The notes under the pieces are model-generated. The model saw nothing but the letters and a program-made list of their open reading frames with translations, was not told where the DNA came from and made no database searches. Shown in pieces: positions 1 to 64,000 of a stretch of 64,000 bases of DNA; within the stretch, counting starts at the first letter, position 1; each line of letters starts with the position of its first letter. The DNA is from an uncultured Flavobacteriales bacterium (GTDB lineage Bacteria > Bacteroidota > Bacteroidia > Flavobacteriales_E > Vicingaceae). The DNA lies in assembly GCA_905479915.1 (NCBI GenBank), contig CAJQOH010000020.1:1-64000 (forward strand). Reading direction: 5' to 3'. The position numbers and the translations under genes were made by a program.

Positions 1-110
1 TGGGGACTAATTCCGCCACATAGGTCTGTAGAACCTGGCTATTTTGATAGTTCACCCCAGTTATCTTGGTTAATTTTAATACGTAAATCTAATTCCTATT
101 TTTTTATTGA
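1..110. other. Non-coding flank, possible end of a mobile element
   Basis: No gene can be read here. On the minus strand this DNA directly follows the premature stop of the MATE exporter gene. Every minus frame is soon closed by stops, and nothing resembles the missing half of the exporter. The segment carries a short imperfect inverted repeat: TGGGGACTAA at the left edge and TTCACCCCA at 51-59 (read as TGGGGTGAA on the other strand). That is the kind of end an insertion sequence can have. The window starts here, so the rest of any element is out of view. The assignment is inference with low confidence. Confidence 0.25.
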
Positions 111-794
111 TTAGCTGTGTGCAAGTCTAAAGGCTATTTTACTGTTTAGTAATAGTATAGAAATTCCCAAAACAACTCCAGAAAATTGAGAGATTGCTGT
201 TGCCATTGCAGCTCCATTTAATCCCATATCTAACTTTGCAATAAAGAGCGCATCTAAACCAATGTTTAAAAATGCCGGTAAGCCTAAAACCAACATTGCT
301 GCTCTGGCTTTTCCTTCTGCTCTTAAAACATTGTTAAGCATCATTTGCCCCATAAAAAACGGAAGCCCCAAAAGGGTGAAATAGAAATATTCCTGAGATG
401 CAACAAGGGATACACCATGCGCTCCAAAGCTTTTTAAAATTCCATCGTAAAAAAGAAAGCCCAATAATAGAATGGTAACACTAAAAAATAACACCAATAA
501 ACTCTGGTTTCCTACAATCTTTCTTGATTGATCGAAGTCATTTTCTCCCAATCGAATTGATATAAGTGAGCTCCCTCCCATTCCTATTCCTGAACCAATG
601 GAAGACACCAAAAATGTAATGGGAGAAACAATCGTAATAGCCGCAATACCTACCCCTCCAATATATTGTCCAATAAAAATAGTATCTACTAAACTGTAAA
701 CCGACAACACTAAAATACCTAGTGCTGCAGGTATTGCTTGTTGAAGTAAAAGCCGACTAATCTTTTCTGTTCCGAAACTTAAATCTTTACTCAT
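111..794 (-). pseudogene. MATE-family efflux transporter, C-terminal half missing
   Basis: The 227 residues match the first half of a MATE multidrug/sodium antiporter: an amphipathic start (LSFGTEKISRLLLQQAIPA), then about six membrane segments including the conserved SVYSLVDTIFIGQYIG and VLRAEGKARAAM regions. Family members are about 440-460 residues with twelve helices, so this copy stops after helix 6 or so. The reading frame ends at an ordinary TAA, and the DNA beyond it does not continue the protein in any frame. It begins 3 bases after the pirin gene stop, so the two were probably one transcript. Truncation by insertion or rearrangement is my reading; a half-size functional protein is less likely. 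Confidence 0.75.
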
Positions 795-797
795 GGC

Positions 798-1643
798 TTA
801 AACTTTACCAAATAATCCGTTGTTATAATCAGTATAAGCTTGCTCTATTTCTTCTTGTGTATTCATTACAAAAGGACCTCCCATTACTACAGGTTCGTTA
901 ATAGGCTCTCCAGATACTATTAGTAACTCTCCTACTCCTTCTAGTTCAATAGATTCTCCATCATTATTGAGTTGAACGGTTTGAAATTCATTGATTGCTC
1001 GTCCATCAATTTCAAATTCGCCTTTCAAAACATAAACTAAAGCTATATGGTTAGTAGGTAAATCATTAATCGTTACAACTCCTAGATCTTTATTAATGGT
1101 ATGAACAATAGTTGTGCTAACAACCGTTTCAACAAGGCCTTTAACTCCCATCATAGTTCCTGCGATAACTCTAAGTTGAGTATTATTTTGATCAATTACA
1201 GGGATTTTTTTACTACTTACATTGTGAATATTAGGTTCACTTATTTTTTCTGACGCAGGTAAATTCACCCAAAGTTGTACTTCATGAAATACTCCTGTGT
1301 CTTTATCTGCTAAGAAATCACCTCCGTGTATGATTCCACTACCCGCATTCATTCGCTGTACTGAACCTGAGCTTAACGTTTCTTTGTTCCCTAGTGAGTC
1401 TAAATGATTCATAGCACCCTCAAACATAAAGGTTATTGTTTCAAACCCTCTATGTGGATGAGCTCCGTTTTCTCCGTCTACAAAATAAGCTGTACCAACG
1501 TTTTGTGGACCAATATGATCTAACATCACAAAAGGATTCATTGTTTTAAGCTCATTATTTGGAAAGGCTCTCTGTCCTTTAATTCCAGGAATAACACCGT
1601 CTATTCGAGAATGTTTGGTAATACTTTTAATCGTTCTATTCAT
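798..1643 (-). CDS. Pirin family protein
   Basis: Cupin-fold pirin of about 281 residues. The N-terminal cupin holds the metal-site motif HPHRGFETI and, further on, GSGIIHGGDF followed by FHEVQLWVNLP, the usual pirin landmarks; the C-terminal cupin ends in GGPFVMNTQEEI. Canonical pirins have His-x-Glu at the second motif, while this one has HGG, so the fourth iron ligand may differ. Pirins are cytosolic; some are quercetin dioxygenases and some are redox-linked regulators, so the substrate here is unknown. An in-frame ATG exists 21 bases upstream, but it lies at the expected transcription start, so I chose the ATG at 1643 (MNRTIKS). Likely co-transcribed with the truncated MATE gene. Confidence 0.9.
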   Translation of the reverse strand: MNRTIKSITKHSRIDGVIPGIKGQRAFPNNELKTMNPFVMLDHIGPQNVGTAYFVDGENGAHPHRGFETITFMFEGAMNHLDSLGNKETLSSGSVQRMNAGSGIIHGGDFLADKDTGVFHEVQLWVNLPASEKISEPNIHNVSSKKIPVIDQNNTQLRVIAGTMMGVKGLVETVVSTTIVHTINKDLGVVTINDLPTNHIALVYVLKGEFEIDGRAINEFQTVQLNNDGESIELEGVGELLIVSGEPINEPVVMGGPFVMNTQEEIEQAYTDYNNGLFGKV

Positions 1644-1661
1644 AACTTTAAGTTTATACAA

Positions 1662-1669
1662 CAAAGTTA
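1662..1669 (-). promoter_or_regulatory. Promoter -7 box of the pirin gene
   Basis: Read on the minus strand this is TAACTTTG, an exact match to the Bacteroidota -7 consensus TAnnTTTG. It lies 18 bases before the ATG at 1643 and decides against the upstream in-frame ATG at 1664. Confidence 0.55.
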
Positions 1670-1747
1670 TTTTTGAACGATCAACCCTAAAAGGTTAAAA
1701 AAGGATAAGGGATGGTAAATTTTGGAGGACTAATCTGTATGTATTTA

Positions 1748-2000
1748 ATCTGTAGCTACAAGCTACAGATAGCAAACTCAGGTGCCATTTGGAACAAGAG
1801 GTCATAAACGACTTATTTTAAAGTATTCTAAGAATACTTTCTCATATTCAAATGAATTTGAAGTCCATTTTACAATATCTTTTACAAAAAGATAAATCAC
1901 TGATAATCAACAATAAAAACTTGAAAAATCATCAAAAGTGCCATTTGGAATGTGACCGATTTGTAGCTACAAGCGTTATTACTTATCTGTAGCTACAAGC
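1748..2000. repeat. Palindrome and direct-repeat island between pirin and bestrophin
   Basis: This is the core of the longest gene-free stretch (1670-2079). The self-complementary TGTAGCTACA occurs three times, each within TGTAGCTACAAGC (1751-1763, 1962-1974, 1988-2000). The first copy is part of a perfect hairpin, arms 1748-1757 and 1761-1770 with a 3-base loop. The 13-mer GTGCCATTTGGAA occurs as a direct repeat at 1782-1794 and 1938-1950, just inside the outer repeats. No open reading frame was recognised. The symmetric order (outer palindrome, 13-mer, middle, 13-mer, palindromes) suggests a small non-coding mobile or REP-like element; function unknown. Confidence 0.6.
1820..1862. repeat. 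Two adjacent inverted repeats inside the island
   Basis: Arms AAAGTATTCT (1820-1829) and AGAATACTTT (1831-1840) are perfectly complementary with a single-base centre. They are followed by TTCAAAT / ATTTGAA arms (1847-1853 and 1856-1862) with a 2-base centre. Such tight palindromes look like operator sites or cruciform cores rather than terminators, since no T-run follows. No regulator can be named. Confidence 0.5.
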
Positions 2001-2052
2001 TATAACTTAAAGAAAACTTATAAAATAATTCTTACCGAGCTTTAAGAATAAT

Positions 2053-2060
2053 TATCTTCG
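2053..2060 (+). promoter_or_regulatory. Probable -7 box of the bestrophin gene
   Basis: TATCTTCG differs from TAnnTTTG by one base and lies 19 bases before the ATG. It is the best promoter-like site upstream of this gene. Confidence 0.35.
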
Positions 2061-2079
2061 CATTCTAAAACACAATAAG

Positions 2080-2940
2080 ATGATTAAATACAATCCTAAA
2101 AACTGGTTTGGCCTGATTTTTCAATTTCACAAGAGTGATACTTTTAGAAAAATGGGCTGGGTTTTACTCTCATTTACGGCCTACACTACGCTAATCGTTT
2201 ATTTAGAATTGCACTTTAAAGATGTATTGCAATTTAAAAGTACCATGCAGGTACACTCATTGTTAGGTTTTGTATTGGCATTACTACTTGTTTTTAGAAC
2301 AAACTCTGCATACGACAGATGGTGGGAAGGTAGAAAACTGTGGGGAGCTTTAGTGAACAACTCTAGGAATCTTGCTATAAAAATTAATGCTGTAACAACC
2401 AATACGAAAGAAAAGGAGTTTTGGAGAGTTATGATTGCGAACTATGTTTTTGCAATGAAAGAACACTTAAGAGAAGGTACAAAATTAGAAGAGTTAGAAT
2501 TAAGCAATGATTTAGAGCATATTACTAAGGTTAAACACGTTCCAAATGCGATTGCTGGAGAAATGTATAAAAGGCTTCATCAGCTATACAAAAGCAATGA
2601 AATTAGTGGTGATCAATTAATAACAATAGACAAAGAAGTAAAGTCTTTTACCGACATTATTGGAGCTTGTGAAAGAATTAAAAAAACACCTATACCCTAT
2701 TCTTACAGTCTGTTTTTAAAGAAATTTATCTTTTTATATGTAATTACCATTCCTTTTGGAATGGCTTACGATTTTAATTATTGGACCATTCCTATAGCCA
2801 CTGTTATACTTTACGTTTTAGGAAGTATAGAGTTAATTGCAGAAGAGATTGAAGATCCTTTTGGTACAGATGCAAATGATTTACCAACCGATACTTTAGC
2901 TACAACCATTCAAGAAAACGTATCTGAAATATTGTCTTAA
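2080..2940 (+). CDS. Bestrophin family anion channel
   Basis: The 286-residue protein belongs to the bacterial bestrophin (formerly UPF0187) family, pentameric inner-membrane channels for chloride or bicarbonate. Visible features are a first membrane helix at about 27-45, a second at about 60-72 running into the family signature FRTNSAYDRWWEGRKLWG (72-89), and a C-terminal hydrophobic pair near 215-250 followed by the conserved EEIEDPFGTDANDLP segment. Length is normal for the family. It stands alone on the plus strand, so its physiological ion and partner cannot be inferred from context. Confidence 0.93.
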   Translation: MIKYNPKNWFGLIFQFHKSDTFRKMGWVLLSFTAYTTLIVYLELHFKDVLQFKSTMQVHSLLGFVLALLLVFRTNSAYDRWWEGRKLWGALVNNSRNLAIKINAVTTNTKEKEFWRVMIANYVFAMKEHLREGTKLEELELSNDLEHITKVKHVPNAIAGEMYKRLHQLYKSNEISGDQLITIDKEVKSFTDIIGACERIKKTPIPYSYSLFLKKFIFLYVITIPFGMAYDFNYWTIPIATVILYVLGSIELIAEEIEDPFGTDANDLPTDTLATTIQENVSEILS

Positions 2941-3019
2941 AATTAATAGCCTGTAGTCTTTAACGAAAAGTTGTAGACAACAGAATACAGAGATCATCAC
3001 TTAAATTTTGAACATAAAA

Positions 3020-3047
3020 AAAAGCCTCTCAGTAATGAGAGGCTTTT
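3020..3047 (-). terminator. Rho-independent terminator of the cold-shock gene
   Basis: An 11-bp perfect stem (3020-3030 with 3037-3047) with a 6-base loop. On the minus strand it is followed by a run of T residues, as expected for the end of the csp transcript. The reverse orientation could also stop read-through from the bestrophin gene. Confidence 0.85.
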
Positions 3048-3073
3048 GGTCTTAAAAAATTATATCGTTCGGC

Positions 3074-3265
3074 TTATACAACTTTTACATTTACCGCGTT
3101 TAATCCTTTTTTTCCTTCTTCAAGTTCAAACTCTACTTCGTCACCTTCGTTAATTTCATCAATTAATCCTGTAACGTGTACAAAATGATCTTTTTCTGTT
3201 CCTTCTTCTGAAATGAATCCAAATCCTTTAGTTTCATTGAAAAATTTTACTGTTCCTTTATTCAT
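3074..3265 (-). CDS. Cold-shock protein, CspA family
   Basis: A single cold-shock domain of 63 residues, an OB-fold that binds single-stranded RNA and DNA and acts as an RNA chaperone. RNP1 is KGFGFI (13-18) and RNP2 is HFVHV (27-31). The C-terminus reads GKKGLNAVNVKVV, as is usual in this phylum. The gene is monocistronic, with its own promoter, a short leader with a hairpin, and a strong terminator. A longer protein carrying the same domain is encoded at 28676-29128. Confidence 0.97.
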   Translation of the reverse strand: MNKGTVKFFNETKGFGFISEEGTEKDHFVHVTGLIDEINEGDEVEFELEEGKKGLNAVNVKVV

Positions 3266-3280
3266 TGTATTTTTTTATTG

Positions 3281-3315
3281 TGTAACATTATTGTTACAGT
3301 TAAGTTGCAAAAATA
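3281..3315 (-). promoter_or_regulatory. Promoter -7 box and leader hairpin of the cold-shock gene
   Basis: The minus-strand -7 box TATTTTTG (3308-3315) matches TAnnTTTG. The predicted leader of about 40 bases contains a 6-bp hairpin, arms TGTAAC and GTTACA with a 6-base loop (3281-3298). Leader structure matters for temperature control in many csp genes, but this hairpin is much shorter than the E. coli cspA leader and its role is only a suggestion. Confidence 0.5.
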
Positions 3316-3350
3316 CAACCATATTCTTAAATATCAGACTATATTGCTTT

Positions 3351-3965
3351 TTAATATTCTATTGCATCGCCACAATCATCTTTTGTTGGATCAATTCCAC
3401 ACGTAAAACTATCATCTTTATAATGCATTTTAAAGTGATTGTACTTTGTTTGATTGACCTTCTTTATCAATTCCATTTTAAGTTTAATGTTACTTATCTC
3501 AGCATCTTTAAAGTTTTCATGAAAGTTTGGCAAAGAAAAAGTATGGAGTATTTGACTGCTATCTCTAGAAAATCTAGATTGTGCTGTTTCTAAAACACCC
3601 CTTCCTCCTCTTGCTCCTGGAGATGTTGCCATCAATAAAATGGGCTTTTCCTGAAAAACTTTTTGATTTGGAATTCTTGACAACCAATCATAAACATTTT
3701 TAAAGGCTACCGTATAGCTTCCGTTGTGCTCTGCTAAAGAAACAATCAATAAATCAACTCTATTGATTAATCCTGCCAATTCTATTATCTTTTTTGGAAT
3801 ACCTTTCTCTAGTTCTAAATCGATACTGTAGATTTCTACTGCAAAATCATTCAAATCTATCAGGTTCACTTGTGCTCCTTCAAATAAAGAGGAAGCATAG
3901 TGAACTAAACTTTTATTGATTGATTTTTTACTGTTACTCCCTGCAAAACCTAGTATCTTCATCAT
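3351..3965 (-). CDS. NADPH-dependent FMN reductase family protein
   Basis: A flavodoxin-fold oxidoreductase of 204 residues. The N-terminal phosphate loop GSNSKKSINKSL binds FMN, VSLAEHNGSYTVAFKNVYDWLSR is the usual substrate and dimer loop, and SPGARGGRG follows. Enzymes of this family use NAD(P)H to reduce FMN, quinones, azo compounds or metals; the natural substrate is unknown here. The ATG overlaps the upstream stop (TAATGATG), giving translational coupling with the small zinc-ribbon gene. A second ATG directly follows, so either Met may be used. Probably in one transcript with thioredoxin. Confidence 0.88.
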   Translation of the reverse strand: MMKILGFAGSNSKKSINKSLVHYASSLFEGAQVNLIDLNDFAVEIYSIDLELEKGIPKKIIELAGLINRVDLLIVSLAEHNGSYTVAFKNVYDWLSRIPNQKVFQEKPILLMATSPGARGGRGVLETAQSRFSRDSSQILHTFSLPNFHENFKDAEISNIKLKMELIKKVNQTKYNHFKMHYKDDSFTCGIDPTKDDCGDAIEY

Positions 3966-4234
3966 TAAATCTCTTTATCGCAAGTGGTACAAATGTATTT
4001 GTCTTCATGCTTATGGGTAGATTTTATGTGTTTATCTACCACTTTACTAATAAAGTTTTCATAGTGATCATTACCGGGTTTTAAGTGCTTGTCCTTTTTT
4101 AACTCATAATAATGACCATCCCACTCACTATGCCCCCAGCATATAGCGCATACACCTGCTGGGGTTGACATTGTTTTTTCTCCTAGATCTTTTTTAGAAA
4201 AATAGCTTTTAATGTTTTCTATTATTGTTTCCAT
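3965..4234 (-). CDS. Small conserved protein with two CxxC motifs
   Basis: 89 residues with STPAGVCAICWGHSEWDG in the first half and a terminal YICTTCDKEI. The four cysteines, with two histidines in between, suggest a structural zinc site or redox pair. I recognise the MSTPxGVCxxCWG pattern as a recurring uncharacterised family of Flavobacteriia, but no function is known to me. It sits 41 bases after the thioredoxin gene and overlaps the flavin reductase start by one base, so a redox-related role is the most economical guess. Confidence 0.75.
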   Translation of the reverse strand: METIIENIKSYFSKKDLGEKTMSTPAGVCAICWGHSEWDGHYYELKKDKHLKPGNDHYENFISKVVDKHIKSTHKHEDKYICTTCDKEI

Positions 4235-4275
4235 AACTATAAATTTAGGTTATTTATTATTAACTGCATTTCAAC

Positions 4276-4605
4276 TTAATGCGCCTTTACTGATGAGTAT
4301 TGATGAATTTTATCGTCCAACTCTTTTTCTGTTCTTAAGCCGTTTAAGCTTTCTTTTACTTCTCCATCTTTAATAAAGAAAAGTGCAGGAATACTTCTTA
4401 CTTGAAATTTTTGAGACAACTCAGGATTCTTATCTACATTTACTTTTACAATAGTAAAATCAGATTCATGTTTGTTGGCTAATTTTTCTACTATTGGCAA
4501 TAACGTTTGACAAGGTCCACACCAATCTGCATAAAAATCTAATAATACTGGCTTGTTTCCTTTTACAATTTCATTAAAGTCGTTTACGTTTTGTATTTCT
4601 CTCAT
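4276..4605 (-). CDS. trxA: Thioredoxin
   Basis: A 109-residue cytosolic thioredoxin with the active site WCGPC (Cys29, Cys32), the cis-proline loop RSIPALFFIKDG and no signal peptide. It reduces protein disulfides and is itself reduced by thioredoxin reductase, which is not in the window. An in-frame TTG nine bases upstream could also start translation, but the ATG at 4605 (MREIQNV) fits the usual N-terminus. First gene of a probable redox operon with the zinc-ribbon and flavin-reductase genes; the AraC-type regulator lies just upstream on the same strand. Confidence 0.95.
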   Translation of the reverse strand: MREIQNVNDFNEIVKGNKPVLLDFYADWCGPCQTLLPIVEKLANKHESDFTIVKVNVDKNPELSQKFQVRSIPALFFIKDGEVKESLNGLRTEKELDDKIHQYSSVKAH

Positions 4606-4709
4606 TGTATTCAATTTTGGTTTATAATTAATTTACAATGCAAAGATGGGCCGTAAATAGAGGCAAGTGTTAGACGGTAATTCCTAATGTGTTAGCAATA
4701 CTTCCCTTT

Positions 4710-5531
4710 TTAGCTAGAATGTTTAAAATCATTAGGAGAAACTCCTTCTTGATTTTTAAAAAAACGACTAAACGACTGTACATCATTAAACCCCAATTCA
4801 TATCCGATTTCTGATACTGATTTATCAGAATATTTTAATAAGCGGTGTGCCTCAAGCAATAACCTATCTTGTATAAACTGAAGTGGTGTTTTATTTCCTA
4901 GTTTCTTAAATAAGTTAGAAAGTGTTTTAGGGGCTTTATTTAATAAGCTTGCATAGTCTACTACGCTATGTTTTTCTTTAAAGTGGGTTTCAACAAGAAA
5001 GTTAAATTCTCGAATAATATCAGCATTGGTATCTAGTACCTCAAAATTCAATTGACTCTTATAGATTCTTGTACAGAGTATCAAAATCCGTTTCAACATC
5101 ATTTGCAACATTTCTAATTGTAAACTATCTGAAGATTGAAGCTCCATATAAAGTACTTTCCAAACTGCTTCTAATGTTTCTATATCTTGCTCTGGTACTT
5201 TAAACATTGGTAAATTGTAAGAGCCGTAATACAATATTCCTTTACATCCAACTTCACTATCATGGTCTAAAACACAATAAAAAGGCTTGTTGAAACGCAA
5301 AAGTTTTAAGCTATTTATATGCTCTATTTCTATATGATGAAACTCGGTAGAACAAACAATATCATTGGTATTGAAAGTGTAAGCTTTAGAATCTATTGTT
5401 AAACGATTGTTATCCGAAAGAAACCAGATTAAAGAAAGTTCATTCTCTTTTGACGCTTTTAAAATTTCGCAGTTATCGTTTGTAATATCAACAACTTCAA
5501 AACATTCCTTATTCTTTCCGATAAACTTCAT
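4710..5531 (-). CDS. AraC family transcriptional regulator
   Basis: 273 residues: an N-terminal cupin-like sensor region (1-150) and a C-terminal double helix-turn-helix. The second half of the DNA-binding domain reads KSVSEIGYELGFNDVQSFSRFFKNQEGVSPNDFK, the classic AraC signature. The effector cannot be told from sequence. The gene ends about 105 bases before the thioredoxin start in the same direction, so control of that redox cluster is plausible but unproven. The neighbouring nucleoid-associated protein gene ends only 10 bases upstream, so the two may be co-transcribed. Confidence 0.92.
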   Translation of the reverse strand: MKFIGKNKECFEVVDITNDNCEILKASKENELSLIWFLSDNNRLTIDSKAYTFNTNDIVCSTEFHHIEIEHINSLKLLRFNKPFYCVLDHDSEVGCKGILYYGSYNLPMFKVPEQDIETLEAVWKVLYMELQSSDSLQLEMLQMMLKRILILCTRIYKSQLNFEVLDTNADIIREFNFLVETHFKEKHSVVDYASLLNKAPKTLSNLFKKLGNKTPLQFIQDRLLLEAHRLLKYSDKSVSEIGYELGFNDVQSFSRFFKNQEGVSPNDFKHSS

Positions 5532-5541
5532 TTTTTAACGC

Positions 5542-6573
5542 TTATTTTTCTTCATCAAAATACACCTTGTAGTATTTTCTCCCATCTGCTTCCACTCCTT
5601 TCTCTATCTTATTTGGATCACCATGAATGTAGATGTGAAAGTTCTTATCCAACTTTAAAATTTTCTTAAACATTCTAGCCTGTTTCTTAACAGCTTGGTT
5701 AGAGATTTCGAAACTATCGTCCAACTTAATGTCATGGGTTTCTCTATAGCTATCATCAAAGCCTCTAAATGATTCTATTACTTCTTCATCTCCAAATACT
5801 TCTTGTTCAAATTCTTCTTTAGAGAATTCATCGTTAGATTTAAAATATTCTACAGATTTATTGAGCAAATCAATCTTATCGGTTTTAGAGACTTCAAACT
5901 CATTGTCGATTTGTTTAGAGATAAACTCTTTGGTCATCCCTAAAAACTCATTGGTCTGCTGGTACTCGTTCGCATTGGGTTTAAGGCCTAAAAAGTCTTG
6001 AATCCAATATTGAGCATCTGCACCTCTATTCTGATTATCAAACACTCTTACAGCATAACCTTGCTCTGGAATGGTATTGTATATGATGCATCCTTTTTCT
6101 ATCTTCTTTAAATCAACTCCTTGTTTGTGAAAAACATTAAAGTTTCCATTTTCTGAATGAACTTCTAAAAAATCATTTTTAAGTTCTGTTTTAAAAATTC
6201 CTACAGCATCTACATAAGCACCATCATATTCTGCATTGGAGAAAAGTCCAACATACAGTTCTCCATCTTTAATGTTGGGATGATTGGTTTGTTGAAAAAG
6301 CTCTTGTGCAATTTTTTTAGATGAATTGTGTAGTTCATTATTGTTCTCAAAAATTGCTTTAGCAAAGTTATAGACTTCATTAAAATCTAAAGAAGATGCA
6401 TGTGTAAAAGAATACTCTTCATAAGAGGTAGAAAAGCGTTCAAAGAAAGCATTGGTAATCAAATCAGCCAATTCATCATCAATACTTAATAAATCTTCAG
6501 AAAGGTGTAATAAATGATCTAAAGTTTTGTTCCCAACAAAATGAAGGGCTAATTCGTTCAAGTTTGCATCCAT
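5542..6573 (-). CDS. Nucleoid-associated protein, NdpA/YejK family
   Basis: 343 residues matching the 37-kDa nucleoid-associated protein family across the whole length, including the DAQYWIQDFLGLKP segment and the C-terminal motif FKKILKLDKNFHIYIHGDPNKIEKG followed by KYYKVYFDEEK. Homologues associate with the compacted chromosome; their biochemical role is poorly known, and in some phage contexts they act as anti-defence targets. The protein is acidic in the middle (residues about 230-290). Start ATG at 6573 is the only suitable one. It is followed 10 bases later by the AraC regulator. Confidence 0.88.
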   Translation of the reverse strand: MDANLNELALHFVGNKTLDHLLHLSEDLLSIDDELADLITNAFFERFSTSYEEYSFTHASSLDFNEVYNFAKAIFENNNELHNSSKKIAQELFQQTNHPNIKDGELYVGLFSNAEYDGAYVDAVGIFKTELKNDFLEVHSENGNFNVFHKQGVDLKKIEKGCIIYNTIPEQGYAVRVFDNQNRGADAQYWIQDFLGLKPNANEYQQTNEFLGMTKEFISKQIDNEFEVSKTDKIDLLNKSVEYFKSNDEFSKEEFEQEVFGDEEVIESFRGFDDSYRETHDIKLDDSFEISNQAVKKQARMFKKILKLDKNFHIYIHGDPNKIEKGVEADGRKYYKVYFDEEK

Positions 6574-6633
6574 GCAGCGAAAGTAAGAAAGAATTTAACC
6601 TACTTATTTATAAATTATTAACAAAATCAAGTA

Positions 6634-6663
6634 TTTGCAATGTATACGAAAGGAGTACCTTTG
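6634..6663 (+). promoter_or_regulatory. Promoter of the YqaE-like gene
   Basis: TTTG (6634-6637) and TACCTTTG (6656-6663) separated by 18 bases form a full match to the Bacteroidota -33/-7 pattern. Transcription should start about 20 bases before the ATG at 6689. Confidence 0.6.
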
Positions 6664-6688
6664 ATGTCTAACTATTAGATCTTAATGT

Positions 6689-6844
6689 ATGAGTATTTTC
6701 AGAGTAATATTGGCAATTATATTCCCTCCTTTGGCTGTTATAGGAAAAGGTTGTGGATCTATAATTATAGTGTTTTTATTAACATTATGTGGCTGGGTTC
6801 CTGGGGTTATTGCGGCATTAATTATTTTGAATAAAAACAATTGA
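6689..6844 (+). CDS. YqaE/Pmp3 family small membrane protein
   Basis: A 51-residue protein. FPPLAVIGKGCGS followed by LLTLCGWVPGVIAAL is the unmistakable pattern of the YqaE/Pmp3 (UPF0057) family: two membrane helices with a short charged loop. Homologues in yeast and plants influence membrane potential and salt tolerance, and bacterial copies are often stress-induced; the role here is unknown. It has its own good promoter and no close partner. An ATG four bases upstream opens a different frame that does not give this protein. Confidence 0.9.
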   Translation: MSIFRVILAIIFPPLAVIGKGCGSIIIVFLLTLCGWVPGVIAALIILNKNN

Positions 6845-6901
6845 ACACTTATCCATTATCATTGATAATTCTAATAACTTTACGCTTCAAAAATTACAAC
6901 A

Positions 6902-7276
6902 TTGGGAAAATTTAAAATATACTCTAAATTAATGCTGGTACAGCTTAAAACAAAATTTAAGAAACCAGTAGAATATGAAATTCCAAGGTGCGGAGTTTCA
7001 TTTACTAAAATGAGTAGACTGGCTGAAGAGGTAAAAGGAATCAAGATAATAAAAGATCAAGATACCAAAGCCACTACTTTTAAAGTGACTACTAAAGCTC
7101 CAGAAATTGTTTTTTCTTATGTTTCTCAAATGGCAGAATTAGTGGTTCCAAACATTGCTTCTCCTAGTAAAAAAGACCAAAAGAAATTGAACGAACTTGG
7201 TGCTTACATTAGAAAATTACAACCATTAATGAAAGACTTAGAGTTGTATCAACAAGCATCAGCTCATTTACAATAA
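6902..7276 (+). CDS. Hypothetical cytosolic protein
   Basis: I do not recognise the family. The protein is basic, with no membrane segments or signal peptide, and is probably alpha/beta (TKATTFKVTTKAPEIVFSYVSQMAELV) followed by a helical C-terminus. The first possible start is a TTG at 6902 (124 residues); the first ATG is at 6932 (114 residues). A weak -7-like site (TAACTTTA, 6875-6882) precedes both. Codon use resembles the neighbours, so it is probably a real gene. It is convergent with the his operon, leaving only 24 bases between the two stops. Confidence 0.65.
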   Translation: MGKFKIYSKLMLVQLKTKFKKPVEYEIPRCGVSFTKMSRLAEEVKGIKIIKDQDTKATTFKVTTKAPEIVFSYVSQMAELVVPNIASPSKKDQKKLNELGAYIRKLQPLMKDLELYQQASAHLQ

Positions 7277-7300
7277 GTAAAGCCTTTCATCCTGGTGCAA

Positions 7301-7894
7301 TTACTTTGTACGAGACCTTAATACTTCTTCAATATCGCTTAAGGTAAATCCTTTGGCTTTAAGCAGAATTAGATAGTGGTACATTAAATCTGCCGCTTCA
7401 TCTTTGAAGAGCTTAGCATCATTGTCTTTTGCTTCAATAACTAATTCTACTGCTTCCTCTCCTACTTTTTGAGCTACTTTATTGATTCCTCTCTTAAACA
7501 ATTGATTGGTATAGGAATTCTCATCATCTTCATCTATACGTTGATTAATAGTTGATTCCAGTTCATAAACAAATCCTTTTGCTGTTTCTTCTTTAAAACA
7601 AGAGGTTGAACCTGTGTGACATGTTGGGCCTGAAGGTATCGCTTTAATTAAAACAGTATCATTGTCACAATCTATTTGTATGTCTTTTACCGTTAAAAAG
7701 TTACCTGACTCTTCTCCTTTTGTCCATAAACGGTTTTTACTTCTACTAAAAAACGTAACCTTTTGCTCTTTTTGAGTTTTTGTAAAAGCTTCTTCATTCA
7801 TATAACCCAACATTAAAACTTGTAGGGTATTGTTGTTTTGAATAACTACTGGTACTAGACCATTCTCATCTTTATTAAAATCTATTGTCATCAT
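7301..7894 (-). CDS. hisIE: Bifunctional phosphoribosyl-AMP cyclohydrolase / phosphoribosyl-ATP pyrophosphatase
   Basis: 197 residues. The N-terminal HisI domain carries SRSKNRLWTKGEESGN, the metal-binding DCDNDT and PTCHTGSTSCF. The C-terminal HisE domain (about 110-197) carries RGINKVAQKVGEEAVELVIEA and DEAADLMYHYLILL. It performs steps two and three of histidine synthesis, converting PR-ATP to ProFAR. It is the last gene of the operon and is separated from hisF by 98 bases containing a REP-like repeat, whereas most other his genes overlap. Two adjacent ATGs start the frame; either may be used. Confidence 0.97.
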   Translation of the reverse strand: MMTIDFNKDENGLVPVVIQNNNTLQVLMLGYMNEEAFTKTQKEQKVTFFSRSKNRLWTKGEESGNFLTVKDIQIDCDNDTVLIKAIPSGPTCHTGSTSCFKEETAKGFVYELESTINQRIDEDDENSYTNQLFKRGINKVAQKVGEEAVELVIEAKDNDAKLFKDEAADLMYHYLILLKAKGFTLSDIEEVLRSRTK

Positions 7895-7920
7895 CTTTAT
7901 TTTTATTATCCGTTATTGCT

Positions 7921-7990
7921 AGCTGCGAAGTAATCTCGCTTTAAACTAGAAGATTGCTTCACTTCATTACATTGCGTTCGCAATGACGGA
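7921..7990. repeat. REP-like repeat between hisF and hisIE
   Basis: Contains GAAGTAATCTC, AGATTGCTTC and a terminal GCAATGACG, with a compact hairpin CATTGCG-TT-CGCAATG (7970-7985). The same sequence words (gaagcaatct, gattgcttc, gcaatgacg) recur at 44476-44580, so this is a dispersed repeat family of the genome. Confidence 0.7.
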
Positions 7991-7992
7991 CG

Positions 7993-8745
7993 TTATCTTA
8001 TTGCTAATTTTTGTTCTTTTAAATATTCTTTTAAATCTGGAATTGGTATTTCTCCATAGTGAAAAATACTTGCTGCTAATCCTCCTGTGGCTTGTGTTTG
8101 TTCAAAAACATTTTTAAAGTGTTCTTTTGAGCCTGCTCCTCCAGAAGCAATAACAGGGATGTTTACAGCAGCACTTACCTCATTGGTAATATCGATAGCA
8201 AACCCAGCTTTTGTACCATCATTATTCATTGAGGTTAACAGTATTTCTCCTGCTCCTAATTGCTCAACCTGCTTGGCCCATTCAACCGTTTTTAAGGGAG
8301 TTAATGTTCTACCGCCTTGCACAAAAACCTTCCATTCTTCATTTATACATTTAGTATCAATAGCCACCACAACACACTGAGAGCCAAACTGATTAGAAAT
8401 TTCAGTAATTAATTCAGGTCGTTTTACTGCAGAGGAGTTTACGCTCACTTTATCTGCTCCCGCTTCTATCAATTTGGCCACATCTTCTACCGAATTAATT
8501 CCGCCACCAACGGTAAATGGGATGTTGATTTCTTTGGCTATTCTTTGAACCAATTCAATAAGCGTTGATCTATTTTCTATTGTAGCAGTAATGTCCAAAA
8601 AAACCAATTCATCAGCTCCTTGTTCTACATAGTTTTTAGCCAATTCAATCGGATCTCCAGCATCTTTGATGTCTACAAAGTTAATCCCTTTAACCGTTCT
8701 TCCATCTTTGATATCCAAACAGGGTATTATTCTCTTTTTTAACAT
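7993..8745 (-). CDS. hisF: Imidazole glycerol phosphate synthase, cyclase subunit
   Basis: A 250-residue (beta/alpha)8 barrel. Catalytic aspartates lie in [12 protein letters not shown] and VVAIDTK; phosphate loops are FTVGGGI and IASGGAGS. It pairs with HisH to turn PRFAR plus ammonia into imidazole glycerol phosphate and AICAR. Its start overlaps the end of hisA by seven bases, indicating translational coupling. Confidence 0.98.
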
Positions 8746-9452
8746 AATTCTTGTAGTTCTTTTAATTTAATGTTCCCTTCATATATGGCTTTTCCAAGAA
8801 TAGCTCCTTCACATCCCAATTCAATCAACTGGTAAAGATCATCCATATTAGATACTCCTCCACTAGCTATTAAATTAATGTTTGATTGACTCATTATCTC
8901 TTGATACAATTCATTAGAGGTTCCTGCCAACATTCCGTCTTTAGCAATATCTGTACAGATTACATTTTTAATTCCTTTCACCTCATAGTCTTTAATAAAA
9001 TCAACCACATCAATATCAGATTTATCTAACCATCCATTGGTCGAGATTTTACGTTCGCTGCAGTCTGCCCCCAAAATTATCTTTTCAGCACCATATTTAT
9101 TTAACCATTCTAAAAACTGAATCGGATTATTAGCCGCTATACTTCCTCCAGTAATTTGTGAAGCACCGCTATTAAAGGCTATATCTACATCTTCATTTGT
9201 TTTTATTCCTCCACCAAAATCTATGGTTAGCTTCGTTTTAGAAGCAATGCTTTCAAGTACTTTGTAATTTACAATGTGTTTAGATTTTGCTCCATCTAAA
9301 TCAACAACGTGTAGGTATTTGATGCCATTATCTTCAAATTCTCTGGCTACTTCTAAAGGGTTTTCATTGTATATCTTTTTGGTATTGTAATCTCCTTTAG
9401 AGAGTCTTACACACTTGCCGTCTATTATATCTATTGCTGGTATTATTCTCAT
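8739..9452 (-). CDS. hisA: ProFAR isomerase (phosphoribosylformimino-5-aminoimidazole carboxamide ribotide isomerase)
   Basis: 237 residues, a (beta/alpha)8 barrel related to HisF. The general-acid and general-base aspartates are in [17 protein letters not shown] and [12 protein letters not shown]; phosphate loops are FGGGI and IASGGV. It catalyses the Amadori rearrangement of ProFAR to PRFAR. It overlaps hisF, while a 130-base gap with a REP-like hairpin separates it from hisH. Confidence 0.98.
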
Positions 9453-9478
9453 TTTATTTTTTATTTAAAAACTGCCTG

Positions 9479-9567
9479 TTCGAGTGATTTTTGATTTTTG
9501 TTCTCGATACATTTCGATTCTATCGAAACACTCGAACTGACAAAATCAAAAAGTGTATCGAGAACAA
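9479..9567. repeat. REP-like hairpin between hisH and hisA
   Basis: Nested inverted repeats: TTGTTCTCGATACA (9498-9511) pairs with TGTATCGAGAACAA (9554-9567). Inside it, TTTCGAT pairs with ATCGAAA, and TTCGAGTG near 9479 pairs with CACTCGAA near 9529. The unit 9501-9542 has a diverged copy at 34477-34520. It would form a strong RNA hairpin inside the his transcript. Confidence 0.75.
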
Positions 9568-9582
9568 TTTTTGGATTTAAAT

Positions 9583-10161
9583 TCATAGTTCTAAAAAATT
9601 CTTTAAAATTTGCTCTCCAATATCTGCCGATTTCTCAGGGTGAAATTGGGTGGCGTAAAAATTACCCTTTTGAATTGCTGCACTAAAAGGTTGTATATAA
9701 TCACAAACTGCGGTTGTTTGCTCATTTATATCGGCATAGTAACTGTGCACAAAGTAAACATCATTCGTATTTTCAAGTCCTTTAAAAAGAACGCCATTTA
9801 TAGCTGTAAAGTTATTCCAACCCATGTGTGGTACAATGGCCGTATTGGGAAACTTCTTTACCTGTGTATTGAATATTCCTAAGCAAGTTGTATTTCCTTC
9901 TTCGGAATATTCACACATCAATTGTTGCCCCAAACAAATTCCAAGCATAGGCTTTTTGATGGATAAAATTGTTTGATCCAGTTTCTTTTCAATCAAATAC
10001 TTCATAGCAGAACTCGCCTCTCCTACACCCGGAAATATTACTTTTTCTGCACGTAATATTTCATCGGCATCATCTGTAATAATACTCTGATAGCCTAAAC
10101 GGCTTAAAGCATTTTGAACAGAGCTAATGTTACCTGCATTGTATTTTATTATTGCAATCAT
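9583..10161 (-). CDS. hisH: Imidazole glycerol phosphate synthase, glutamine amidotransferase subunit
   Basis: A 192-residue class I glutamine amidotransferase. The nucleophile is Cys76 in GICLGQQLM, and His174 and Glu176 in QFHPEKS complete the triad. The oxyanion-strand motif PGVGEA is present. It supplies ammonia to HisF through the barrel. It starts four bases inside the end of hisB. Confidence 0.97.
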
Positions 10162-11246
10162 AATGTTCCCTTTGTACTTGGTATTGAATAATTAGTTGTT
10201 TTTGTTTTGGCCATTTTAATTGCTTTAGCAAAAGCTTTAAAAATGGCCTCTATCTTGTGGTGTTCATTATCTCCTTCGGCTTTAATGTTTAAATTACACT
10301 TTGCAGTATCTGTAAATGATTTAAAAAAGTGCATGAACATTTCTGTAGGCATTTCTCCTATCATTTCTCTTTTAAAATCTGCCTCCCACACCAACCATGG
10401 TCTTCCCCCAAAATCAATTCCTACTTGAGCCAAACATTCATCCATTGGCAATAAAAATCCATAACGTTCTATTCCCTTCTTAGAACCTAAAGCCTTTAAA
10501 AATGCTTCACCTAAAGTAAGTGCTACATCTTCTATGGTGTGGTGCTCATCAATTTCTAAATCTCCTTTAACAGCTACATTTAAATCAATATTTCCGTGTT
10601 TAGCAATCTGCTCCAGCATGTGATCAAAGAAACCTAAACCTGTATCAAAAGAGCCTTTACCACTTCCATCAAGATTCAATTCAATAGTGATATCCGTCTC
10701 TTTTGTTTTTCTGCTGATTTTAACAGCTCTAGGCTTCTCTTTTAAATATTGATAAATCTCACTCCAATTGGTACTTGAAAGCGTTGCATCCTCATTATTT
10801 TCTCCAATAAAAATGCTCTTGCTTTTTAAATTTTGTGCCAATTCAATATCTGTTGGTCTATCGCCAATTACATAAGAATTCTCTAAATCATAATCCCCAT
10901 AAATATATTTATTAAGCAAACCTGTTCTTGGTTTCCGTGTGGGAGCATTGTCTTCTGGAAAGCTCTTATCAATAAGGATCTCATCAAATTCAACTCCTTC
11001 ATTTTTAAATGCTTGAAGCATCTTATTGTGCGCTGGCCAAAAAGTATCTTCAGGAAATGAGGCTGTACCCAACCCATCTTGATTGGTAACCATAACCAAT
11101 TCATAATCCAATTCGTTTGCAATTTTTGATAACCCTTGAAATACTCCAGGATAAAATTCTAGTTTTTCTAAACTATCCAATTGATAATCAACAGGAGGTT
11201 CAATTACTAAGGTTCCATCTCTATCTATAAATAGTACTTTTTTCAT
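10158..11246 (-). CDS. hisB: Bifunctional histidinol-phosphatase / imidazoleglycerol-phosphate dehydratase
   Basis: 362 residues. The N-terminal HAD phosphatase domain starts with the nucleophile motif DRDGT (8-12), followed by VTNQDG and [12 protein letters not shown]. The C-terminal dehydratase domain (from about 170) shows [23 protein letters not shown] and [15 protein letters not shown], the manganese-binding histidine clusters. It carries out the sixth and eighth steps of the pathway. It overlaps hisC and hisH by four bases on each side. Confidence 0.97.
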
Positions 11247-12274
11247 AACTTAATTTTCTTTAATGCTTTTAATAATTGATTGTTCTCTTCTATTGTTCCT
11301 ATTGATATTCTAATACAATTTGGAATTATTTTGTTTCGATTTCTTACGATAACTCCTTCTGCAATTAAATCTTTATAAACTTGATTGGCATTGTACACTT
11401 CTATTAGAATAAAATTTGCATCTGAAGGATATACTTTTTTAACTGCTTCAAATCCTTTTAGATTAGTCATTAAACGTTTTCTCTCCTCAAGAATGATGTT
11501 GATGTAATTGTCAAATTCTACAGCATTTTCTAGAGCTTCTAAAGCTTGTTGTTGATTTGGTTGACTCACATTGTAAGGTGGCTTTACTTTGTTAAACAAC
11601 TTTATAATTGATTTGTTTGTGTAAGCCAGTCCTACTCTTACAGCTGCCATTCCCCATGCTTTACTCAGTGTTTGGCAGACAATTAAATTAGGATACTGGT
11701 CAATCATCTCAATGTAAGAAGTATCATCTGTAAAATCAATGTAAGCTTCATCTATAACTACTATGCCTTTAAAGCCTATCAAAAGAGATCTGATCGCTTT
11801 TTTATTGATCACATTTCCTGTAGGGTTATTTGGTGAACAGATAAAGATGAGTTTTACTTTATCATCCTTCAAATAAGGGGCTGTAGTTTGAAAATCAATT
11901 TGAAAATTTTCATCCAACGGAACATCAATCAATTCAACATTGTTAATGCTTGCCGATACATTATACATCCCATAGGTCGGTGAAAAAACAATTGCTTTAT
12001 CTTCTCCAGGTTCACAAAATATTCTAAACGCCAAATCAATTACTTCATCACTCCCATTGCCAACAAAAATATTATTCTTGGAAATGGCTTTCAATCTAGC
12101 GAGCTTCTTTTTTAGTGCATTTTGGTAAGGATCTGGATAACGGTTTAACGTTCCAAAAGGGTTTTCATTGGCATCCAAAAATATACCATCATCGCTCTTA
12201 AATTCATCTCTTGCAGATGAGTAAGCTACTAAATTTAAAATATTAGGTCTTACTATTTTCTTTAAATCAATCAT
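11243..12274 (-). CDS. hisC: Histidinol-phosphate aminotransferase
   Basis: 343 residues, a fold-type I PLP enzyme. SPNNPTGN binds cofactor and substrate; the PLP lysine lies in [15 protein letters not shown], and the arginine that binds the substrate carboxylate is in the C-terminal NCIRISIGT. It transfers the amino group from glutamate to imidazole acetol phosphate. It overlaps hisD by eight bases and hisB by four. Confidence 0.97.
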
Positions 12275-13556
12275 TGTTAATGTCTTTTAATCTTACTGTT
12301 ACAGCATTTTTGTGCGCATACAATTCTTCTGCTTCTGCCATTATTTCTATTGAAGGGCCTATAGCCTGAATCCCTTCTTTACTTAATTTTTGAAATGTGA
12401 TTTTCTTCTGAAAACTATCTAAAGAAACACCACTATAATTTCTTGCATAGCCATTGGTTGGCAAGGTGTGATTTGTTCCACTAGCGTAATCACCAGCACT
12501 TTCACAACTGTAATTCCCTAGAAAAACAGATCCAGCATTTACAATATCATCAACATAATTTGAAGCAAATTCGGATGCTATGATTAAATGTTCTGGTGCA
12601 TATAAATTACTAAAGGCAATACATTCATCCATATCTTTTAAAAGAACTGCTTTACTATTAAGCAAGGCCTTTTTAGCTGTTACCGCTCTAGGCAACTCTT
12701 CTACTTGTAATTTCAATTCTTGTAGTGTCTCAGCAATAATGGTTTCATTATTTGACAATAAGATAGCTTGGCTATCTGCTCCGTGTTCTGCTTGCGATAA
12801 TAAATCTGCAGCAATGTATTTAGGATTACCCGTTTTATCTGCTATCACTAAAACCTCACTCGGGCCTGCAGGCATATCAATGGCAACACCATTTTGTTGT
12901 ACCAATTCTTTGGCTTTTGTTACATATTGATTTCCTGGCCCGAATATTTTATAGGTTTGAGCAATACTTTCTGTACCAAAAGCCATTGCTGCAATTGCTT
13001 GAGCTCCCCCAACTTTATAAATTTTGTCTACACCTATTAGATTTGCTGCATACAATATTGCAGGGCTTACTTCACCTTGAGCATTAGAGGGAGTACACAA
13101 TACCACCTCTTTACAATTGGCTATTTTAGCTGGAATTCCTAGCATCAACACCGTAGAAAACAAAGGAGCCGAACCTCCAGGAATGTACAATCCTACTTTT
13201 TCTATACCAACAGATTTTCTCCAACATTCAACTCCTCTAGATGTTTCTACAAGCTCTTCTTTTACAGCTTGAGAATTGTGAAATTTTTCAATGTTCTCTT
13301 TCGCTACATTAATTGCTTGTTTAAGTGCTTCAGGAACTTGGTTATTAGCAGTTGCTATTTCTGTTTCAGCAACTAAAAAATCACTCAAATCAACCTTATC
13401 AAATTGTAAAGCATACTCCTTAATTGCTTGATCTCCTTTCTGTTTAACCCTATTCAAAATAGTTTGAACTGTTTGATTAAGGTCTTGACTATCTAATGTA
13501 GGTCGGCTTATTAAGCTGGTCCACTTGTCTTTATTTACATTTTTAAATAACTGCAT
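12267..13556 (-). CDS. hisD: Histidinol dehydrogenase
   Basis: 429 residues, a zinc-dependent NAD enzyme performing the last two oxidations to histidine. Landmarks are YIPGGSAPLFSTVLM, GPGNQYVTKAK, AGPSEVLVIAD, the zinc and catalytic segment SQAEHGADSQAIL, YAPEHL, and SAGDYASGTNHTLPT. Length is normal. It starts on the last base of the hisG stop, so translation is coupled. Confidence 0.98.
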   Translation of the reverse strand: MQLFKNVNKDKWTSLISRPTLDSQDLNQTVQTILNRVKQKGDQAIKEYALQFDKVDLSDFLVAETEIATANNQVPEALKQAINVAKENIEKFHNSQAVKEELVETSRGVECWRKSVGIEKVGLYIPGGSAPLFSTVLMLGIPAKIANCKEVVLCTPSNAQGEVSPAILYAANLIGVDKIYKVGGAQAIAAMAFGTESIAQTYKIFGPGNQYVTKAKELVQQNGVAIDMPAGPSEVLVIADKTGNPKYIAADLLSQAEHGADSQAILLSNNETIIAETLQELKLQVEELPRAVTAKKALLNSKAVLLKDMDECIAFSNLYAPEHLIIASEFASNYVDDIVNAGSVFLGNYSCESAGDYASGTNHTLPTNGYARNYSGVSLDSFQKKITFQKLSKEGIQAIGPSIEIMAEAEELYAHKNAVTVRLKDINND

Positions 13557-14413
13557 TACAATACCATTTTATCTATAGGAATAATTAAAATACCTTCTGC
13601 TCCAGCATTCTTTAACTCATCTATTACATCCCAAAATTTACTTTCATCAATTACACTGTGTAATGAACTCCATCCTTCTTCTGCTAAAGGAAGTACTGTA
13701 GGACTCTTTAATACTGGCAATATCTTACTTACTTCATCAATTTTAGAATTGGGTAAATTCATTAAAACGTACTTCGTATTTTTTGCTCTCAATACTGCTT
13801 TAATTCTAAAAAGTAATTTATCCAGTACTTGTTCTTGGGTAGCTCCAATCTTTGGTGACTTTGCCAATACAGCTTCAGATTTTAACATTACCTGAGTTTC
13901 TCTTAATCCATTTTTAAACAAGGTGCTTCCTGAACTTACAATATCACATACGCCATCGGCCAAACCTATGTTTGGAGCGATCTCTACCGATCCGGAAATG
14001 GTGTGGATTTCAGCATTAATGTTATTCTTCTGTAAAAAACTATTTAATGTGTTTGGATAAGAAGTAGCTATTCTCTTTCCTTCAAAATAGTTCAACGAAT
14101 CATCTTCAACTTCTTTAGGAACGGCTAGAGATACCTTACATTTAGAAAATCCTAAACGCTCTATTATTTCGATATCCTTTTGTTTTTCTATTAAAAGATT
14201 CTCTCCAATAATAGCAACATCAACCACTCCATCTTCTAAGTATTGTGGGATATCAGAGTTTCTTAAGTAGAAAATTTCTAAAGGAAAATTAGGCGCTGTT
14301 ACTTTTAATTGGTCTTTACCATTATCAATAGAAATACCACAAGACTTTAATAGTTTTAAAGAGTCTTCATTTAACCTTCCGCTTTTTTGTACTGCAATTT
14401 TTAGTTTACTCAT
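13556..14413 (-). CDS. hisG: ATP phosphoribosyltransferase, long form
   Basis: 285 residues: catalytic domains with KIAVQKSGRLNEDSLKLL, VDVAIIGENLL, and the PRPP-binding segment GLADGVCDIVSSGSTL. A C-terminal domain from about 210 is the histidine-binding allosteric (ACT-like) module, so this is the long hexameric form and needs no HisZ. It is the committed, feedback-inhibited first step and the first structural gene of the operon. Expression should be controlled by the attenuator upstream. Confidence 0.98.
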   Translation of the reverse strand: MSKLKIAVQKSGRLNEDSLKLLKSCGISIDNGKDQLKVTAPNFPLEIFYLRNSDIPQYLEDGVVDVAIIGENLLIEKQKDIEIIERLGFSKCKVSLAVPKEVEDDSLNYFEGKRIATSYPNTLNSFLQKNNINAEIHTISGSVEIAPNIGLADGVCDIVSSGSTLFKNGLRETQVMLKSEAVLAKSPKIGATQEQVLDKLLFRIKAVLRAKNTKYVLMNLPNSKIDEVSKILPVLKSPTVLPLAEEGWSSLHSVIDESKFWDVIDELKNAGAEGILIIPIDKMVL

Positions 14414-14457
14414 TTTTTAAATTATAAATCTGAGTAAACTTTAGGGCTATAAAACAA

Positions 14458-14488
14458 AAAACCCGTCTGATTTACTCAGACGGGTTTT
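14458..14488 (-). terminator. his operon attenuator hairpin
   Basis: A 13-bp stem (14458-14470 with 14476-14488), GC-rich in the middle (ACCCGTCTGA / TCAGACGGGT), with a 5-base loop. On the minus strand a run of T residues follows, giving an intrinsic terminator between the leader peptide and hisG. A competing pairing exists: leader bases CTCAGGCG (minus strand, 14533-14526) can pair with CGTCTGAG of the 5' arm, eight pairs with one G-U. That would be the antiterminator formed when ribosomes stall on the His codons. Confidence 0.88.
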
Positions 14489-14513
14489 GAAATATTATTA
14501 AGTTATACATATA

Positions 14514-14576
14514 TCATCTCCTGCTCGCCTGAGGGCCAGTATGAAAATGATGATGATGTAATTGTATAAAATTCAT
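14514..14576 (-). CDS. hisL: his operon leader peptide
   Basis: A 20-residue reading frame, with five His codons in six positions (HHHHFH, residues 7-12), followed by TGPQASRR. It sits 17 bases after a TAnnTTTG box and just before the attenuator hairpin, the classical arrangement for sensing charged tRNA-His. When histidine is scarce the ribosome should stall on these codons and free the antiterminator segment encoded immediately downstream. The frame is too short to be judged by homology; position, codon content and paired structures carry the call. Confidence 0.88.
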   Translation of the reverse strand: MNFIQLHHHHFHTGPQASRR

Positions 14577-14593
14577 TTGTTTTTATTCTGGGA

Positions 14594-14601
14594 CAAATCT
14601 A
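14594..14601 (-). promoter_or_regulatory. -7 box of the his operon promoter
   Basis: Minus-strand TAGATTTG matches TAnnTTTG exactly. It predicts a transcript starting about 10-14 bases before the leader-peptide ATG. It is back-to-back with the plus-strand promoter of the DUF6438 lipoprotein gene. Confidence 0.6.
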
Positions 14602-14610
14602 CAGATTTAT

Positions 14611-14638
14611 TTTGATTAAAAAAATAAGTTTAAATTTG
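14611..14638 (+). promoter_or_regulatory. Promoter of the DUF6438 lipoprotein gene
   Basis: TTTG (14611-14614) and TAAATTTG (14631-14638), spaced by 16 bases. Only six bases lie between the -7 box and the ATG at 14645, so the mRNA would have almost no leader. This also rules out the in-frame TTG at 14612 as the start. Confidence 0.5.
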
Positions 14639-14644
14639 GGAAGC

Positions 14645-15094
14645 ATGAAACTAAAAAATATAGTAGGAATTCTTTTGGGAATTGTTTTAATAAACTCCTG
14701 CTCTACTAGTAAAAACAATACTCAAGTAAATAACACTTGGGAACTTACTTTTGAAAAAAATGGTTGTTTAGATGTTTGTAAAGCTTATACAATTACGATA
14801 ACCGAAAAAGGTAATTTTAATTACAAAGGCAATTTTAAGGTAAAACATCTTGGTGTTAAAACCGGTGTTTTAAAACCAAAAGAATTAGTAGAAGTCAATA
14901 GATTAAGAGAGATGATTAACTGGCCAAACATAGCAACCAATTATGGAAATAATGCTAATGGTGCGCAGTTAAAAGTTTTAGAATATACTACTAGTACGTT
15001 TAAAAAGAAAGCAACATATTACAATTCAGAACCTCAATCCATTAAGGATTTAGAGCATTATATAGACATAATTATTGACCAAGATGAACTATAG
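14645..15094 (+). CDS. DUF6438 lipoprotein
   Basis: 149 residues with a lipoprotein signal (VGILLGIVLINSC, lipidated Cys at about 19), then a DUF6438-like domain: WELTFEKNGCLDVCKAYTITI, FNYKGNFKVKHLGVKTGVLKPKEL. The two cysteines in GCLDVC recall the CxGxCP motif of the family. The function of DUF6438 is unknown. The end of the gene overlaps the start of the T9SS beta-propeller gene by 11 bases, suggesting coupled expression and possibly a shared envelope role. Confidence 0.8.
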   Translation: MKLKNIVGILLGIVLINSCSTSKNNTQVNNTWELTFEKNGCLDVCKAYTITITEKGNFNYKGNFKVKHLGVKTGVLKPKELVEVNRLREMINWPNIATNYGNNANGAQLKVLEYTTSTFKKKATYYNSEPQSIKDLEHYIDIIIDQDEL

Positions 15095-17765
15095 AAAACT
15101 AATTACCCTTTCTCTTATTTCCATTCTATTGATGAATGGTTACGCACAAGAAAATTCATCATTTACTAAAACAGAGCAACAAATTGAGCGCAGTGTAAAC
15201 CGCTCAGAAATGGAGACTACTAAAGGCTGGAAGTACCAACACCGTTGGCTTGATGAATACAAAAAAAGAGTTAATCCGGAAGGCGAATTCTATGATGGGT
15301 CAGTATTTTTTAAAGAAGCAGAAAGAGTTGCTGCCGAAAAACAATCAAATCAAGGAAAAAAAGCTGCTGGATGGATTCCTGTTGGACCAACTCAACGAGC
15401 TACATCATCATTAACCAAAGGAATGGGTAGAATAAATTGTATTGCCTTCCATCCTACTGATGCCAATACTTTTTGGGTAGGTGTTGCACAAGGTGGCGTT
15501 TGGAAAACTACTGATAGCGGAGCCAATTGGACGCCTTTGACTGACGATTTACCCATTTTGAGAATTAGTGACATTGCTGTGGATCCAACCAATACAGACA
15601 ATATTTATATCTGTGTTGGTGATTACGCATATATGGATGTTGCTTTAAATTTAGATGATAGAAAAAGACATTCTCATTATGGTCTTGGTGTCTATAAATC
15701 TACTGATGGAGGAGCAACTTGGGCCCCTACAGGGTTAACGTATCAAATGGCACAATTAGACGGCTCTTTAATGAGAAGAGTAATTATAAATCCTAACAAC
15801 CCTGATAGTTTAGTTGCCGCAGGAGTAAGTGGTATATGGTTGTCTAAAAATGGTGGAACCACTTGGACACAAAAACACGATAGCTTAATTTGGGATATTG
15901 AGTCAGATCCAAATGACCCTTACACCCTTTATTCAACAACAGGTTATCTAAAAAATTCGAATCAAGGTACCGCAGGAATTATGAAGTCTACCGATTTTGG
16001 TGATACATGGACTACCTTAAATACAGGAATCCCAGCAAGAGACACTGTGCTAAGAATAGAAGTTGCTGTAGCTCCAACCAATTCAAATCATATTTATGCT
16101 TTAGCTTGTAATTATGATAGAGGGTTTTATGGTGTCTATTCTTCTTTAGATGGAGGTCTTAATTGGAATTATAGTAATGCTGCAGGCCTTAATATTTTAG
16201 AGTGGTTTGATGGAACAGGAACTGGAGGCCAAGGAACTTACGACCTATCATTATTAGTAGATCCTTTAGATGAAAACAAAATTTATACTGGAGGTGTAAA
16301 TGTTTGGGGATCTATTGATGGTGGAAACACTTTTGATGGTGTCTCATTATGGTATGATGGAGCCGGACCAGGATTGCATGCAGATCAACATCAATTTAAA
16401 TACAATCCTTTAGACAATAAATTCTATGTATGTAATGACGGTGGTTTGGTGCGTACAAGTAATATCCAAATAGGTTCTTGGTTTGATGCCAACAATACAC
16501 CAGGGTATACTTGGCCTACAAATTGGGAATACATTAGTGATGGAATGCAAACGAGCTCATTTTACAGCATTGGAGTTAGTGAAGGAAATTCTGGAAACTT
16601 TTCTGCTGGTGCCCAAGACAATGCGACCTATTTTAACAACAATAACAATTGGTCTAATCTTTTTGGTGGAGACGGAATGCATACTGCCCTCCATCCTACT
16701 AATCCGAATATAATTTTAGGTTCTAGTCAATATGGTAGAATTTTATATTCTTGGGACGGAGGCTCTACTTCTGTTCAAATGAACAAACCTGCCAATGAAG
16801 ATGGTGAATGGGTTACTCCTTTTATGTACGAACCCGGAAATACCAATCTAGTTTATGGTGGATTCGGAAACTTATATAGTGCAGCACCAGGAAATGATTT
16901 TTTAACTCCACTTTCTAACTTTTCTATTATGCCAGGAGCTACAGTTCCTGCTCCAATTTCTCATTTTAATGTAGCGCAATCAAACACTTCTAACATTTAT
17001 GTTGCCAAAAGGATTTATCACTCTTACAACCAGTTAAGTGAATTTTGGGCTACTAGTAATGGCGGTGCAACTTGGACCAATAGAACATCAGGGTTGCCTG
17101 ATAAATTGTATTTTACAAATGTAGAAGTAGACAATAATGATCCGCTAAGTGTTTGGGTTACCACAGCTGGTTTTGAAGCAGGAAACCATGTCTACCACAC
17201 AACTGATGGTGGTGTTAATTGGAGTAATATTACGTATGATTTACCCAACTTACCAACACACTGTATTGCTCATCAAGATGATTCTTATTACAATACCGTT
17301 TATGTTGGAACAGATATAGGTGTTTATTATAGTAATGATACTTTAACATCATGGTTGCCTTACAATACCAATCTACCAAACGTTATCGTATCTGATTTAA
17401 ACATCAATTATACTGATAGTGTTATTTACGCTGCAACTTTTGGCAGAGGTGTTTGGAAAACTGAATTAGTGATAGACACACTATCAACTGTTGATGTAAA
17501 CGGATTAAACTTTGAATCTCTAAATTTAGGCGTATATCCTAACCCGAATAATGGAATTTTCAATCTCTTTATTCACAATTATGAATATGGAAGTTTAACG
17601 CTAGAGATTATTGATATCATGGGAAAATCATTAGTGTCAGAAAACATCTATATCAATAAAAAGAACTACCAACAAGAATTAAATTATAAGTTAGCAAATG
17701 GCATGTACTTTCTTAAAGTATCTAATGGGAATAGAATGCGAACAATAAGGTTTGTTGTTCAATAA
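15084..17765 (+). CDS. Secreted beta-propeller protein with T9SS sorting domain
   Basis: 893 residues: a signal peptide (MNYRKLITLSLISILLMNGYA), then multiple BNR/sortilin-type propeller repeats recognisable by WKTTDSGANWTPL, YKSTDGGATWAPT, STDFGDTWTTL and TTDGGVNWSNI. The C-terminal type A sorting domain begins at YPNPNNGIFNLFI and ends LANGMYFLKVSNGNRMRTIRFVVQ. It should be exported by Sec, pass the outer membrane by the type IX system, and stay on the surface or be released. Propellers of this type bind or cleave glycans (VPS10/GH74-like), but no catalytic pair could be assigned. The ATG at 15084 lies inside the upstream lipoprotein gene. Confidence 0.9.
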   Translation: MNYRKLITLSLISILLMNGYAQENSSFTKTEQQIERSVNRSEMETTKGWKYQHRWLDEYKKRVNPEGEFYDGSVFFKEAERVAAEKQSNQGKKAAGWIPVGPTQRATSSLTKGMGRINCIAFHPTDANTFWVGVAQGGVWKTTDSGANWTPLTDDLPILRISDIAVDPTNTDNIYICVGDYAYMDVALNLDDRKRHSHYGLGVYKSTDGGATWAPTGLTYQMAQLDGSLMRRVIINPNNPDSLVAAGVSGIWLSKNGGTTWTQKHDSLIWDIESDPNDPYTLYSTTGYLKNSNQGTAGIMKSTDFGDTWTTLNTGIPARDTVLRIEVAVAPTNSNHIYALACNYDRGFYGVYSSLDGGLNWNYSNAAGLNILEWFDGTGTGGQGTYDLSLLVDPLDENKIYTGGVNVWGSIDGGNTFDGVSLWYDGAGPGLHADQHQFKYNPLDNKFYVCNDGGLVRTSNIQIGSWFDANNTPGYTWPTNWEYISDGMQTSSFYSIGVSEGNSGNFSAGAQDNATYFNNNNNWSNLFGGDGMHTALHPTNPNIILGSSQYGRILYSWDGGSTSVQMNKPANEDGEWVTPFMYEPGNTNLVYGGFGNLYSAAPGNDFLTPLSNFSIMPGATVPAPISHFNVAQSNTSNIYVAKRIYHSYNQLSEFWATSNGGATWTNRTSGLPDKLYFTNVEVDNNDPLSVWVTTAGFEAGNHVYHTTDGGVNWSNITYDLPNLPTHCIAHQDDSYYNTVYVGTDIGVYYSNDTLTSWLPYNTNLPNVIVSDLNINYTDSVIYAATFGRGVWKTELVIDTLSTVDVNGLNFESLNLGVYPNPNNGIFNLFIHNYEYGSLTLEIIDIMGKSLVSENIYINKKNYQQELNYKLANGMYFLKVSNGNRMRTIRFVVQ

Positions 17766-17775
17766 TATTTAAAAG

Positions 17776-18291
17776 TTAGTCTATTATTATTTTCTCATAA
17801 GCTAATCGTTCTGCACCACTATCTAAGATTATTACTCCACAGTACTCATACCCTCTTTTCTTAAGCATATATTGCATCCCTTTATTGCCTCTATGAGTAT
17901 CTATTCTTAAACTCTTAATTTGATTGTCTTTAACCCTTTTTTCACATTCATCGAATACATATTTTGCTAAGCCTACACCTCTATAGTTGTCATCAACAGC
18001 AAGTCTATGAATAACTCCATAGATTGAATCTTCTGCAGTAATCCACTCTCCTTCAATTTGATTGTAAGTTGGTTCTTCTTTAAAGGTAAAAACTGTTGTT
18101 CCAATAATTTTTTCCGATTCATCTAACACTAAATAACTATCTTCATTAGCAATATCAAGTTCTATCTGCTTAGTATCTGGGTAGCCATCTTGCCATTGAT
18201 CTATATTTAAGCTTGCTAAATAGTTTTGAGCATCTTTTATGATTTCCATTATTCTAGGAATATCATTTAATGTTGATGGTATTAATTTCAT
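17776..18291 (-). CDS. GNAT family N-acetyltransferase
   Basis: 171 residues with the GNAT acetyl-CoA fold. Motif A is IHRLAVDDNYRGVGLAKYVFDECEKR, followed by LRIDTHRGNKGMQYMLKKRGYEYCGVI. The N-terminus reads LIPSTLNDIPRIMEIIKDAQNYLA, common in Firmicutes and Bacteroidota GNATs of unknown substrate. It stands between two plus-strand genes, and its end lies only 10 bases from the propeller gene stop. Confidence 0.88.
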   Translation of the reverse strand: MKLIPSTLNDIPRIMEIIKDAQNYLASLNIDQWQDGYPDTKQIELDIANEDSYLVLDESEKIIGTTVFTFKEEPTYNQIEGEWITAEDSIYGVIHRLAVDDNYRGVGLAKYVFDECEKRVKDNQIKSLRIDTHRGNKGMQYMLKKRGYEYCGVIILDSGAERLAYEKIIID

Positions 18292-18389
18292 AAGTCAAAT
18301 GTTCTACATGACAAAGTAACGCAATAAAAAACAGTTATTTAGCGTTGATTTTCTATTCAAAGGCATTACTTACTTAAACTTCCTATTCC

Positions 18390-19715
18390 ATGAAACAGTT
18401 ACTTTCAATTATTTCGGCTATCCTTTTTTTTAATTCTATTTCTGCTCAAAGCTCAAACAAATCAACTTTAACTTTTAACCCAACTAAAGGATTAGGAGCT
18501 AAAAACATGATAGATTTAAATGATGTCTATCATGATATGAATGATTTAAAATACCATTGTTTTCATTTAGTTAGCGAACAAGAACAATCTCGTTTTCAAC
18601 CACAAAAACTAGCTAGATTAGTTAGAGAAAAATCTATTAAAGTAATGGACTATTACAAAGAAAATCATCAAGTTAAAACAGAACATATGTTTTTGAAATA
18701 CAATGCTAAATATCCTATTCTTTGGCTGCATAAACCAACATCTATACTTGCTGCAAGTGGAGAGATTACTTTAGATGAAGAAAGTAAACAATGTTTTAGT
18801 TTTAATCCTTCTATCGATGAGGCTATAATTACGGCAAAAGGAAATACTTTTTACTTCCCTCCTAACGCTTTTGAAACTACAACTGGTGTCTCTATTCAAA
18901 ATAAAAACATCAACATTTGTATTTGGGAATTCACAGATAAAAAATCTTTGGTTTATTCAGGTTTAACTACCGAAGCAAATGGTAAAATGTTAGAAACTGG
19001 AGGTTCATTTTACATTACAGCTTTTTATGATGATAAAGAATTAAGATTGAAAAAAGGAGAACTCTATACTGTAGAAATGCCTTTTGAGAAATCTTACGAT
19101 GATATGTTTACCTATTACGGAAGTAAAAAGGATGGAATTATTGATTGGATTGTCAATAAAAATGAACCCGCTATGGTAGTAGGAGGAAATAATTTAGCCA
19201 ACTATCAATTGGATGAAACTGTTGAAATAAAAATAGAAGAAAAAGATTCAGAAATTACTTTTAGCTCTGAAAACTACAACGAATGGAAAGGAGAAGAGGG
19301 AGAAGCAATTCTTGATGGTTCTTGGTCAGAAAATGAAGAGGCTGTTAACTTCTATGAGCTTTCTGCTGGTAAATTAGGTTGGATTAATTGTGATCGTTTT
19401 TACGAAACAAAAAACACTTCACCTTTAATAGTTCGAGTTAATTCTGCTGATGAGATGGTTGTGCGCTTAGTATTTAGAAACATAAACTCTGTGCTGCCAG
19501 TTTATGCCAACTCTAATCATAAAGATCAATACGAAGCCGCTGGTATACCAACTGGAGAAAAAGTATTGTTATTGGCTTATTCTGTAAAAGATAACAACGC
19601 TATTCTTGGTTACAAGGAGATTGTTATTGGAGAAAATAAAGTTGAAAACATTGCTTTAAACACATTGACTAAAGCCAGATTTAAAGGAGCAGTTTCTGAA
19701 TTGTTAAGCTATTAA
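18390..19715 (+). CDS. Exported protein of unknown function
   Basis: 441 residues with a clear signal peptide (QLLSIISAILFFNSISAQ) and no lipidation cysteine or T9SS tail. The mature part is mixed alpha/beta; a stretch around FYFPPNAFETTTGVSIQNKNINICIWEFTDKKSLVYSGLTT recalls the Ig-like segment seen in many Bacteroidota surface proteins that precede OmpA-like or carboxypeptidase-regulatory domains. I do not recognise a family with known activity. Likely periplasmic or surface-exposed. Confidence 0.8.
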   Translation: MKQLLSIISAILFFNSISAQSSNKSTLTFNPTKGLGAKNMIDLNDVYHDMNDLKYHCFHLVSEQEQSRFQPQKLARLVREKSIKVMDYYKENHQVKTEHMFLKYNAKYPILWLHKPTSILAASGEITLDEESKQCFSFNPSIDEAIITAKGNTFYFPPNAFETTTGVSIQNKNINICIWEFTDKKSLVYSGLTTEANGKMLETGGSFYITAFYDDKELRLKKGELYTVEMPFEKSYDDMFTYYGSKKDGIIDWIVNKNEPAMVVGGNNLANYQLDETVEIKIEEKDSEITFSSENYNEWKGEEGEAILDGSWSENEEAVNFYELSAGKLGWINCDRFYETKNTSPLIVRVNSADEMVVRLVFRNINSVLPVYANSNHKDQYEAAGIPTGEKVLLLAYSVKDNNAILGYKEIVIGENKVENIALNTLTKARFKGAVSELLSY

Positions 19716-19720
19716 ACTGA

Positions 19721-19873
19721 TTATATTTCTGCCAATTCAAATGATAAAAATAGACTACAACAAAAGCCTAAAACCAAAATTGTAATAATCGAGACCAGTA
19801 TCTTTTCTGTAAATGTAACCTCGTTACTACTCAAATATAAAGTTTCATAAAGTGTGTTAACTATCTTTTTCAT
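19721..19873 (-). CDS. Small membrane protein, 50 residues
   Basis: The frame starts at the stop codon of the preceding 51-residue gene (TAATG, one base shared), which argues for a real coupled gene. It reads as a polar N-terminus (KKIVNTLYETLYLSSNEVTF) and one membrane helix near 24-43 (ILVSIITILVLGFCCSLFLS). No family is recognised. It is the last member of a possible three-gene run after the T9SS beta-helix gene. Confidence 0.5.
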   Translation of the reverse strand: MKKIVNTLYETLYLSSNEVTFTEKILVSIITILVLGFCCSLFLSFELAEI

Positions 19874-20028
19874 TAATCTGATTTTAATTGCGGAATAGAT
19901 TTAATTGTTAAACGAGCATTTTCTTTAATGTACCACTCTTTCACCTTTAGTAGCTGTTCTTTGCTAAAGTCAGTAATTGGCTTTAGCTGCCCATTTACAT
20001 TGATAAATATTTCGATTCTATTTAACAT
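19873..20028 (-). CDS. Small soluble protein, 51 residues
   Basis: It starts 13 bases after the T9SS beta-helix gene stop, in the same direction, and its stop overlaps the next small gene by one base. The product (LNRIEIFINVNGQLKPITDF...KVKEWYIKENARLTIKSIPQLKSD) looks like a compact alpha/beta domain. No family is recognised. The tight packing is the main support. Confidence 0.5.
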   Translation of the reverse strand: MLNRIEIFINVNGQLKPITDFSKEQLLKVKEWYIKENARLTIKSIPQLKSD

Positions 20029-20041
20029 TTGAATTCAAAAA

Positions 20042-23000
20042 TTAATCTTTCACTATTTTGATTGTCCCTTTACTAGTTTTTAGAATATAAGATCCAACAG
20101 CAACAGTTGTCATGTCTATTGTTACTTTATTTAAATTGGATATTGGTGATATATTAACTTCTCTACCAGCTAGGTCAAACAATTGTATCTCTTTATGATC
20201 TTCTAGATTAATTACTGTTAAACTATTTTTAACAGGGTTTGGGTAATAACCAATTTCAGTAACAGAAGTATTTATAAAAACAGATTTTATTTCTGAATAC
20301 GTATAGTTCCCATCAAAATCAGTTTGCTTTAAACGGTAATAAGATATTCCATTAAAAGGGGTCAAGTCTATATCTAAGTAAGAAATTAGTTGTTGACTGT
20401 TTCCAGCTCCAGTAACAGTCAATAATGTTTCCCAATCTATCCCATTCTGAGACCTTTCAACTGTAAAAAAATCATTATTTATCTCTGTTAAAGTTATCCA
20501 AGCTAAATCAACCGTTTTATTATCTTCTGTTGAAGCAGTAAAAATTGACAATTCTACTGGTAAAATTGATGGTGCTTCAAAAGCGCCTCTCCAAGGAGTT
20601 ACATCCCTTGTAACATTATCTTTATCATCAATTACCGTAGCCCCCGTAAATAAATCCATACCAGCATCCTCTACATGCAAATTAGGATCATTAGTTACAT
20701 AACCATTAGCATCAATTGTTATAGTTCCTACAGCTGCTGTATTACTCAAACTACTAGTTCCATTTGTATTCCCTCCTTCATAATAATTATATGTTAATGT
20801 TCCTGCTGTTCTATAAAACGAGTACTCATTCCCAGGTCCTGTCCTATCATTTTTAAACACATTATTATAATTAATTGACGAAGAATTGGCTTGTCTTAAA
20901 CCAACAGACCAACTACTTGTTGATCCTCCAGTATGTGTTCCAGATACATACATAGTATTATGATACCACGTATTTGCAGCCGAACCATTATCTCTCATAC
21001 AGTAGAAATAATATGCTTGTCCGTCAACATTATCATTATCCCAGAGAATTACATTGTTATGAAAATCCCATAAACCATCATCTTCATTATAAACACCATA
21101 AAACCCTTTAGAAGAGGTTGCATTCCCTGCAAAAGAGCAATTTCCAATGTAATTCTTTTTAAAATTCCCTCCACCATCTACATCATCTATATGTACAGCA
21201 TAGAACTCACATTGAGTACTCGCTGCATTTGTAAAATGAATGTCTTTTATAGTATTCCCAATAAAATTATTTGAACCAGACACATCATTACTATTCCAGT
21301 ATACCCCACTTGTTACATAACCAGATAAAATATTTAAATCAATTTCTCTAACCGTATTATTATTTACATCCAATATTCCAGGATAATAAAGAAATATCCC
21401 ATAAAACCCTGCGGTTCCTGTTGTGTTTTGATTTTCGAACTCCTGAATAGTATTATTACTTATGGAACCAGCTCCACCATAGTGAAATATTCCAAACATT
21501 TCATCATCACCACCAAGACTCGTAATATTATTATCATCTGTAGACCCAATAATATTGTCTTCAATTGTTGTTTGACCAACAGTTGAATTTCGTATGCCAA
21601 AAAAGTGGCTATTCACATCAATATCTGATATTGTATTACCTATTATTTCGATTTGAGTGTCGTTATTTGATCTACCTGACAAATTACCATCGTGAGAATA
21701 TGATACGTTTATACAAGCCAAACCAACTGCTGTATATGATGGTGTTGATGTAGTTACACTATTGCCATAATTAACTCCAGTATAACTAATGTTTTTAAAA
21801 ATATTATTGTTGATTTGATTTGTAAACCTATGTCTATCTTGTAAGTTAATAATGTAACCACCTAAAGTACCTGCATTTGGGTAAGTAATGTTTTGAAAAG
21901 TGTTTCCATTACAATAAACAGTTACCCCTGTGTTGGTATTACCAATATCAGCATCTCTCCCTATAAATCTAAATATCATTGGTTCTTCACGTGCTCTGTC
22001 ATTATCAGATGTTGAGTAAGTGGCAGCGTAATCAGCAACAATACTATTAGCACTTGTACCTCCAATTGTATTATTTTCAACATACATAGTTCCATTATAA
22101 TCTTCTCCATAAAAAGCAGTAAATAAACCTGTAGAAGAAACATTTTCTACAGTATTGTTAGAGAAATACCTACCCCCATCTTCATAATATGCGATATATG
22201 CAACATATTGCCATCCTCCTGTATTGGTAAAATTGATATTCTTAAAAGTGTTATAGGTTGCTGAAAGACTATTGCCAACATCATCATTCCAAAGCATTTT
22301 AACTCTTGAATAAGCATTAGAGAAATCCCAGTTTTGGACGTTATTGTTATTTATGTTGTATGAACCTGACCCGTAACAATAAAATACTGAATTATCATAC
22401 CTTCTATCAAAATCCATATTTCCTGCATTGGCATTCCCAATGGTGTTGTTAACTACAGTATGTGTTCCACTCCCCCCTAATCCAATCATGTAGTTTTCAC
22501 CAGTGCTGTATGAAGCTGATGTAATTAAATCAGTTATATTTTGAAAAGTATTGTTACTGATATTACCAGCAGTATTACTTGAATTTGTTATCAAGTTATA
22601 ATAGGTATTTCCTGTTCCATATGTAACACTGTTTTGAATTACAATGTTTGCTGCAGAATTTGCATGACCAATTGTATTGTAAGCTATTGTAGTATTTCCA
22701 TTGGTATTGTTAATTGCTTTAAAATCTGCTGCAGCACTACTACCACCAGATTGAATTAAAATATCACCAAACGTATTGTAGGCAATTGAGCTTGTTCCAG
22801 AAGATGAATGTGTTATTCCTTCAAAATTTCTTTTCGCGCCATTACTATTCGTTTCTATATCAATACTTGCTGTACCTACACTAGATCCAAAAACATTTCC
22901 ATTTCCAGAAGAGCCAATAGTGTAGTTAGCAGAACCTCCTGCATAAATACACTCCAAAACATCTCCTGTAGTTGCTGTTCCTGCATTTGAAGTCATGCTT

Positions 23001-24001
23001 ATATCCCAATTAGAAAAAGTATTACTAGAAATTATATTGCTTCCATTTACTCCTGAATCAAAATAAATCCCTTTTATAGAGTAATTGTTTAAAACATAAG
23101 CTGTGCTTCCACAATTTGCTGCTTTTCCTCCAAAATAATTATTTGTAACTGTATAACCTCCCCCATCACTAACATAAAGCATATACAAATGTCTTTTAGA
23201 ACCTCCACCCGCAACTGTAGCTCCTTGATAAAAACTGTTGCCTAAAAATGACCAACTATCATTATTATCTTCTAATCTAATGTAATAATATCTTGACTCA
23301 AAAAACTCACAATTACTAACGGTATTATCTTGATTTTCTGCACCAACAGTTCCACTAGAATACAGTAGGCAATCCGGTATAGAGGCATCTTGAGTAATTT
23401 TACAGTTATCTATTGTATTGTTACTGTTTCCTGTTGTTACTCCAGTTCTAAATTGTACCACTCCACCTAAAGCAACATTTGTACCAGTAGAAGCATCAGC
23501 CTCTCCTTTTAAATTACAATATTTAACAACATTGTTTGTAGCATCATTAATAAATACAATAGCTGCTGGCTCTTCAGGTGCAAAAGAAGAATACATTCCT
23601 GTAGCAGAATGTGTAATTGTTAGGTCTGTTGCAGATCCAACCCCTCCTGGTCTACCATCAATAGTAACATAATCTGCTCCATCAAAATAAAAAACGGCTA
23701 GATCAAAAGTAAAAGATGTAAATATTGTTAATCCCGTATTTCCGGTTTCTGGCCTTATAATTATTGTATTGGTTGAACTCGCACCATTTACTGCTGTTAA
23801 ATTAATTGGAATACTTTCTTGAACGTAATCTGTTTTTATTTCCAAAACGTAATCATCAGTAATTGGTGATGGAAAAGCTGCCCAAGCAGCTGCTATGGAT
23901 GAGTAGGTTCCTGTCGCACCAATTGTGTAAGTAGTTGTTGAATATGAAATATCAACTAAAAATAATAAGAAGGATAATAGTGTTAATTTAAAATAGTTCA
24001 T
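20042..24001 (-). CDS. Giant secreted beta-helix protein with T9SS sorting domain
   Basis: 1319 residues. A signal peptide (FKLTLLSFLLFLVDISYS) is followed by YTIGATGTYSSIAAAWAAF and then about a thousand residues of right-handed parallel beta-helix repeats, seen as dozens of short turns such as SNNTFQNI, NNTIGN and GNTIKDI rich in Asn, Thr and Gly. A fibronectin-like region (ILPVELSIFTAST...DFFTVERSQNG) leads to the type A sorting domain starting at YYPNPVKNSLTVINL and ending GSYILKTSKGTIKIVKD. Such proteins are surface adhesins or polysaccharide-active enzymes; no catalytic site is visible. Longer in-frame starts exist, but the ATG at 24001 gives the proper signal peptide. Confidence 0.92.
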   Translation of the reverse strand: MNYFKLTLLSFLLFLVDISYSTTTYTIGATGTYSSIAAAWAAFPSPITDDYVLEIKTDYVQESIPINLTAVNGASSTNTIIIRPETGNTGLTIFTSFTFDLAVFYFDGADYVTIDGRPGGVGSATDLTITHSATGMYSSFAPEEPAAIVFINDATNNVVKYCNLKGEADASTGTNVALGGVVQFRTGVTTGNSNNTIDNCKITQDASIPDCLLYSSGTVGAENQDNTVSNCEFFESRYYYIRLEDNNDSWSFLGNSFYQGATVAGGGSKRHLYMLYVSDGGGYTVTNNYFGGKAANCGSTAYVLNNYSIKGIYFDSGVNGSNIISSNTFSNWDISMTSNAGTATTGDVLECIYAGGSANYTIGSSGNGNVFGSSVGTASIDIETNSNGAKRNFEGITHSSSGTSSIAYNTFGDILIQSGGSSAAADFKAINNTNGNTTIAYNTIGHANSAANIVIQNSVTYGTGNTYYNLITNSSNTAGNISNNTFQNITDLITSASYSTGENYMIGLGGSGTHTVVNNTIGNANAGNMDFDRRYDNSVFYCYGSGSYNINNNNVQNWDFSNAYSRVKMLWNDDVGNSLSATYNTFKNINFTNTGGWQYVAYIAYYEDGGRYFSNNTVENVSSTGLFTAFYGEDYNGTMYVENNTIGGTSANSIVADYAATYSTSDNDRAREEPMIFRFIGRDADIGNTNTGVTVYCNGNTFQNITYPNAGTLGGYIINLQDRHRFTNQINNNIFKNISYTGVNYGNSVTTSTPSYTAVGLACINVSYSHDGNLSGRSNNDTQIEIIGNTISDIDVNSHFFGIRNSTVGQTTIEDNIIGSTDDNNITSLGGDDEMFGIFHYGGAGSISNNTIQEFENQNTTGTAGFYGIFLYYPGILDVNNNTVREIDLNILSGYVTSGVYWNSNDVSGSNNFIGNTIKDIHFTNAASTQCEFYAVHIDDVDGGGNFKKNYIGNCSFAGNATSSKGFYGVYNEDDGLWDFHNNVILWDNDNVDGQAYYFYCMRDNGSAANTWYHNTMYVSGTHTGGSTSSWSVGLRQANSSSINYNNVFKNDRTGPGNEYSFYRTAGTLTYNYYEGGNTNGTSSLSNTAAVGTITIDANGYVTNDPNLHVEDAGMDLFTGATVIDDKDNVTRDVTPWRGAFEAPSILPVELSIFTASTEDNKTVDLAWITLTEINNDFFTVERSQNGIDWETLLTVTGAGNSQQLISYLDIDLTPFNGISYYRLKQTDFDGNYTYSEIKSVFINTSVTEIGYYPNPVKNSLTVINLEDHKEIQLFDLAGREVNISPISNLNKVTIDMTTVAVGSYILKTSKGTIKIVKD

Positions 24002-24187
24002 ACGTATAGATTTTTCGTTATACAAAGATGAACCAGATCTAAATTGTTTAGAGCGATTTAATCTCCACAAGTACTCACGGACATCTGAACAAGATCTCAA
24101 CAATCGACATTAAAACACTGTAAATCAGAAGACTTAAAGCTATCAAGCTATCTAAACTAATCTGAACAGTCCTAACCAGTTTTTCTA

Positions 24188-24195
24188 TATCTTTG
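24188..24195 (+). promoter_or_regulatory. -7 box of the TPR-HTH regulator gene
   Basis: TATCTTTG matches TAnnTTTG. Only four bases separate it from the first ATG (24200) and seven from the second (24203), so the mRNA is predicted to be leaderless or nearly so. Confidence 0.55.
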
Positions 24196-24199
24196 GGAG

Positions 24200-25735
24200 A
24201 TGATGTTTAGATTAAGGTTGTTATTTATACTACTACTACCGGTATGTTTCCTACATGCTCAATTGAATATTGATAGTCTTGAGATTTTAGTCTTAGAGAA
24301 AAACAAAATCCCTAAAGAAGAACTAACAACCATTTATCATCAACTTTCTCAACACTATGCTTTCGTTAATCCAACACTTAGTTTAAAGTATGCAAAGGAA
24401 CTTAAAGAGAATGCGAAGGTTATCCAAAACCTGAATGTTCAAGGAACTGCTTTTAGAACTATGGGGGTTGCCCACGTAAACTTAAGAGACTACGACAAGT
24501 CACTTAGCTGCTATATAAATGCCCTCACCTTTTTTGAGCAAGTTAATAACGAAAAAAATATAGGTTTAATTTATTCTGATATCGCTGAACTGTATCTAAT
24601 TAAAGGAGATTTCACACAAGCTGAAGAATATTTTGACAAATCAATCCCCATATTTAAAAAAATTAATGAAACACAATATCTATCTAGATGTTTAATGGGA
24701 CTAGCTCACTTATATAGTTCAAGTGACAAACTAGTTGAAAGTAGAGAGATGTATCATGAAGCATTAGCAATAATTCAGCAAAATGGTAGTAAAAAAATGC
24801 TTAGCTCTGCTTTCGCTAACCTTGCTCAAACTTATAATGATGAAGATGAAGCAACAACTTATAGATTAATGGATTCAGCCTTGTTCTACGCCAACAATAC
24901 TGGTCTAATTATAAAAGCAGAAATATACCAAGCTTATGGTGATGCAAAAATTAAATTTAAAGACTATAAAGAGGCCCTTGAACTATTAAAAAAATGTGAA
25001 ACAACTGCAGAAGGAAAACTGGTTGGAGACTTGCTACTACGAAATATAGAATCAAAATCTAGATGCTATAAAAATTTAGGTGATTTTACTAAAACAATAG
25101 AGCTAATGGAATTACAACTGCTCTTAACTGATTCCATTTACAATGACAAGAGTGAAGAAAAGTATAAGAAATTCCAAGCTCTATTTGAAACGCAACAAAA
25201 AGAAAACCAGATACTGGCCTATCAAGAAGAGGAGCTATCCTACAGAAACAAATTGATTTTATTAATCGCTATTGTTATCATACTTCTTCTCGGAGGATTA
25301 ATTGTCTATTTAAACCACAAAAGAAAAGTAGAACGATTAAACTATCAAATCCATCAAAGAGATAGTGAGTTAACAGGTTTTGCGATAGACATTATTGAGA
25401 AAAACAAAATTCTTAAGAATGTTAAGAAACAACTAAAAGACAATAAGGATGTAGATCAATTAAATCCTTTTGTACTATCTGAGAACATTGAATTGGATGA
25501 GAAACTTATTGAATTAGAACAATCTTTTCAATTTAATTTATCCAATAAACACCCTAGTCTTTCTAACCGTGAAAAGAAAGTCTGTTCTCTTTTAAAGTTA
25601 AACTTTTCTTCTAAAGATATTGCTGAACTACTAAATGTATCTTCAGGAAGTGTAGATACTTACAGGTACCGTATTAGAAAGAAAATGGGGATCAATAAAA
25701 GCGAAACCTTATTAGATGCTTTAAACAAAGTCTAA
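24200..25735 (+). CDS. TPR sensor with membrane helix and LuxR-type HTH
   Basis: 511 residues. A signal peptide (LRLLFILLLPVCFLHAQ) is followed by tetratricopeptide repeats over about 45-330 (AFRTMGVAHVNLRDYDKSLSCYINAL is one), a membrane helix near 350-372 (LILLIAIVIILLLGGLIVYL), a coiled-coil linker, and a C-terminal helix-turn-helix (LSNREKKVCSLLKLNFSSKDIAELLNVSSGSVDTYRYRIRKKMG). The topology puts the TPRs in the periplasm and the HTH in the cytosol, so it looks like a one-component membrane-bound regulator, a type common in Bacteroidota. Divergent from the T9SS beta-helix gene, which is a plausible target. Two adjacent ATGs start it. Confidence 0.9.
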   Translation: MMFRLRLLFILLLPVCFLHAQLNIDSLEILVLEKNKIPKEELTTIYHQLSQHYAFVNPTLSLKYAKELKENAKVIQNLNVQGTAFRTMGVAHVNLRDYDKSLSCYINALTFFEQVNNEKNIGLIYSDIAELYLIKGDFTQAEEYFDKSIPIFKKINETQYLSRCLMGLAHLYSSSDKLVESREMYHEALAIIQQNGSKKMLSSAFANLAQTYNDEDEATTYRLMDSALFYANNTGLIIKAEIYQAYGDAKIKFKDYKEALELLKKCETTAEGKLVGDLLLRNIESKSRCYKNLGDFTKTIELMELQLLLTDSIYNDKSEEKYKKFQALFETQQKENQILAYQEEELSYRNKLILLIAIVIILLLGGLIVYLNHKRKVERLNYQIHQRDSELTGFAIDIIEKNKILKNVKKQLKDNKDVDQLNPFVLSENIELDEKLIELEQSFQFNLSNKHPSLSNREKKVCSLLKLNFSSKDIAELLNVSSGSVDTYRYRIRKKMGINKSETLLDALNKV

Positions 25736-26721
25736 TCCTTGTTATTAATCATTTCTAACGCCTTTTCAACTTGAATTTTACCGTATTCATTTACTTTTTG
25801 ATGAGTTGGCATCCATCCCATTAAAAAACGGGTAAAATCTGCCCAAGCAACAGGATAAAGAGATTGCCACTCCTTTTCTAATTCCTTAAAAATAGTATCC
25901 TTACCATTTTTACTTAAAACACTTTTTATGGTACTAAAGTAAAACGCTAAAAGTTCTTGTTCGTAGATCTTACATTCGTTACTCGTTAAACAACTCCCTA
26001 ATAAATAAGCAACATCCTTCATTCCACAACCACCACCAATATATTGGAAATCTACAGCAGCTACTTTAGTTCCATCTTCAGAAAAACAAAAATTAGCAAC
26101 CTTCGCATCTCCATGAACAAAGGTTTTATATTGACAATTATTTAAAATCTCATCTATCATGGGTGCCGCTTGTTTTAAAGGTGTTTCATTCATCTCTTTC
26201 AGTTCATCCGGACGAGTAGCTAAATGCCAATATGTTCCTACATTCCACAAATCTTGAGGCTCTACATTTAAAAAAGTAGCATGAAAATTAGCGAGCCATT
26301 TTAAACAAACTTTTACTTCATTTTTGGTTAATGTCGACTTTCTAATAGGAAACCCAGCAGCATCTAAATCTTCTAAAACAATAACTTGCTCTTCTCCAGA
26401 ATTTTGAATCCCATAACATTTAGGAACTCTACATTCAGGAGTACATAAATTTGAAAAATGTTTATACCATTCTGTTTCTACTTGGTAAGATTTTATTTTA
26501 CGTTGATGTGAGGTTTTTGTATTCCAACCTCTTGGATGATTTGTTTCATTGGGCAAAATAATGTTTTTAACAACAACAGTTTTAAGGTCGCTTTCTGTTA
26601 ACTCATATCTTGATATCATTCCATAGCCACTCCATAAAGATTGAATTTGCTCAACCTCTTGAGAAGTTGTAGCATTCGTGATTTCTGATATTATTTGGTT
26701 GATTGAAGTGATAAAACTTAT
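25732..26721 (-). CDS. EcKinase/APH-like phosphotransferase, start codon missing or non-standard
   Basis: The kinase core is clear: VIVLEDLDAAGFP in the N-lobe, then FVHGDAKVANFCFSEDGTKVAAVDFQYIGGGCGMKDVAYLLGSC with the catalytic HGD and metal-binding DFQ motifs. This matches the ecdysteroid-kinase-like aminoglycoside phosphotransferase superfamily. The first ATG (26619) would give 295 residues, but the frame remains open for about 100 more bases upstream and encodes SLWSGYG just before that Met, the conserved start of the N-lobe in this family. No ATG, GTG or TTG occurs there. An ATA at 26721-26719 overlaps the stop of the upstream DUF6155 gene and would give about 329 residues. Either an unusual start is used, or the start has mutated. 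It overlaps the TPR-HTH gene stop by four bases. Confidence 0.75.
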   Translation of the reverse strand: MSFITSINQIISEITNATTSQEVEQIQSLWSGYGMISRYELTESDLKTVVVKNIILPNETNHPRGWNTKTSHQRKIKSYQVETEWYKHFSNLCTPECRVPKCYGIQNSGEEQVIVLEDLDAAGFPIRKSTLTKNEVKVCLKWLANFHATFLNVEPQDLWNVGTYWHLATRPDELKEMNETPLKQAAPMIDEILNNCQYKTFVHGDAKVANFCFSEDGTKVAAVDFQYIGGGCGMKDVAYLLGSCLTSNECKIYEQELLAFYFSTIKSVLSKNGKDTIFKELEKEWQSLYPVAWADFTRFLMGWMPTHQKVNEYGKIQVEKALEMINNKD

Positions 26722-27221
26722 TCTAATAAATTCTTAAAAGCTTCAGAATTTATCCAGTCTTGTTCATCCGCAGTTTTTACAACCTTAGCAATACGAAATT
26801 GAAAATCTGGTTGCATACCATTACTTTCAATATAACTGATGGCTTCAGTGAAGCTTTTATGCATACTGGCATAAAATGAATCTTGTTTAATCAGTTTTTC
26901 GGCAGTATATTTTTGAGCCACTTCAATGTTAAACAGCATAACATCTGCAAGTACAAAAGGATCAACACCAAGTTGTATATAGTGTTTAATAATTTTATGC
27001 GCTACAGACCTCCTTGTTTTGGGTTTACGTGTATTTACAGGGAAATATTCTTTTGAAATTTTAAATTTAGCATCTTCCAAAAGCTTTTCTTCTTTTGGAT
27101 TAAATACAAAATTGTAATAGGTTTTAACAGGTTTAAATCGAGTGTACAAATCTAACACCTGCTCTTGCAGTTGTTTTTTAGTGAGTTCACCTAAATATGA
27201 TTTTAACGCCCTTTTACTCAA
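26718..27221 (-). CDS. DUF6155 family protein
   Basis: 167 residues, basic and mostly helical, with no membrane segments. SKRALKSYLGELTKKQLQEQVLDLYTRFKPVKTYYNFVFNPKE is the typical start of DUF6155 proteins of Bacteroidota, and the central KTRRSVAHKIIKHYIQLGVDP fits too. Function unknown. It starts two bases after the DEAD-box helicase gene, so it is likely co-translated with that RNA-handling gene. Confidence 0.82.
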   Translation of the reverse strand: MSKRALKSYLGELTKKQLQEQVLDLYTRFKPVKTYYNFVFNPKEEKLLEDAKFKISKEYFPVNTRKPKTRRSVAHKIIKHYIQLGVDPFVLADVMLFNIEVAQKYTAEKLIKQDSFYASMHKSFTEAISYIESNGMQPDFQFRIAKVVKTADEQDWINSEAFKNLLE

Positions 27222-27223
27222 AT

Positions 27224-28579
27224 TTATCTTCTTTTCTTGCCTCTATTAACATTCTTATCCCCTCTAGTCTTGGGCTTTTTAAACTTTGTTTTTATTTCTC
27301 TCTTGTAAGAACCACCTAAATTAACTTTACTATTCTTAGCACTCTTCTCATGAAAACTAGCTCCTCTCTCTTCTTTCTTGTTGTTTCTGTTATAGTTTTT
27401 AGTCTCTCCTTCTTCAGGTCTTTCTTCTGGAGTTAATTCTGCAGATTTTTCTACAGCTGTTGGAAAAGGAAGTTGTTTTATTTTCAAATCCATCAACTTT
27501 TCAATCCCTTCTTTAAACGCTCTTTCTTCTTTTGTGAAAAATAAAATCGTTTTCCCTTCCTCTTCTGCTCTACCCGTTCTACCGATACGGTGCATATAAT
27601 TTTCTGGAAAGTTAGGAGTATCAAAGTTTATTACATGCGATATTTTGTCTAAATCCAATCCACGAGACATTACATCAGTAGAAACCAAGACTCTATTCTT
27701 ACCATTATCAAACTGTTCTATAGAGCGGTTTCTATAATTCTGAGATTTATTTGAGTGTATCACTCCCATTTCATCACTAAACTCTTCCTCTAACACCTTA
27801 AACAACCTATCAGCACTCTTTTTATTGGCAACAAACACCAAAACCTTATTAAACTCTTCTTTATCTCTTAAAAGGTGTCCTAACAAGTTTACTTTAGTGT
27901 AAAAGTTTTTTACCTGATAACAGGTTTGAGCAATATTATCTAAAGGAGTTCCACTTAAGGCAATGGCAACTTTTTCAGGTTGAAAAAAGAAATCATCAAT
28001 CAAGATATCGATCTCATCAGTCATGGTAGCAGAAAACATAATGTTCTGTCTACGCTCTGGTAGTAATTCAAAAATATTGGTGAGTTGAAATCTAAAACCA
28101 AGATCAAGCATCACATCAACTTCATCAATCACTAATTTTTTAATACCCTTAAGTTTTAATGCCCTACTTAAAGTCAGGTCATAAAGTCTTCCTGGAGTGG
28201 CTACAACAATATCACAACCTTGTAAAATAGCTTGCTTTTGAGTATTAATATTGGCACCTCCATAAACACCAACAACTCTAACATTCATATAACTGGCATA
28301 ACTATTTATATTTTCTACAACCTGAATAACCAATTCTCTTGTTGGAACTAAAACCAAAATTCTTGGATTCATCTGTTTAGAAAACTTTAGTTCCTGTAAT
28401 ATTGGTAACATAAAAGCAAAAGTCTTCCCTGTACCAGTTTGCGCAATACCAACAACATCTTTACCTGAAAGAATAACATTAAATGTTTCTGATTGAATTG
28501 GTGTAGGTTGTTTAAAACCTAGATCTTTAATCGCAAAGTTAAGTTGCTTAGATAAACCAAATTGTTCGAAAGTACTCAT
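27224..28579 (-). CDS. DEAD-box ATP-dependent RNA helicase
   Basis: 451 residues with all core motifs: Q motif (GFKQPTPIQSETF), motif I AQTGTGKT, Ia PTRELVIQV, motif II DEVD in place of the textbook DEAD, motif III SAT, and in the second RecA domain VSTDVMSRGLDL and HRIGRTGR. A lysine/arginine-rich tail of about 70 residues (from EERPEEGETKNYNRN) should bind RNA. RhlE-like in overall shape; roles in ribosome assembly or RNA decay at low temperature are typical. It lies just downstream of a cold-shock-domain gene on the same strand, with a long hairpin between them. Confidence 0.95.
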   Translation of the reverse strand: MSTFEQFGLSKQLNFAIKDLGFKQPTPIQSETFNVILSGKDVVGIAQTGTGKTFAFMLPILQELKFSKQMNPRILVLVPTRELVIQVVENINSYASYMNVRVVGVYGGANINTQKQAILQGCDIVVATPGRLYDLTLSRALKLKGIKKLVIDEVDVMLDLGFRFQLTNIFELLPERRQNIMFSATMTDEIDILIDDFFFQPEKVAIALSGTPLDNIAQTCYQVKNFYTKVNLLGHLLRDKEEFNKVLVFVANKKSADRLFKVLEEEFSDEMGVIHSNKSQNYRNRSIEQFDNGKNRVLVSTDVMSRGLDLDKISHVINFDTPNFPENYMHRIGRTGRAEEEGKTILFFTKEERAFKEGIEKLMDLKIKQLPFPTAVEKSAELTPEERPEEGETKNYNRNNKKEERGASFHEKSAKNSKVNLGGSYKREIKTKFKKPKTRGDKNVNRGKKRR

Positions 28580-28602
28580 AGTTATGGTTTTGTTATAAGC
28601 GA

Positions 28603-28644
28603 GAAGTCCGAAGATAGAAGATTTTTCTTCCAGCTTCGGACTTC
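28603..28644. repeat. Long hairpin between the cold-shock and helicase genes
   Basis: Perfect 11-bp arms GAAGTCCGAAG (28603-28613) and CTTCGGACTTC (28634-28644). Inside, GAAGA pairs with TCTTC around a short A/T loop. The word gaagtccgaag is typical of dispersed repeats in Flavobacteriia. In the minus-strand transcript it lies between the csp-like gene and the helicase, and it could act as a processing or partial termination site. Confidence 0.65.
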
Positions 28645-28675
28645 CAGCTTCAAGCAGTCACAATAAACTCCTCAA

Positions 28676-29128
28676 TTATATTTTTTGCACCTTTACAGCG
28701 TTCATTCCTTTTAAACCTTGTTCTAATTCAAAAGTAACTTTATTCCCTTCTTCAATAGAATCAATCAATTGACTAACGTGAACAAAATATTTCTCTTGAT
28801 TTCTTGTGTTGATAATGAATCCAAAACCTTTAGATGTATCAAAGAAATCAACTCTACCCTCTAATGGTCCGTTGTATTCTTCTGAAGCTTCTTTCTTAGG
28901 AATTCCTATTTCAATATCACTTGCTTTAATCTTGGTCTTTTTAACCGTTGGATCTGGCGGAGTATCCGTAATGTTTCCAAACTCATCAACATACGCCATC
29001 ATATTATCCAATCCTCCACCTGCAGAATTCTCTCTTCTTTCTTCTGCTTTTTTCTTCTTATCCTCACGTTTTTTTAAACGTTTTTTCTCTTTTTCTTTCT
29101 TGTTGAATGATTGTTGTGACTTAGCCAT
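28676..29128 (-). CDS. Cold-shock-domain protein with basic N-terminal extension
   Basis: 150 residues. The first 35 are almost entirely charged (KKEKEKKRLKKREDKKKKAEERRE), then a linker, and the C-terminal cold-shock domain from about 82 has RNP1 KGFGFI and RNP2 YFVHV and ends GLKGMNAVKVQKI. Likely an RNA-binding chaperone whose basic tail adds unspecific RNA affinity. Longer in-frame Met codons exist upstream, but the -7 box at 29158-29165 lies between them and the ATG at 29128, which also gives the natural N-terminus MAKSQQSFNKK. Next gene in the same direction is the DEAD-box helicase. Confidence 0.9.
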   Translation of the reverse strand: MAKSQQSFNKKEKEKKRLKKREDKKKKAEERRENSAGGGLDNMMAYVDEFGNITDTPPDPTVKKTKIKASDIEIGIPKKEASEEYNGPLEGRVDFFDTSKGFGFIINTRNQEKYFVHVSQLIDSIEEGNKVTFELEQGLKGMNAVKVQKI

Positions 29129-29157
29129 TTTATTGAAATGATTTTTAAAATTTGATA

Positions 29158-29165
29158 CAAAGATA
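29158..29165 (-). promoter_or_regulatory. -7 box of the extended cold-shock gene
   Basis: Minus-strand TATCTTTG, an exact TAnnTTTG match, 29 bases before the ATG at 29128. It decides the start codon. Confidence 0.55.
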
Positions 29166-29291
29166 ATATTACTTAGGCTGTTAACGAAATCTCTTTCAAT
29201 TAATTTCAATAGTCAATTGTTAAAAACCTCAATAAGTTATTCCTTTATTCTATTGTAGAATCTCGTATTTTGCTTCGTAATTAAAGATAAA

Positions 29292-31589
29292 ATGAAAGTC
29301 TGTATAGCCGAGAAACCAAGTGTTGCTAGAGAAATTGCTTCTATTTTAGGAGCAAGTACTAAGCGTGATGGCTATTTTGAAGGAAATGGTTATGCAGTTA
29401 CATACACCTTCGGACATCTTTGTACGCTATTAGAACCACATGATTATAAACCACAATGGAAAAGTTGGAACTTAAACAACTTACCAATGTTGCCTGATAA
29501 ATTTAAAACTAAAGTGACCAAAAATGGTGGAATTCAAAAACAATTTAAGATTGTAAAAGGATTGTTTGATAAGGCTAGCTTGGTGATCAATTGTGGGGAT
29601 GCTGGGACTGAAGGAGAATTGATACAACGCTGGGTTATAGATCAAGCAGGATACAAAGGTGAAGTTCAACGTTTATGGATTTCATCCTTAACATCAGAAG
29701 CAATTACAGAAGGTTTTAAAAACTTAAAACCGGCAGCAGATTATGACAATTTATACTATGCCGGTTTTTCTAGAGCGATTGGCGATTGGCTATTAGGAAT
29801 GAATGCTACCCGTTTATATACCTTAAAACATGGAGGGTATAAACAAATGCTTTCTATCGGAAGGGTTCAAACCCCTACTTTAGCAATGGTGGTTAATCGC
29901 TTTAAGGAGATCGAGAATTTTAAACCAAAACCTTTCTGGGAATTACAAACACTCTATCGTGAAACGCTTTTTAATTGTGAGGAAGGTCGTTTTTTAAATA
30001 AAGATGAAGGACAATCTTTAGCGGACAAAGTAAAAGAAAGTGATTTCGAAATTGTTTCAGTAACAAAGAAAGATGGTAAAGAATATGCCCCTAAATTATT
30101 TGATTTAACGGGCTTACAAGTTTATTGCAATACCAAGTTTGGATATTCTGCCGATGATACATTAAAAACGGTTCAAAAGCTTTATGAACAAAAAGTAGTG
30201 ACTTACCCTAGGGTTGATACTACGTTTTTACCTACAGACATTTACCCTAAAGTTCATGGGATACTACAAAACTTAACCAACTACGCTACGCTTACACAAC
30301 CTTTACTGGGTAAAAAGATTAGAAAATCTACCAAAGTTTTTAACGATAAAAAAGTAACGGATCACCACGCTATAATTCCAACGGGAGTCCAAAACCATAT
30401 GGGAGAATACGAGCGTAAGGTTTATGATATTATTGTTAAGCGCTTTATCGCTGTATTTTATGATGATTGTAAAGTAAGTAATACTGCAGTTATCGGTAAA
30501 GCTGATGAAGTAACTTTTAGAACTACAGGAAAAGAAATACTAGAGAAAGGTTGGAAAGTTGTATTTGAGGCTTCGTCCAGCTCAGAGGCTGATGATAATA
30601 AAGATGCCGACCTACTCCCTAGCTTTGCCAAAGGAGAAAAAGGACCACACCAACCTTCCTTTTTAGAAAAGGAAACGAAACCTCCTAAGATGTTTACTGA
30701 AGCAACCTTACTTAGGGCAATGGAAACTGCAGGTAAACAGGTGGATGATGAAGAGCTAAGAGATTTAATGAAAGACAATGGTATTGGACGACCTTCTACC
30801 CGAGCAAACATTATAGAAACACTGTTTAGGCGAAAATACATTGCAAGGAAAAAGAAATTGTTGGTTCCAACATCTACAGGTATAGCATTGATTGATACAA
30901 TACAAAACAAAATGTTAACTTCTGCTGAACTTACTGGTACATGGGAGAAACAGCTAAAAGACATAGAACAAGGAAACTATAAAGCCGGTACGTTTATCAA
31001 AAACATGAAGCACATGGTAGATGCTTTGGTTTATGAAGTAAGAATGGAGCAAAGAGCTAACATTACTTACACAGACACTGCAAAAACTCCTACAAAGAAA
31101 AAAACGGCTAAAAAAAGTACTGACATTACTACTCAACAATGCCCTAAATGTAAACAAGGAACTATTCTAAAAGGTAAGAATCTATATGGTTGTAGCCAAT
31201 TTAAAGAGGGTTGTAACTTTAGGATGCCTTTTGCTTTTATGGGTAAAAAAATATCCGAAAAACAACTGGTACGACTAATAACTAAAGGAAGTACGGTTAA
31301 GCTTAAAGGATTTAAAGGCGATACTGGAAAGGTAGATGGTACAGTAGTCTTTAACGACCAATATGAATTTGCTTTAAAAGGAGCAGCATCTAAAACTGCT
31401 TCTACTGATGTTATGGTTTGTCCGAAATGTAAGAAGGGAAACATAATAAAAGGAAAAACTGCTTACGGCTGTAGTGCTTATAAAACAGGTTGCGATTTTA
31501 AATTTTTGTTTGAAGATATCAGAACTAAATCTGCCGGACAAAAAATGACTAAAGAATTGGTTTACAAAATTATAAGTGGAAATACCTAA
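29292..31589 (+). CDS. topB: DNA topoisomerase III
   Basis: 765 residues, a type IA topoisomerase that cuts and passes single strands during replication and recombination. The Toprim domain starts MKVCIAEKPSVAREIASILGA and carries the acidic cluster INCGDAGTEGELI. The nucleophile is Tyr305 in VVTYPRVDTTFLP; the residue after Arg is Val where most have Thr. FTEATLLRAMETAGK and GIGRPSTRANIIETL are further signatures. Two C-terminal zinc-ribbon modules (CPKCKQGTILKGKNLYGCSQFKEGC and CPKCKKGNIIKGKTAYGCSAYKTGC) bind DNA. Its 3' end overlaps the pseudouridine synthase gene by 14 bases. Confidence 0.96.
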   Translation: MKVCIAEKPSVAREIASILGASTKRDGYFEGNGYAVTYTFGHLCTLLEPHDYKPQWKSWNLNNLPMLPDKFKTKVTKNGGIQKQFKIVKGLFDKASLVINCGDAGTEGELIQRWVIDQAGYKGEVQRLWISSLTSEAITEGFKNLKPAADYDNLYYAGFSRAIGDWLLGMNATRLYTLKHGGYKQMLSIGRVQTPTLAMVVNRFKEIENFKPKPFWELQTLYRETLFNCEEGRFLNKDEGQSLADKVKESDFEIVSVTKKDGKEYAPKLFDLTGLQVYCNTKFGYSADDTLKTVQKLYEQKVVTYPRVDTTFLPTDIYPKVHGILQNLTNYATLTQPLLGKKIRKSTKVFNDKKVTDHHAIIPTGVQNHMGEYERKVYDIIVKRFIAVFYDDCKVSNTAVIGKADEVTFRTTGKEILEKGWKVVFEASSSSEADDNKDADLLPSFAKGEKGPHQPSFLEKETKPPKMFTEATLLRAMETAGKQVDDEELRDLMKDNGIGRPSTRANIIETLFRRKYIARKKKLLVPTSTGIALIDTIQNKMLTSAELTGTWEKQLKDIEQGNYKAGTFIKNMKHMVDALVYEVRMEQRANITYTDTAKTPTKKKTAKKSTDITTQQCPKCKQGTILKGKNLYGCSQFKEGCNFRMPFAFMGKKISEKQLVRLITKGSTVKLKGFKGDTGKVDGTVVFNDQYEFALKGAASKTASTDVMVCPKCKKGNIIKGKTAYGCSAYKTGCDFKFLFEDIRTKSAGQKMTKELVYKIISGNT

Positions 31590-32172
31590 AGAAAAACATC
31601 ATCATTATAAAATTTACAAACCTTATGGTTATTTAAGCCAATTTGTAAACAATGGACCTAAAAAGAATTCCAAAAAACTATTGGGAGAATTGGGTGATTT
31701 CCCGGAAGGAATAATGGCTATTGGTAGATTGGATGAAAAATCTGAAGGACTTCTTTTATTAACAACAGACGGAAAACTAAGCAATCATATCTGTAGTAGT
31801 AAAATAGAAAAAGAATACTACGCCCAGGTAGATGGAGCAATAACTGAAGAAGCTATTGAACATTTGAAAAACGGTGTAGAAATTGGTTTTGAAGGCAAAA
31901 AGTACACCACTCAACCTTGTAAAGTAAGTCTACTGGCTTCCGCTCCAGATTTCCCCGAAAGAAGTAAAAAGATAAGAGATGAACGGCATGGACCTACATC
32001 TTGGGTTAGTATTACTTTACGTGAAGGTAAATTTAGACAAGTACGCAAAATGACTTCTGCAGTCAGTTTCCCTACACTACGACTAGTAAGAATTCGAATT
32101 GGGAATATCCTTCTGGAAGATATGCCTATTGGAAAAGTAAATAAGTCAGAAGATCTACTGATTCAATTGTAA
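31576..32172 (+). CDS. Pseudouridine synthase, RsuA/RluE family
   Basis: 198 residues. Catalytic Asp53 lies in IGRLDEKSEGLLLLT, and EGKFRQVRKMTSAVSFPTLRLVRIRIG is the C-terminal signature of the RsuA/RluB/E/F group. There is no N-terminal S4 domain, which favours the RluE type acting on 23S rRNA. Initiation is at a GTG inside topB, so translation is probably coupled to it. Its stop region overlaps the convergent lipoprotein gene by 18 bases. Confidence 0.92.
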   Translation: MEIPKEKHHHYKIYKPYGYLSQFVNNGPKKNSKKLLGELGDFPEGIMAIGRLDEKSEGLLLLTTDGKLSNHICSSKIEKEYYAQVDGAITEEAIEHLKNGVEIGFEGKKYTTQPCKVSLLASAPDFPERSKKIRDERHGPTSWVSITLREGKFRQVRKMTSAVSFPTLRLVRIRIGNILLEDMPIGKVNKSEDLLIQL

Positions 32173-32598
32173 GTCTTCAATATAGTATGATGTTCCATCA
32201 AGTTTTACATGAACTTTTGAAACAGTATTGGTATTAATAGACCAAGCAGGCATATTGTCAAACTTAAATACCTTCCCCATAATTGCAACTAATTCTGTTG
32301 AAGTAGTATCTTCATAACAATTAACGCCATTGTGTACTTGCAAAAACTCCATAGAATAACTAGAAGCAAAGGTTCCAGACAAATTAACAAACTCAATGGC
32401 AATAGAATTGTTTATTCCAGAATTTGCTACCGCAATATATTTAATTGAATTGTGAGTAATTGTATCTTGTGACACAACTGGAGTGCATTGTAGTTTCGCT
32501 GCTGTACCAGTACCAAGAGTTTCTTCATCTTTAGAACATCCATAAAAAGTAAAAGAAAAAATAAGAAAGCTTAATGTTAACCATTTGAAATAAACCAT
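32155..32598 (-). CDS. Lipoprotein, paralogue of the next gene
   Basis: 147 residues with a lipoprotein signal (LSFLIFSFTFYGC). The mature part aligns with the neighbour at 32635-33123 over its whole length: TITHNSIKYIAVANSG, VNLSGTFASSYSMEFLQVHNG and KVHVKLDGTSYYIEDLQLNQ. Probably a small beta-sandwich with one cysteine pair. No known family or function; the two genes arose by tandem duplication. It lies downstream of its paralogue in the same direction, 36 bases apart. Confidence 0.75.
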   Translation of the reverse strand: MVYFKWLTLSFLIFSFTFYGCSKDEETLGTGTAAKLQCTPVVSQDTITHNSIKYIAVANSGINNSIAIEFVNLSGTFASSYSMEFLQVHNGVNCYEDTTSTELVAIMGKVFKFDNMPAWSINTNTVSKVHVKLDGTSYYIEDLQLNQ

Positions 32599-32634
32599 AA
32601 ATTATATAATTAATTATTCTGTAAATTTTGTATC

Positions 32635-33123
32635 CTATTGATTAAAAGTAAAATCTTCTAAATAATAAGAAACACCATCTAATTTAATATGAACCTTTAC
32701 GACTACACTAGAGTTATTAGACCATGTTGGTAAATTACTAAATTGATAAAATTTACCAAAAGTAGGTGTAAGCTCAGACGAACTTGAGCTCTGGTGACAA
32801 GTATTACCATTAAAAACCTGAATAAACTCCATAGAGTAATTAGCTGGAAAAGGATCTCCTGAAAGGTTTACCCATTCTACACCAACAACAGTATTGCTAG
32901 AACCAGAAAGTGCATTAATCTTATAAGTAATTCCATTATGCGTAATTGTACCCAAAGCAACTATTGTAGTACAATTATTTGAATTTGATCCTCCAGTATT
33001 ACCAGTATTAACAGTTGAATATGAACCAGGAACATAGGGATTAACCTTCTCTTCTTCTTTAGAACATCCTAGAGATAGAAGTAATATAAAAAGGAGTATA
33101 AATACTTTATTAAAATAGCGCAT
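32635..33123 (-). CDS. Lipoprotein, paralogue of the preceding entry
   Basis: 162 residues with lipidation at the Cys of FILLLSLGCSKEEE and a Gly/Asn/Ser-rich linker (GNTGGSNSNN) before the conserved domain: TITHNGITYKINALSG, VNLSGDPFPANYSMEFIQVFNG, KVHIKLDGVSYYLEDFTFNQ. The linker is longer than in the paralogue. Outer-membrane or surface lipoprotein of unknown function; divergent from trmL. Confidence 0.75.
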   Translation of the reverse strand: MRYFNKVFILLFILLLSLGCSKEEEKVNPYVPGSYSTVNTGNTGGSNSNNCTTIVALGTITHNGITYKINALSGSSNTVVGVEWVNLSGDPFPANYSMEFIQVFNGNTCHQSSSSSELTPTFGKFYQFSNLPTWSNNSSVVVKVHIKLDGVSYYLEDFTFNQ

Positions 33124-33204
33124 AGTTTTGTTTTCTTATTTTTTAAAAATAGAAAAAATATATTACTTAATCTATTTCAAAAGTTTAAAGCAAAGATTAT
33201 TTTC

Positions 33205-33212
33205 TATTTTTG
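33205..33212 (+). promoter_or_regulatory. -7 box of the trmL transcript
   Basis: TATTTTTG matches TAnnTTTG and lies 14 bases before the trmL ATG. Confidence 0.45.
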
Positions 33213-33226
33213 ATATTTAAGAAATT

Positions 33227-33685
33227 ATGGCGTTTAATATTGTTTTAATAGAACCAGAGATCCCCAACAATACAGGGAATATAGGCCGTTTGAGTTTGGC
33301 TTCAGGTAGCAATCTACACTTAGTAAAACCTTTTGGTTTTGAAATTACAGATGCTCGATTAAAACGTGCAGGATTAGATTATTGGCAACACGTTAACATA
33401 TTCGAATACGAAAGTATTGCAGCGTTTTATGAAAAAAATCCAGAGGCAAAAATGGCTTATTTTTCTAGTCATGGAGAAAAATCACATTGGGATATCAATT
33501 TTGAAGACAATATGTTTTTCGTTTTTGGAAAAGAGTCTGTAGGTTTACCTAAAGAACTTACAGAAAAAAATAAAGAACATACATATAAAATACCTTTGTA
33601 CAGTAATCACATTAGAAGTTTAAATTTAGCAAATGCTGTAAGCGTAGTCGTATACGAAGGTTTAAGAAGCTTAAATAAAAAATAG
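33227..33685 (+). CDS. trmL: tRNA (cytidine/uridine(34)-2'-O)-methyltransferase
   Basis: 152 residues, a SPOUT-fold (trefoil knot) methyltransferase. The N-terminus IVLIEPEIPNNTGNIGRLS and the SAM-binding knot FFVFGKESVGLPKEL ... IPLYSNHIRSLNLANAVSVVVYE are diagnostic. It methylates the wobble base of tRNA-Leu isoacceptors in E. coli. The following SDR gene starts three bases after its stop codon, so the two are probably co-transcribed. Confidence 0.96.
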   Translation: MAFNIVLIEPEIPNNTGNIGRLSLASGSNLHLVKPFGFEITDARLKRAGLDYWQHVNIFEYESIAAFYEKNPEAKMAYFSSHGEKSHWDINFEDNMFFVFGKESVGLPKELTEKNKEHTYKIPLYSNHIRSLNLANAVSVVVYEGLRSLNKK

Positions 33686-33687
33686 AT

Positions 33688-34392
33688 ATGGAAATCAAAG
33701 GAGCAAACGTATTAATTACTGGAGGAAATTCAGGTATAGGAAAAGAAACAGCCAAACAATTAATTGAGCAAGGTGCCAATGTTGTAATTACTGGTAGAGA
33801 TGAAGAAAAACTAAATAGAGTTGCTAAAGAAATTGGGGCAATCCCCCTACTCTTTGATATTAGTGACTTAAAGTCTATTCCTGCAAAATCTAGAGAAGCT
33901 TTTATTTTACTTGAAGGGAAAATGGATGCCTTAATTAACAATGCCGGAATTGGTGTTTTCCCTAGATTAGGAGAGATTACAATTGAAGATCTTGAAACAG
34001 TTTATGCTACCAATGTTTTTGGATTAACCATGCTTACGCAAGAAATTATAAAACCATTTATTACTCAAGGTTACGGTAACATTATAAACATTGGGTCAAC
34101 TGCAGCTTTAAAAGGTTTTGATAGAGGAACAGTTTACGCAGCTTCTAAGTTTGCCGTTAGAGGACTTACACAATCTTGGCAAGCCGAACTTAGAAAATAC
34201 AATATTAGAGTTTCTTTGGTTAATCCAAGTGAGGTTACTACAGCTTTTGCGGCTGAAGATAGAGTTGAACGAGAAGAGGTTGATAAGAAATTAGGAACAG
34301 AAGAAATCGCTCACACAATCATCTCTACACTAAAAATGCGAGATAAAGGTTTTGTACCAGAAGTTACTGTTTGGGCTACCAACCCTTTTTAA
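33688..34392 (+). CDS. Short-chain dehydrogenase/reductase (SDR)
   Basis: 234 residues with the classical SDR layout: cofactor loop TGGNSGIGKE (11-20), NNAGIG, the active-site Ser in INIGSTAALKG, and YAASKFAVRG with the catalytic Tyr and Lys. Arg in TGRDEEKL after the second strand favours NADP. It resembles 3-ketoacyl-ACP-reductase-like proteins, but the substrate cannot be fixed. It follows trmL closely and is followed by a REP-like spacer. Confidence 0.92.
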   Translation: MEIKGANVLITGGNSGIGKETAKQLIEQGANVVITGRDEEKLNRVAKEIGAIPLLFDISDLKSIPAKSREAFILLEGKMDALINNAGIGVFPRLGEITIEDLETVYATNVFGLTMLTQEIIKPFITQGYGNIINIGSTAALKGFDRGTVYAASKFAVRGLTQSWQAELRKYNIRVSLVNPSEVTTAFAAEDRVEREEVDKKLGTEEIAHTIISTLKMRDKGFVPEVTVWATNPF

Positions 34393-34476
34393 AGTATACT
34401 CAATGAATAAAATGTTCGTTCGAGTTAAATCCTGTAAGGATTTTGTATCGAAAGCACGTTTTATCTAAACCCTTGG

Positions 34477-34520
34477 TTCTCGATACATTCCGATAAAAAA
34501 TTGAAATACTGGAACTGACA
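34477..34520. repeat. REP-like repeat, second copy of the hisH-hisA element
   Basis: TTCTCGATACATTCCGAT at the left and GGAACTGACA at the right align with the element at 9501-9542, with a diverged middle. The spacer 34410-34476 carries further repeat fragments (GTTCGTTCGAG, GTATCGAAAGCACG). Confidence 0.65.
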
Positions 34521-34539
34521 ATGATTACTTTTACATTAA

Positions 34540-35529
34540 ATGAAAACTCCAAAAACACATCCTGCAGTAAAATCTAACCTGCACCCAAAAAGTAAACATA
34601 GAGGGCGTTACAATTTTGAAGAACTCATTAAAAGTCACGCAGACTTAGCTCAATTTGTTAAAAAGAATGACTACGGAGATGAATCTATAGACTTCTTTAA
34701 TCCAGAAGCTGTAAGAGCTTTAAACACAGCTTTATTAAAACATTTTTATACGATTGATTTTTGGGAGATACCTGAAGACTACTTGTGCCCTCCTATTCCG
34801 GGAAGAGCTGATTACATTCATCATATTGCTCAATTATTAGGAGAGAGTAACTACGGCAAAACTCCTACCGGTAGCCACATTACATGTTTAGATGTTGGTG
34901 TTGGTGCAAACTGTATTTATCCAATTATCGGGACAAAAGAGTACGGGTGGTCCTTTATTGGAAGTGATATTGATGAAAAAGCTATTGAGAATGCTCAAAG
35001 TATAATTGATAAGAATTTCTCTTGTCATCCTGAGCCTGTTGAAGGAAAAAGAAAAATTGAATTAAGACATCAACCAAAAGCAAATGATTTGTTTTACAAT
35101 GTAATTTCTAAAGAAGAACAAATAGATATAACAGTTTGCAACCCTCCTTTTCATTCTTCAGCAGAAGATGCTGCTCAAGGAACTCAACGAAAGATTAAAA
35201 ATTTAAAAGGAGGAAAACCCACTAAAGCAGTTAAAAACTTTGGAGGAAAAAGTAACGAGCTTTGGTGTACAGGGGGAGAAAACAAGTTCGTTAGAAATAT
35301 GATTAAAGAGAGTAAGAAGTTTGGTAAATCTTGTTTTTGGTTTACCACTTTAGTCTCTAAACAAAGTAATTTAAAAAGCATCTACAAATCTTTAGAAAAC
35401 GAAAAAGCTGTTGAGGTAAAAACGATAGCTATGGGACAAGGCAATAAAACAAGTAGAGTTGTTGCTTGGACCTTTTTAACGCCTACAGAACAAAAGAACT
35501 GGCGTGATAGTAAGTGGAAAAAAGATTAA
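34540..35529 (+). CDS. rlmF: 23S rRNA (adenine(1618)-N6)-methyltransferase with a REP-encoded insert
   Basis: 329 residues. [22 protein letters not shown] is the usual N-terminus, [15 protein letters not shown] the SAM loop, [13 protein letters not shown] the acidic loop, and CNPPFHSS the catalytic motif. It modifies A1618 of 23S rRNA. Between the acidic loop and the next strand there is an extra stretch [21 protein letters not shown] is the peptide produced when a 'gtcatcctgagcctg' REP sequence is read in frame. The rest of the protein is intact, so the insert is probably tolerated in a surface loop. Convergent with sdaA, overlapping by four bases. Confidence 0.95.
35021..35050 (+). repeat. 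REP-like repeat inside rlmF
   Basis: TTGTCATCCTGAGCCTGTTG followed by AAGGAAAAAG is a known bacterial REP word, here within coding DNA and in frame. It adds about 8-12 residues (CHPEPVEG and flanks) to the methyltransferase. Confidence 0.8.
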
Positions 35530-36932
35530 CACTCAGAAACGGCAACTGAAATATTCACAGCCAACCCACCCTCTGAGGTTTCTTTAAACTTATCGCTCAT
35601 TGCTTCTGCTGTTTCTTTCATTGTTTTAATGACTTCATCCAACGTTACCTTAGCTGATTCTGGGTTTCCTGCTAAAGCGATTTGTGAAGCAGTAATGGCT
35701 TTCATTGCCCCCATAGTATTTCTCTCGATACAAGGAACTTGGACCAATCCCATAATCGGATCACAAGTTAAGCCTAAATGATGTTCCATTGCAATTTCTG
35801 CTGCTTGCAGTACTTGCTGAGACGATCCTCCCATACAATACGTTAATCCTGCTGCAGCCATTGCTGAAGATACTCCAATTTCTGCCTGGCACCCTCCCAT
35901 TGCTGCAGATATTGTTGATCCTTTTTTGAACAAAGAACCTATCTCTCCAGCTACCAATATAAATTTCTTAATAGCCACTGATGGAGTCTCACAAAAGCAC
36001 AACATATACAACAATACTGCTGGAATAACACCTGCAGCACCATTTGTTGGCGCAGTTACAATCCTACCAAAAGAAGCATTTTCTTCATTTACCGCTAAAG
36101 CAAAACAACTTACCCACTTCGTTACGCTAGAAAATGAATTGTTACAGGTCTTTATAGCAGCTATCCACTCATCTTCTGAAGTGTATTGTTTATCTGCTAT
36201 TAAATCTACATTAATATTAAAAGCACGCCTAACAACATTTAGACCTCCTGGTAAAATGCCATTTTTATGGCAACCGTTATAAATTGAAGCTTTCATTGCA
36301 GACCACAATTCAATAACCTCTGAATCAATTTCTTCCTCAGATTTTAAGGCTAGCTCATTCTGATAAACAACGTCATAAATATCAAGATCAGAATTTTTCA
36401 TGTGTTTTAACAAATCGTTTTCACTTGCTATTGGATAAGGAAAGACTTTAGTATTCTTAACCTGTTCCTCATTTTGACCTTCTTGAACTACAAATCCTCC
36501 ACCAATTGAATAGTAAGTCTCCTCAATTTTTAACCCATCCTTAAATTTAGCTATCAAAGTCATCCCATTTGGATGGTATGGCAATTTTTCTTGAAGAAAT
36601 TCAATATCCACAGAAGGATCAAAATCTATTGACTGCGCTCCATTAACATTCAATCTTTTATTAACGTTTATCTCCTCAATGTATCTGTCAATCTTATTTA
36701 CAGCAATTGTTTTTACATCATAACCTGAAAGGCCAAGTAGAATAGCCACATCTGTTCCATGGCCTTTACCAGTTTTAGATAAAGATCCATATAATTTAAC
36801 CTTAACAGATGTAAGCGCTTTATCTTCAACTTTATTTAAAAATTGTTGTGCAGCAACCCAAGGTCCCATAGTATGAGAACTTGAAGGACCTACTCCAATT
36901 TTAAAAATATCAAAAACACTTATCTGTTCCAT
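35526..36932 (-). CDS. sdaA: L-serine ammonia-lyase (serine dehydratase)
   Basis: 468 residues, the single-chain form with beta and alpha domains fused. The N-terminus [21 protein letters not shown] is diagnostic. The alpha part has [32 protein letters not shown] and [19 protein letters not shown], which supply the iron-sulfur-cluster cysteines. It converts L-serine to pyruvate and ammonia and is oxygen-sensitive. It has its own upstream region, divergent from the DUF4173 gene. Confidence 0.96.
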
Positions 36933-37092
36933 TTCCTATCAAAAATTACGATTGCAAATATCAAGTTTTAAATGGATTATCCTATTTCTATCAGGTTAAA
37001 TATCAATACTAAAAAAATAAAGTTGTTAAAAATACAATACCAATTTTATTGACTCGTTATATCTGAAAACTTAACCAAAAACGCTAAAAAAA

Positions 37093-38823
37093 ATGAATAA
37101 GAAAACCATTTCTATCATCAGCCTTACAATACTCTACAGTGTTTTATTTTACGAACAATATGTTGGCGTTAATTTCCTACTATTTACCATAGCTACACTT
37201 GCATTATTCTTTTTCCAAGATAAAGAAGCTTTAAAAAATAAAAGTGTTTTAATATTCAGTTTAGGAGCAATTTTTAGCGCGTCATTTGCTGCAGTACATG
37301 GATCATACCTCTCCCTTTGGGCAACTATTGTTTCATTAATGGTTATTCCTGGAGTTATGATTAATAAACGTTCTAATGTCTTTCTAGACTTTTTTACCAC
37401 ACTAGTAAACATTGCTATATCTACTACATTCATGATTATTGAAATGATTGATTCTGTAAAAAAAGGTCAAGGCAAAGGTTTTTTACAAATCCTTAAATAT
37501 TTAGTTCCTTTAGTATTCATTGTTATCTTCTTCTTTATCTACAGAGCAATGAATCCTTTATTTGAAAAACTTACGCAAGAAATTGCCGAAATCATTAGCT
37601 TAAGCTTTGTGTTCTTTACTCTAGGAGGATTCACCTTAGTTTATGCAATCTACAAACAAAAACGATCTAAAGAAGTTGATGAATGGGAAAAAAGCCGACC
37701 ATTTATCATCGATAAAGAAAATACTATTCTTCCTAAATGGAATGAAGGCATTGCTTTCTCACTACTTTTTGTAGCGTTAAACCTCATGCTAATTGCTGTA
37801 AACTTTATGGACATTAATTACCTTTATTTAGGCGATGGAATGCCTGATGGAATTACCCACAAAGAGTTTGTACATAAGGGCGTTGGAATGCTTATCCTTT
37901 CCATTATTTTAGGAATATCCATCCTCTTATTCTTTTTTAGAGGATCTCTCAATTTTGGAAAAAACAAAAATCTGGTAAAGACCTTAGCATTTTTGTGGGT
38001 TGCTCAGAACCTCTTCATGGTTTTTTCTACAGGGATAAGAAACACCATGTATATTGATGCTGCTTTATTGACGTATAAAAGAATTGGTGTTTACTTTTGG
38101 TTGTTTTTCGCACTAATAGGACTAATAACACTTCTAGTTAAACTCTATAAAAACAAAACGGTTTATTACCTCGCTAAATACAATTTTAATGCACTATTTC
38201 TAGTACTAATAGCTAGTTCTGCTCTAGATTGGGACATGACAATTTCTAACTTCAATTTAAATAGAGCGAATCAAATGGATGAAATCTCATCGCTTGATAA
38301 AAACTATATGCTTAGCCTTTCTGAAGGGAACATCAATGCATTATTTAAAATTAAAGAATTAAAAGGTTTTGAAATTGATTCTGTTTATTCCTATAGAGAC
38401 TATTACGGGAGTAATACAGGATGGTTAGATTATAAAGTTTATGAGTTTTTATTAAATGACTTAGAGGGCGATTGGAGATCTTACTCCATCAGAAGAAATA
38501 AAGTAAGAAATGATATTGCTAAACTTAATGATAATGGAACATTAAGCGCTATAAATTTAAATGGCACCTACATTGATTCTTTAAAACCCTTAACTAAATT
38601 AACTCAACTTAAAGATTTAGATATCTCTAATAGTTACATTAATGATTGGAAGTACATCAATCATTTTAAACAGTTAGAAAAGCTCTCAGTATCTAATCTT
38701 AATGAAGAAGATCTAGAACATTTTAAATTATTAAAAGCATTAAAAAAACTTCACATTACCAATACCGATTATAAAGTGAAAAATCAATTTATTGAAGAAT
38801 TACCAGAAGTAGATGTTTATTAA
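37093..38823 (+). CDS. DUF4173 membrane protein with LRR-like C-terminus
   Basis: 576 residues with about ten membrane helices in the first 370 residues. The conserved DUF4173 segment is YLYLGDGMPDGITHKEFVHKGVGMLILSIILG with later RNTMYIDAALLTYKRIGVYFWL and NFNLNRANQMDEISSLDKNYML. The C-terminal 100 residues (LTQLKDLDISNSYINDWKYINHFKQLEKLSVSNLN) look like leucine-rich repeats facing the periplasm or cytosol. The function of DUF4173 is unknown. No partner gene is close. Confidence 0.85.
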   Translation: MNKKTISIISLTILYSVLFYEQYVGVNFLLFTIATLALFFFQDKEALKNKSVLIFSLGAIFSASFAAVHGSYLSLWATIVSLMVIPGVMINKRSNVFLDFFTTLVNIAISTTFMIIEMIDSVKKGQGKGFLQILKYLVPLVFIVIFFFIYRAMNPLFEKLTQEIAEIISLSFVFFTLGGFTLVYAIYKQKRSKEVDEWEKSRPFIIDKENTILPKWNEGIAFSLLFVALNLMLIAVNFMDINYLYLGDGMPDGITHKEFVHKGVGMLILSIILGISILLFFFRGSLNFGKNKNLVKTLAFLWVAQNLFMVFSTGIRNTMYIDAALLTYKRIGVYFWLFFALIGLITLLVKLYKNKTVYYLAKYNFNALFLVLIASSALDWDMTISNFNLNRANQMDEISSLDKNYMLSLSEGNINALFKIKELKGFEIDSVYSYRDYYGSNTGWLDYKVYEFLLNDLEGDWRSYSIRRNKVRNDIAKLNDNGTLSAINLNGTYIDSLKPLTKLTQLKDLDISNSYINDWKYINHFKQLEKLSVSNLNEEDLEHFKLLKALKKLHITNTDYKVKNQFIEELPEVDVY

Positions 38824-38840
38824 TCTAGCCTTTTAATAGT

Positions 38841-38848
38841 TATATTTG
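38841..38848 (+). promoter_or_regulatory. -7 box of the pepE gene
   Basis: TATATTTG matches TAnnTTTG and lies 13 bases before the ATG at 38862. Confidence 0.45.
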
Positions 38849-38861
38849 AAAAAAACATTTT

Positions 38862-39572
38862 ATGAAACTATTACTATCAAGCAACTCAACACTACACGGA
38901 GAACCTTATTTACAATTCTGTAAAAATGAAATCAATTCTTTTTTAGCCAACAACAATGCTAAAAAGGTTGTTTTTATTCCTTTTGCTGCTGTTACGTTTT
39001 CTTATGAAGAATACCTAGAAAAAGTACAATTAGGTCTTGATAACAATAACATTGAGCTAACTAGCATTCATGCTTATGACAATAAAATAGAAGCAATAAA
39101 AACTGCTAATGCTATTATGGTTGGAGGTGGGAATTCATTTAAATTGTTAAACGAAGTATACGAAAACAACCTTGTTAATTGTATCCAAGAAGCAGTTAAA
39201 GGTGGTACAGCATACATTGGATGGAGCGCAGGATCTAACTTAGCTTGCCCTACCATAAAAACAACCAATGACATGCCAATTGTTTGTCCCCCATCATTCA
39301 GTGCTTTAAATTTCATTCCTTTTCAAATCAATCCACACTATATCCATGGAAACCCTCCAGGACATAATGGCGAAACTAGAGAACAACGTTTATTAGAGTT
39401 TTTAGAAGTAAACCCTACTATTGTAGTAATTGGCCTTAGAGAAGGTACAATGTTAAAAATTGATGGTAATAACATTAAGCTTATCGGAGATCGAACTGCC
39501 CGAATTTTTAAATACCAATCAGACTTTTATGAGCTAAATTCAGAAGATGATTTTAGCTCTTTTCTAAACTAA
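38862..39572 (+). CDS. pepE: Dipeptidase E (alpha-aspartyl dipeptidase)
   Basis: 236 residues of the S51 serine peptidase family, cutting dipeptides with an N-terminal Asp. Ser122 in GWSAGSNLACP is the nucleophile; Asp137 and His159 (INPHYIHG) fit the triad of Salmonella PepE with a constant two-residue offset. NPPGHNGETREQRLLEFL and LREGTML are also conserved. Cytosolic, with its own promoter. Confidence 0.96.
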   Translation: MKLLLSSNSTLHGEPYLQFCKNEINSFLANNNAKKVVFIPFAAVTFSYEEYLEKVQLGLDNNNIELTSIHAYDNKIEAIKTANAIMVGGGNSFKLLNEVYENNLVNCIQEAVKGGTAYIGWSAGSNLACPTIKTTNDMPIVCPPSFSALNFIPFQINPHYIHGNPPGHNGETREQRLLEFLEVNPTIVVIGLREGTMLKIDGNNIKLIGDRTARIFKYQSDFYELNSEDDFSSFLN

Positions 39573-39574
39573 GA

Positions 39575-39829
39575 TTAGTTAGCATCTAGATATTGCTGCA
39601 TTTCAATGATTAAAATATCTTTTAATTCGGTAAAAGATACCTTATTAAGAGAGTGATCTATCTCTGAAGCAACTAAGTTCATGAAGTCTTCATGAAATTT
39701 ATTTGCTCTTTCATCTCCTTTATAAATAATAGCCTTAATAATGTCTCTATCCGACTTACTAATTAAGTCTTTGTATTTATAGATTTCATTTAATTCAAAA
39801 ATTACTGCTCGCTTATCTACCGTTTTCAT
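39575..39829 (-). CDS. Small hypothetical helical protein
   Basis: 84 residues, predicted all-helical and charged (AVIFELNEIYKYKDLISKSDRDIIKAIIYKGDERANKFHEDFMNLV). No family is recognised and no membrane segment seen. Its stop lies two bases from the pepE stop (convergent). Codon use resembles that of its neighbours, so I take it as a real gene. Confidence 0.6.
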   Translation of the reverse strand: MKTVDKRAVIFELNEIYKYKDLISKSDRDIIKAIIYKGDERANKFHEDFMNLVASEIDHSLNKVSFTELKDILIIEMQQYLDAN

Positions 39830-39936
39830 TACAATATTTTAATAATTAATACCCGAATTTAAGGAAATTTTAAAAGTCTACCTATTTTAAATCTTAATTT
39901 TGAATGGATAGAATTTCATGATTTAAAACAGATTCA

Positions 39937-40281
39937 ATGCCTCATTTTGTAATTGATTGTTCTCAGAACATAACAAAACTAGTTGCTCCATCTAAAATAA
40001 TGGAAACCGTACATGCAAAAGCAGTTTCTTCTGGTTTGTTTGCTGAAAAAAATATTAAAGTTAGAGTTAATCCTTTCGAAAATTATTTAACTTACAATAC
40101 GCAAGATGACTTCATTCACGTATTCGCAAACATTATGGAAGGAAGAACTTCAGCTCAAAAAAAAGACCTGTCAAAAAGTATTGTAAAAGCATTAAACGAT
40201 TTATTTCCTGAAACACCTGTTATCTCTATTAACGTTAGAGATTTTGAAAAAGCTACCTACTGCAATAAATCAATGATATAA
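39937..40281 (+). CDS. CHMI-like tautomerase (5-carboxymethyl-2-hydroxymuconate isomerase family)
   Basis: 114 residues starting MPHFVIDCSQNI. Pro2, exposed after Met removal, is the catalytic base of the tautomerase superfamily. Later VRVNPFENYLTYNTQDDFIHVFANIMEGRTSAQKKDLSKSIV matches the CHMI (HpaF) family. No other homoprotocatechuate genes are nearby, so the natural substrate is probably different. A -7 box (TAATTTTG, 39895-39902) lies 34 bases upstream. The GNAT gene follows after nine bases. Confidence 0.85.
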   Translation: MPHFVIDCSQNITKLVAPSKIMETVHAKAVSSGLFAEKNIKVRVNPFENYLTYNTQDDFIHVFANIMEGRTSAQKKDLSKSIVKALNDLFPETPVISINVRDFEKATYCNKSMI

Positions 40282-40290
40282 CTCGAGTAT

Positions 40291-40761
40291 ATGACACCAG
40301 AGATTGTTAGCTGTTCTACTTCAGAACACTTTAATTTAGCTAAAAAACTAACTAAAGATTACATGCTTTGGTTGGGAGAAGATCTTTTTTATCAAGGTGT
40401 TGAAAAGGAATTTAGCATTTTTCATGAAATGTATAATAAACCCAATGGTTGCTTTATTTATGCAACAATCAATGGAACAATTGCAGGTGGAGTTGGAGTC
40501 CGGTATTTAGAAAAAGACATTTGTGAAATGAAACGACTATTCGTTTATGACGCTTTTAGAGGACATCAACTAGGGAAAATTTTAAGTGATGAACTGATTA
40601 AAGTCAGTAAAAATTTAGGGTATAAAAAAATGCGACTTGATACTATTCCACGACTTAAAAATGCTATGGAATTGTATCAAAATTTAGGATTTTATGAAAT
40701 ACCTAAATACTATGATAATCCAGACGAAAGCGTTGTTTATTTCGAATTAGAATTGGATTAA
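40291..40761 (+). CDS. GNAT family N-acetyltransferase
   Basis: 156 residues. CEMKRLFVYDAFRGHQLGKILSDELIKVSKNLGYKKMRLDTIPRLKNAMELYQNLGFYEI is the full acetyl-CoA-binding and C-terminal GNAT signature, of the subgroup often annotated as amino-acid or small-molecule acetyltransferase. Substrate unknown. Co-transcribed with the CHMI-like gene by spacing. Confidence 0.9.
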   Translation: MTPEIVSCSTSEHFNLAKKLTKDYMLWLGEDLFYQGVEKEFSIFHEMYNKPNGCFIYATINGTIAGGVGVRYLEKDICEMKRLFVYDAFRGHQLGKILSDELIKVSKNLGYKKMRLDTIPRLKNAMELYQNLGFYEIPKYYDNPDESVVYFELELD

Positions 40762-40834
40762 ATTTCTTATACATATCCACAAAAGGATATTAAAAACTAT
40801 GTTCTCCTTCTATTTAGAGCGTAATATTTCTTTC

Positions 40835-40842
40835 TAATTTTG
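40835..40842 (+). promoter_or_regulatory. -7 box of the M23 peptidase gene
   Basis: TAATTTTG matches TAnnTTTG, six bases before the ATG at 40849. It overlaps the in-frame TTG at 40840, which therefore cannot be the start; the mRNA should be leaderless or nearly so. Confidence 0.55.
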
Positions 40843-40848
40843 CTGGCA

Positions 40849-41727
40849 ATGAGATTGATTTTAATACTACTGTGTTTACTAACATTGAATGTTAGCGCTT
40901 TTGAACATAAAGAAGATACTGTTGCTAATCAAAAAGGAGACAAACTGTTTATCAAAAAAAAACCAGAAGGACCTTTAATGGTAAGTAGTCTCAATGCTTT
41001 TGTAGATTCTGTAAGTAACACCATTCCGGATAGCATGCCTTTTCATGATTGGATTACAGATGACATTCATCAAAAAAAATTCAATTTTGGAAATATTCAG
41101 GACACAATGACCATAGTTCTAAATGATAGCACCGATCATTACACACCTCCTGTAGAAGGTAGAATAACCTCTGAATTTGGAAAGAGAAGATGGCGCTACC
41201 ACTATGGTACTGACATTGATTTAAATACGGGTGATACCGTTCGGTCTGCTTTTAATGGAAGGGTTAGAATTTCTACTTACAGCAAAACCTATGGACATGT
41301 AGTAGTTGTTCGTCACAACAATGGTTTAGAAACTCTTTATGCTCACCTATCAAAACGAAAAGTAGAAGTAGATTCCATACTAACTTCGGGAACACCCGTT
41401 GGTTTAGGAGGTAATACTGGACGTTCTTACGGAAGTCATCTACATTTTGAGGTGCGCTATTATGATGAAGCAATAGATACAAGAGATCTAATTTCTTTCG
41501 AAAGCAATTGTACACATTCAGATACTTTAGCAATATCACAGTGTAATTTTATATACCGTGAAGAACTCAAACTAATGAGCGCAATCAAATACCATAGAGT
41601 TCGTAGCGGCAATACTTTAGGTCACATTGCACGAAAATATGGTAGTTCTGTAAGTAAACTTTGTCGTTTAAACGGTATATCACGCAATTCTATATTGCGC
41701 ATTGGGCAGCGGATAAGAGTACGATAA
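40849..41727 (+). CDS. M23 family metallopeptidase with LysM domain
   Basis: 292 residues: a signal peptide (RLILILLCLLTLNVSAF) and an M23 lytic or structural domain with EFGKRRWRYHYGTDIDLNTGDTVRSAFNGRVR, the HNNGLETLYAHLS strand and the zinc ligand motif GSHLHFEVRYY. A C-terminal LysM repeat (YHRVRSGNTLGHIARKYGSSVSKLCRLNGI) binds peptidoglycan. The HxxxD and HxH zinc ligands are present, so it is probably an active endopeptidase working in the periplasm during growth or division. Confidence 0.93.
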   Translation: MRLILILLCLLTLNVSAFEHKEDTVANQKGDKLFIKKKPEGPLMVSSLNAFVDSVSNTIPDSMPFHDWITDDIHQKKFNFGNIQDTMTIVLNDSTDHYTPPVEGRITSEFGKRRWRYHYGTDIDLNTGDTVRSAFNGRVRISTYSKTYGHVVVVRHNNGLETLYAHLSKRKVEVDSILTSGTPVGLGGNTGRSYGSHLHFEVRYYDEAIDTRDLISFESNCTHSDTLAISQCNFIYREELKLMSAIKYHRVRSGNTLGHIARKYGSSVSKLCRLNGISRNSILRIGQRIRVR

Positions 41728-41738
41728 TTCTCTTTGTG

Positions 41739-42317
41739 CTATTTTGGTTTTCTAATCATAAACCACAAAGAATCTTTATCACTGTAGTTTTCCCAAGTAT
41801 GGTAAATTTCAAATCCATAACGCTGATAAACCAAGGCATTACGCTCAACTGATGTTTCTAAAATTATAGGCAACTCATTTTTTTCTGACAATTCATACAA
41901 GTGGTTTTTCAACTCAAACCCAGCTTTATCTCCTCCTTTTTCTACACCAAAAAACCAAAAGTAAAAATGGTCTCCTTGGTAGCGGCATTTCTTTAAATAG
42001 CTTTGACGCTTTAATGTCTCCAACACCTTTAATAAAGGTATTGAAAGAGCAAATCGAACTTCATAATAAAGCTCTTTGAAACTAAATACTTTAACATTAG
42101 ATTGGTAAAAAAATGCCACTCCCATCCTATTCTTAGAAAGAAAAACACCGTTACGATTCAATGATTTTACAAATGCAAAATCAGCCATTCGCTCAACTTT
42201 CTTTTTCCGATTGCCTTTATTACCAATAATACTATTAACACTTGGATTGGTATTAAATGTTTCTGTAATAATACGTACTGAATCGACCTTGTCTTTTGCT
42301 GTTGCCAAATACATCAT
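41739..42317 (-). CDS. GNAT-like acetyltransferase
   Basis: 192 residues. The C-terminal half (FYFWFFGVEKGGDKAGFELKNHLYELSEKNELPIILETSVERNALVYQRYGFEIYHTW) follows the pattern of GNAT proteins with a degenerate acetyl-CoA loop. The N-terminus (ATAKDKVDSVRIITETFNTNPSVNSIIG) is typical of the same group. Substrate unknown. It faces the M23 gene, with 11 bases between the stops. Confidence 0.8.
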   Translation of the reverse strand: MMYLATAKDKVDSVRIITETFNTNPSVNSIIGNKGNRKKKVERMADFAFVKSLNRNGVFLSKNRMGVAFFYQSNVKVFSFKELYYEVRFALSIPLLKVLETLKRQSYLKKCRYQGDHFYFWFFGVEKGGDKAGFELKNHLYELSEKNELPIILETSVERNALVYQRYGFEIYHTWENYSDKDSLWFMIRKPK

Positions 42318-42425
42318 GCGAATATAATTGAATATTCTATTTCAACTTATATGCCCTTAATTAAATTCAAATATTTTAGCACGTTTTTTTTGATTACATT
42401 TACTTATACCATCAAAAAGCTATTC

Positions 42426-43376
42426 ATGCATAACAAAATGACTTTATCTAAACTTTTAAACATAAAACATCCCATTATAATGGCACCTATGTTTTTGGTT
42501 AGTAATGTTAAAATGCTTGTAGAAGCTAGCAAATCTGGCATAACAGGATGTGTTCCTGCGCTCAACTATAGAACTATAGAAGAGTTTGAAAAGGCATTAA
42601 AAGAATTGAAAGATAAATGTGTAGGCCCTTTTGGTGTTAACCTTATCGTAAACAAATCTAATATCCTTTATAAAAAACAATTAAAAGCGTGCTGCGATTA
42701 CAAAGTAGATTACATCATCACCTCTCTAGGTTCTCCTGAAGAAACCATTCAAATGGCGAAGAAAGCTGGAGTATTGGTGTTTTGCGATGTTGTCAACTTA
42801 GAATATGCTAAAAAAGTAGAGGGTTTAGGTGCAGATGCTTTAATTGCTGTAAACAAAGAAGCCGGAGGACATTTTGGACCAATGAGCTACCAAGAATTAA
42901 TCCCCTTATTAACCAAAAACTGCAGCATTCCTGTAATTTCTGCTGGAGGAGTTGGAAATAAAGAAGAGCTGGATAACATGTTAGCTCTTGGAGCTGCTGG
43001 AGCATCCATTGGAAGTATATTTATTGCAACCACAGAAAGTGATGTCTCTCAAGACTACAAAGAAGCTTGTGTAAATTATGGAGCCAAAGACATTACAGTT
43101 ACAAACAAGCTTTCTGGAACGAATTGCACCATTATAAATACGTCTTATGTTCAAGAGGTTGGAACTCAACAAAATGGATTGGAACGATTTTTAAGTAAGC
43201 ACAAACGTTTTAAAAAATGGTTTAAGGCTTTCTCTTTTTATAAGGGCATGAAAAAAATGGAAAAAGCTGCTTTCGGAGCGACCTATAAAACCTTATGGTG
43301 TGCAGGTCCTTCTATAGAACATGTTAAAGCAATTAGACCTGTTGCGGAAATCGTTAAAACGCTGGTTAATGGATAG
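42426..43376 (+). CDS. Nitronate monooxygenase family protein
   Basis: 316 residues, an FMN-binding TIM barrel of the NMO/2-nitropropane dioxygenase family. HPIIMAPMFLVSN is the N-terminal signature, EAGGHFGPMSY supplies the active-site His region, and PVISAGGVGNKEELDNMLALGAAGASIGSIFI binds FMN phosphate. It oxidises alkyl nitronates in known members. The frame extends 25 codons upstream, but the ATG at 42426 (MHNKMTLSKLLNIKHP) gives the usual N-terminus. The following gene starts inside its last codons. Confidence 0.9.
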   Translation: MHNKMTLSKLLNIKHPIIMAPMFLVSNVKMLVEASKSGITGCVPALNYRTIEEFEKALKELKDKCVGPFGVNLIVNKSNILYKKQLKACCDYKVDYIITSLGSPEETIQMAKKAGVLVFCDVVNLEYAKKVEGLGADALIAVNKEAGGHFGPMSYQELIPLLTKNCSIPVISAGGVGNKEELDNMLALGAAGASIGSIFIATTESDVSQDYKEACVNYGAKDITVTNKLSGTNCTIINTSYVQEVGTQQNGLERFLSKHKRFKKWFKAFSFYKGMKKMEKAAFGATYKTLWCAGPSIEHVKAIRPVAEIVKTLVNG

Positions 43377-43839
43377 ACAGAAACTATTAAAAAAAGTAAA
43401 ATGGCAGCTATTTCTTTTAGGAAGGTTTAAAATTCCTATGCTTGGCTATACAGGTCTTAAATTGATTGAGCTTAATGACACATCAGCAAAAACTAAAATC
43501 AGATTAAAGAGAAGAACAAAAAACCATTTAAACTCCATGTATTTTGGCGCCTTAGCGGTTGGCGCTGATGTTGCTGCAGGTCTTCATGCTTTTTACTTTG
43601 CTACACTCCACGGCAAAAAAGTATCCTTTGCATTTAAAGGAATGAGCTGCGAATTTATTAAACGAGCAGAATCAGATTGCACCTTCATTTCTGAAGATGG
43701 TAAAAAGGTTGAAGATGCTATTTTAGAATCTATTTCTACAGGAGAAAGAATAAATACAGCAACAGAAGTAAAAGTTTATGATGAGGAAAACGAATTAGTT
43801 GCTACTTTTGAAATGATTGTTTCTGTAAAATGTAAATAG
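43369..43839 (+). CDS. DUF4442 hotdog-fold thioesterase-like protein
   Basis: 156 residues from the ATG at 43369, which overlaps the end of the nitronate monooxygenase gene by eight bases. RTKNHLNSMYFGALAVGADVAAGLHAF is the central helix of the hotdog fold and matches DUF4442/PaaI-like acyl-CoA thioesterases; SFAFKGMSCEFIKRAESDCTFIS forms the following strands. Substrate unknown. The overlap suggests coupled expression with the monooxygenase and with the membrane protein that follows after three bases. Confidence 0.82.
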   Translation: MDRQKLLKKVKWQLFLLGRFKIPMLGYTGLKLIELNDTSAKTKIRLKRRTKNHLNSMYFGALAVGADVAAGLHAFYFATLHGKKVSFAFKGMSCEFIKRAESDCTFISEDGKKVEDAILESISTGERINTATEVKVYDEENELVATFEMIVSVKCK

Positions 43840-43842
43840 TTA

Positions 43843-44430
43843 ATGCGTTATTTCTTACTAACCATATTCATAATAGGTCTTACCAAATTACCTGCTCAAA
43901 GTGTAGCAGGAAAAATGAAGCTAGAAATTACTAGAGCAAAAATTGGAGTTAATGTTGGCCCTTACAGAGGTAGAACTCAAGAAACAAATGGACCTTTTGA
44001 TCAAGGGGTATCTGGTTTCTCACAAATATACTTCCCTTTTCAATTGGCGGTAGATTACCGTAAAAACTTCAATGATTCTATTGTAACCAACGAGTACAAC
44101 AATAGAGTTTTTTTAATTAGGCCTTCTGCCCTTTTCCACTATGTAGATAATGGCAGTATGGCTTTTGGACTAGGAACTCAATTTAGTTTTTTAATCTGGA
44201 AAGAATTCTATTTTGAATACCAGATTTCTGGGGTTTATTTAGAAGCCAATAAAAGTGGAGCGCCCGATTTGTATGATGGTTTTAATCTACACCACATTGT
44301 GTCTTTGTCAAAACCAATTAGCAGACATTTTTCTTTAGCAACAAGCTTAGTTCATTTGTCTGGTGCTGGATTAAGTGGAACAGTATCCAATCAAGATGTA
44401 ATTACGCTTGGTCTCAAGTGGAATCTGTAG
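43843..44430 (+). CDS. Putative outer-membrane beta-barrel protein
   Basis: 195 residues with a signal peptide (RYFLLTIFIIGLTKLPAQ) and alternating hydrophobic strands ending in a terminal ITLGLKWNL, as in small outer-membrane barrels. GVNVGPYRGRTQETNGPF is a Gly-rich early turn. No specific family was recognised. It is last in a three-gene run with the monooxygenase and the thioesterase-like gene. Confidence 0.7.
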   Translation: MRYFLLTIFIIGLTKLPAQSVAGKMKLEITRAKIGVNVGPYRGRTQETNGPFDQGVSGFSQIYFPFQLAVDYRKNFNDSIVTNEYNNRVFLIRPSALFHYVDNGSMAFGLGTQFSFLIWKEFYFEYQISGVYLEANKSGAPDLYDGFNLHHIVSLSKPISRHFSLATSLVHLSGAGLSGTVSNQDVITLGLKWNL

Positions 44431-44475
44431 CTTAATATCGTACTTTTCTTTAAGTCCTAAAAAACAATAAAACAA

Positions 44476-44580
44476 CGTCATTGCAATGAATGGAGTGCAA
44501 CAAAGTGAAGAAGCAATCTTAATTTAATTGTGAGATTGCTTCAAATTATAGCACTAACGTTTATAATTTTCGCAATGACG
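44476..44580. repeat. REP-like nested inverted repeat
   Basis: Outer arms CGTCATTGC (44476-44484) and GCAATGACG (44572-44580); inner arms GAAGCAATCT (near 44510) and GATTGCTTC (near 44534). Same family as the element at 7921-7990. It sits between the converging barrel and M15 peptidase genes. Confidence 0.75.
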
Positions 44581-44601
44581 ACTTTAAATAAAACAGGGAC
44601 A

Positions 44602-45327
44602 TTAACTAGAACTTGTAGCTTTTTTCAACTTAACATATTTAGCAGATACCCATCCAGAGTATTTAGAAGTTTTAATCTGATACCACCCTTTCTCTTCACT
44701 TATTATCTTAATCTTTTTACTGTTTTTTAACTGTCCAACCACCTTAGCATCTTTAGAGGGCTTATTCCTTACATTCAACAGCGTTTTAACTGCTACAACA
44801 CCCTTTTTACTCTTCTTTTTACTGGCTGCTTCCTCTACAACTTCTTCCTCAATACTTATTCCTTTTTCAATAATTTGATAAACAGGCTTTCCATCCTTAA
44901 CGGCTTTTAACACTTGTTTTCTATTTGTTCTATTTGCAGTATAAGACACATGAACCCAATCAGGTTCTTTATCGGTTCCAAACTCCCAAATTAGCTGATC
45001 AAACTCTAAATTATCTTGAATATAATCGAACAATTGCTTATTTGTAATTCCATTGGTCGCATCAATATCTATGGCTTCACCACTGCAATGCTGAGATGTT
45101 CTACTACCTCCTATCGCTTTGTTTAAAGCAGCACTTCTAAAAAAGGAATTGACACGGATTGGTTGATCAAAGTGAACTCTTAATGGTTCAAATACTTTTT
45201 TAGATAATAATTTCATCGCAGCTAACTGCGTTTCATCTGGTTCATTCCTCATCCTTCTGCGAACAGCAGTATTACTATGAGTTCCTTCCTTATAACTAAT
45301 GTGCTTACTTATCTTTGTTACTGCCAT
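44602..45327 (-). CDS. M15-type peptidase with C-terminal SH3 domain
   Basis: 241 residues. The N-terminal part is a Peptidase_M15_3-like zinc D,D-carboxypeptidase domain: VNSFFRSAALNKAIGGSRTSQHCSGEAIDID supplies the first zinc ligands and EPDWVHVSY the last. A lysine-rich linker leads to an SH3b domain (LLNVRNKPSKDAKVVGQLKNSKKIKIISEEKGWYQIKTSKYSGWVSAKYVKL) that binds the cell wall. There is no signal peptide, as in phage endolysins of this family, although no other phage genes are near. Acts on peptidoglycan; how it reaches it is unclear. Confidence 0.88.
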   Translation of the reverse strand: MAVTKISKHISYKEGTHSNTAVRRRMRNEPDETQLAAMKLLSKKVFEPLRVHFDQPIRVNSFFRSAALNKAIGGSRTSQHCSGEAIDIDATNGITNKQLFDYIQDNLEFDQLIWEFGTDKEPDWVHVSYTANRTNRKQVLKAVKDGKPVYQIIEKGISIEEEVVEEAASKKKSKKGVVAVKTLLNVRNKPSKDAKVVGQLKNSKKIKIISEEKGWYQIKTSKYSGWVSAKYVKLKKATSSS

Positions 45328-45391
45328 ATCCTAATTTCTAAAACCTAAAAATAATAATCAATTCAAGAATTTCGTATCTCATCGTCTTTAT

Positions 45392-45399
45392 TATTTTTG
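45392..45399 (+). promoter_or_regulatory. -7 box of the cyclophilin lipoprotein gene
   Basis: TATTTTTG matches TAnnTTTG. Only four bases lie between it and the ATG at 45404, so the transcript should be leaderless or nearly so. Confidence 0.55.
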
Positions 45400-45403
45400 T
45401 ACC

Positions 45404-46174
45404 ATGTTTAAAAACTGTTGTTACCTCCTTATTTTACTAACGCTATTTTCCTGTAAAGAAGAAAAAGCAAAACCGGTAATACATAAAGGCGTAAAAAAAG
45501 CAAAACCAGTAGTTGAACAAAAAAAAGTATACTTCAAAAAAATAACCAACGATAATGTTGTAGAACGTTTAACTGCTTATGGCAAAGAAAACCCTGAAAC
45601 ACTTGTAGATATCTACACTACAAAAGGAAAAATGAGTGTTCGATTATTTAAAGATACTCCTCTTCATCGCGCAAATTTTATCCTCTTGGTTAAAAGTGGG
45701 TATTTTAATCATGCATTATTTTCTAGGGTAGCCAAAAAATTTATGGCTCAAGGCGGTGGTGCTTACGATGATTTACAAAAAGCCATTCAAGATACTATAG
45801 GAACTTATACCATCCCTTCTGAAATGAGTCATCATCATTTTCATAAAAAAGGAGCAGTTGCGGCTGCAAGAGGCTATCACAATAATCCTGAAAAAAGATC
45901 TTCTTGTGATGAGCTTTATTTTGTTGAGGGGTTAAGGTTTAGTGACATATCCCTAGATCATTATGAAGGTGAAAACAATTATAAATACACTGAAACTCAG
46001 CGAAACTACTATAAAAAAAATCCTGGAGCTGCACATATTGATGGTGAACATACTGTTTTTGGTCAAATCATTAAAGGGTACAGTGTTGTTCCAAAACTTA
46101 CCCACGTTGAAACCGATTCTCAAGATTGGCCAAATACAGACATTTATATTGATTCTGTTATCATTATAAAATAA
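45404..46174 (+). CDS. Cyclophilin-type peptidyl-prolyl isomerase, lipoprotein
   Basis: 256 residues with a lipoprotein signal (CCYLLILLTLFSC). The cyclophilin fold is seen in VDIYTTKGKMSVRLFKDTPLHRANFILLVKSGYFNHALFSRVAKKFMAQGG, GAVAAARGYHNNPEKRSSCDELYFVEG and HTVFGQIIKGYSVVPKLTHVETD. The catalytic Arg of the FxR(I/V) motif is present (FSRV). A His-rich loop SHHHFHKK is inserted. It helps proteins fold at the membrane on the periplasmic side. Monocistronic. Confidence 0.93.
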   Translation: MFKNCCYLLILLTLFSCKEEKAKPVIHKGVKKAKPVVEQKKVYFKKITNDNVVERLTAYGKENPETLVDIYTTKGKMSVRLFKDTPLHRANFILLVKSGYFNHALFSRVAKKFMAQGGGAYDDLQKAIQDTIGTYTIPSEMSHHHFHKKGAVAAARGYHNNPEKRSSCDELYFVEGLRFSDISLDHYEGENNYKYTETQRNYYKKNPGAAHIDGEHTVFGQIIKGYSVVPKLTHVETDSQDWPNTDIYIDSVIIIK

Positions 46175-46211
46175 TTCAATAAAAAAACCCTAAAACTGAT
46201 TGCTGATAGAT

Positions 46212-46242
46212 TTTGAAGAGTTTAAGGTAACTAGTATATTTG
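46212..46242 (+). promoter_or_regulatory. Promoter of the IF2-N-like gene
   Basis: TTTG (46212-46215) and TATATTTG (46235-46242) at the ideal 19-base spacing, the best promoter match in the window. ATG follows 16 bases later. Confidence 0.65.
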
Positions 46243-46258
46243 CAAAAAATAGATTAAA

Positions 46259-47071
46259 ATGAGATTAGGTCAATTAGCAAGACAATTAGAAATTAAACCA
46301 GAGAAAATTATTACTTTTTTAGAGAAAGAAAAGAGTATCACCATTAAATCTCACCCTAATTCTAAAGTTGAAGACGACTTAATTGAAGTGATATCTTCTC
46401 ACTTTAAACCTGCTGTAGAAGAAGAGGTTGTTGAAGTAAAAGAAGAAAAAACAGTTGCAAAAAAAGAAGAAGTTGTTGCAGAAGAATCTCCTGCTCCAGT
46501 AGAACATATAGAAACAGTTAAAGCTGCTCCTGCTCAAGAATTAAAAATTCTTGGAAAAATTGACCTTCCAAATAAAAAAGACATTCAAGTTGAAGTGGAC
46601 GGTGTTGTATACGACCAAGAAACATTAGACGAGAAAAAGAAGGAAGAACAAAAGGCTGAAAGAGAAAGAAAAGCAATTGAAAAAGAAGCCAAGAAAAAAG
46701 AAGACGAAGAGAAAAGAAAATTAGCTAGAGAAAAAAGAGAGGTTGAAGCAGAACGTCAGGCAATGCTTAAAACAGAAAAGCACAATCTTTTATCAAAAGA
46801 AGAAGAAAAGAAGAAATCTATTATTCTAAAAGCTCAAAAAGAAAGAGAAGAAAAACTTGAAGCTAAAAGAAAAGAGAGACAAAAAGAACATTATGCACAG
46901 CAAGTTTCTACTAAATCTCCAACCAAAAAGAAAAAGAAAACGACTACTAAAGTAACTTCCGAAGTAACAGAGAAAGCTGTAAACAAAACAGAGACTACTA
47001 CAGAAGTAAAAACAGTAGAAGCAAAAGAAACTAGTATCTATAAAAGGTTTATTAAGTGGTTAAACACTTAA
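46259..47071 (+). CDS. IF2-N-like domain protein with long charged coiled coil
   Basis: 270 residues. The first 50 (MRLGQLARQLEIKPEKIITF...NSKVEDDLIEVISSHF) look like the small helical domain at the N-terminus of initiation factor IF-2, but no GTPase part follows. Then come an acidic linker, a short segment LKILGKIDLPNKKDIQVEVDGVVYD, and about 100 residues of Lys/Glu-rich helix (KKKEEQKAERERKAIEKEAKKKEDEE), probably one long coiled coil. The C-terminus is Thr/Lys-rich and ends SIYKRFIKWLNT. Function unknown; nucleic-acid or ribosome binding is a guess. It has a very good promoter. Confidence 0.7.
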   Translation: MRLGQLARQLEIKPEKIITFLEKEKSITIKSHPNSKVEDDLIEVISSHFKPAVEEEVVEVKEEKTVAKKEEVVAEESPAPVEHIETVKAAPAQELKILGKIDLPNKKDIQVEVDGVVYDQETLDEKKKEEQKAERERKAIEKEAKKKEDEEKRKLAREKREVEAERQAMLKTEKHNLLSKEEEKKKSIILKAQKEREEKLEAKRKERQKEHYAQQVSTKSPTKKKKKTTTKVTSEVTEKAVNKTETTTEVKTVEAKETSIYKRFIKWLNT

Positions 47072-47130
47072 TTTATTGAACACATTTACTTTCTTTATTA
47101 ATTCTAAATTTTAAACCCTACATTTATCGT

Positions 47131-48318
47131 ATGGCTAGAAATTTAGTAGATCTTTTATTGATCCTTACAGGATCATTTGTTTTTTTATACTGGCTAGTAC
47201 GCCAAATATTAGATTTAATAGCTCTTCCCACATCTGAATTCTTTACTATAAAGAGATTTAAATATCCAATACTATTATTACTCTTAATTGGTACTCCTAT
47301 CCTATTTGTAAATCAGCGTTTTATCAATTTTGATTTTTCTGGAGATTTAGAATTGATTTCTGACTCCACCTTTACCATTTATTGTTGGATTGTTGCATTG
47401 GCCATCTCTTTGGTTTGGTTAAATTATATCTTAAAACTTGATATTTTTGAAAAAGAGAAATGGAAACACATTATTAGTGTATTTGTAATGTCCTTCATCA
47501 CCAGTTTTGGATGTGAAATTTTATATCCTTTATTCTCATTTTTAGGTTTTGATCTTAACGGAAACATAATCAATGATTTTATCTATTGCATTTTTGGTAT
47601 TGGACTAATAGAAGAAGTGGTTAAAATTATTCCTTTTTTAATACTCTTAAAATATACCAAAGCGATTAACGAACCTTATGACTATTTGTTATATGCTTCT
47701 ATCTCTGCCCTTGGTTTTGCTTTTGCAGAAAACATTCTTTACCTAAATAATTATGGAATTCATATTGCTGCGGGTAGAGCATTTTACGCTGCTGTTGCTC
47801 ACATGACCTTTTGCTCTACTGCAATATATGGGCTTCTCCTAAAAAAATATAGATTAAGTAAATACCCAAGAGTGCTTGTCTTCCTATTTTTCTTTTTTAT
47901 CGCCATGTTTATTCATGGGTTTTATGATTTTTGGTTAATCAACAAGAAGGTATCCAACTTTAGTGGTATAACTACCCTTTTCTTTTTAATTACCATTCAC
48001 CTCTGGTTTACAATGAAAAATAACGCCATTAACAAATCTCCTTTTTACAAAGATCACATCACTTTAGATAACGATAAATTAAAAAAGTATTTAGTTATCA
48101 GTTTGATTAGTATTTTTATGTTCTCATATCTCTATGTGGCATTTTTCTTTGGAAAAACAGTAGCAAATAGCTTTTTCTGGACGAATGGATTGACTTACGG
48201 ATATGTAGTTTTTTATTTAATAATAAGTTTTAGTAACTACAATATAGTAAGAGGAAAATTATCCAAACTAAATATCCCCTTCACCTTTATAGTCCCTTCA
48301 TTAAAAAAACGAAAATAA
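47131..48318 (+). CDS. PrsW family intramembrane metalloprotease
   Basis: 395 residues with about nine membrane helices. The family catalytic residues are visible: EEVVK (Glu161, Glu162), FAFAEN (Glu200), His224 in AVAHM and His262 in FIHGFYD. PrsW of Bacillus cuts an anti-sigma factor within the membrane; no anti-sigma gene is near here, so the substrate is unknown. The DUF2461 gene follows after one base. Confidence 0.9.
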   Translation: MARNLVDLLLILTGSFVFLYWLVRQILDLIALPTSEFFTIKRFKYPILLLLLIGTPILFVNQRFINFDFSGDLELISDSTFTIYCWIVALAISLVWLNYILKLDIFEKEKWKHIISVFVMSFITSFGCEILYPLFSFLGFDLNGNIINDFIYCIFGIGLIEEVVKIIPFLILLKYTKAINEPYDYLLYASISALGFAFAENILYLNNYGIHIAAGRAFYAAVAHMTFCSTAIYGLLLKKYRLSKYPRVLVFLFFFFIAMFIHGFYDFWLINKKVSNFSGITTLFFLITIHLWFTMKNNAINKSPFYKDHITLDNDKLKKYLVISLISIFMFSYLYVAFFFGKTVANSFFWTNGLTYGYVVFYLIISFSNYNIVRGKLSKLNIPFTFIVPSLKKRK

Positions 48319-48319
48319 T

Positions 48320-49003
48320 ATGGCAGCAATAACAAAAGACAATTTCAATTTTTTAAGTCAGTTAAAAAAGAACAATAATCGGGATTGGTTTAATGATCAT
48401 AAAGACATTTACCTTAAACAACACGAGAATACAATTGAATTTGCCAATCAAGTGCTACTAGAGCTTAGCAAACATGACAATATAGAAACTCCTACAGGTA
48501 AAAAGAGTTTATTTCGTATTTATAGAGATGTTCGTTTTGGTAAAGATAAATCACCATACAAAACACATTGGGCAGGAGGGTTTAAGAGAGCTACCAAACA
48601 ACTTAGAGGTGGTTACTATTTTCATATAGAAAAGGGAAACTCTATGGTTGGTGGAGGTTTTTGGGCACCTAACAAAGATGATCTTTTACGTTTTAGAGAA
48701 GATATTGCTTTTGATGCCAAACCTTTAAGAAAAATAATTAATAGCAAGTCTTTTAAAGACACTTTTGGAACACTTGATGGAGAACAACTCAAAACTTCTC
48801 CTAAAGGATTTGATAAAGATCATCCAGATGTAGACCTATTGAGATACAAACAGTTTATTATCTCCAAAAAGTTTTCTGATGAAGAAGTATTAAGTCCTGA
48901 CTTTGCTAAAGTAGTAAGCGATACATTTAAAAAAATGCGTCCGTTTTTCGATTATATGAGCGAAAGTGTTACTACGGATGCCAATGGTGAATCTATCGTT
49001 TAA
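48320..49003 (+). CDS. DUF2461 family protein
   Basis: 227 residues matching DUF2461 (TIGR02453) along its length: NFNFLSQLKKNNNRDWFNDHKDIYL, SLFRIYRDVRFGKDKSPYKTHWAGGF, GGYYFHIEKGNSMVGGGFWAPNKDDLLRFRE. The function of the family is unknown. Its stop overlaps the start of ogt by one base (TAATG), and it starts one base after prsW, so the three are likely one operon. Confidence 0.92.
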   Translation: MAAITKDNFNFLSQLKKNNNRDWFNDHKDIYLKQHENTIEFANQVLLELSKHDNIETPTGKKSLFRIYRDVRFGKDKSPYKTHWAGGFKRATKQLRGGYYFHIEKGNSMVGGGFWAPNKDDLLRFREDIAFDAKPLRKIINSKSFKDTFGTLDGEQLKTSPKGFDKDHPDVDLLRYKQFIISKKFSDEEVLSPDFAKVVSDTFKKMRPFFDYMSESVTTDANGESIV

Positions 49004-49518
49004 TGTCTGACATTACCATTCATAAAATTGATTCTCCTTTAGGTATCTTAACTGCTGGAGCATCTAATGATGGTATCTGTATGTTAGAATTTGATAACCA
49101 AAAGAGAATCGAAACACATCAAAAAGAATTTGAGAAAAACCATTCCATTTCTAAAAACAAGTCAAATGAACACATCCAATCTTTAACAACTCAATTAAAT
49201 CAATATTTCAATAAGGATTTAAAATCATTTGATCTTGCATTAGATATTATCGGAACACCATTTCAAACTAAAGTTTGGGCAGCACTTCAAACCATCCCAT
49301 TTGGAGCAACAAGATCTTACAAAGAACAAGCTATTGCTGTAGGAGATTTAAAAGCAATACGTGCCGTAGCAACTGCTAATGGTGCCAATCGAATTTCAAT
49401 CATTATTCCTTGCCACAGAGTTATTGGTTCTAATGGTAGTTTAACCGGTTTTGGAGGTGGATTATGGAGAAAGAAATTTCTACTAGATTTAGAAAGCGAG
49501 CAGATGAATTTATTTTAA
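49003..49518 (+). CDS. ogt: Methylated-DNA-protein-cysteine S-methyltransferase
   Basis: 171 residues. The acceptor Cys137 sits in IIPCHRVIGSNGSLTGFGGGLWRKKFLL, and GTPFQTKVWAALQTIPFGATRSYKEQA is the DNA-binding helix region. It removes alkyl groups from O6-guanine or O4-thymine by transfer to its own cysteine (suicide repair). No Ada regulatory domain. Coupled to the DUF2461 gene; its end overlaps the convergent propeller lipoprotein gene by nine bases. Confidence 0.96.
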   Translation: MSDITIHKIDSPLGILTAGASNDGICMLEFDNQKRIETHQKEFEKNHSISKNKSNEHIQSLTTQLNQYFNKDLKSFDLALDIIGTPFQTKVWAALQTIPFGATRSYKEQAIAVGDLKAIRAVATANGANRISIIIPCHRVIGSNGSLTGFGGGLWRKKFLLDLESEQMNLF

Positions 49519-50526
49519 TACAACCTTAGCCATCTTTCCTCCTCTTCCCGTCAACCATCCTGAATTTCCATTCATTACACAACTGTAATAAGCATCATCT
49601 GTAACATGCTTCCAATTATTTCCTTTGTCGTAAGAAACGTCAACACCATTTCGCCCTGTACATACTAGCACTCCTTCATTATTATGCGTAACACATGACA
49701 TATATCCTTTCGGAAGTGTTGAAGGAAGTCCCCATGAGATCCCTCCATCTAGAGTAATCGCACAATTTCCTTCTACACTCGCTGAATCTAAATAGTTTCC
49801 CCCAACCAAAACACCATTTTTATCATCTAAAAATGTAAGTGAGTAAATCCCTGAAGCCTCCCCTTTTCTCATTGGTGTACTCATCACTTCCCAGTTTTTC
49901 CCTCTGTTACGAGAAACGTATATCCTAGCCTCTTTACTACCTCCAGTTCCTATATAAACAGTACTATCTCCAACACATTGAATACTTGTTCCACTAGCAG
50001 CAAAACCAGCTTCATGTCGTATCATTTTTGGGAAATCAACAGCTTCCAGTTTCTTCCAAGAACTTCCTCCATCACTTGTTGTTATAACAAGCAAATGATT
50101 GTTGATAGGGTCACTAAAAGCTATTCCGTTTTTATCATCCCAAAAGTCCATTCCATCAAAAAATATCCCTAGAGATGTATTTTCATAAACCAAATCCCAA
50201 GTTTTATTTCCATCAATGGTTTTATATATTTCACACCTATTCCCTCCTGAGCTCATAATAATAGCTTCTTTGCTATTAAAAGCATGAATGTCCCTAAAGT
50301 CTAAGTTTGACCATGAGGTATCTTGATACGTATTCCAATCCTTATTATTACTAGTATTTAAAACAACTCCATTGGTTCCACTTACCCAAGTTACTTGCTC
50401 ATCAACACTGTACAACCCTCTCATTGAAGATTCTACATCTATTTCTATTGGGGTTACTAGAAGCTCTTTCTCTGAACAAGAAGAGAACACTAAAACAATA
50501 AGGGCAATTGTGAGTTTTGATTTCAT
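49510..50526 (-). CDS. Lipoprotein with BNR/Ycf48-type beta-propeller
   Basis: 338 residues. Lipoprotein signal TIALIVLVFSSCSEKE, then propeller blades seen as VTWVSGTNGVVLNTSN, IYKTIDGNKTWDLVY, VITTSDGGSSWKKLEA, IYVSRNRGKNWEVMS, ITLDGGISWGLP and VSYDKGNNWKHV. It resembles the Ycf48/HCF136 propellers found as uncharacterised 'oxidoreductase' lipoproteins in Bacteroidota. No catalytic function can be assigned; probably binds a protein or glycan at the outer membrane. Divergent from the RluA gene. Confidence 0.85.
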   Translation of the reverse strand: MKSKLTIALIVLVFSSCSEKELLVTPIEIDVESSMRGLYSVDEQVTWVSGTNGVVLNTSNNKDWNTYQDTSWSNLDFRDIHAFNSKEAIIMSSGGNRCEIYKTIDGNKTWDLVYENTSLGIFFDGMDFWDDKNGIAFSDPINNHLLVITTSDGGSSWKKLEAVDFPKMIRHEAGFAASGTSIQCVGDSTVYIGTGGSKEARIYVSRNRGKNWEVMSTPMRKGEASGIYSLTFLDDKNGVLVGGNYLDSASVEGNCAITLDGGISWGLPSTLPKGYMSCVTHNNEGVLVCTGRNGVDVSYDKGNNWKHVTDDAYYSCVMNGNSGWLTGRGGKMAKVVLK

Positions 50527-50583
50527 ACCATAAATTTAAAAACTTCGTTAAAAATAAGTTTATTTTGCAGTAATAAATCCTTA

Positions 50584-51528
50584 ATGGAAAAAGAACTATT
50601 TCATACAGCAATAAAAAAAGTGACCAATCCTTTACCTGGGAGCACTCCAGAACCGGTAACCTATAGTTTAGCTGTAAAAAAGAAATTTGAAAACTTAAGT
50701 ATTGTTGATTTTTTTTCTAAAGCAGTACCCCGTTCTACTCCAGATATTTGGATAGAAAAAGTAAATTCTGGGAACCTAACAATCAACGGAAAAACAATAA
50801 CCACTTCCTATAAAGTGCAAGGTGGTGATGTGGCAATACATCAATCTGCACCAAAAACAGAACCACCAATAAATGCTCAAATTGATTTAATCCATAATGA
50901 TGATCAAATTATAGTATTAAATAAACCTTCCCCTCTTCCTGTGCACGCATCCGGAAGATTTGTTCGCAATACGTTAATAAATATACTTTCTTTGACTTTT
51001 CCTGAAGAAGATTTAAAACTCTTGCACCGCATAGATGCCAATACCACGGGTGCAATTGTATTGGCTAAGAACAGGATTTCCGCAAACTTTATTCAACAGC
51101 AGTTTGAAAATAAAACCATTAAAAAAGTCTATACTGCTTTAGTAGAGGGTATTATTCAAGAAGATTACCTCAATTTACAACAATCTATAGGTACAGAAGT
51201 TTTAGTTGGTGGAGCGAGAAAGGTTGATATCAATGGTAAACTTTCGCAAACAGAAGTTAAAGTTTTAGAAAGAAGGGAAAATGAAACATTACTTCAAGTA
51301 ACTCCTTTAACAGGAAGAACAAATCAAATACGATTGCATCTAGCAGAATTAGGGCATCCAATTGTTGGTGATTTGGGTCACAAAGACATCAATTACTTTA
51401 AAACAAACCCTTTTACTTATGATTCTGACAGCCTTTTCTTACACGCTCATCAAATAACAATAGTTCACCCTAGTTCTAAAGAAGGGATCACTTTTACTGC
51501 TCCTATTCCTAAAAAATTTAATGCTTAG
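50584..51528 (+). CDS. RluA family pseudouridine synthase
   Basis: 314 residues: an S4 RNA-binding domain near 35-85 (IWIEKVNSGNLTINGKTITTSYKVQGGD) and the catalytic domain with Asp151 in LLHRIDANTTGAIVLAKN (consensus HRLDxxTSG), followed by LLQVTPLTGRTNQIRLHLAELGHPIVGD. It isomerises uridines in rRNA or tRNA; the exact site cannot be told. Confidence 0.93.
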   Translation: MEKELFHTAIKKVTNPLPGSTPEPVTYSLAVKKKFENLSIVDFFSKAVPRSTPDIWIEKVNSGNLTINGKTITTSYKVQGGDVAIHQSAPKTEPPINAQIDLIHNDDQIIVLNKPSPLPVHASGRFVRNTLINILSLTFPEEDLKLLHRIDANTTGAIVLAKNRISANFIQQQFENKTIKKVYTALVEGIIQEDYLNLQQSIGTEVLVGGARKVDINGKLSQTEVKVLERRENETLLQVTPLTGRTNQIRLHLAELGHPIVGDLGHKDINYFKTNPFTYDSDSLFLHAHQITIVHPSSKEGITFTAPIPKKFNA

Positions 51529-51531
51529 CAT

Positions 51532-51546
51532 GTCATTCTGAATGAC
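51532..51546. repeat. Short REP-like palindrome
   Basis: GTCATTC-T-GAATGAC, 7-bp arms around one base, in the 53-base gap between two convergent genes. It resembles a REP fragment; no T-run follows, so it is a weak terminator at best. Confidence 0.45.
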
Positions 51547-51581
51547 GAGTTTATCTAAAAGCTAAGTTTATTTAGATGGAA

Positions 51582-53198
<1,617 letters not shown>

Positions 53199-53294
53199 TT
53201 AAGGCTGCAAATGTAAGGATTTACTTTAAAGGTGTTAAATTCTTTTTTTGCTATTGACTTTCTATTAAAATCAACTAGCTTCATTGATCGTATG

Positions 53295-53320
53295 CTAAAT
53301 GTTATTGAAACAACATTTAG
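53295..53320. promoter_or_regulatory. Inverted repeat between divergent ABC-F and SulP genes
   Basis: Arms CTAAATGTT (53295-53303) and AACATTTAG (53312-53320), perfectly complementary, 8-base centre, no T-run. Its position in a divergent promoter region suggests an operator; no regulator is known. Confidence 0.4.
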
Positions 53321-53401
53321 CCTAAACGATAAGCGAACTCTTTAAATTATAATCATTAACAACAAAAAAAACACTTTTCGCCTCCCTCCCAACTAAAGTT
53401 A

Positions 53402-53409
53402 TATCTTTG
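53402..53409 (+). promoter_or_regulatory. -7 box of the SulP transporter gene
   Basis: TATCTTTG, an exact TAnnTTTG match, 24 bases before the ATG at 53434. Confidence 0.5.
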
Positions 53410-53433
53410 CCGGCTTCAAACAGAAATTAAGTC

Positions 53434-55050
53434 ATGAAAAAGATCATTAAAAATATTACCGAAAACCCTAAAAATGATATTTTATCAGGTCTAACAGTAG
53501 CCTTAGCACTAGTTCCTGAAGCTGTTGCCTTTGCTTTTGTTGCTGGTGTAGATCCATTAGTTGGTTTATATGGTGCTTTTATGATGGGTATTGTAACTGC
53601 TATTTTTGGCGGTAGACCAGGAATGATTTCTGGAGCAACTGGAGCCATGGCAGTTGTTATGGTACATATGATTCAAAAAGGAAACGAAGTTGGTTTAGCA
53701 TTAGATATTCCAATTGAGAATCTTGGTCTACAATGGTTATTTATTACGCTTCTGTTTGTTGGTGGAATTCAAATTGCAGCAGGTTTATTAAAATTAGGAA
53801 AGTTTGTACGATTAATTCCACACCCTGTTATGATGGGGTTTGTGAATGGTTTAGCAATAGTTATCTTCTTATCTCAATTAGGCCTATTTAAGGAAACTAC
53901 AGCTACTGGAGAAGTTCAATGGATACAAGGACTTGAACTTTATACCATGTTAGGTTTAATAGCTTTAACCATGGGAATGATGTTTGTTTTACCGAAACTA
54001 ACCAAAAAGATTCCTGCAGCATTAACAGCTATTATTGCAGTTACTTGTATTGCTATTTTTGGTGATTTAGATGTTGGAACAGTTGGTTCATTTATTACTG
54101 AAGGTGGAGGGTCTGGTTTAAAAGGTTCTTTACCAACATTTCAAACTCAAATTTTTGGATTATTCAGTACAATCAATGGTCATTGGGGATTAATACTATC
54201 TACAGCATTTATATTGGCTGCTATTGGTTTAATTGAATCATTAATGACACTAAACCTAATTGACGAGATTACAGAAACTAGAGGAAGTGGAAACAAGGAA
54301 TGTGTTGCCCAAGGTGGAGCCAATATCTTAAATGGTTTATTTGGTGGTATGGGAGGATGTGCTATGATTGGTCAATCTTTAATTAATGTTGATTCTGGAG
54401 GAAGAGGAAGATTGTCAGGAATAATTGCAGCATTAGCCCTATTGGCTTTCGTGCTGTTTGGTGCCCCTCTTATTGAGCAAGTCCCATTATCTGCATTGGT
54501 TGGTGTAATGTTTATGGTTGTTATTGGAACATTTGCTTGGAGTAGCTTTAGAATTTTACACAAAATACCTATTGCTGATGCCATTGTTTTAATTGCTGTT
54601 TCTTCAATTACTGTATGGCAAGATCTTGCAGTTGCCGTAATTGCTGGGGTAATTATTTCTGCATTAGTATTTGCATGGAAAAATGCAACAATGATTAGAG
54701 CGAGAAAAAGAACCAAAGAAGACGGAACAAAAGTGTATGAAATTTGGGGCCCTTTATTCTTTGGATCTACTCAAAACTTCAATGCAAAATTTGATGCAAA
54801 GAATGATCCTGACAGCATTGAAATTGATTTTATTGAATCTAAAGTTAATGATCACTCAGGTATTGAAGCCATTAAAAACATTACCAACAAGTATTTAGAT
54901 TTAGGGAAAGAAATTAAATTGACACACTTAAGTCCTGAATGTAAAACCTTATTACTAAAAGCAGAACCAGAATTGGCTCAGCTTATTGAATCTTCTATTG
55001 AAGACCCTAGATATCACGTGGTAACTGATCTAATGGATAGTGAAGTTTAA
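53434..55050 (+). CDS. SulP family inorganic anion transporter
   Basis: 538 residues: about 12-14 membrane segments (LSGLTVALALVPEAVAFAFVAGVDPLVGLYGAF at the start is the SulP signature), then a C-terminal STAS domain (YEIWGPLFFGSTQNFNAKFDAKNDPDSIEIDFIESKVNDHSG). IAAIGLIESLMTLNLIDEITETRGSGNKECVAQGGANILNGLFGGMGGCAMIGQSLINV is the substrate-site region. Carries bicarbonate, sulfate or other anions; the ion is not decided by sequence. Its stop is one base from the convergent peroxiredoxin gene. Confidence 0.95.
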   Translation: MKKIIKNITENPKNDILSGLTVALALVPEAVAFAFVAGVDPLVGLYGAFMMGIVTAIFGGRPGMISGATGAMAVVMVHMIQKGNEVGLALDIPIENLGLQWLFITLLFVGGIQIAAGLLKLGKFVRLIPHPVMMGFVNGLAIVIFLSQLGLFKETTATGEVQWIQGLELYTMLGLIALTMGMMFVLPKLTKKIPAALTAIIAVTCIAIFGDLDVGTVGSFITEGGGSGLKGSLPTFQTQIFGLFSTINGHWGLILSTAFILAAIGLIESLMTLNLIDEITETRGSGNKECVAQGGANILNGLFGGMGGCAMIGQSLINVDSGGRGRLSGIIAALALLAFVLFGAPLIEQVPLSALVGVMFMVVIGTFAWSSFRILHKIPIADAIVLIAVSSITVWQDLAVAVIAGVIISALVFAWKNATMIRARKRTKEDGTKVYEIWGPLFFGSTQNFNAKFDAKNDPDSIEIDFIESKVNDHSGIEAIKNITNKYLDLGKEIKLTHLSPECKTLLLKAEPELAQLIESSIEDPRYHVVTDLMDSEV

Positions 55051-55051
55051 C

Positions 55052-55681
55052 TTACTTCAAGTTTTCTACTATTGATTTAACAGATGCTCTTTCTGAGTAA
55101 TTATAATTAAAGTGCCTCCACTTTATCATCCCATCTTTACCTATAATATAGGTTGCTGGAACAGGTAGTTTAGCTTCTTCTTGATTATTGTTTTCAGCAA
55201 TATCAGTTCTTAAGAATGTTTTAATCTTTCCTTGATACTTCTCTGTAACACTAAACAAAACATCATAGTCCTTTAATATTTTAGAAGAAGTATCAGGAAT
55301 TAATGTAAATGTTGCTTTAGTATTGTCAGCTATTTTTTCAGAATTCTCAAAAGTCTCAGGCCCTACAACTAAAACAACAGCATCTTTATCCATAATGTAC
55401 TGTAATGAATCATTTAAATTCCCTAAATACTTATTGCATACAGGACACCATTCTCCTCTATAAAAAATAACTACAATTTCTTTTTCCTTTATAATTTCGT
55501 TTGAATTAATTTGTTCACCGGCAATAGAAACACCTTCTATTTTGGGTGCTTTATCTCCTACCCTAAGTCCTAAGGGAATATATTTAGAAGTATCCATTCC
55601 TTTTTTCAACATTGCTTTTGTTCCATCTTGAGCAGAAACAATAATTGGTACACACAATAAAATAATTAACAGCTTTCTCAT
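55052..55681 (-). CDS. Exported peroxiredoxin-like protein
   Basis: 209 residues with a signal peptide (KLLIILLCVPIIVSAQ) and an AhpC/TSA thioredoxin fold. FYRGEWCPVCNKYL carries Cys79 and Cys82, and VPATYIIGKDGMIKWRHFNYNYSERAS is the C-terminal part. The CxxC arrangement at the peroxidatic position is more like a thiol-disulfide protein than a typical Prx, where Thr/Ser precedes. Periplasmic peroxide reduction or disulfide handling is likely. Confidence 0.88.
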   Translation of the reverse strand: MRKLLIILLCVPIIVSAQDGTKAMLKKGMDTSKYIPLGLRVGDKAPKIEGVSIAGEQINSNEIIKEKEIVVIFYRGEWCPVCNKYLGNLNDSLQYIMDKDAVVLVVGPETFENSEKIADNTKATFTLIPDTSSKILKDYDVLFSVTEKYQGKIKTFLRTDIAENNNQEEAKLPVPATYIIGKDGMIKWRHFNYNYSERASVKSIVENLK

Positions 55682-55823
55682 AGTCGTAAATTTAAATCAA
55701 AAATAGTTCCATTTCTCAACTGATTCTGTCGCGTTAATGACCTAAGATAAATAGTTGATAATTCTTTATAAATAAAGGCGTTTATTTAAACAACAATTTG
55801 TTTTTATAACTAATTTTACTCGC

Positions 55824-58424
55824 TTGAAAAGAAGATTATACCATACAAACCTAAACCTATTGATCAGCAAAAAAGGCTTTTTCTTCGGCTTATTGGCCTT
55901 ACTTTTTGTTGTAAATGTCAATGCCCAAAGCGTAACAAAGGTTAAAGGAGTTGTATTGGATGCTCAAACCAAAGAGCCTCTACCCTTTGTTAATGTTGCT
56001 TTTAAAGGTGCTAACATAGGTACTACAACTGATTTTGACGGTAAATATGAATTACATACGCAATGGGCAAAACCTACATTAGGAGCTTCTTTTGTTGGAT
56101 ACAATTCTTCATTTAAAAAGGTAGAAATCGGTAAATCTCAAACCATTAATTTTTTATTAAAAAATGATGCCATTGAAATGGAAACCTTTGTTGTTAAAGC
56201 TGACAAAAAAAGGTACAAAAACAAAGGAAATCCAGCAGTAGCTCTAATTAAAAAAGTAATAGAACATAAAAATGACAACAGAAAAGAGTCACTTGATTTT
56301 TACGAATACGATAAGTATGAAAAAATCGAACTTGACTTAAACAACATTACAGATGAATTTCTGAATAAAAAATGGTTGAAAAAGAAATTTCAGGTTGTTA
56401 TTGATTATGTAGATACTTCTGAAGTGAATGGTAAACCCTACCTACCGGTTTTCTTAATGGAAACATCTTCAAAAATGTATTACCGTAAAAAACCTAAGGC
56501 TCTTAAAGAGTTTCAGAAAGGTACAAAAATGACTGGATTGGATGGGTATATTGATGCTGATGGTCTTTCGTTTATGATGGACAAATTATATCAAGACATT
56601 GATATTTATGACAATAACATCAATCTATTGTCAAACCAATTTACAAGCCCAATTTCTCCTTTAGGTTCTACCATTTATAAGTATTTTATTATCGATACAC
56701 TAGATGTAAATGGAAGAGAGTGTATCAACCTAGCTTTTACACCAAGAAATAAAGCAGACTTTGCATTTAAAGGAAACATGTACATTCTTAATGATTCTAC
56801 TTATGCCATAACTAAAGTAGAAATGACTGTTGCTGATGAGATTAATCTAAATTTTGTACAAGATTTAAAACTAGATCAAGAGTTTACACTTTATAACGAT
56901 AGTATTTGGATGCTATCTAAAGATAAATTGATTATTGATTACAACCTCTCTAAAAAAGGTAGAGGAATCTTTGGTAAAAAAGTAATTCACTATGACGATT
57001 TTGTTTTCAATAAACCAGCCGATGATAAAATATATAGCAGGGTTGAAAAGATTATTAAAGAAGAAGATATTTCTAATAAAACAGACTCTTTTTGGTTAGA
57101 AAACAGACCTGATACGCTTACCGCACAAGAGGAAGGTGTCTATGACATGATTGATAGTATCCAAAAAATACCTGCTTTTAAAAGAGCTATGGATATTGCT
57201 TTCTTACTAATTAGTGGCTGGAAAACTATTGGTCCTATAGAAATTGGTCCTCTCCCTGCTATGTACAGTTTTAACGATGTTGAAGGTTTTCGTTTAAGAG
57301 CAGGATTTAGAACAAACCAACAATTTAGTAAAAGAAATATGTTTGAAGCTTATGGGGCATATGGATTTAGAGATAAACAATGGAAATACATGTTTGGAGC
57401 CACCCACTCCTTCAATAAAGATTTCCTCTCCAACCCCCAAAACCGGATAAAAATCTCCTATCAACATGAAACCATTTTCCCTGGTCAAGATTTACAATTC
57501 TTAAATGACGATAACTTTTTATTATCCTTTAAAAGAGGGAATTCTGATCAAATGATATTTTTTGATGCTTATACAATCGACTACAATAAAGAAAGTCATA
57601 GTGGATTTGCATACAACATTATCGTAGAAAATAGAGAGCAACGCCCGATAGGAAGATTAGAATTCGAAACCAACGATATTATTCCTGTCATATCTAACTC
57701 TATACGTACTGATGCTTTTGATATCAATTTAAGGTTTGCTCCTAACGAGCAATTTTATCAAGGAAAGAACTTTAGATTACCTATCCCTAACAAATACCCT
57801 ATCCTCAAATTAAATTATAGACAAGGACTAAAAGGAGTGATCAATGGAGAGTATCAATTCTCTAGAGTAGCAGGACAAGTATTTAAACGTTTTTATTTAG
57901 CTCAATTAGGTTTTAGTGATATGGAATTAGAAGGTGGAAAAGTTTTTGGAAGTGTTCCCTATCCTCTATTAAATTTACCACAAGCCAATCAATCCTTCTT
58001 TTTACAAGAAACATCTTACAACATGATGAACTTTATGGAGTTTATCAGTGATGAATTTGCTAGTGTAAAACTTACCCACTACTTCAATGGTTTTATCTTT
58101 AATAAAGTACCTCTTTTCAAAAAACTTAAATGGAGAGAAGTATTGTCTATAAAAGCACTGTATGGTAATTTAACGGATGAAAACAATCCCAACATTAGAA
58201 CAGATTTATACAAGTTCCCTGTAGATGTGAATGGAGACCCTTCAACTTTTGCTTTTCAAAACGGTGTTCCGTATGTTGAGGCTAGTGTTGGTATTATGAA
58301 TTTCTTTAAAGTATTTCGTTTAGAATTTTTACAACGTCTTACCTATCTAGAAAATCCTGGAGTTCCAACCATGTTTGGAGTAAAAGGTTTAGGAATAAGA
58401 GCTAAAGGTAAAGTTGATTTTTAA
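55824..58424 (+). CDS. DUF5686 outer-membrane protein with carboxypeptidase-regulatory-like domain
   Basis: 866 residues. Signal peptide (FFFGLLALLFVVNVNAQ), then a CarboxypepD_reg-like beta-sandwich (VKGVVLDAQTKEPLPFVNVAFKGANIGTTTDFDGKYEL), a DUF5686 region (NPAVALIKKVIEHKNDNRKESLDFYEYDKYEKIEL), and a C-terminal beta-barrel ending GVKGLGIRAKGKVDF. Common in Bacteroidota; probably a surface or outer-membrane assembly protein of unknown function. There is no ATG near the N-terminus: translation must start at the TTG at 55824 or another non-ATG codon. A -7-like TAATTTTA lies five bases before that TTG. Confidence 0.88.
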   Translation: MKRRLYHTNLNLLISKKGFFFGLLALLFVVNVNAQSVTKVKGVVLDAQTKEPLPFVNVAFKGANIGTTTDFDGKYELHTQWAKPTLGASFVGYNSSFKKVEIGKSQTINFLLKNDAIEMETFVVKADKKRYKNKGNPAVALIKKVIEHKNDNRKESLDFYEYDKYEKIELDLNNITDEFLNKKWLKKKFQVVIDYVDTSEVNGKPYLPVFLMETSSKMYYRKKPKALKEFQKGTKMTGLDGYIDADGLSFMMDKLYQDIDIYDNNINLLSNQFTSPISPLGSTIYKYFIIDTLDVNGRECINLAFTPRNKADFAFKGNMYILNDSTYAITKVEMTVADEINLNFVQDLKLDQEFTLYNDSIWMLSKDKLIIDYNLSKKGRGIFGKKVIHYDDFVFNKPADDKIYSRVEKIIKEEDISNKTDSFWLENRPDTLTAQEEGVYDMIDSIQKIPAFKRAMDIAFLLISGWKTIGPIEIGPLPAMYSFNDVEGFRLRAGFRTNQQFSKRNMFEAYGAYGFRDKQWKYMFGATHSFNKDFLSNPQNRIKISYQHETIFPGQDLQFLNDDNFLLSFKRGNSDQMIFFDAYTIDYNKESHSGFAYNIIVENREQRPIGRLEFETNDIIPVISNSIRTDAFDINLRFAPNEQFYQGKNFRLPIPNKYPILKLNYRQGLKGVINGEYQFSRVAGQVFKRFYLAQLGFSDMELEGGKVFGSVPYPLLNLPQANQSFFLQETSYNMMNFMEFISDEFASVKLTHYFNGFIFNKVPLFKKLKWREVLSIKALYGNLTDENNPNIRTDLYKFPVDVNGDPSTFAFQNGVPYVEASVGIMNFFKVFRLEFLQRLTYLENPGVPTMFGVKGLGIRAKGKVDF

Positions 58425-58428
58425 ATCC

Positions 58429-58599
58429 ATGACAAAAGCAATAGTCCTTTTATTTAGTATTGTTAGCCTATTATCATTGGCTTTTGGCCTAATGTATATT
58501 GTTGGTGCTATTAGAACTAAAGACAGACCCCCTGCGTACATTGGTGTAGGTTTAATCTGTGTCTGTATTGTATGTTTATACTTTTTGGCTTTTAGGTAA
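58429..58599 (+). CDS. Small two-helix membrane protein
   Basis: 56 residues from the ATG at 58429, four bases after the DUF5686 gene stop. Two hydrophobic segments (AIVLLFSIVSLLSLAFGLMYIVGAI and AYIGVGLICVCIVCLYFLAF) are joined by the polar turn RTKDRPP. No family recognised. The short spacing suggests co-transcription with the outer-membrane protein upstream. Confidence 0.65.
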   Translation: MTKAIVLLFSIVSLLSLAFGLMYIVGAIRTKDRPPAYIGVGLICVCIVCLYFLAFR

Positions 58600-58628
58600 G
58601 AGTATTCTTAATATCAATTAATTCATTC

Positions 58629-60716
58629 ATGAAAATTATATTTTTATTATTATTCAGCTTTGCATACTTATTTAGCTATTCTCAGGAGAGTTTAAAAATA
58701 AACAGAACTTACAGTGATACTATTCCAAATAGATTGAGAATTAATTCATCAATTATAAGAGATCATGTTTACTCTCAAATACCAAGTTATTCTAAAAAAG
58801 GGAAGTACGAAACAATGACTTATACCTTTGCAGATAAAGTTGGCTCTCAGGTTTCTAATCTTTTAACTCAGGGTAAAGTTTATACAGATTGGGCAGAACT
58901 AGAACTTTATGTAAATAGAATCTTGTTACAAATCATGCCTGAAGAGTTAAAAAAAGATACTTCTATTCATGCCTATATCTATAAAGATGGCGCTGTTAAT
59001 GCCTTTATGACACCTTCTGGTCAGTTTATCGTAAATATTGGTCTCATTAGTCGTTGTAATGATGAAGCTACACTTGCTGCTGTTTTAGCTCATGAACTCG
59101 CTCATTATTACAAACAACACTCACTAAAATCATACATCCAATCAGAATTAGGAAACTTTGATACTGGCATAGCTACTAATGACAAGTTAAAAAACTCTAT
59201 GTCAATTAAACAAGAAATTGAAGCTGATTCAATAGCTATGAATTGGATAAAGAATTCTAATTATAGTCTAATGGGGGTTCTTAAAACACATAAAATGTTA
59301 GAAAGAGATCAGCAAAGACAACTCTTAAGACTCGAAAATGAGTGGATTCTCAAACATAGTACTCATCCACTTTCAAAAGATAGAGTTACAAATTTTTATT
59401 CTTTTTATAAAAAGAATAAAAATTTAAATAACAATTTGTTTTTAATCAATGAGGAGTTGTTCAATAAATTTAAAGAATTAGCTAAAAAAGAATCTTTAAA
59501 ATTTCTCTTAGACGATGTACAGTATTATGAATGTTTAGAATTAGCTTTTAAATTCCATTTAATGGACCCAGACAATCAGACGTACATCTATTTTTTAATG
59601 GAGTCTATTCGAAAAATATGCTATATTAATAATGATACTTGGGATCAGAATTTTATCACTAATAGATATTATGATACAGTAAGGGTTCAAGGTGTTAAAA
59701 GAAAACATAAAGTTAAAAAAGGGCTCTTTGATGACCTTGACTTTAATATTCTACCAATATCTCAAGAAGAAGCTAAGTACATAAAAGCAAGATTTTATTG
59801 GGAAGGTCAGAATAAATTTAAAACTTATAATGAAGCCTTTGAATTCTATAGTAGTGTGGGTAAAGCTTTAAATTGTAAAGAATGTATTTTAACTAATGCA
59901 TTATCAATCACAGGAGATAAAAACGTTGAACTTAGAAACAAATATCTCAAAGAATACTTATCATATAAGGATATTGATAAACGAGATTTTGCTGAAAATT
60001 TAAAAGAAGACAAATGTGTTACAAACCTTCCGAAAAAAAAACTTTTAATATTTAGTGATTTTTTTGCTGGCATAAGACAAGGAAATAATCGGATTCCTAT
60101 AAATAACTTATCTGAAGATACTACAAATACCCTAAACTATATTTTCGACAGTTTAAAAACTACTTATCCAGAACGTGATTTTATATTTCTTCCAGATATC
60201 AAATCATCTAATATTAGTGATTATAAACTTTTTGTTGCTTTAGAAAATTTAACATTTAATAATATGATATCACTGGCATCGGGTGCTGCTGGTGAAAAAA
60301 GAATATACGGAAAAATAAATAATGTGAAATTACATATATTGGAACCTAACTATTTGAACCTCTATAGAAAATACGGAGTGAATGAAATTGAATTTTTAAA
60401 CTGTTTTTATACCGAATCGAGAAAGAAAGATCATAGTTTAGAGTTTTATAAAAACACTCGAGATATTAATTACCAAGATTTCTTCAAACGTGAAAAATGC
60501 ACAAAATCAATTCATGTTATAATAACAAGTCTACGTATAATTAAAGGAAAACGTCTTAAGATTAGAGCTTTTGGAAAAGAAGAAAGTATGAAATTTAAAG
60601 AACCTAGCTATAATCAGATTATATCTGAATTAAGGTATAAAATTAGGTATAAAGAAAAGGTTGCAAGGGAAAATGATAATAGAGATGAGGAATATAAAAG
60701 AAGGTTATTAAAATAA
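58629..60716 (+). CDS. M48 family metalloprotease, exported
   Basis: 695 residues with a signal peptide (KIIFLLLFSFAYLFSYSQ). The zinc motif HELAHYYKQH begins at residue 155, and QEIEADSIAMNW carries the third ligand, as in M48 (BepA/Oma1-like) proteases. The protease part covers about 60-270. The C-terminal 400 residues are not recognised and are lysine-rich, without TPR motifs I could see. Probably periplasmic protein quality control. AT content is slightly higher than in the neighbours. Confidence 0.85.
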   Translation: MKIIFLLLFSFAYLFSYSQESLKINRTYSDTIPNRLRINSSIIRDHVYSQIPSYSKKGKYETMTYTFADKVGSQVSNLLTQGKVYTDWAELELYVNRILLQIMPEELKKDTSIHAYIYKDGAVNAFMTPSGQFIVNIGLISRCNDEATLAAVLAHELAHYYKQHSLKSYIQSELGNFDTGIATNDKLKNSMSIKQEIEADSIAMNWIKNSNYSLMGVLKTHKMLERDQQRQLLRLENEWILKHSTHPLSKDRVTNFYSFYKKNKNLNNNLFLINEELFNKFKELAKKESLKFLLDDVQYYECLELAFKFHLMDPDNQTYIYFLMESIRKICYINNDTWDQNFITNRYYDTVRVQGVKRKHKVKKGLFDDLDFNILPISQEEAKYIKARFYWEGQNKFKTYNEAFEFYSSVGKALNCKECILTNALSITGDKNVELRNKYLKEYLSYKDIDKRDFAENLKEDKCVTNLPKKKLLIFSDFFAGIRQGNNRIPINNLSEDTTNTLNYIFDSLKTTYPERDFIFLPDIKSSNISDYKLFVALENLTFNNMISLASGAAGEKRIYGKINNVKLHILEPNYLNLYRKYGVNEIEFLNCFYTESRKKDHSLEFYKNTRDINYQDFFKREKCTKSIHVIITSLRIIKGKRLKIRAFGKEESMKFKEPSYNQIISELRYKIRYKEKVARENDNRDEEYKRRLLK

Positions 60717-60752
60717 AAAAAGGGAGTTCAAATAGTTGAACTCCCTTTTTTA
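60715..60752. terminator. Bidirectional terminator between M48 and TPR genes
   Basis: Stem AGGGAGTTCAA (60721-60731) with TTGAACTCCCT (60736-60746), 4-base loop, flanked by an A-run on the left and a T-run on the right, so it serves both convergent genes. Confidence 0.9.
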
Positions 60753-60769
60753 TTTGTTATCGTTTCTAA

Positions 60770-62041
60770 TTATTGAAACTTAGCTTTAATTACTTTTGAT
60801 TTTTCATACTCTCCAGTATGTGTATACAACTTAATCAACATGTTTCCAGTTCCTGCATCACCAGGCTTTAATTCATGAGCTTTTTCTACATAAGGCACAG
60901 CAATTACAAAATTAGTTTTAGCTTCCTCTTTTAATGCGGCATACTTCTTTGTCTCATTTAATGGCAAACCGTTAGACTCATTAATCTTATCAGCCCCCTT
61001 GTTAAAATAGTAAGCACCTAAATTAAAAGCCGCATCATAATAATCTGGCTTAATTTCTAATGCTTTTTTATAATCAGTAACAGCATTATCTTCTTGTTTT
61101 AAACTTTCATAAACTGTTCCTCTAGCAAAATACAACACTACATTGCTAGGGTCATTAGTGATTGCTGTATTTAGATTAGCTAAAGCTTCTTCATGCTTTC
61201 CTCCTTGTAAGAATCCTTCTAATTCATCAACAATTAAGTTATTGTTATCTGGGTAAGCTTTTCTTCCATTTTGAATGTACTCAGCAGCCTTTTCAGCATT
61301 TCCTTCATTTTTATAAATTCTTGACATTGATCTATATAAATCTGGACCAGCTCCATCAATATTGTACTTCATCATTATTAAAGCATCATAAGTCTGTTTT
61401 GCTGCTTCAAAATCTCCAGCATATTCAGATGCTAAGGCCGTATTGTACAAGACCATTGTATCCATTTTACCGCCCATTTGACCCAACAACATCGATTTTC
61501 CAAAACTCTCTTGAGCTCCTTTATAGTCTTTCTTTCCAAATTTTTCAATCCCTAAGTTTGCATACTCACCTGATAATCCAGGAAACTTACGTCCCATTAT
61601 ATCTGCAGTATACAATTCATCATCTACTTTAGGTTTGCTTTGCATTGCTGTAAAGAATTTCAGCATATCAGAACCATCTTCCTTTTGTAGATCTAACTTT
61701 TTCAATTCAGGATCATCAAAATTTAAAACCAAAGCCTTTAAATAAGAATCAGTACACTTATCTAATGCATTGGCATCAATTGCAGCACAAGCAGCATCTT
61801 TTTTAGATAAAATCACATTAAAATAAAGATTTCCTCTATAATACCATGTTTTTGCCCATGCTTTAGTTTGATCGTGTTCAATTGCTAAATTAATAGCTTC
61901 TATACCATCTGATAGTTCAGCACATTTACGTGATCTTTCAAATGCTTTATTGTAAGAAAAGGCACTTTGAACCTTACTCTTTTGTGAATAAACTCCTGTT
62001 GATGTTACAACAGCAGCTAATATTAAAATATATTTTTTCAT
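60770..62041 (-). CDS. Exported TPR protein downstream of gyrA
   Basis: 423 residues: a signal peptide (KKYILILAAVVTSTGVYSQ) and several tetratricopeptide repeats, e.g. LYFARGTVYESLKQEDNAVTDYKKALEIKPDYYDAAFNLGAYYFNKG. It lies 32 bases after gyrA in the same direction, an order I believe recurs in Flavobacteriia. A scaffold role in the periplasm is likely; partner unknown. Confidence 0.88.
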   Translation of the reverse strand: MKKYILILAAVVTSTGVYSQKSKVQSAFSYNKAFERSRKCAELSDGIEAINLAIEHDQTKAWAKTWYYRGNLYFNVILSKKDAACAAIDANALDKCTDSYLKALVLNFDDPELKKLDLQKEDGSDMLKFFTAMQSKPKVDDELYTADIMGRKFPGLSGEYANLGIEKFGKKDYKGAQESFGKSMLLGQMGGKMDTMVLYNTALASEYAGDFEAAKQTYDALIMMKYNIDGAGPDLYRSMSRIYKNEGNAEKAAEYIQNGRKAYPDNNNLIVDELEGFLQGGKHEEALANLNTAITNDPSNVVLYFARGTVYESLKQEDNAVTDYKKALEIKPDYYDAAFNLGAYYFNKGADKINESNGLPLNETKKYAALKEEAKTNFVIAVPYVEKAHELKPGDAGTGNMLIKLYTHTGEYEKSKVIKAKFQ

Positions 62042-62073
62042 ATAATTTTTTTTAATTTAAGATGATAAAAGTA

Positions 62074-64000
62074 TTAATCTTCATCGTTATTATCAACATC
62101 CTTGCCATTATCGGTATCATCTGTAGATCCTTCTTCATTATTAGCTGATGAATCCTCAGAAGCTTCAGATACTATTGGATTACCATCCTCATCTAAAACC
62201 ACTGCATCTTCAACGTCTTCATCTTCTGTCTTTTCCACTTTAGCAACGGCTGCAATAGTATCATTTCCTTTCAAGTTAATTAAACGAACCCCTTGAGTGG
62301 CTCTTCCCATAACTCTTAAATCTTCTACAGCTAAACGAATAACAATCCCTGATTTATTAATAATCATTAAATCATCATTATCAGTAACATTCTTAATAGC
62401 AATTAACTTTCCAGTTTTTTCGGTAATACTAATGGTTTTAACACCTTTACCACCTCTATTCGTTACACGATAATCCTCTATATCAGATCTTTTACCATAA
62501 CCATTTTCAGAAACAACCAATACATTCGCATTATCTGTATCTGGAATAGTAATCATACCAACAACTGCATCTTTTTCATCAGCTAAACGAATTCCTCTAA
62601 CTCCAGAAGCATTTCTACCCATAGGTCTAGTTTTTCTTTCGTTAAATCGAATTGCTTTTCCTGATTCAAGTGCCATCAAGATCTCATCAGAACCAGTTGT
62701 TAATTTAGCTTCTAACAATTGATCTCCTCCCTTAATAGTAATTGCATTAATTCCATTTACTCTTGGTCTAGAATAAGCTTCTAAAGCTGTTTTCTTAACT
62801 GTACCATTTTTAGTACACATAATAATGTAGTACTGATCAACTAACTCATCTAATCCTTCTGCAAATCCATTGTCAATATCTTCTTGTGTTGCAGGACGTT
62901 TTAAGTATTCTTCATCCTTAATGTCTTTAACATTAATATATGCCAATACTTTATCGTCTGGCTCAATGTTAATTAAGTTCTGAATTGCTCTACCTTTAGC
63001 TTGTTTAGTCCCTTCAGGAATTTCAAACACTCTCATCCAGAAACATTTACCTTTTTCAGTAAATACCAACAAGTAATTGTGAGTGGTTGCAACAAATAAC
63101 TGCTCTAAGAAATCAGCATCTCTGGTAGCTGTTCCTTTAGAACCTACTCCTCCTCTATTCTGTAACCTATATTCCGATAATGAAGTACGCTTCATGTAAC
63201 CTAAGTGAGAAATTGTAACAACAACCTTTTCATCTGGAATCATGTCTTCAATACTAAAGTCTCCTCCAGCATATTCAATTACACTTCTTCTTTCATCTCC
63301 GTATTTATCTCTAATGTAAATTAATTCATCTTTAATAATTTGCATTCTGCGAGACTCATTTGCTAGAATATCTTGTAAATCTTTAATCGTTTCCATTAAA
63401 GCATCATATTCAGCTCTTAATTTATCTTGTTCAAGACCAGTTAATTGTCTTAATCTCATTTCAACGATAGCACGAGATTGAATATCACTTAATTTAAAGT
63501 GCTCCATTAACTTCTCTCTAGCCTCATCAGGACTCTTAGACGCTCTAATTAATTTAATTACTTCATCTATATTATCAGAAGCAATAATTAACCCTTCTAA
63601 AATATGTGCTCTTTCTTCAGCTTTTCTTAATTCATATTTTGTTCTTCTAACAATAACTTCATGTCTAAACTCAACAAACTCAGCAATAATATCTTTTAAG
63701 TTTAATACGACTGGTCTCCCTTTAACTAAAGCAATGTTATTAACACTAAAAGATGTTTGTAAAGCAGTTTGCTTAAATAAGTTATTTAAAACAACATTAG
63801 GAATCGCATCTCTCTTTAATTCATAAACGATACGCATCCCTGTTCTATCAGATTCATCTCTAATATCAGAAATACCTTCAATTTTACCATCATTAATAAG
63901 GTCCGCAGTTTTCTTAATCATATCTGCCTTATTTACTTGATAAGGAATTTCAGAAACGATTACTCTAAAACGTCCAGAATTAGTTTCTTCTAATTCTGTT
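62074..64000 (-). CDS. gyrA: DNA gyrase subunit A, 5' part outside the window
   Basis: 641 residues are visible; the frame stays open to the right edge, and the N-terminal part with the catalytic Tyr is outside. The visible part starts TELEETNSGRFRVIVSEIPYQVNKADMIKK, then the coiled-coil gate (ERAHILEGLIIASDNIDEVI) and the C-terminal six-blade DNA-wrapping propeller with repeats such as GRNASGVRGIRL and GRATQGVRLINL. The GyrA-box-like motif reads NRGGKG (canonical QRRGGKG). It ends in an acidic tail of about 45 residues (EDSSANNEEGSTDDTDNGKD). It introduces negative supercoils with GyrB. Confidence 0.97.
   Translation of the reverse strand, partial: TELEETNSGRFRVIVSEIPYQVNKADMIKKTADLINDGKIEGISDIRDESDRTGMRIVYELKRDAIPNVVLNNLFKQTALQTSFSVNNIALVKGRPVVLNLKDIIAEFVEFRHEVIVRRTKYELRKAEERAHILEGLIIASDNIDEVIKLIRASKSPDEAREKLMEHFKLSDIQSRAIVEMRLRQLTGLEQDKLRAEYDALMETIKDLQDILANESRRMQIIKDELIYIRDKYGDERRSVIEYAGGDFSIEDMIPDEKVVVTISHLGYMKRTSLSEYRLQNRGGVGSKGTATRDADFLEQLFVATTHNYLLVFTEKGKCFWMRVFEIPEGTKQAKGRAIQNLINIEPDDKVLAYINVKDIKDEEYLKRPATQEDIDNGFAEGLDELVDQYYIIMCTKNGTVKKTALEAYSRPRVNGINAITIKGGDQLLEAKLTTGSDEILMALESGKAIRFNERKTRPMGRNASGVRGIRLADEKDAVVGMITIPDTDNANVLVVSENGYGKRSDIEDYRVTNRGGKGVKTISITEKTGKLIAIKNVTDNDDLMIINKSGIVIRLAVEDLRVMGRATQGVRLINLKGNDTIAAVAKVEKTEDEDVEDAVVLDEDGNPIVSEASEDSSANNEEGSTDDTDNGKDVDNNDED

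Follow-up and report, generated by a model that had tools for sequence, protein, structure and literature searches.

An in-frame TGTC-tagged hairpin repeat in rlmF belongs to a recurrent set of coding insertions in a genus of Bacteroidota

The window, a stretch of 64,000 nucleotides from the genome of an uncultured Flavobacteriales bacterium, contains a gene for the 23S rRNA methyltransferase RlmF, whose reading frame runs uninterrupted through a short palindromic repeat (Table 1). The gene product matches the PF05971 profile with 374 bits and the RlmF equivalog model NF008725 with 433.5 bits (cut-off 302), and it retains the NPPF motif (residues 201-204) as well as other invariant residues of the alignment. 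The end of rlmF overlaps by four bases (35526-35529) with that of a convergent open reading frame on the reverse strand (35526-36932), whose product looks like an L-serine dehydratase.

Table 1. Features of the rlmF locus (window coordinates) and other genes of the genus that carry the repeat
Feature	Position or genome	Strand	Details and evidence
rlmF, 23S rRNA (adenine(1618)-N(6))-methyltransferase	34540..35529	+	329 aa, zero internal stops; ORF, PF05971, NF008725
TGTC-tagged hairpin repeat TGTCATCCTGAGCCTGTTGAAGGA	35023..35046	+	in-frame CHPEPVEG, residues 162-169, net +7 aa
5' tag TGTC of the rlmF copy	35023..35026	+	TGTC in 153/154 copies
5' stem arm TCCT	35028..35031	+	pairs with 35043-35046; stem covariation, 61 copies
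3' stem arm AGGA	35043..35046	+	sequence and stem covariation
Chorismate synthase (aroC) with repeat	G027, G017		family match
BioF (bioF) with repeat	G017; G027 by alignment		family match
SerA-like dehydrogenase with repeat	G019, G017, G026		family match
SpoIIE-type phosphatase with two copies	G018		family match
MqnA-like menaquinone biosynthesis protein (mqnA) with repeat			family match
IcmF (icmF) with inverted pair of copies			family match
HMG-CoA-synthase-like protein with repeat			family match
Glycosyltransferases with repeat			family match
Type I restriction specificity subunit (hsdS) with repeat			family match
RlmL-like methyltransferase fragment with repeat			family match
Flavoprotein with repeat			family match

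The repeat word reported in a first-pass annotation of this DNA spans positions 35022-35041 of the forward strand, in the frame of rlmF. The rlmF copy departs from the consensus core at one point, GTT for GTC, a synonymous change (Val), and its outermost pair is broken, with A 35027 facing A 35047. When the protein is aligned with orthologs from the genus, the family and other Bacteroidota, the CHPEPVEG block is absent from all of the approximately 90 relatives that span the site. Over the stretch bounded by fixed flanks, the window protein counts 36 residues and these relatives 29, except for one with 28 and two (L075 and L077) with 34, in which an unrelated insertion of five residues lies at the very same site; the loop thus accepts a gain in length. 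As best read from the sequences, the element appears to occupy the place of a single residue, usually Leu in the relatives, at a net gain of 21 nucleotides, and its boundaries are approximate to the base because even the nearest ortholog (L010 and L073, which are one gene) shares 81-83% identity. Since this ortholog has no insert, the insertion post-dates the split between the two, and this split is the only bound on its age. The rlmF copy was found in one species only. A contig filed as Actinomyces viscosus (L092, CALPVI020000184.1) also encodes a Bacteroidota-type RlmF, with 58% identity, and the bin is therefore probably mislabelled or contaminated.

The repeat is dispersed through the draft genome (3.57 Mb, 74 contigs), which we searched by pattern. 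A 14-base word of the element, TTGTCATCCTGAGC, occurs once in the window, where 0.01 matches are expected, and four times in the genome, in which the word and the patterns read backward gave no match. A strict pattern yields 4 genomic copies with at most two mismatches and 8 with at most three, and a looser one, which admits a longer-loop variant (CTGAGCGGAGTCGAAG), yields 16, nearly all of them intergenic. Copies are found in 13 of the 14 genomes of the genus, among them the sister species G017, with 90 by one pattern and 143 by another; 154 of the 185 distinct copies lie outside open reading frames of at least 120 residues. Among 395 genomes drawn evenly from the Bacteroidota, 10 contain an exact consensus pattern, with one to four copies each, so that a high copy number is a trait of some species of the genus. 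Literature searches with words of the repeat, as DNA or as peptide, returned unrelated papers only.

Each copy begins with a tag, TGTC in all but one of 154 copies (CGTC in the exception), followed by a hairpin of eight stem positions and a five-nucleotide loop. The first pair is A-T, the second and third covary, and two positions face each other as G/A and A/G. The outer stem is attested by covariation in 61 copies that were read without conditioning on it: position 6:22 occurs as C-G, A-T, G-C, T-A and G-T, and 5:23 as T-A and C-G, with Watson-Crick pairing in 53 of the 61 copies for the former and in 54 for the latter, against means of 26 and 36 and maxima of 39 and 48 in 2000 shuffles. The inner stem (7:21 C-G, 8:20 T-A, 9:19 G/A, 10:18 A/G and 11:17 mostly G-C) is largely fixed by the search pattern. 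No conserved 3' tail, and no CCA, follows the hairpin in the 154 copies. Where two copies lie within 150 nucleotides of each other, they are inverted with their tags outward in 13 of 19 cases.

To judge what the insert means for the enzyme, we considered structural models and sequence conservation. An AlphaFold model of the window protein, built with a 34-row alignment, has a mean pLDDT of 86.8, and values below 50 are confined to residues 162-170. In it, the insert sits between helix 146-160, which follows the SAM acidic loop, and strand 173-177; for an insert-free ortholog, the model (mean pLDDT 89.3) places these two elements at 146-158 and 166-170. Every fold element of the ortholog model is present in that of the window protein, and by structure as well as by sequence comparison the fold resembles those of METTL16 and PsiM. 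The loop that bears the insert is thus predicted to be disordered and the methyltransferase fold to be intact, and the enzyme probably still methylates its target. Against the nearest ortholog, dN/dS is 0.07, with dS near saturation, so that the ratio averages mostly over time before the insertion. With L011 as the outgroup, the window protein has 22 unique changes and the nearest ortholog 15, a difference that is not significant. Relaxed selection on rlmF was considered, and these two measures do not support it. Based on the model, the motifs, dN/dS, the unique changes and the synonymous GTT, we favour the view that the insertion is tolerated and probably neutral. Across the family, a search of 46 genomes failed to find rlmF in 23, of which several are nearly complete, and the matches in G009, G019 and G030 (L018, L019 and L029) contain one internal TAA each, so that the gene looks dispensable there.

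The insertion in rlmF is not isolated; it belongs to a set of in-frame insertions that recur throughout the genus. Open reading frames of at least 120 residues contain 31 of the 185 distinct copies, although some of these frames are spurious or called from too early a start: four that overlap copies have no family match (L060, L151, L261 and L266) and were left out of the count of coding insertions, and in four more (L055, L240, L250 and L254) the copy is near the predicted N-terminus and may precede the true start. Table 1 gives genes with a family match in which the repeat lies. For AroC, BioF and the SerA-like enzyme, alignments show other species with the site empty; where several species have an insertion, it lies in the same loop, yet its orientation, reading frame and exact position vary from one to the next (aroC: L272, L277; bioF: L285, L291, L292; serA-like: L299-L302, L311). 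In BioF, for instance, the inserted peptides read SFDKLRMT in one case and CHPELVEG in another, and in the SerA-like enzyme TLRQAQGN as opposed to CHPELVEG and CHPKPVEE. Such sites also harbour other palindromes, namely CCGTCAGCTGACGG in L292 and CCGTCAATTGACGG in L311, and in L302 a TGTC element is split in two, with CCCCGATAGCTATCGGGG between the halves. Given these differences in orientation, frame, position and type of palindrome, the loops must have been hit more than once.

Much of the first-pass annotation is borne out by these results: the repeat is a dispersed and mostly intergenic palindrome, its word recurs in the genome, it is read in frame as CHPEPVEG, relatives lack the block, and the enzyme appears intact, with the insert predicted to lie after the SAM acidic loop and before the next strand. 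Two of its suppositions fare less well. Coding insertions are not uncommon here, given their recurrence in aroC, bioF, serA-like, mqnA, icmF, hsdS and other genes, and recent movement finds no backing in a copy that has the GTT change and an unpaired outermost stem position, and whose age is limited by the split from an ortholog of 81-83% identity.

The surroundings of the copies show a further pattern. Among 153 copies of the genus, 15 have the 5' half of another element immediately at their left and a 3' half immediately at their right (Fisher p 3e-7), and 19 are framed by a five-nucleotide outer stem with its exact reverse complement, compared with a mean of 4.1 and a maximum of 10 for shuffled flanks and with 0-1 further out. 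The overall complementarity of the flanks is 14.5, against 11.5 (SD 0.24) for shuffled pairs. Copies therefore tend to lie in the loops of other hairpins, either because they insert into exposed hairpin loops or because whole compound units are copied. Nested copies with matching outer stems are seen in the genus (L044, L047, L186, L195, L201, L202, L244, L253 and L260), with an outer hairpin of the TGTC or the CGTCATTGCGA type, as well as in the genome of the window itself (L036 at C71:10750 and L042 at C23:22722); L201 is nested up to three levels deep. Such nesting is not significantly indicated for the rlmF copy. A former hairpin loop at this site was considered and rejected, as the complementarity of its flanks, 13, is reached by 28% of shuffled flank pairs, and the alignment of the nearest rlmF orthologs has no palindrome at the insert site.

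Taken together, the in-frame repeat in rlmF is real, and the kind of event is already described in other bacteria. We consider it very probable that a TGTC-tagged repeat of the CGTC/TGTC kind inserted in forward orientation into a tolerant loop of rlmF and persisted there as nearly neutral. The hairpin repeat would have entered the loop that joins the helix following the acidic loop to the strand beyond it; its net gain of 21 nucleotides preserved the frame, in which the element is open and reads CHPEPVEG. As the site is a length-tolerant surface loop, RlmF would still fold and probably still methylate, and the copy would have persisted because it was nearly neutral, whereas insertions elsewhere that broke a frame would be purged. 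It seems unlikely to us that the insertion weakened or inactivated the enzyme and that the gene is an early pseudogene with its stops still to come; the apparent dispensability of rlmF in the family and the slight excess of unique changes would agree with this, but the open frame, the conserved motifs and the low dN/dS speak against it, as do the predicted disordered loop, which lies away from the fold elements, and the fact that L075 and L077 tolerate an unrelated insertion there.

Conversely, the extra residues might be a loop with a function, kept by selection, and not a neutral remnant. Several species do carry the repeat in one and the same loop of AroC, of BioF or of the SerA-like enzyme, and the sole core change of the rlmF copy is synonymous. 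Yet the parallel insertions differ in orientation, frame and peptide, so that no peptide is conserved among them, and the rlmF copy was found in a single species and sits in a loop that is predicted to be disordered; we regard selection for this loop as very improbable. An artefact of assembly or binning, for which the draft state of the genome leaves room, or a chance resemblance to the repeat is hardly credible, considering the expectation for the window, the empty backward control and the independent parallel cases in other assemblies. For the insertion in a tolerant loop, we infer near-neutrality and retained activity of RlmF. A wider proposition is that, in this uncultured genus, a TGTC hairpin repeat without its own transposase inserts preferentially into the loops of existing DNA hairpins, including those of its own kind, and repeatedly supplies new surface loops of enzymes at the same sites across species and in either orientation, the rlmF copy being one product; this we put forward tentatively, as a doubtful though conceivable extension.

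These observations bring a genus of Bacteroidota into the group of lineages for which palindromic repeats have been recorded within enzymes that apparently work. The AroC, BioF and SerA-like cases represent natural parallel experiments on the tolerance of protein loops to foreign sequence, and the finding that copies nest in the loops of hairpins is relevant to how REPs of the CGTC type can move when no transposase is known for them.

By its tag and geometry, compared with the published description, the repeat has its place in or beside the CGTC/TGTC super-family of REPs (Di Nocera, De Gregorio and Rocco, 2013; PMC3733652). In that description, the CGTC tag is often changed, with TGTC and CCTC as accepted variants, the stem of the hairpin measures 8-9 bp, its first pairs being A/T, the loop has 4-5 nucleotides, and a short, unpaired 3' tail, mostly CCA, fits most but not all members; a dedicated transposase is absent, with no transposase gene flanked by copies, and some families are inserted within palindromes (PMC3733652). 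The genus repeat shares the TGTC tag, the inverted pairs and the intragenic copies, and likewise it is dispersed and mainly intergenic, flanks none of the Y1_Tnp genes found in the genus and, like some CGTC families, tends to lie within palindromes. Its hairpin agrees with that description in part, in the A-T start of the stem and the five-nucleotide loop. Unlike CGTC REPs, the repeat has no CCA tail, hence our wording 'in or beside', and its stem is broken by the two facing G/A positions. Intragenic REPs, too, are known from a number of species; in Xanthomonas, for example, two recB genes have an insertion at roughly equivalent positions (PMC3733652), which is why we regard the kind of event as known.

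The repeat resembles GTAG REPs with their RAYT transposases as well, in that both are short, tagged, dispersed and mostly extragenic hairpins, but it differs from them in its TGTC tag and in that no transposase gene of the genus has flanking copies. The genome of the window has four Y1_Tnp matches and the genus 25, and none of them has a copy within approximately 1.5 kb on either side; apart from matches that are weak and chance-like, their flanks show only the separate CGTCATTGCGA repeat. Mobilisation by a RAYT, with which the first-pass annotation had associated the element, is thus unsupported, and its designation as a REP holds for a tagged hairpin of the CGTC/TGTC type but not for a classical GTAG/RAYT element. 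Movement would presumably depend on a transposase or a single-strand DNA process acting in trans. Finally, the insertions are reminiscent of the Rickettsia palindromic elements, several of which lie in frame in protein genes, RPE-4 and RPE-6 among them being CGTC repeats (PMC3733652): in both systems, short palindromes are read in frame within open genes for known enzymes. In contrast to the Rickettsia elements, the repeat described here has a Bacteroidota host and another sequence, its coding copies are seen at the level of gene sequence, and in rlmF it is a single 24-nucleotide element that adds seven residues to its protein.
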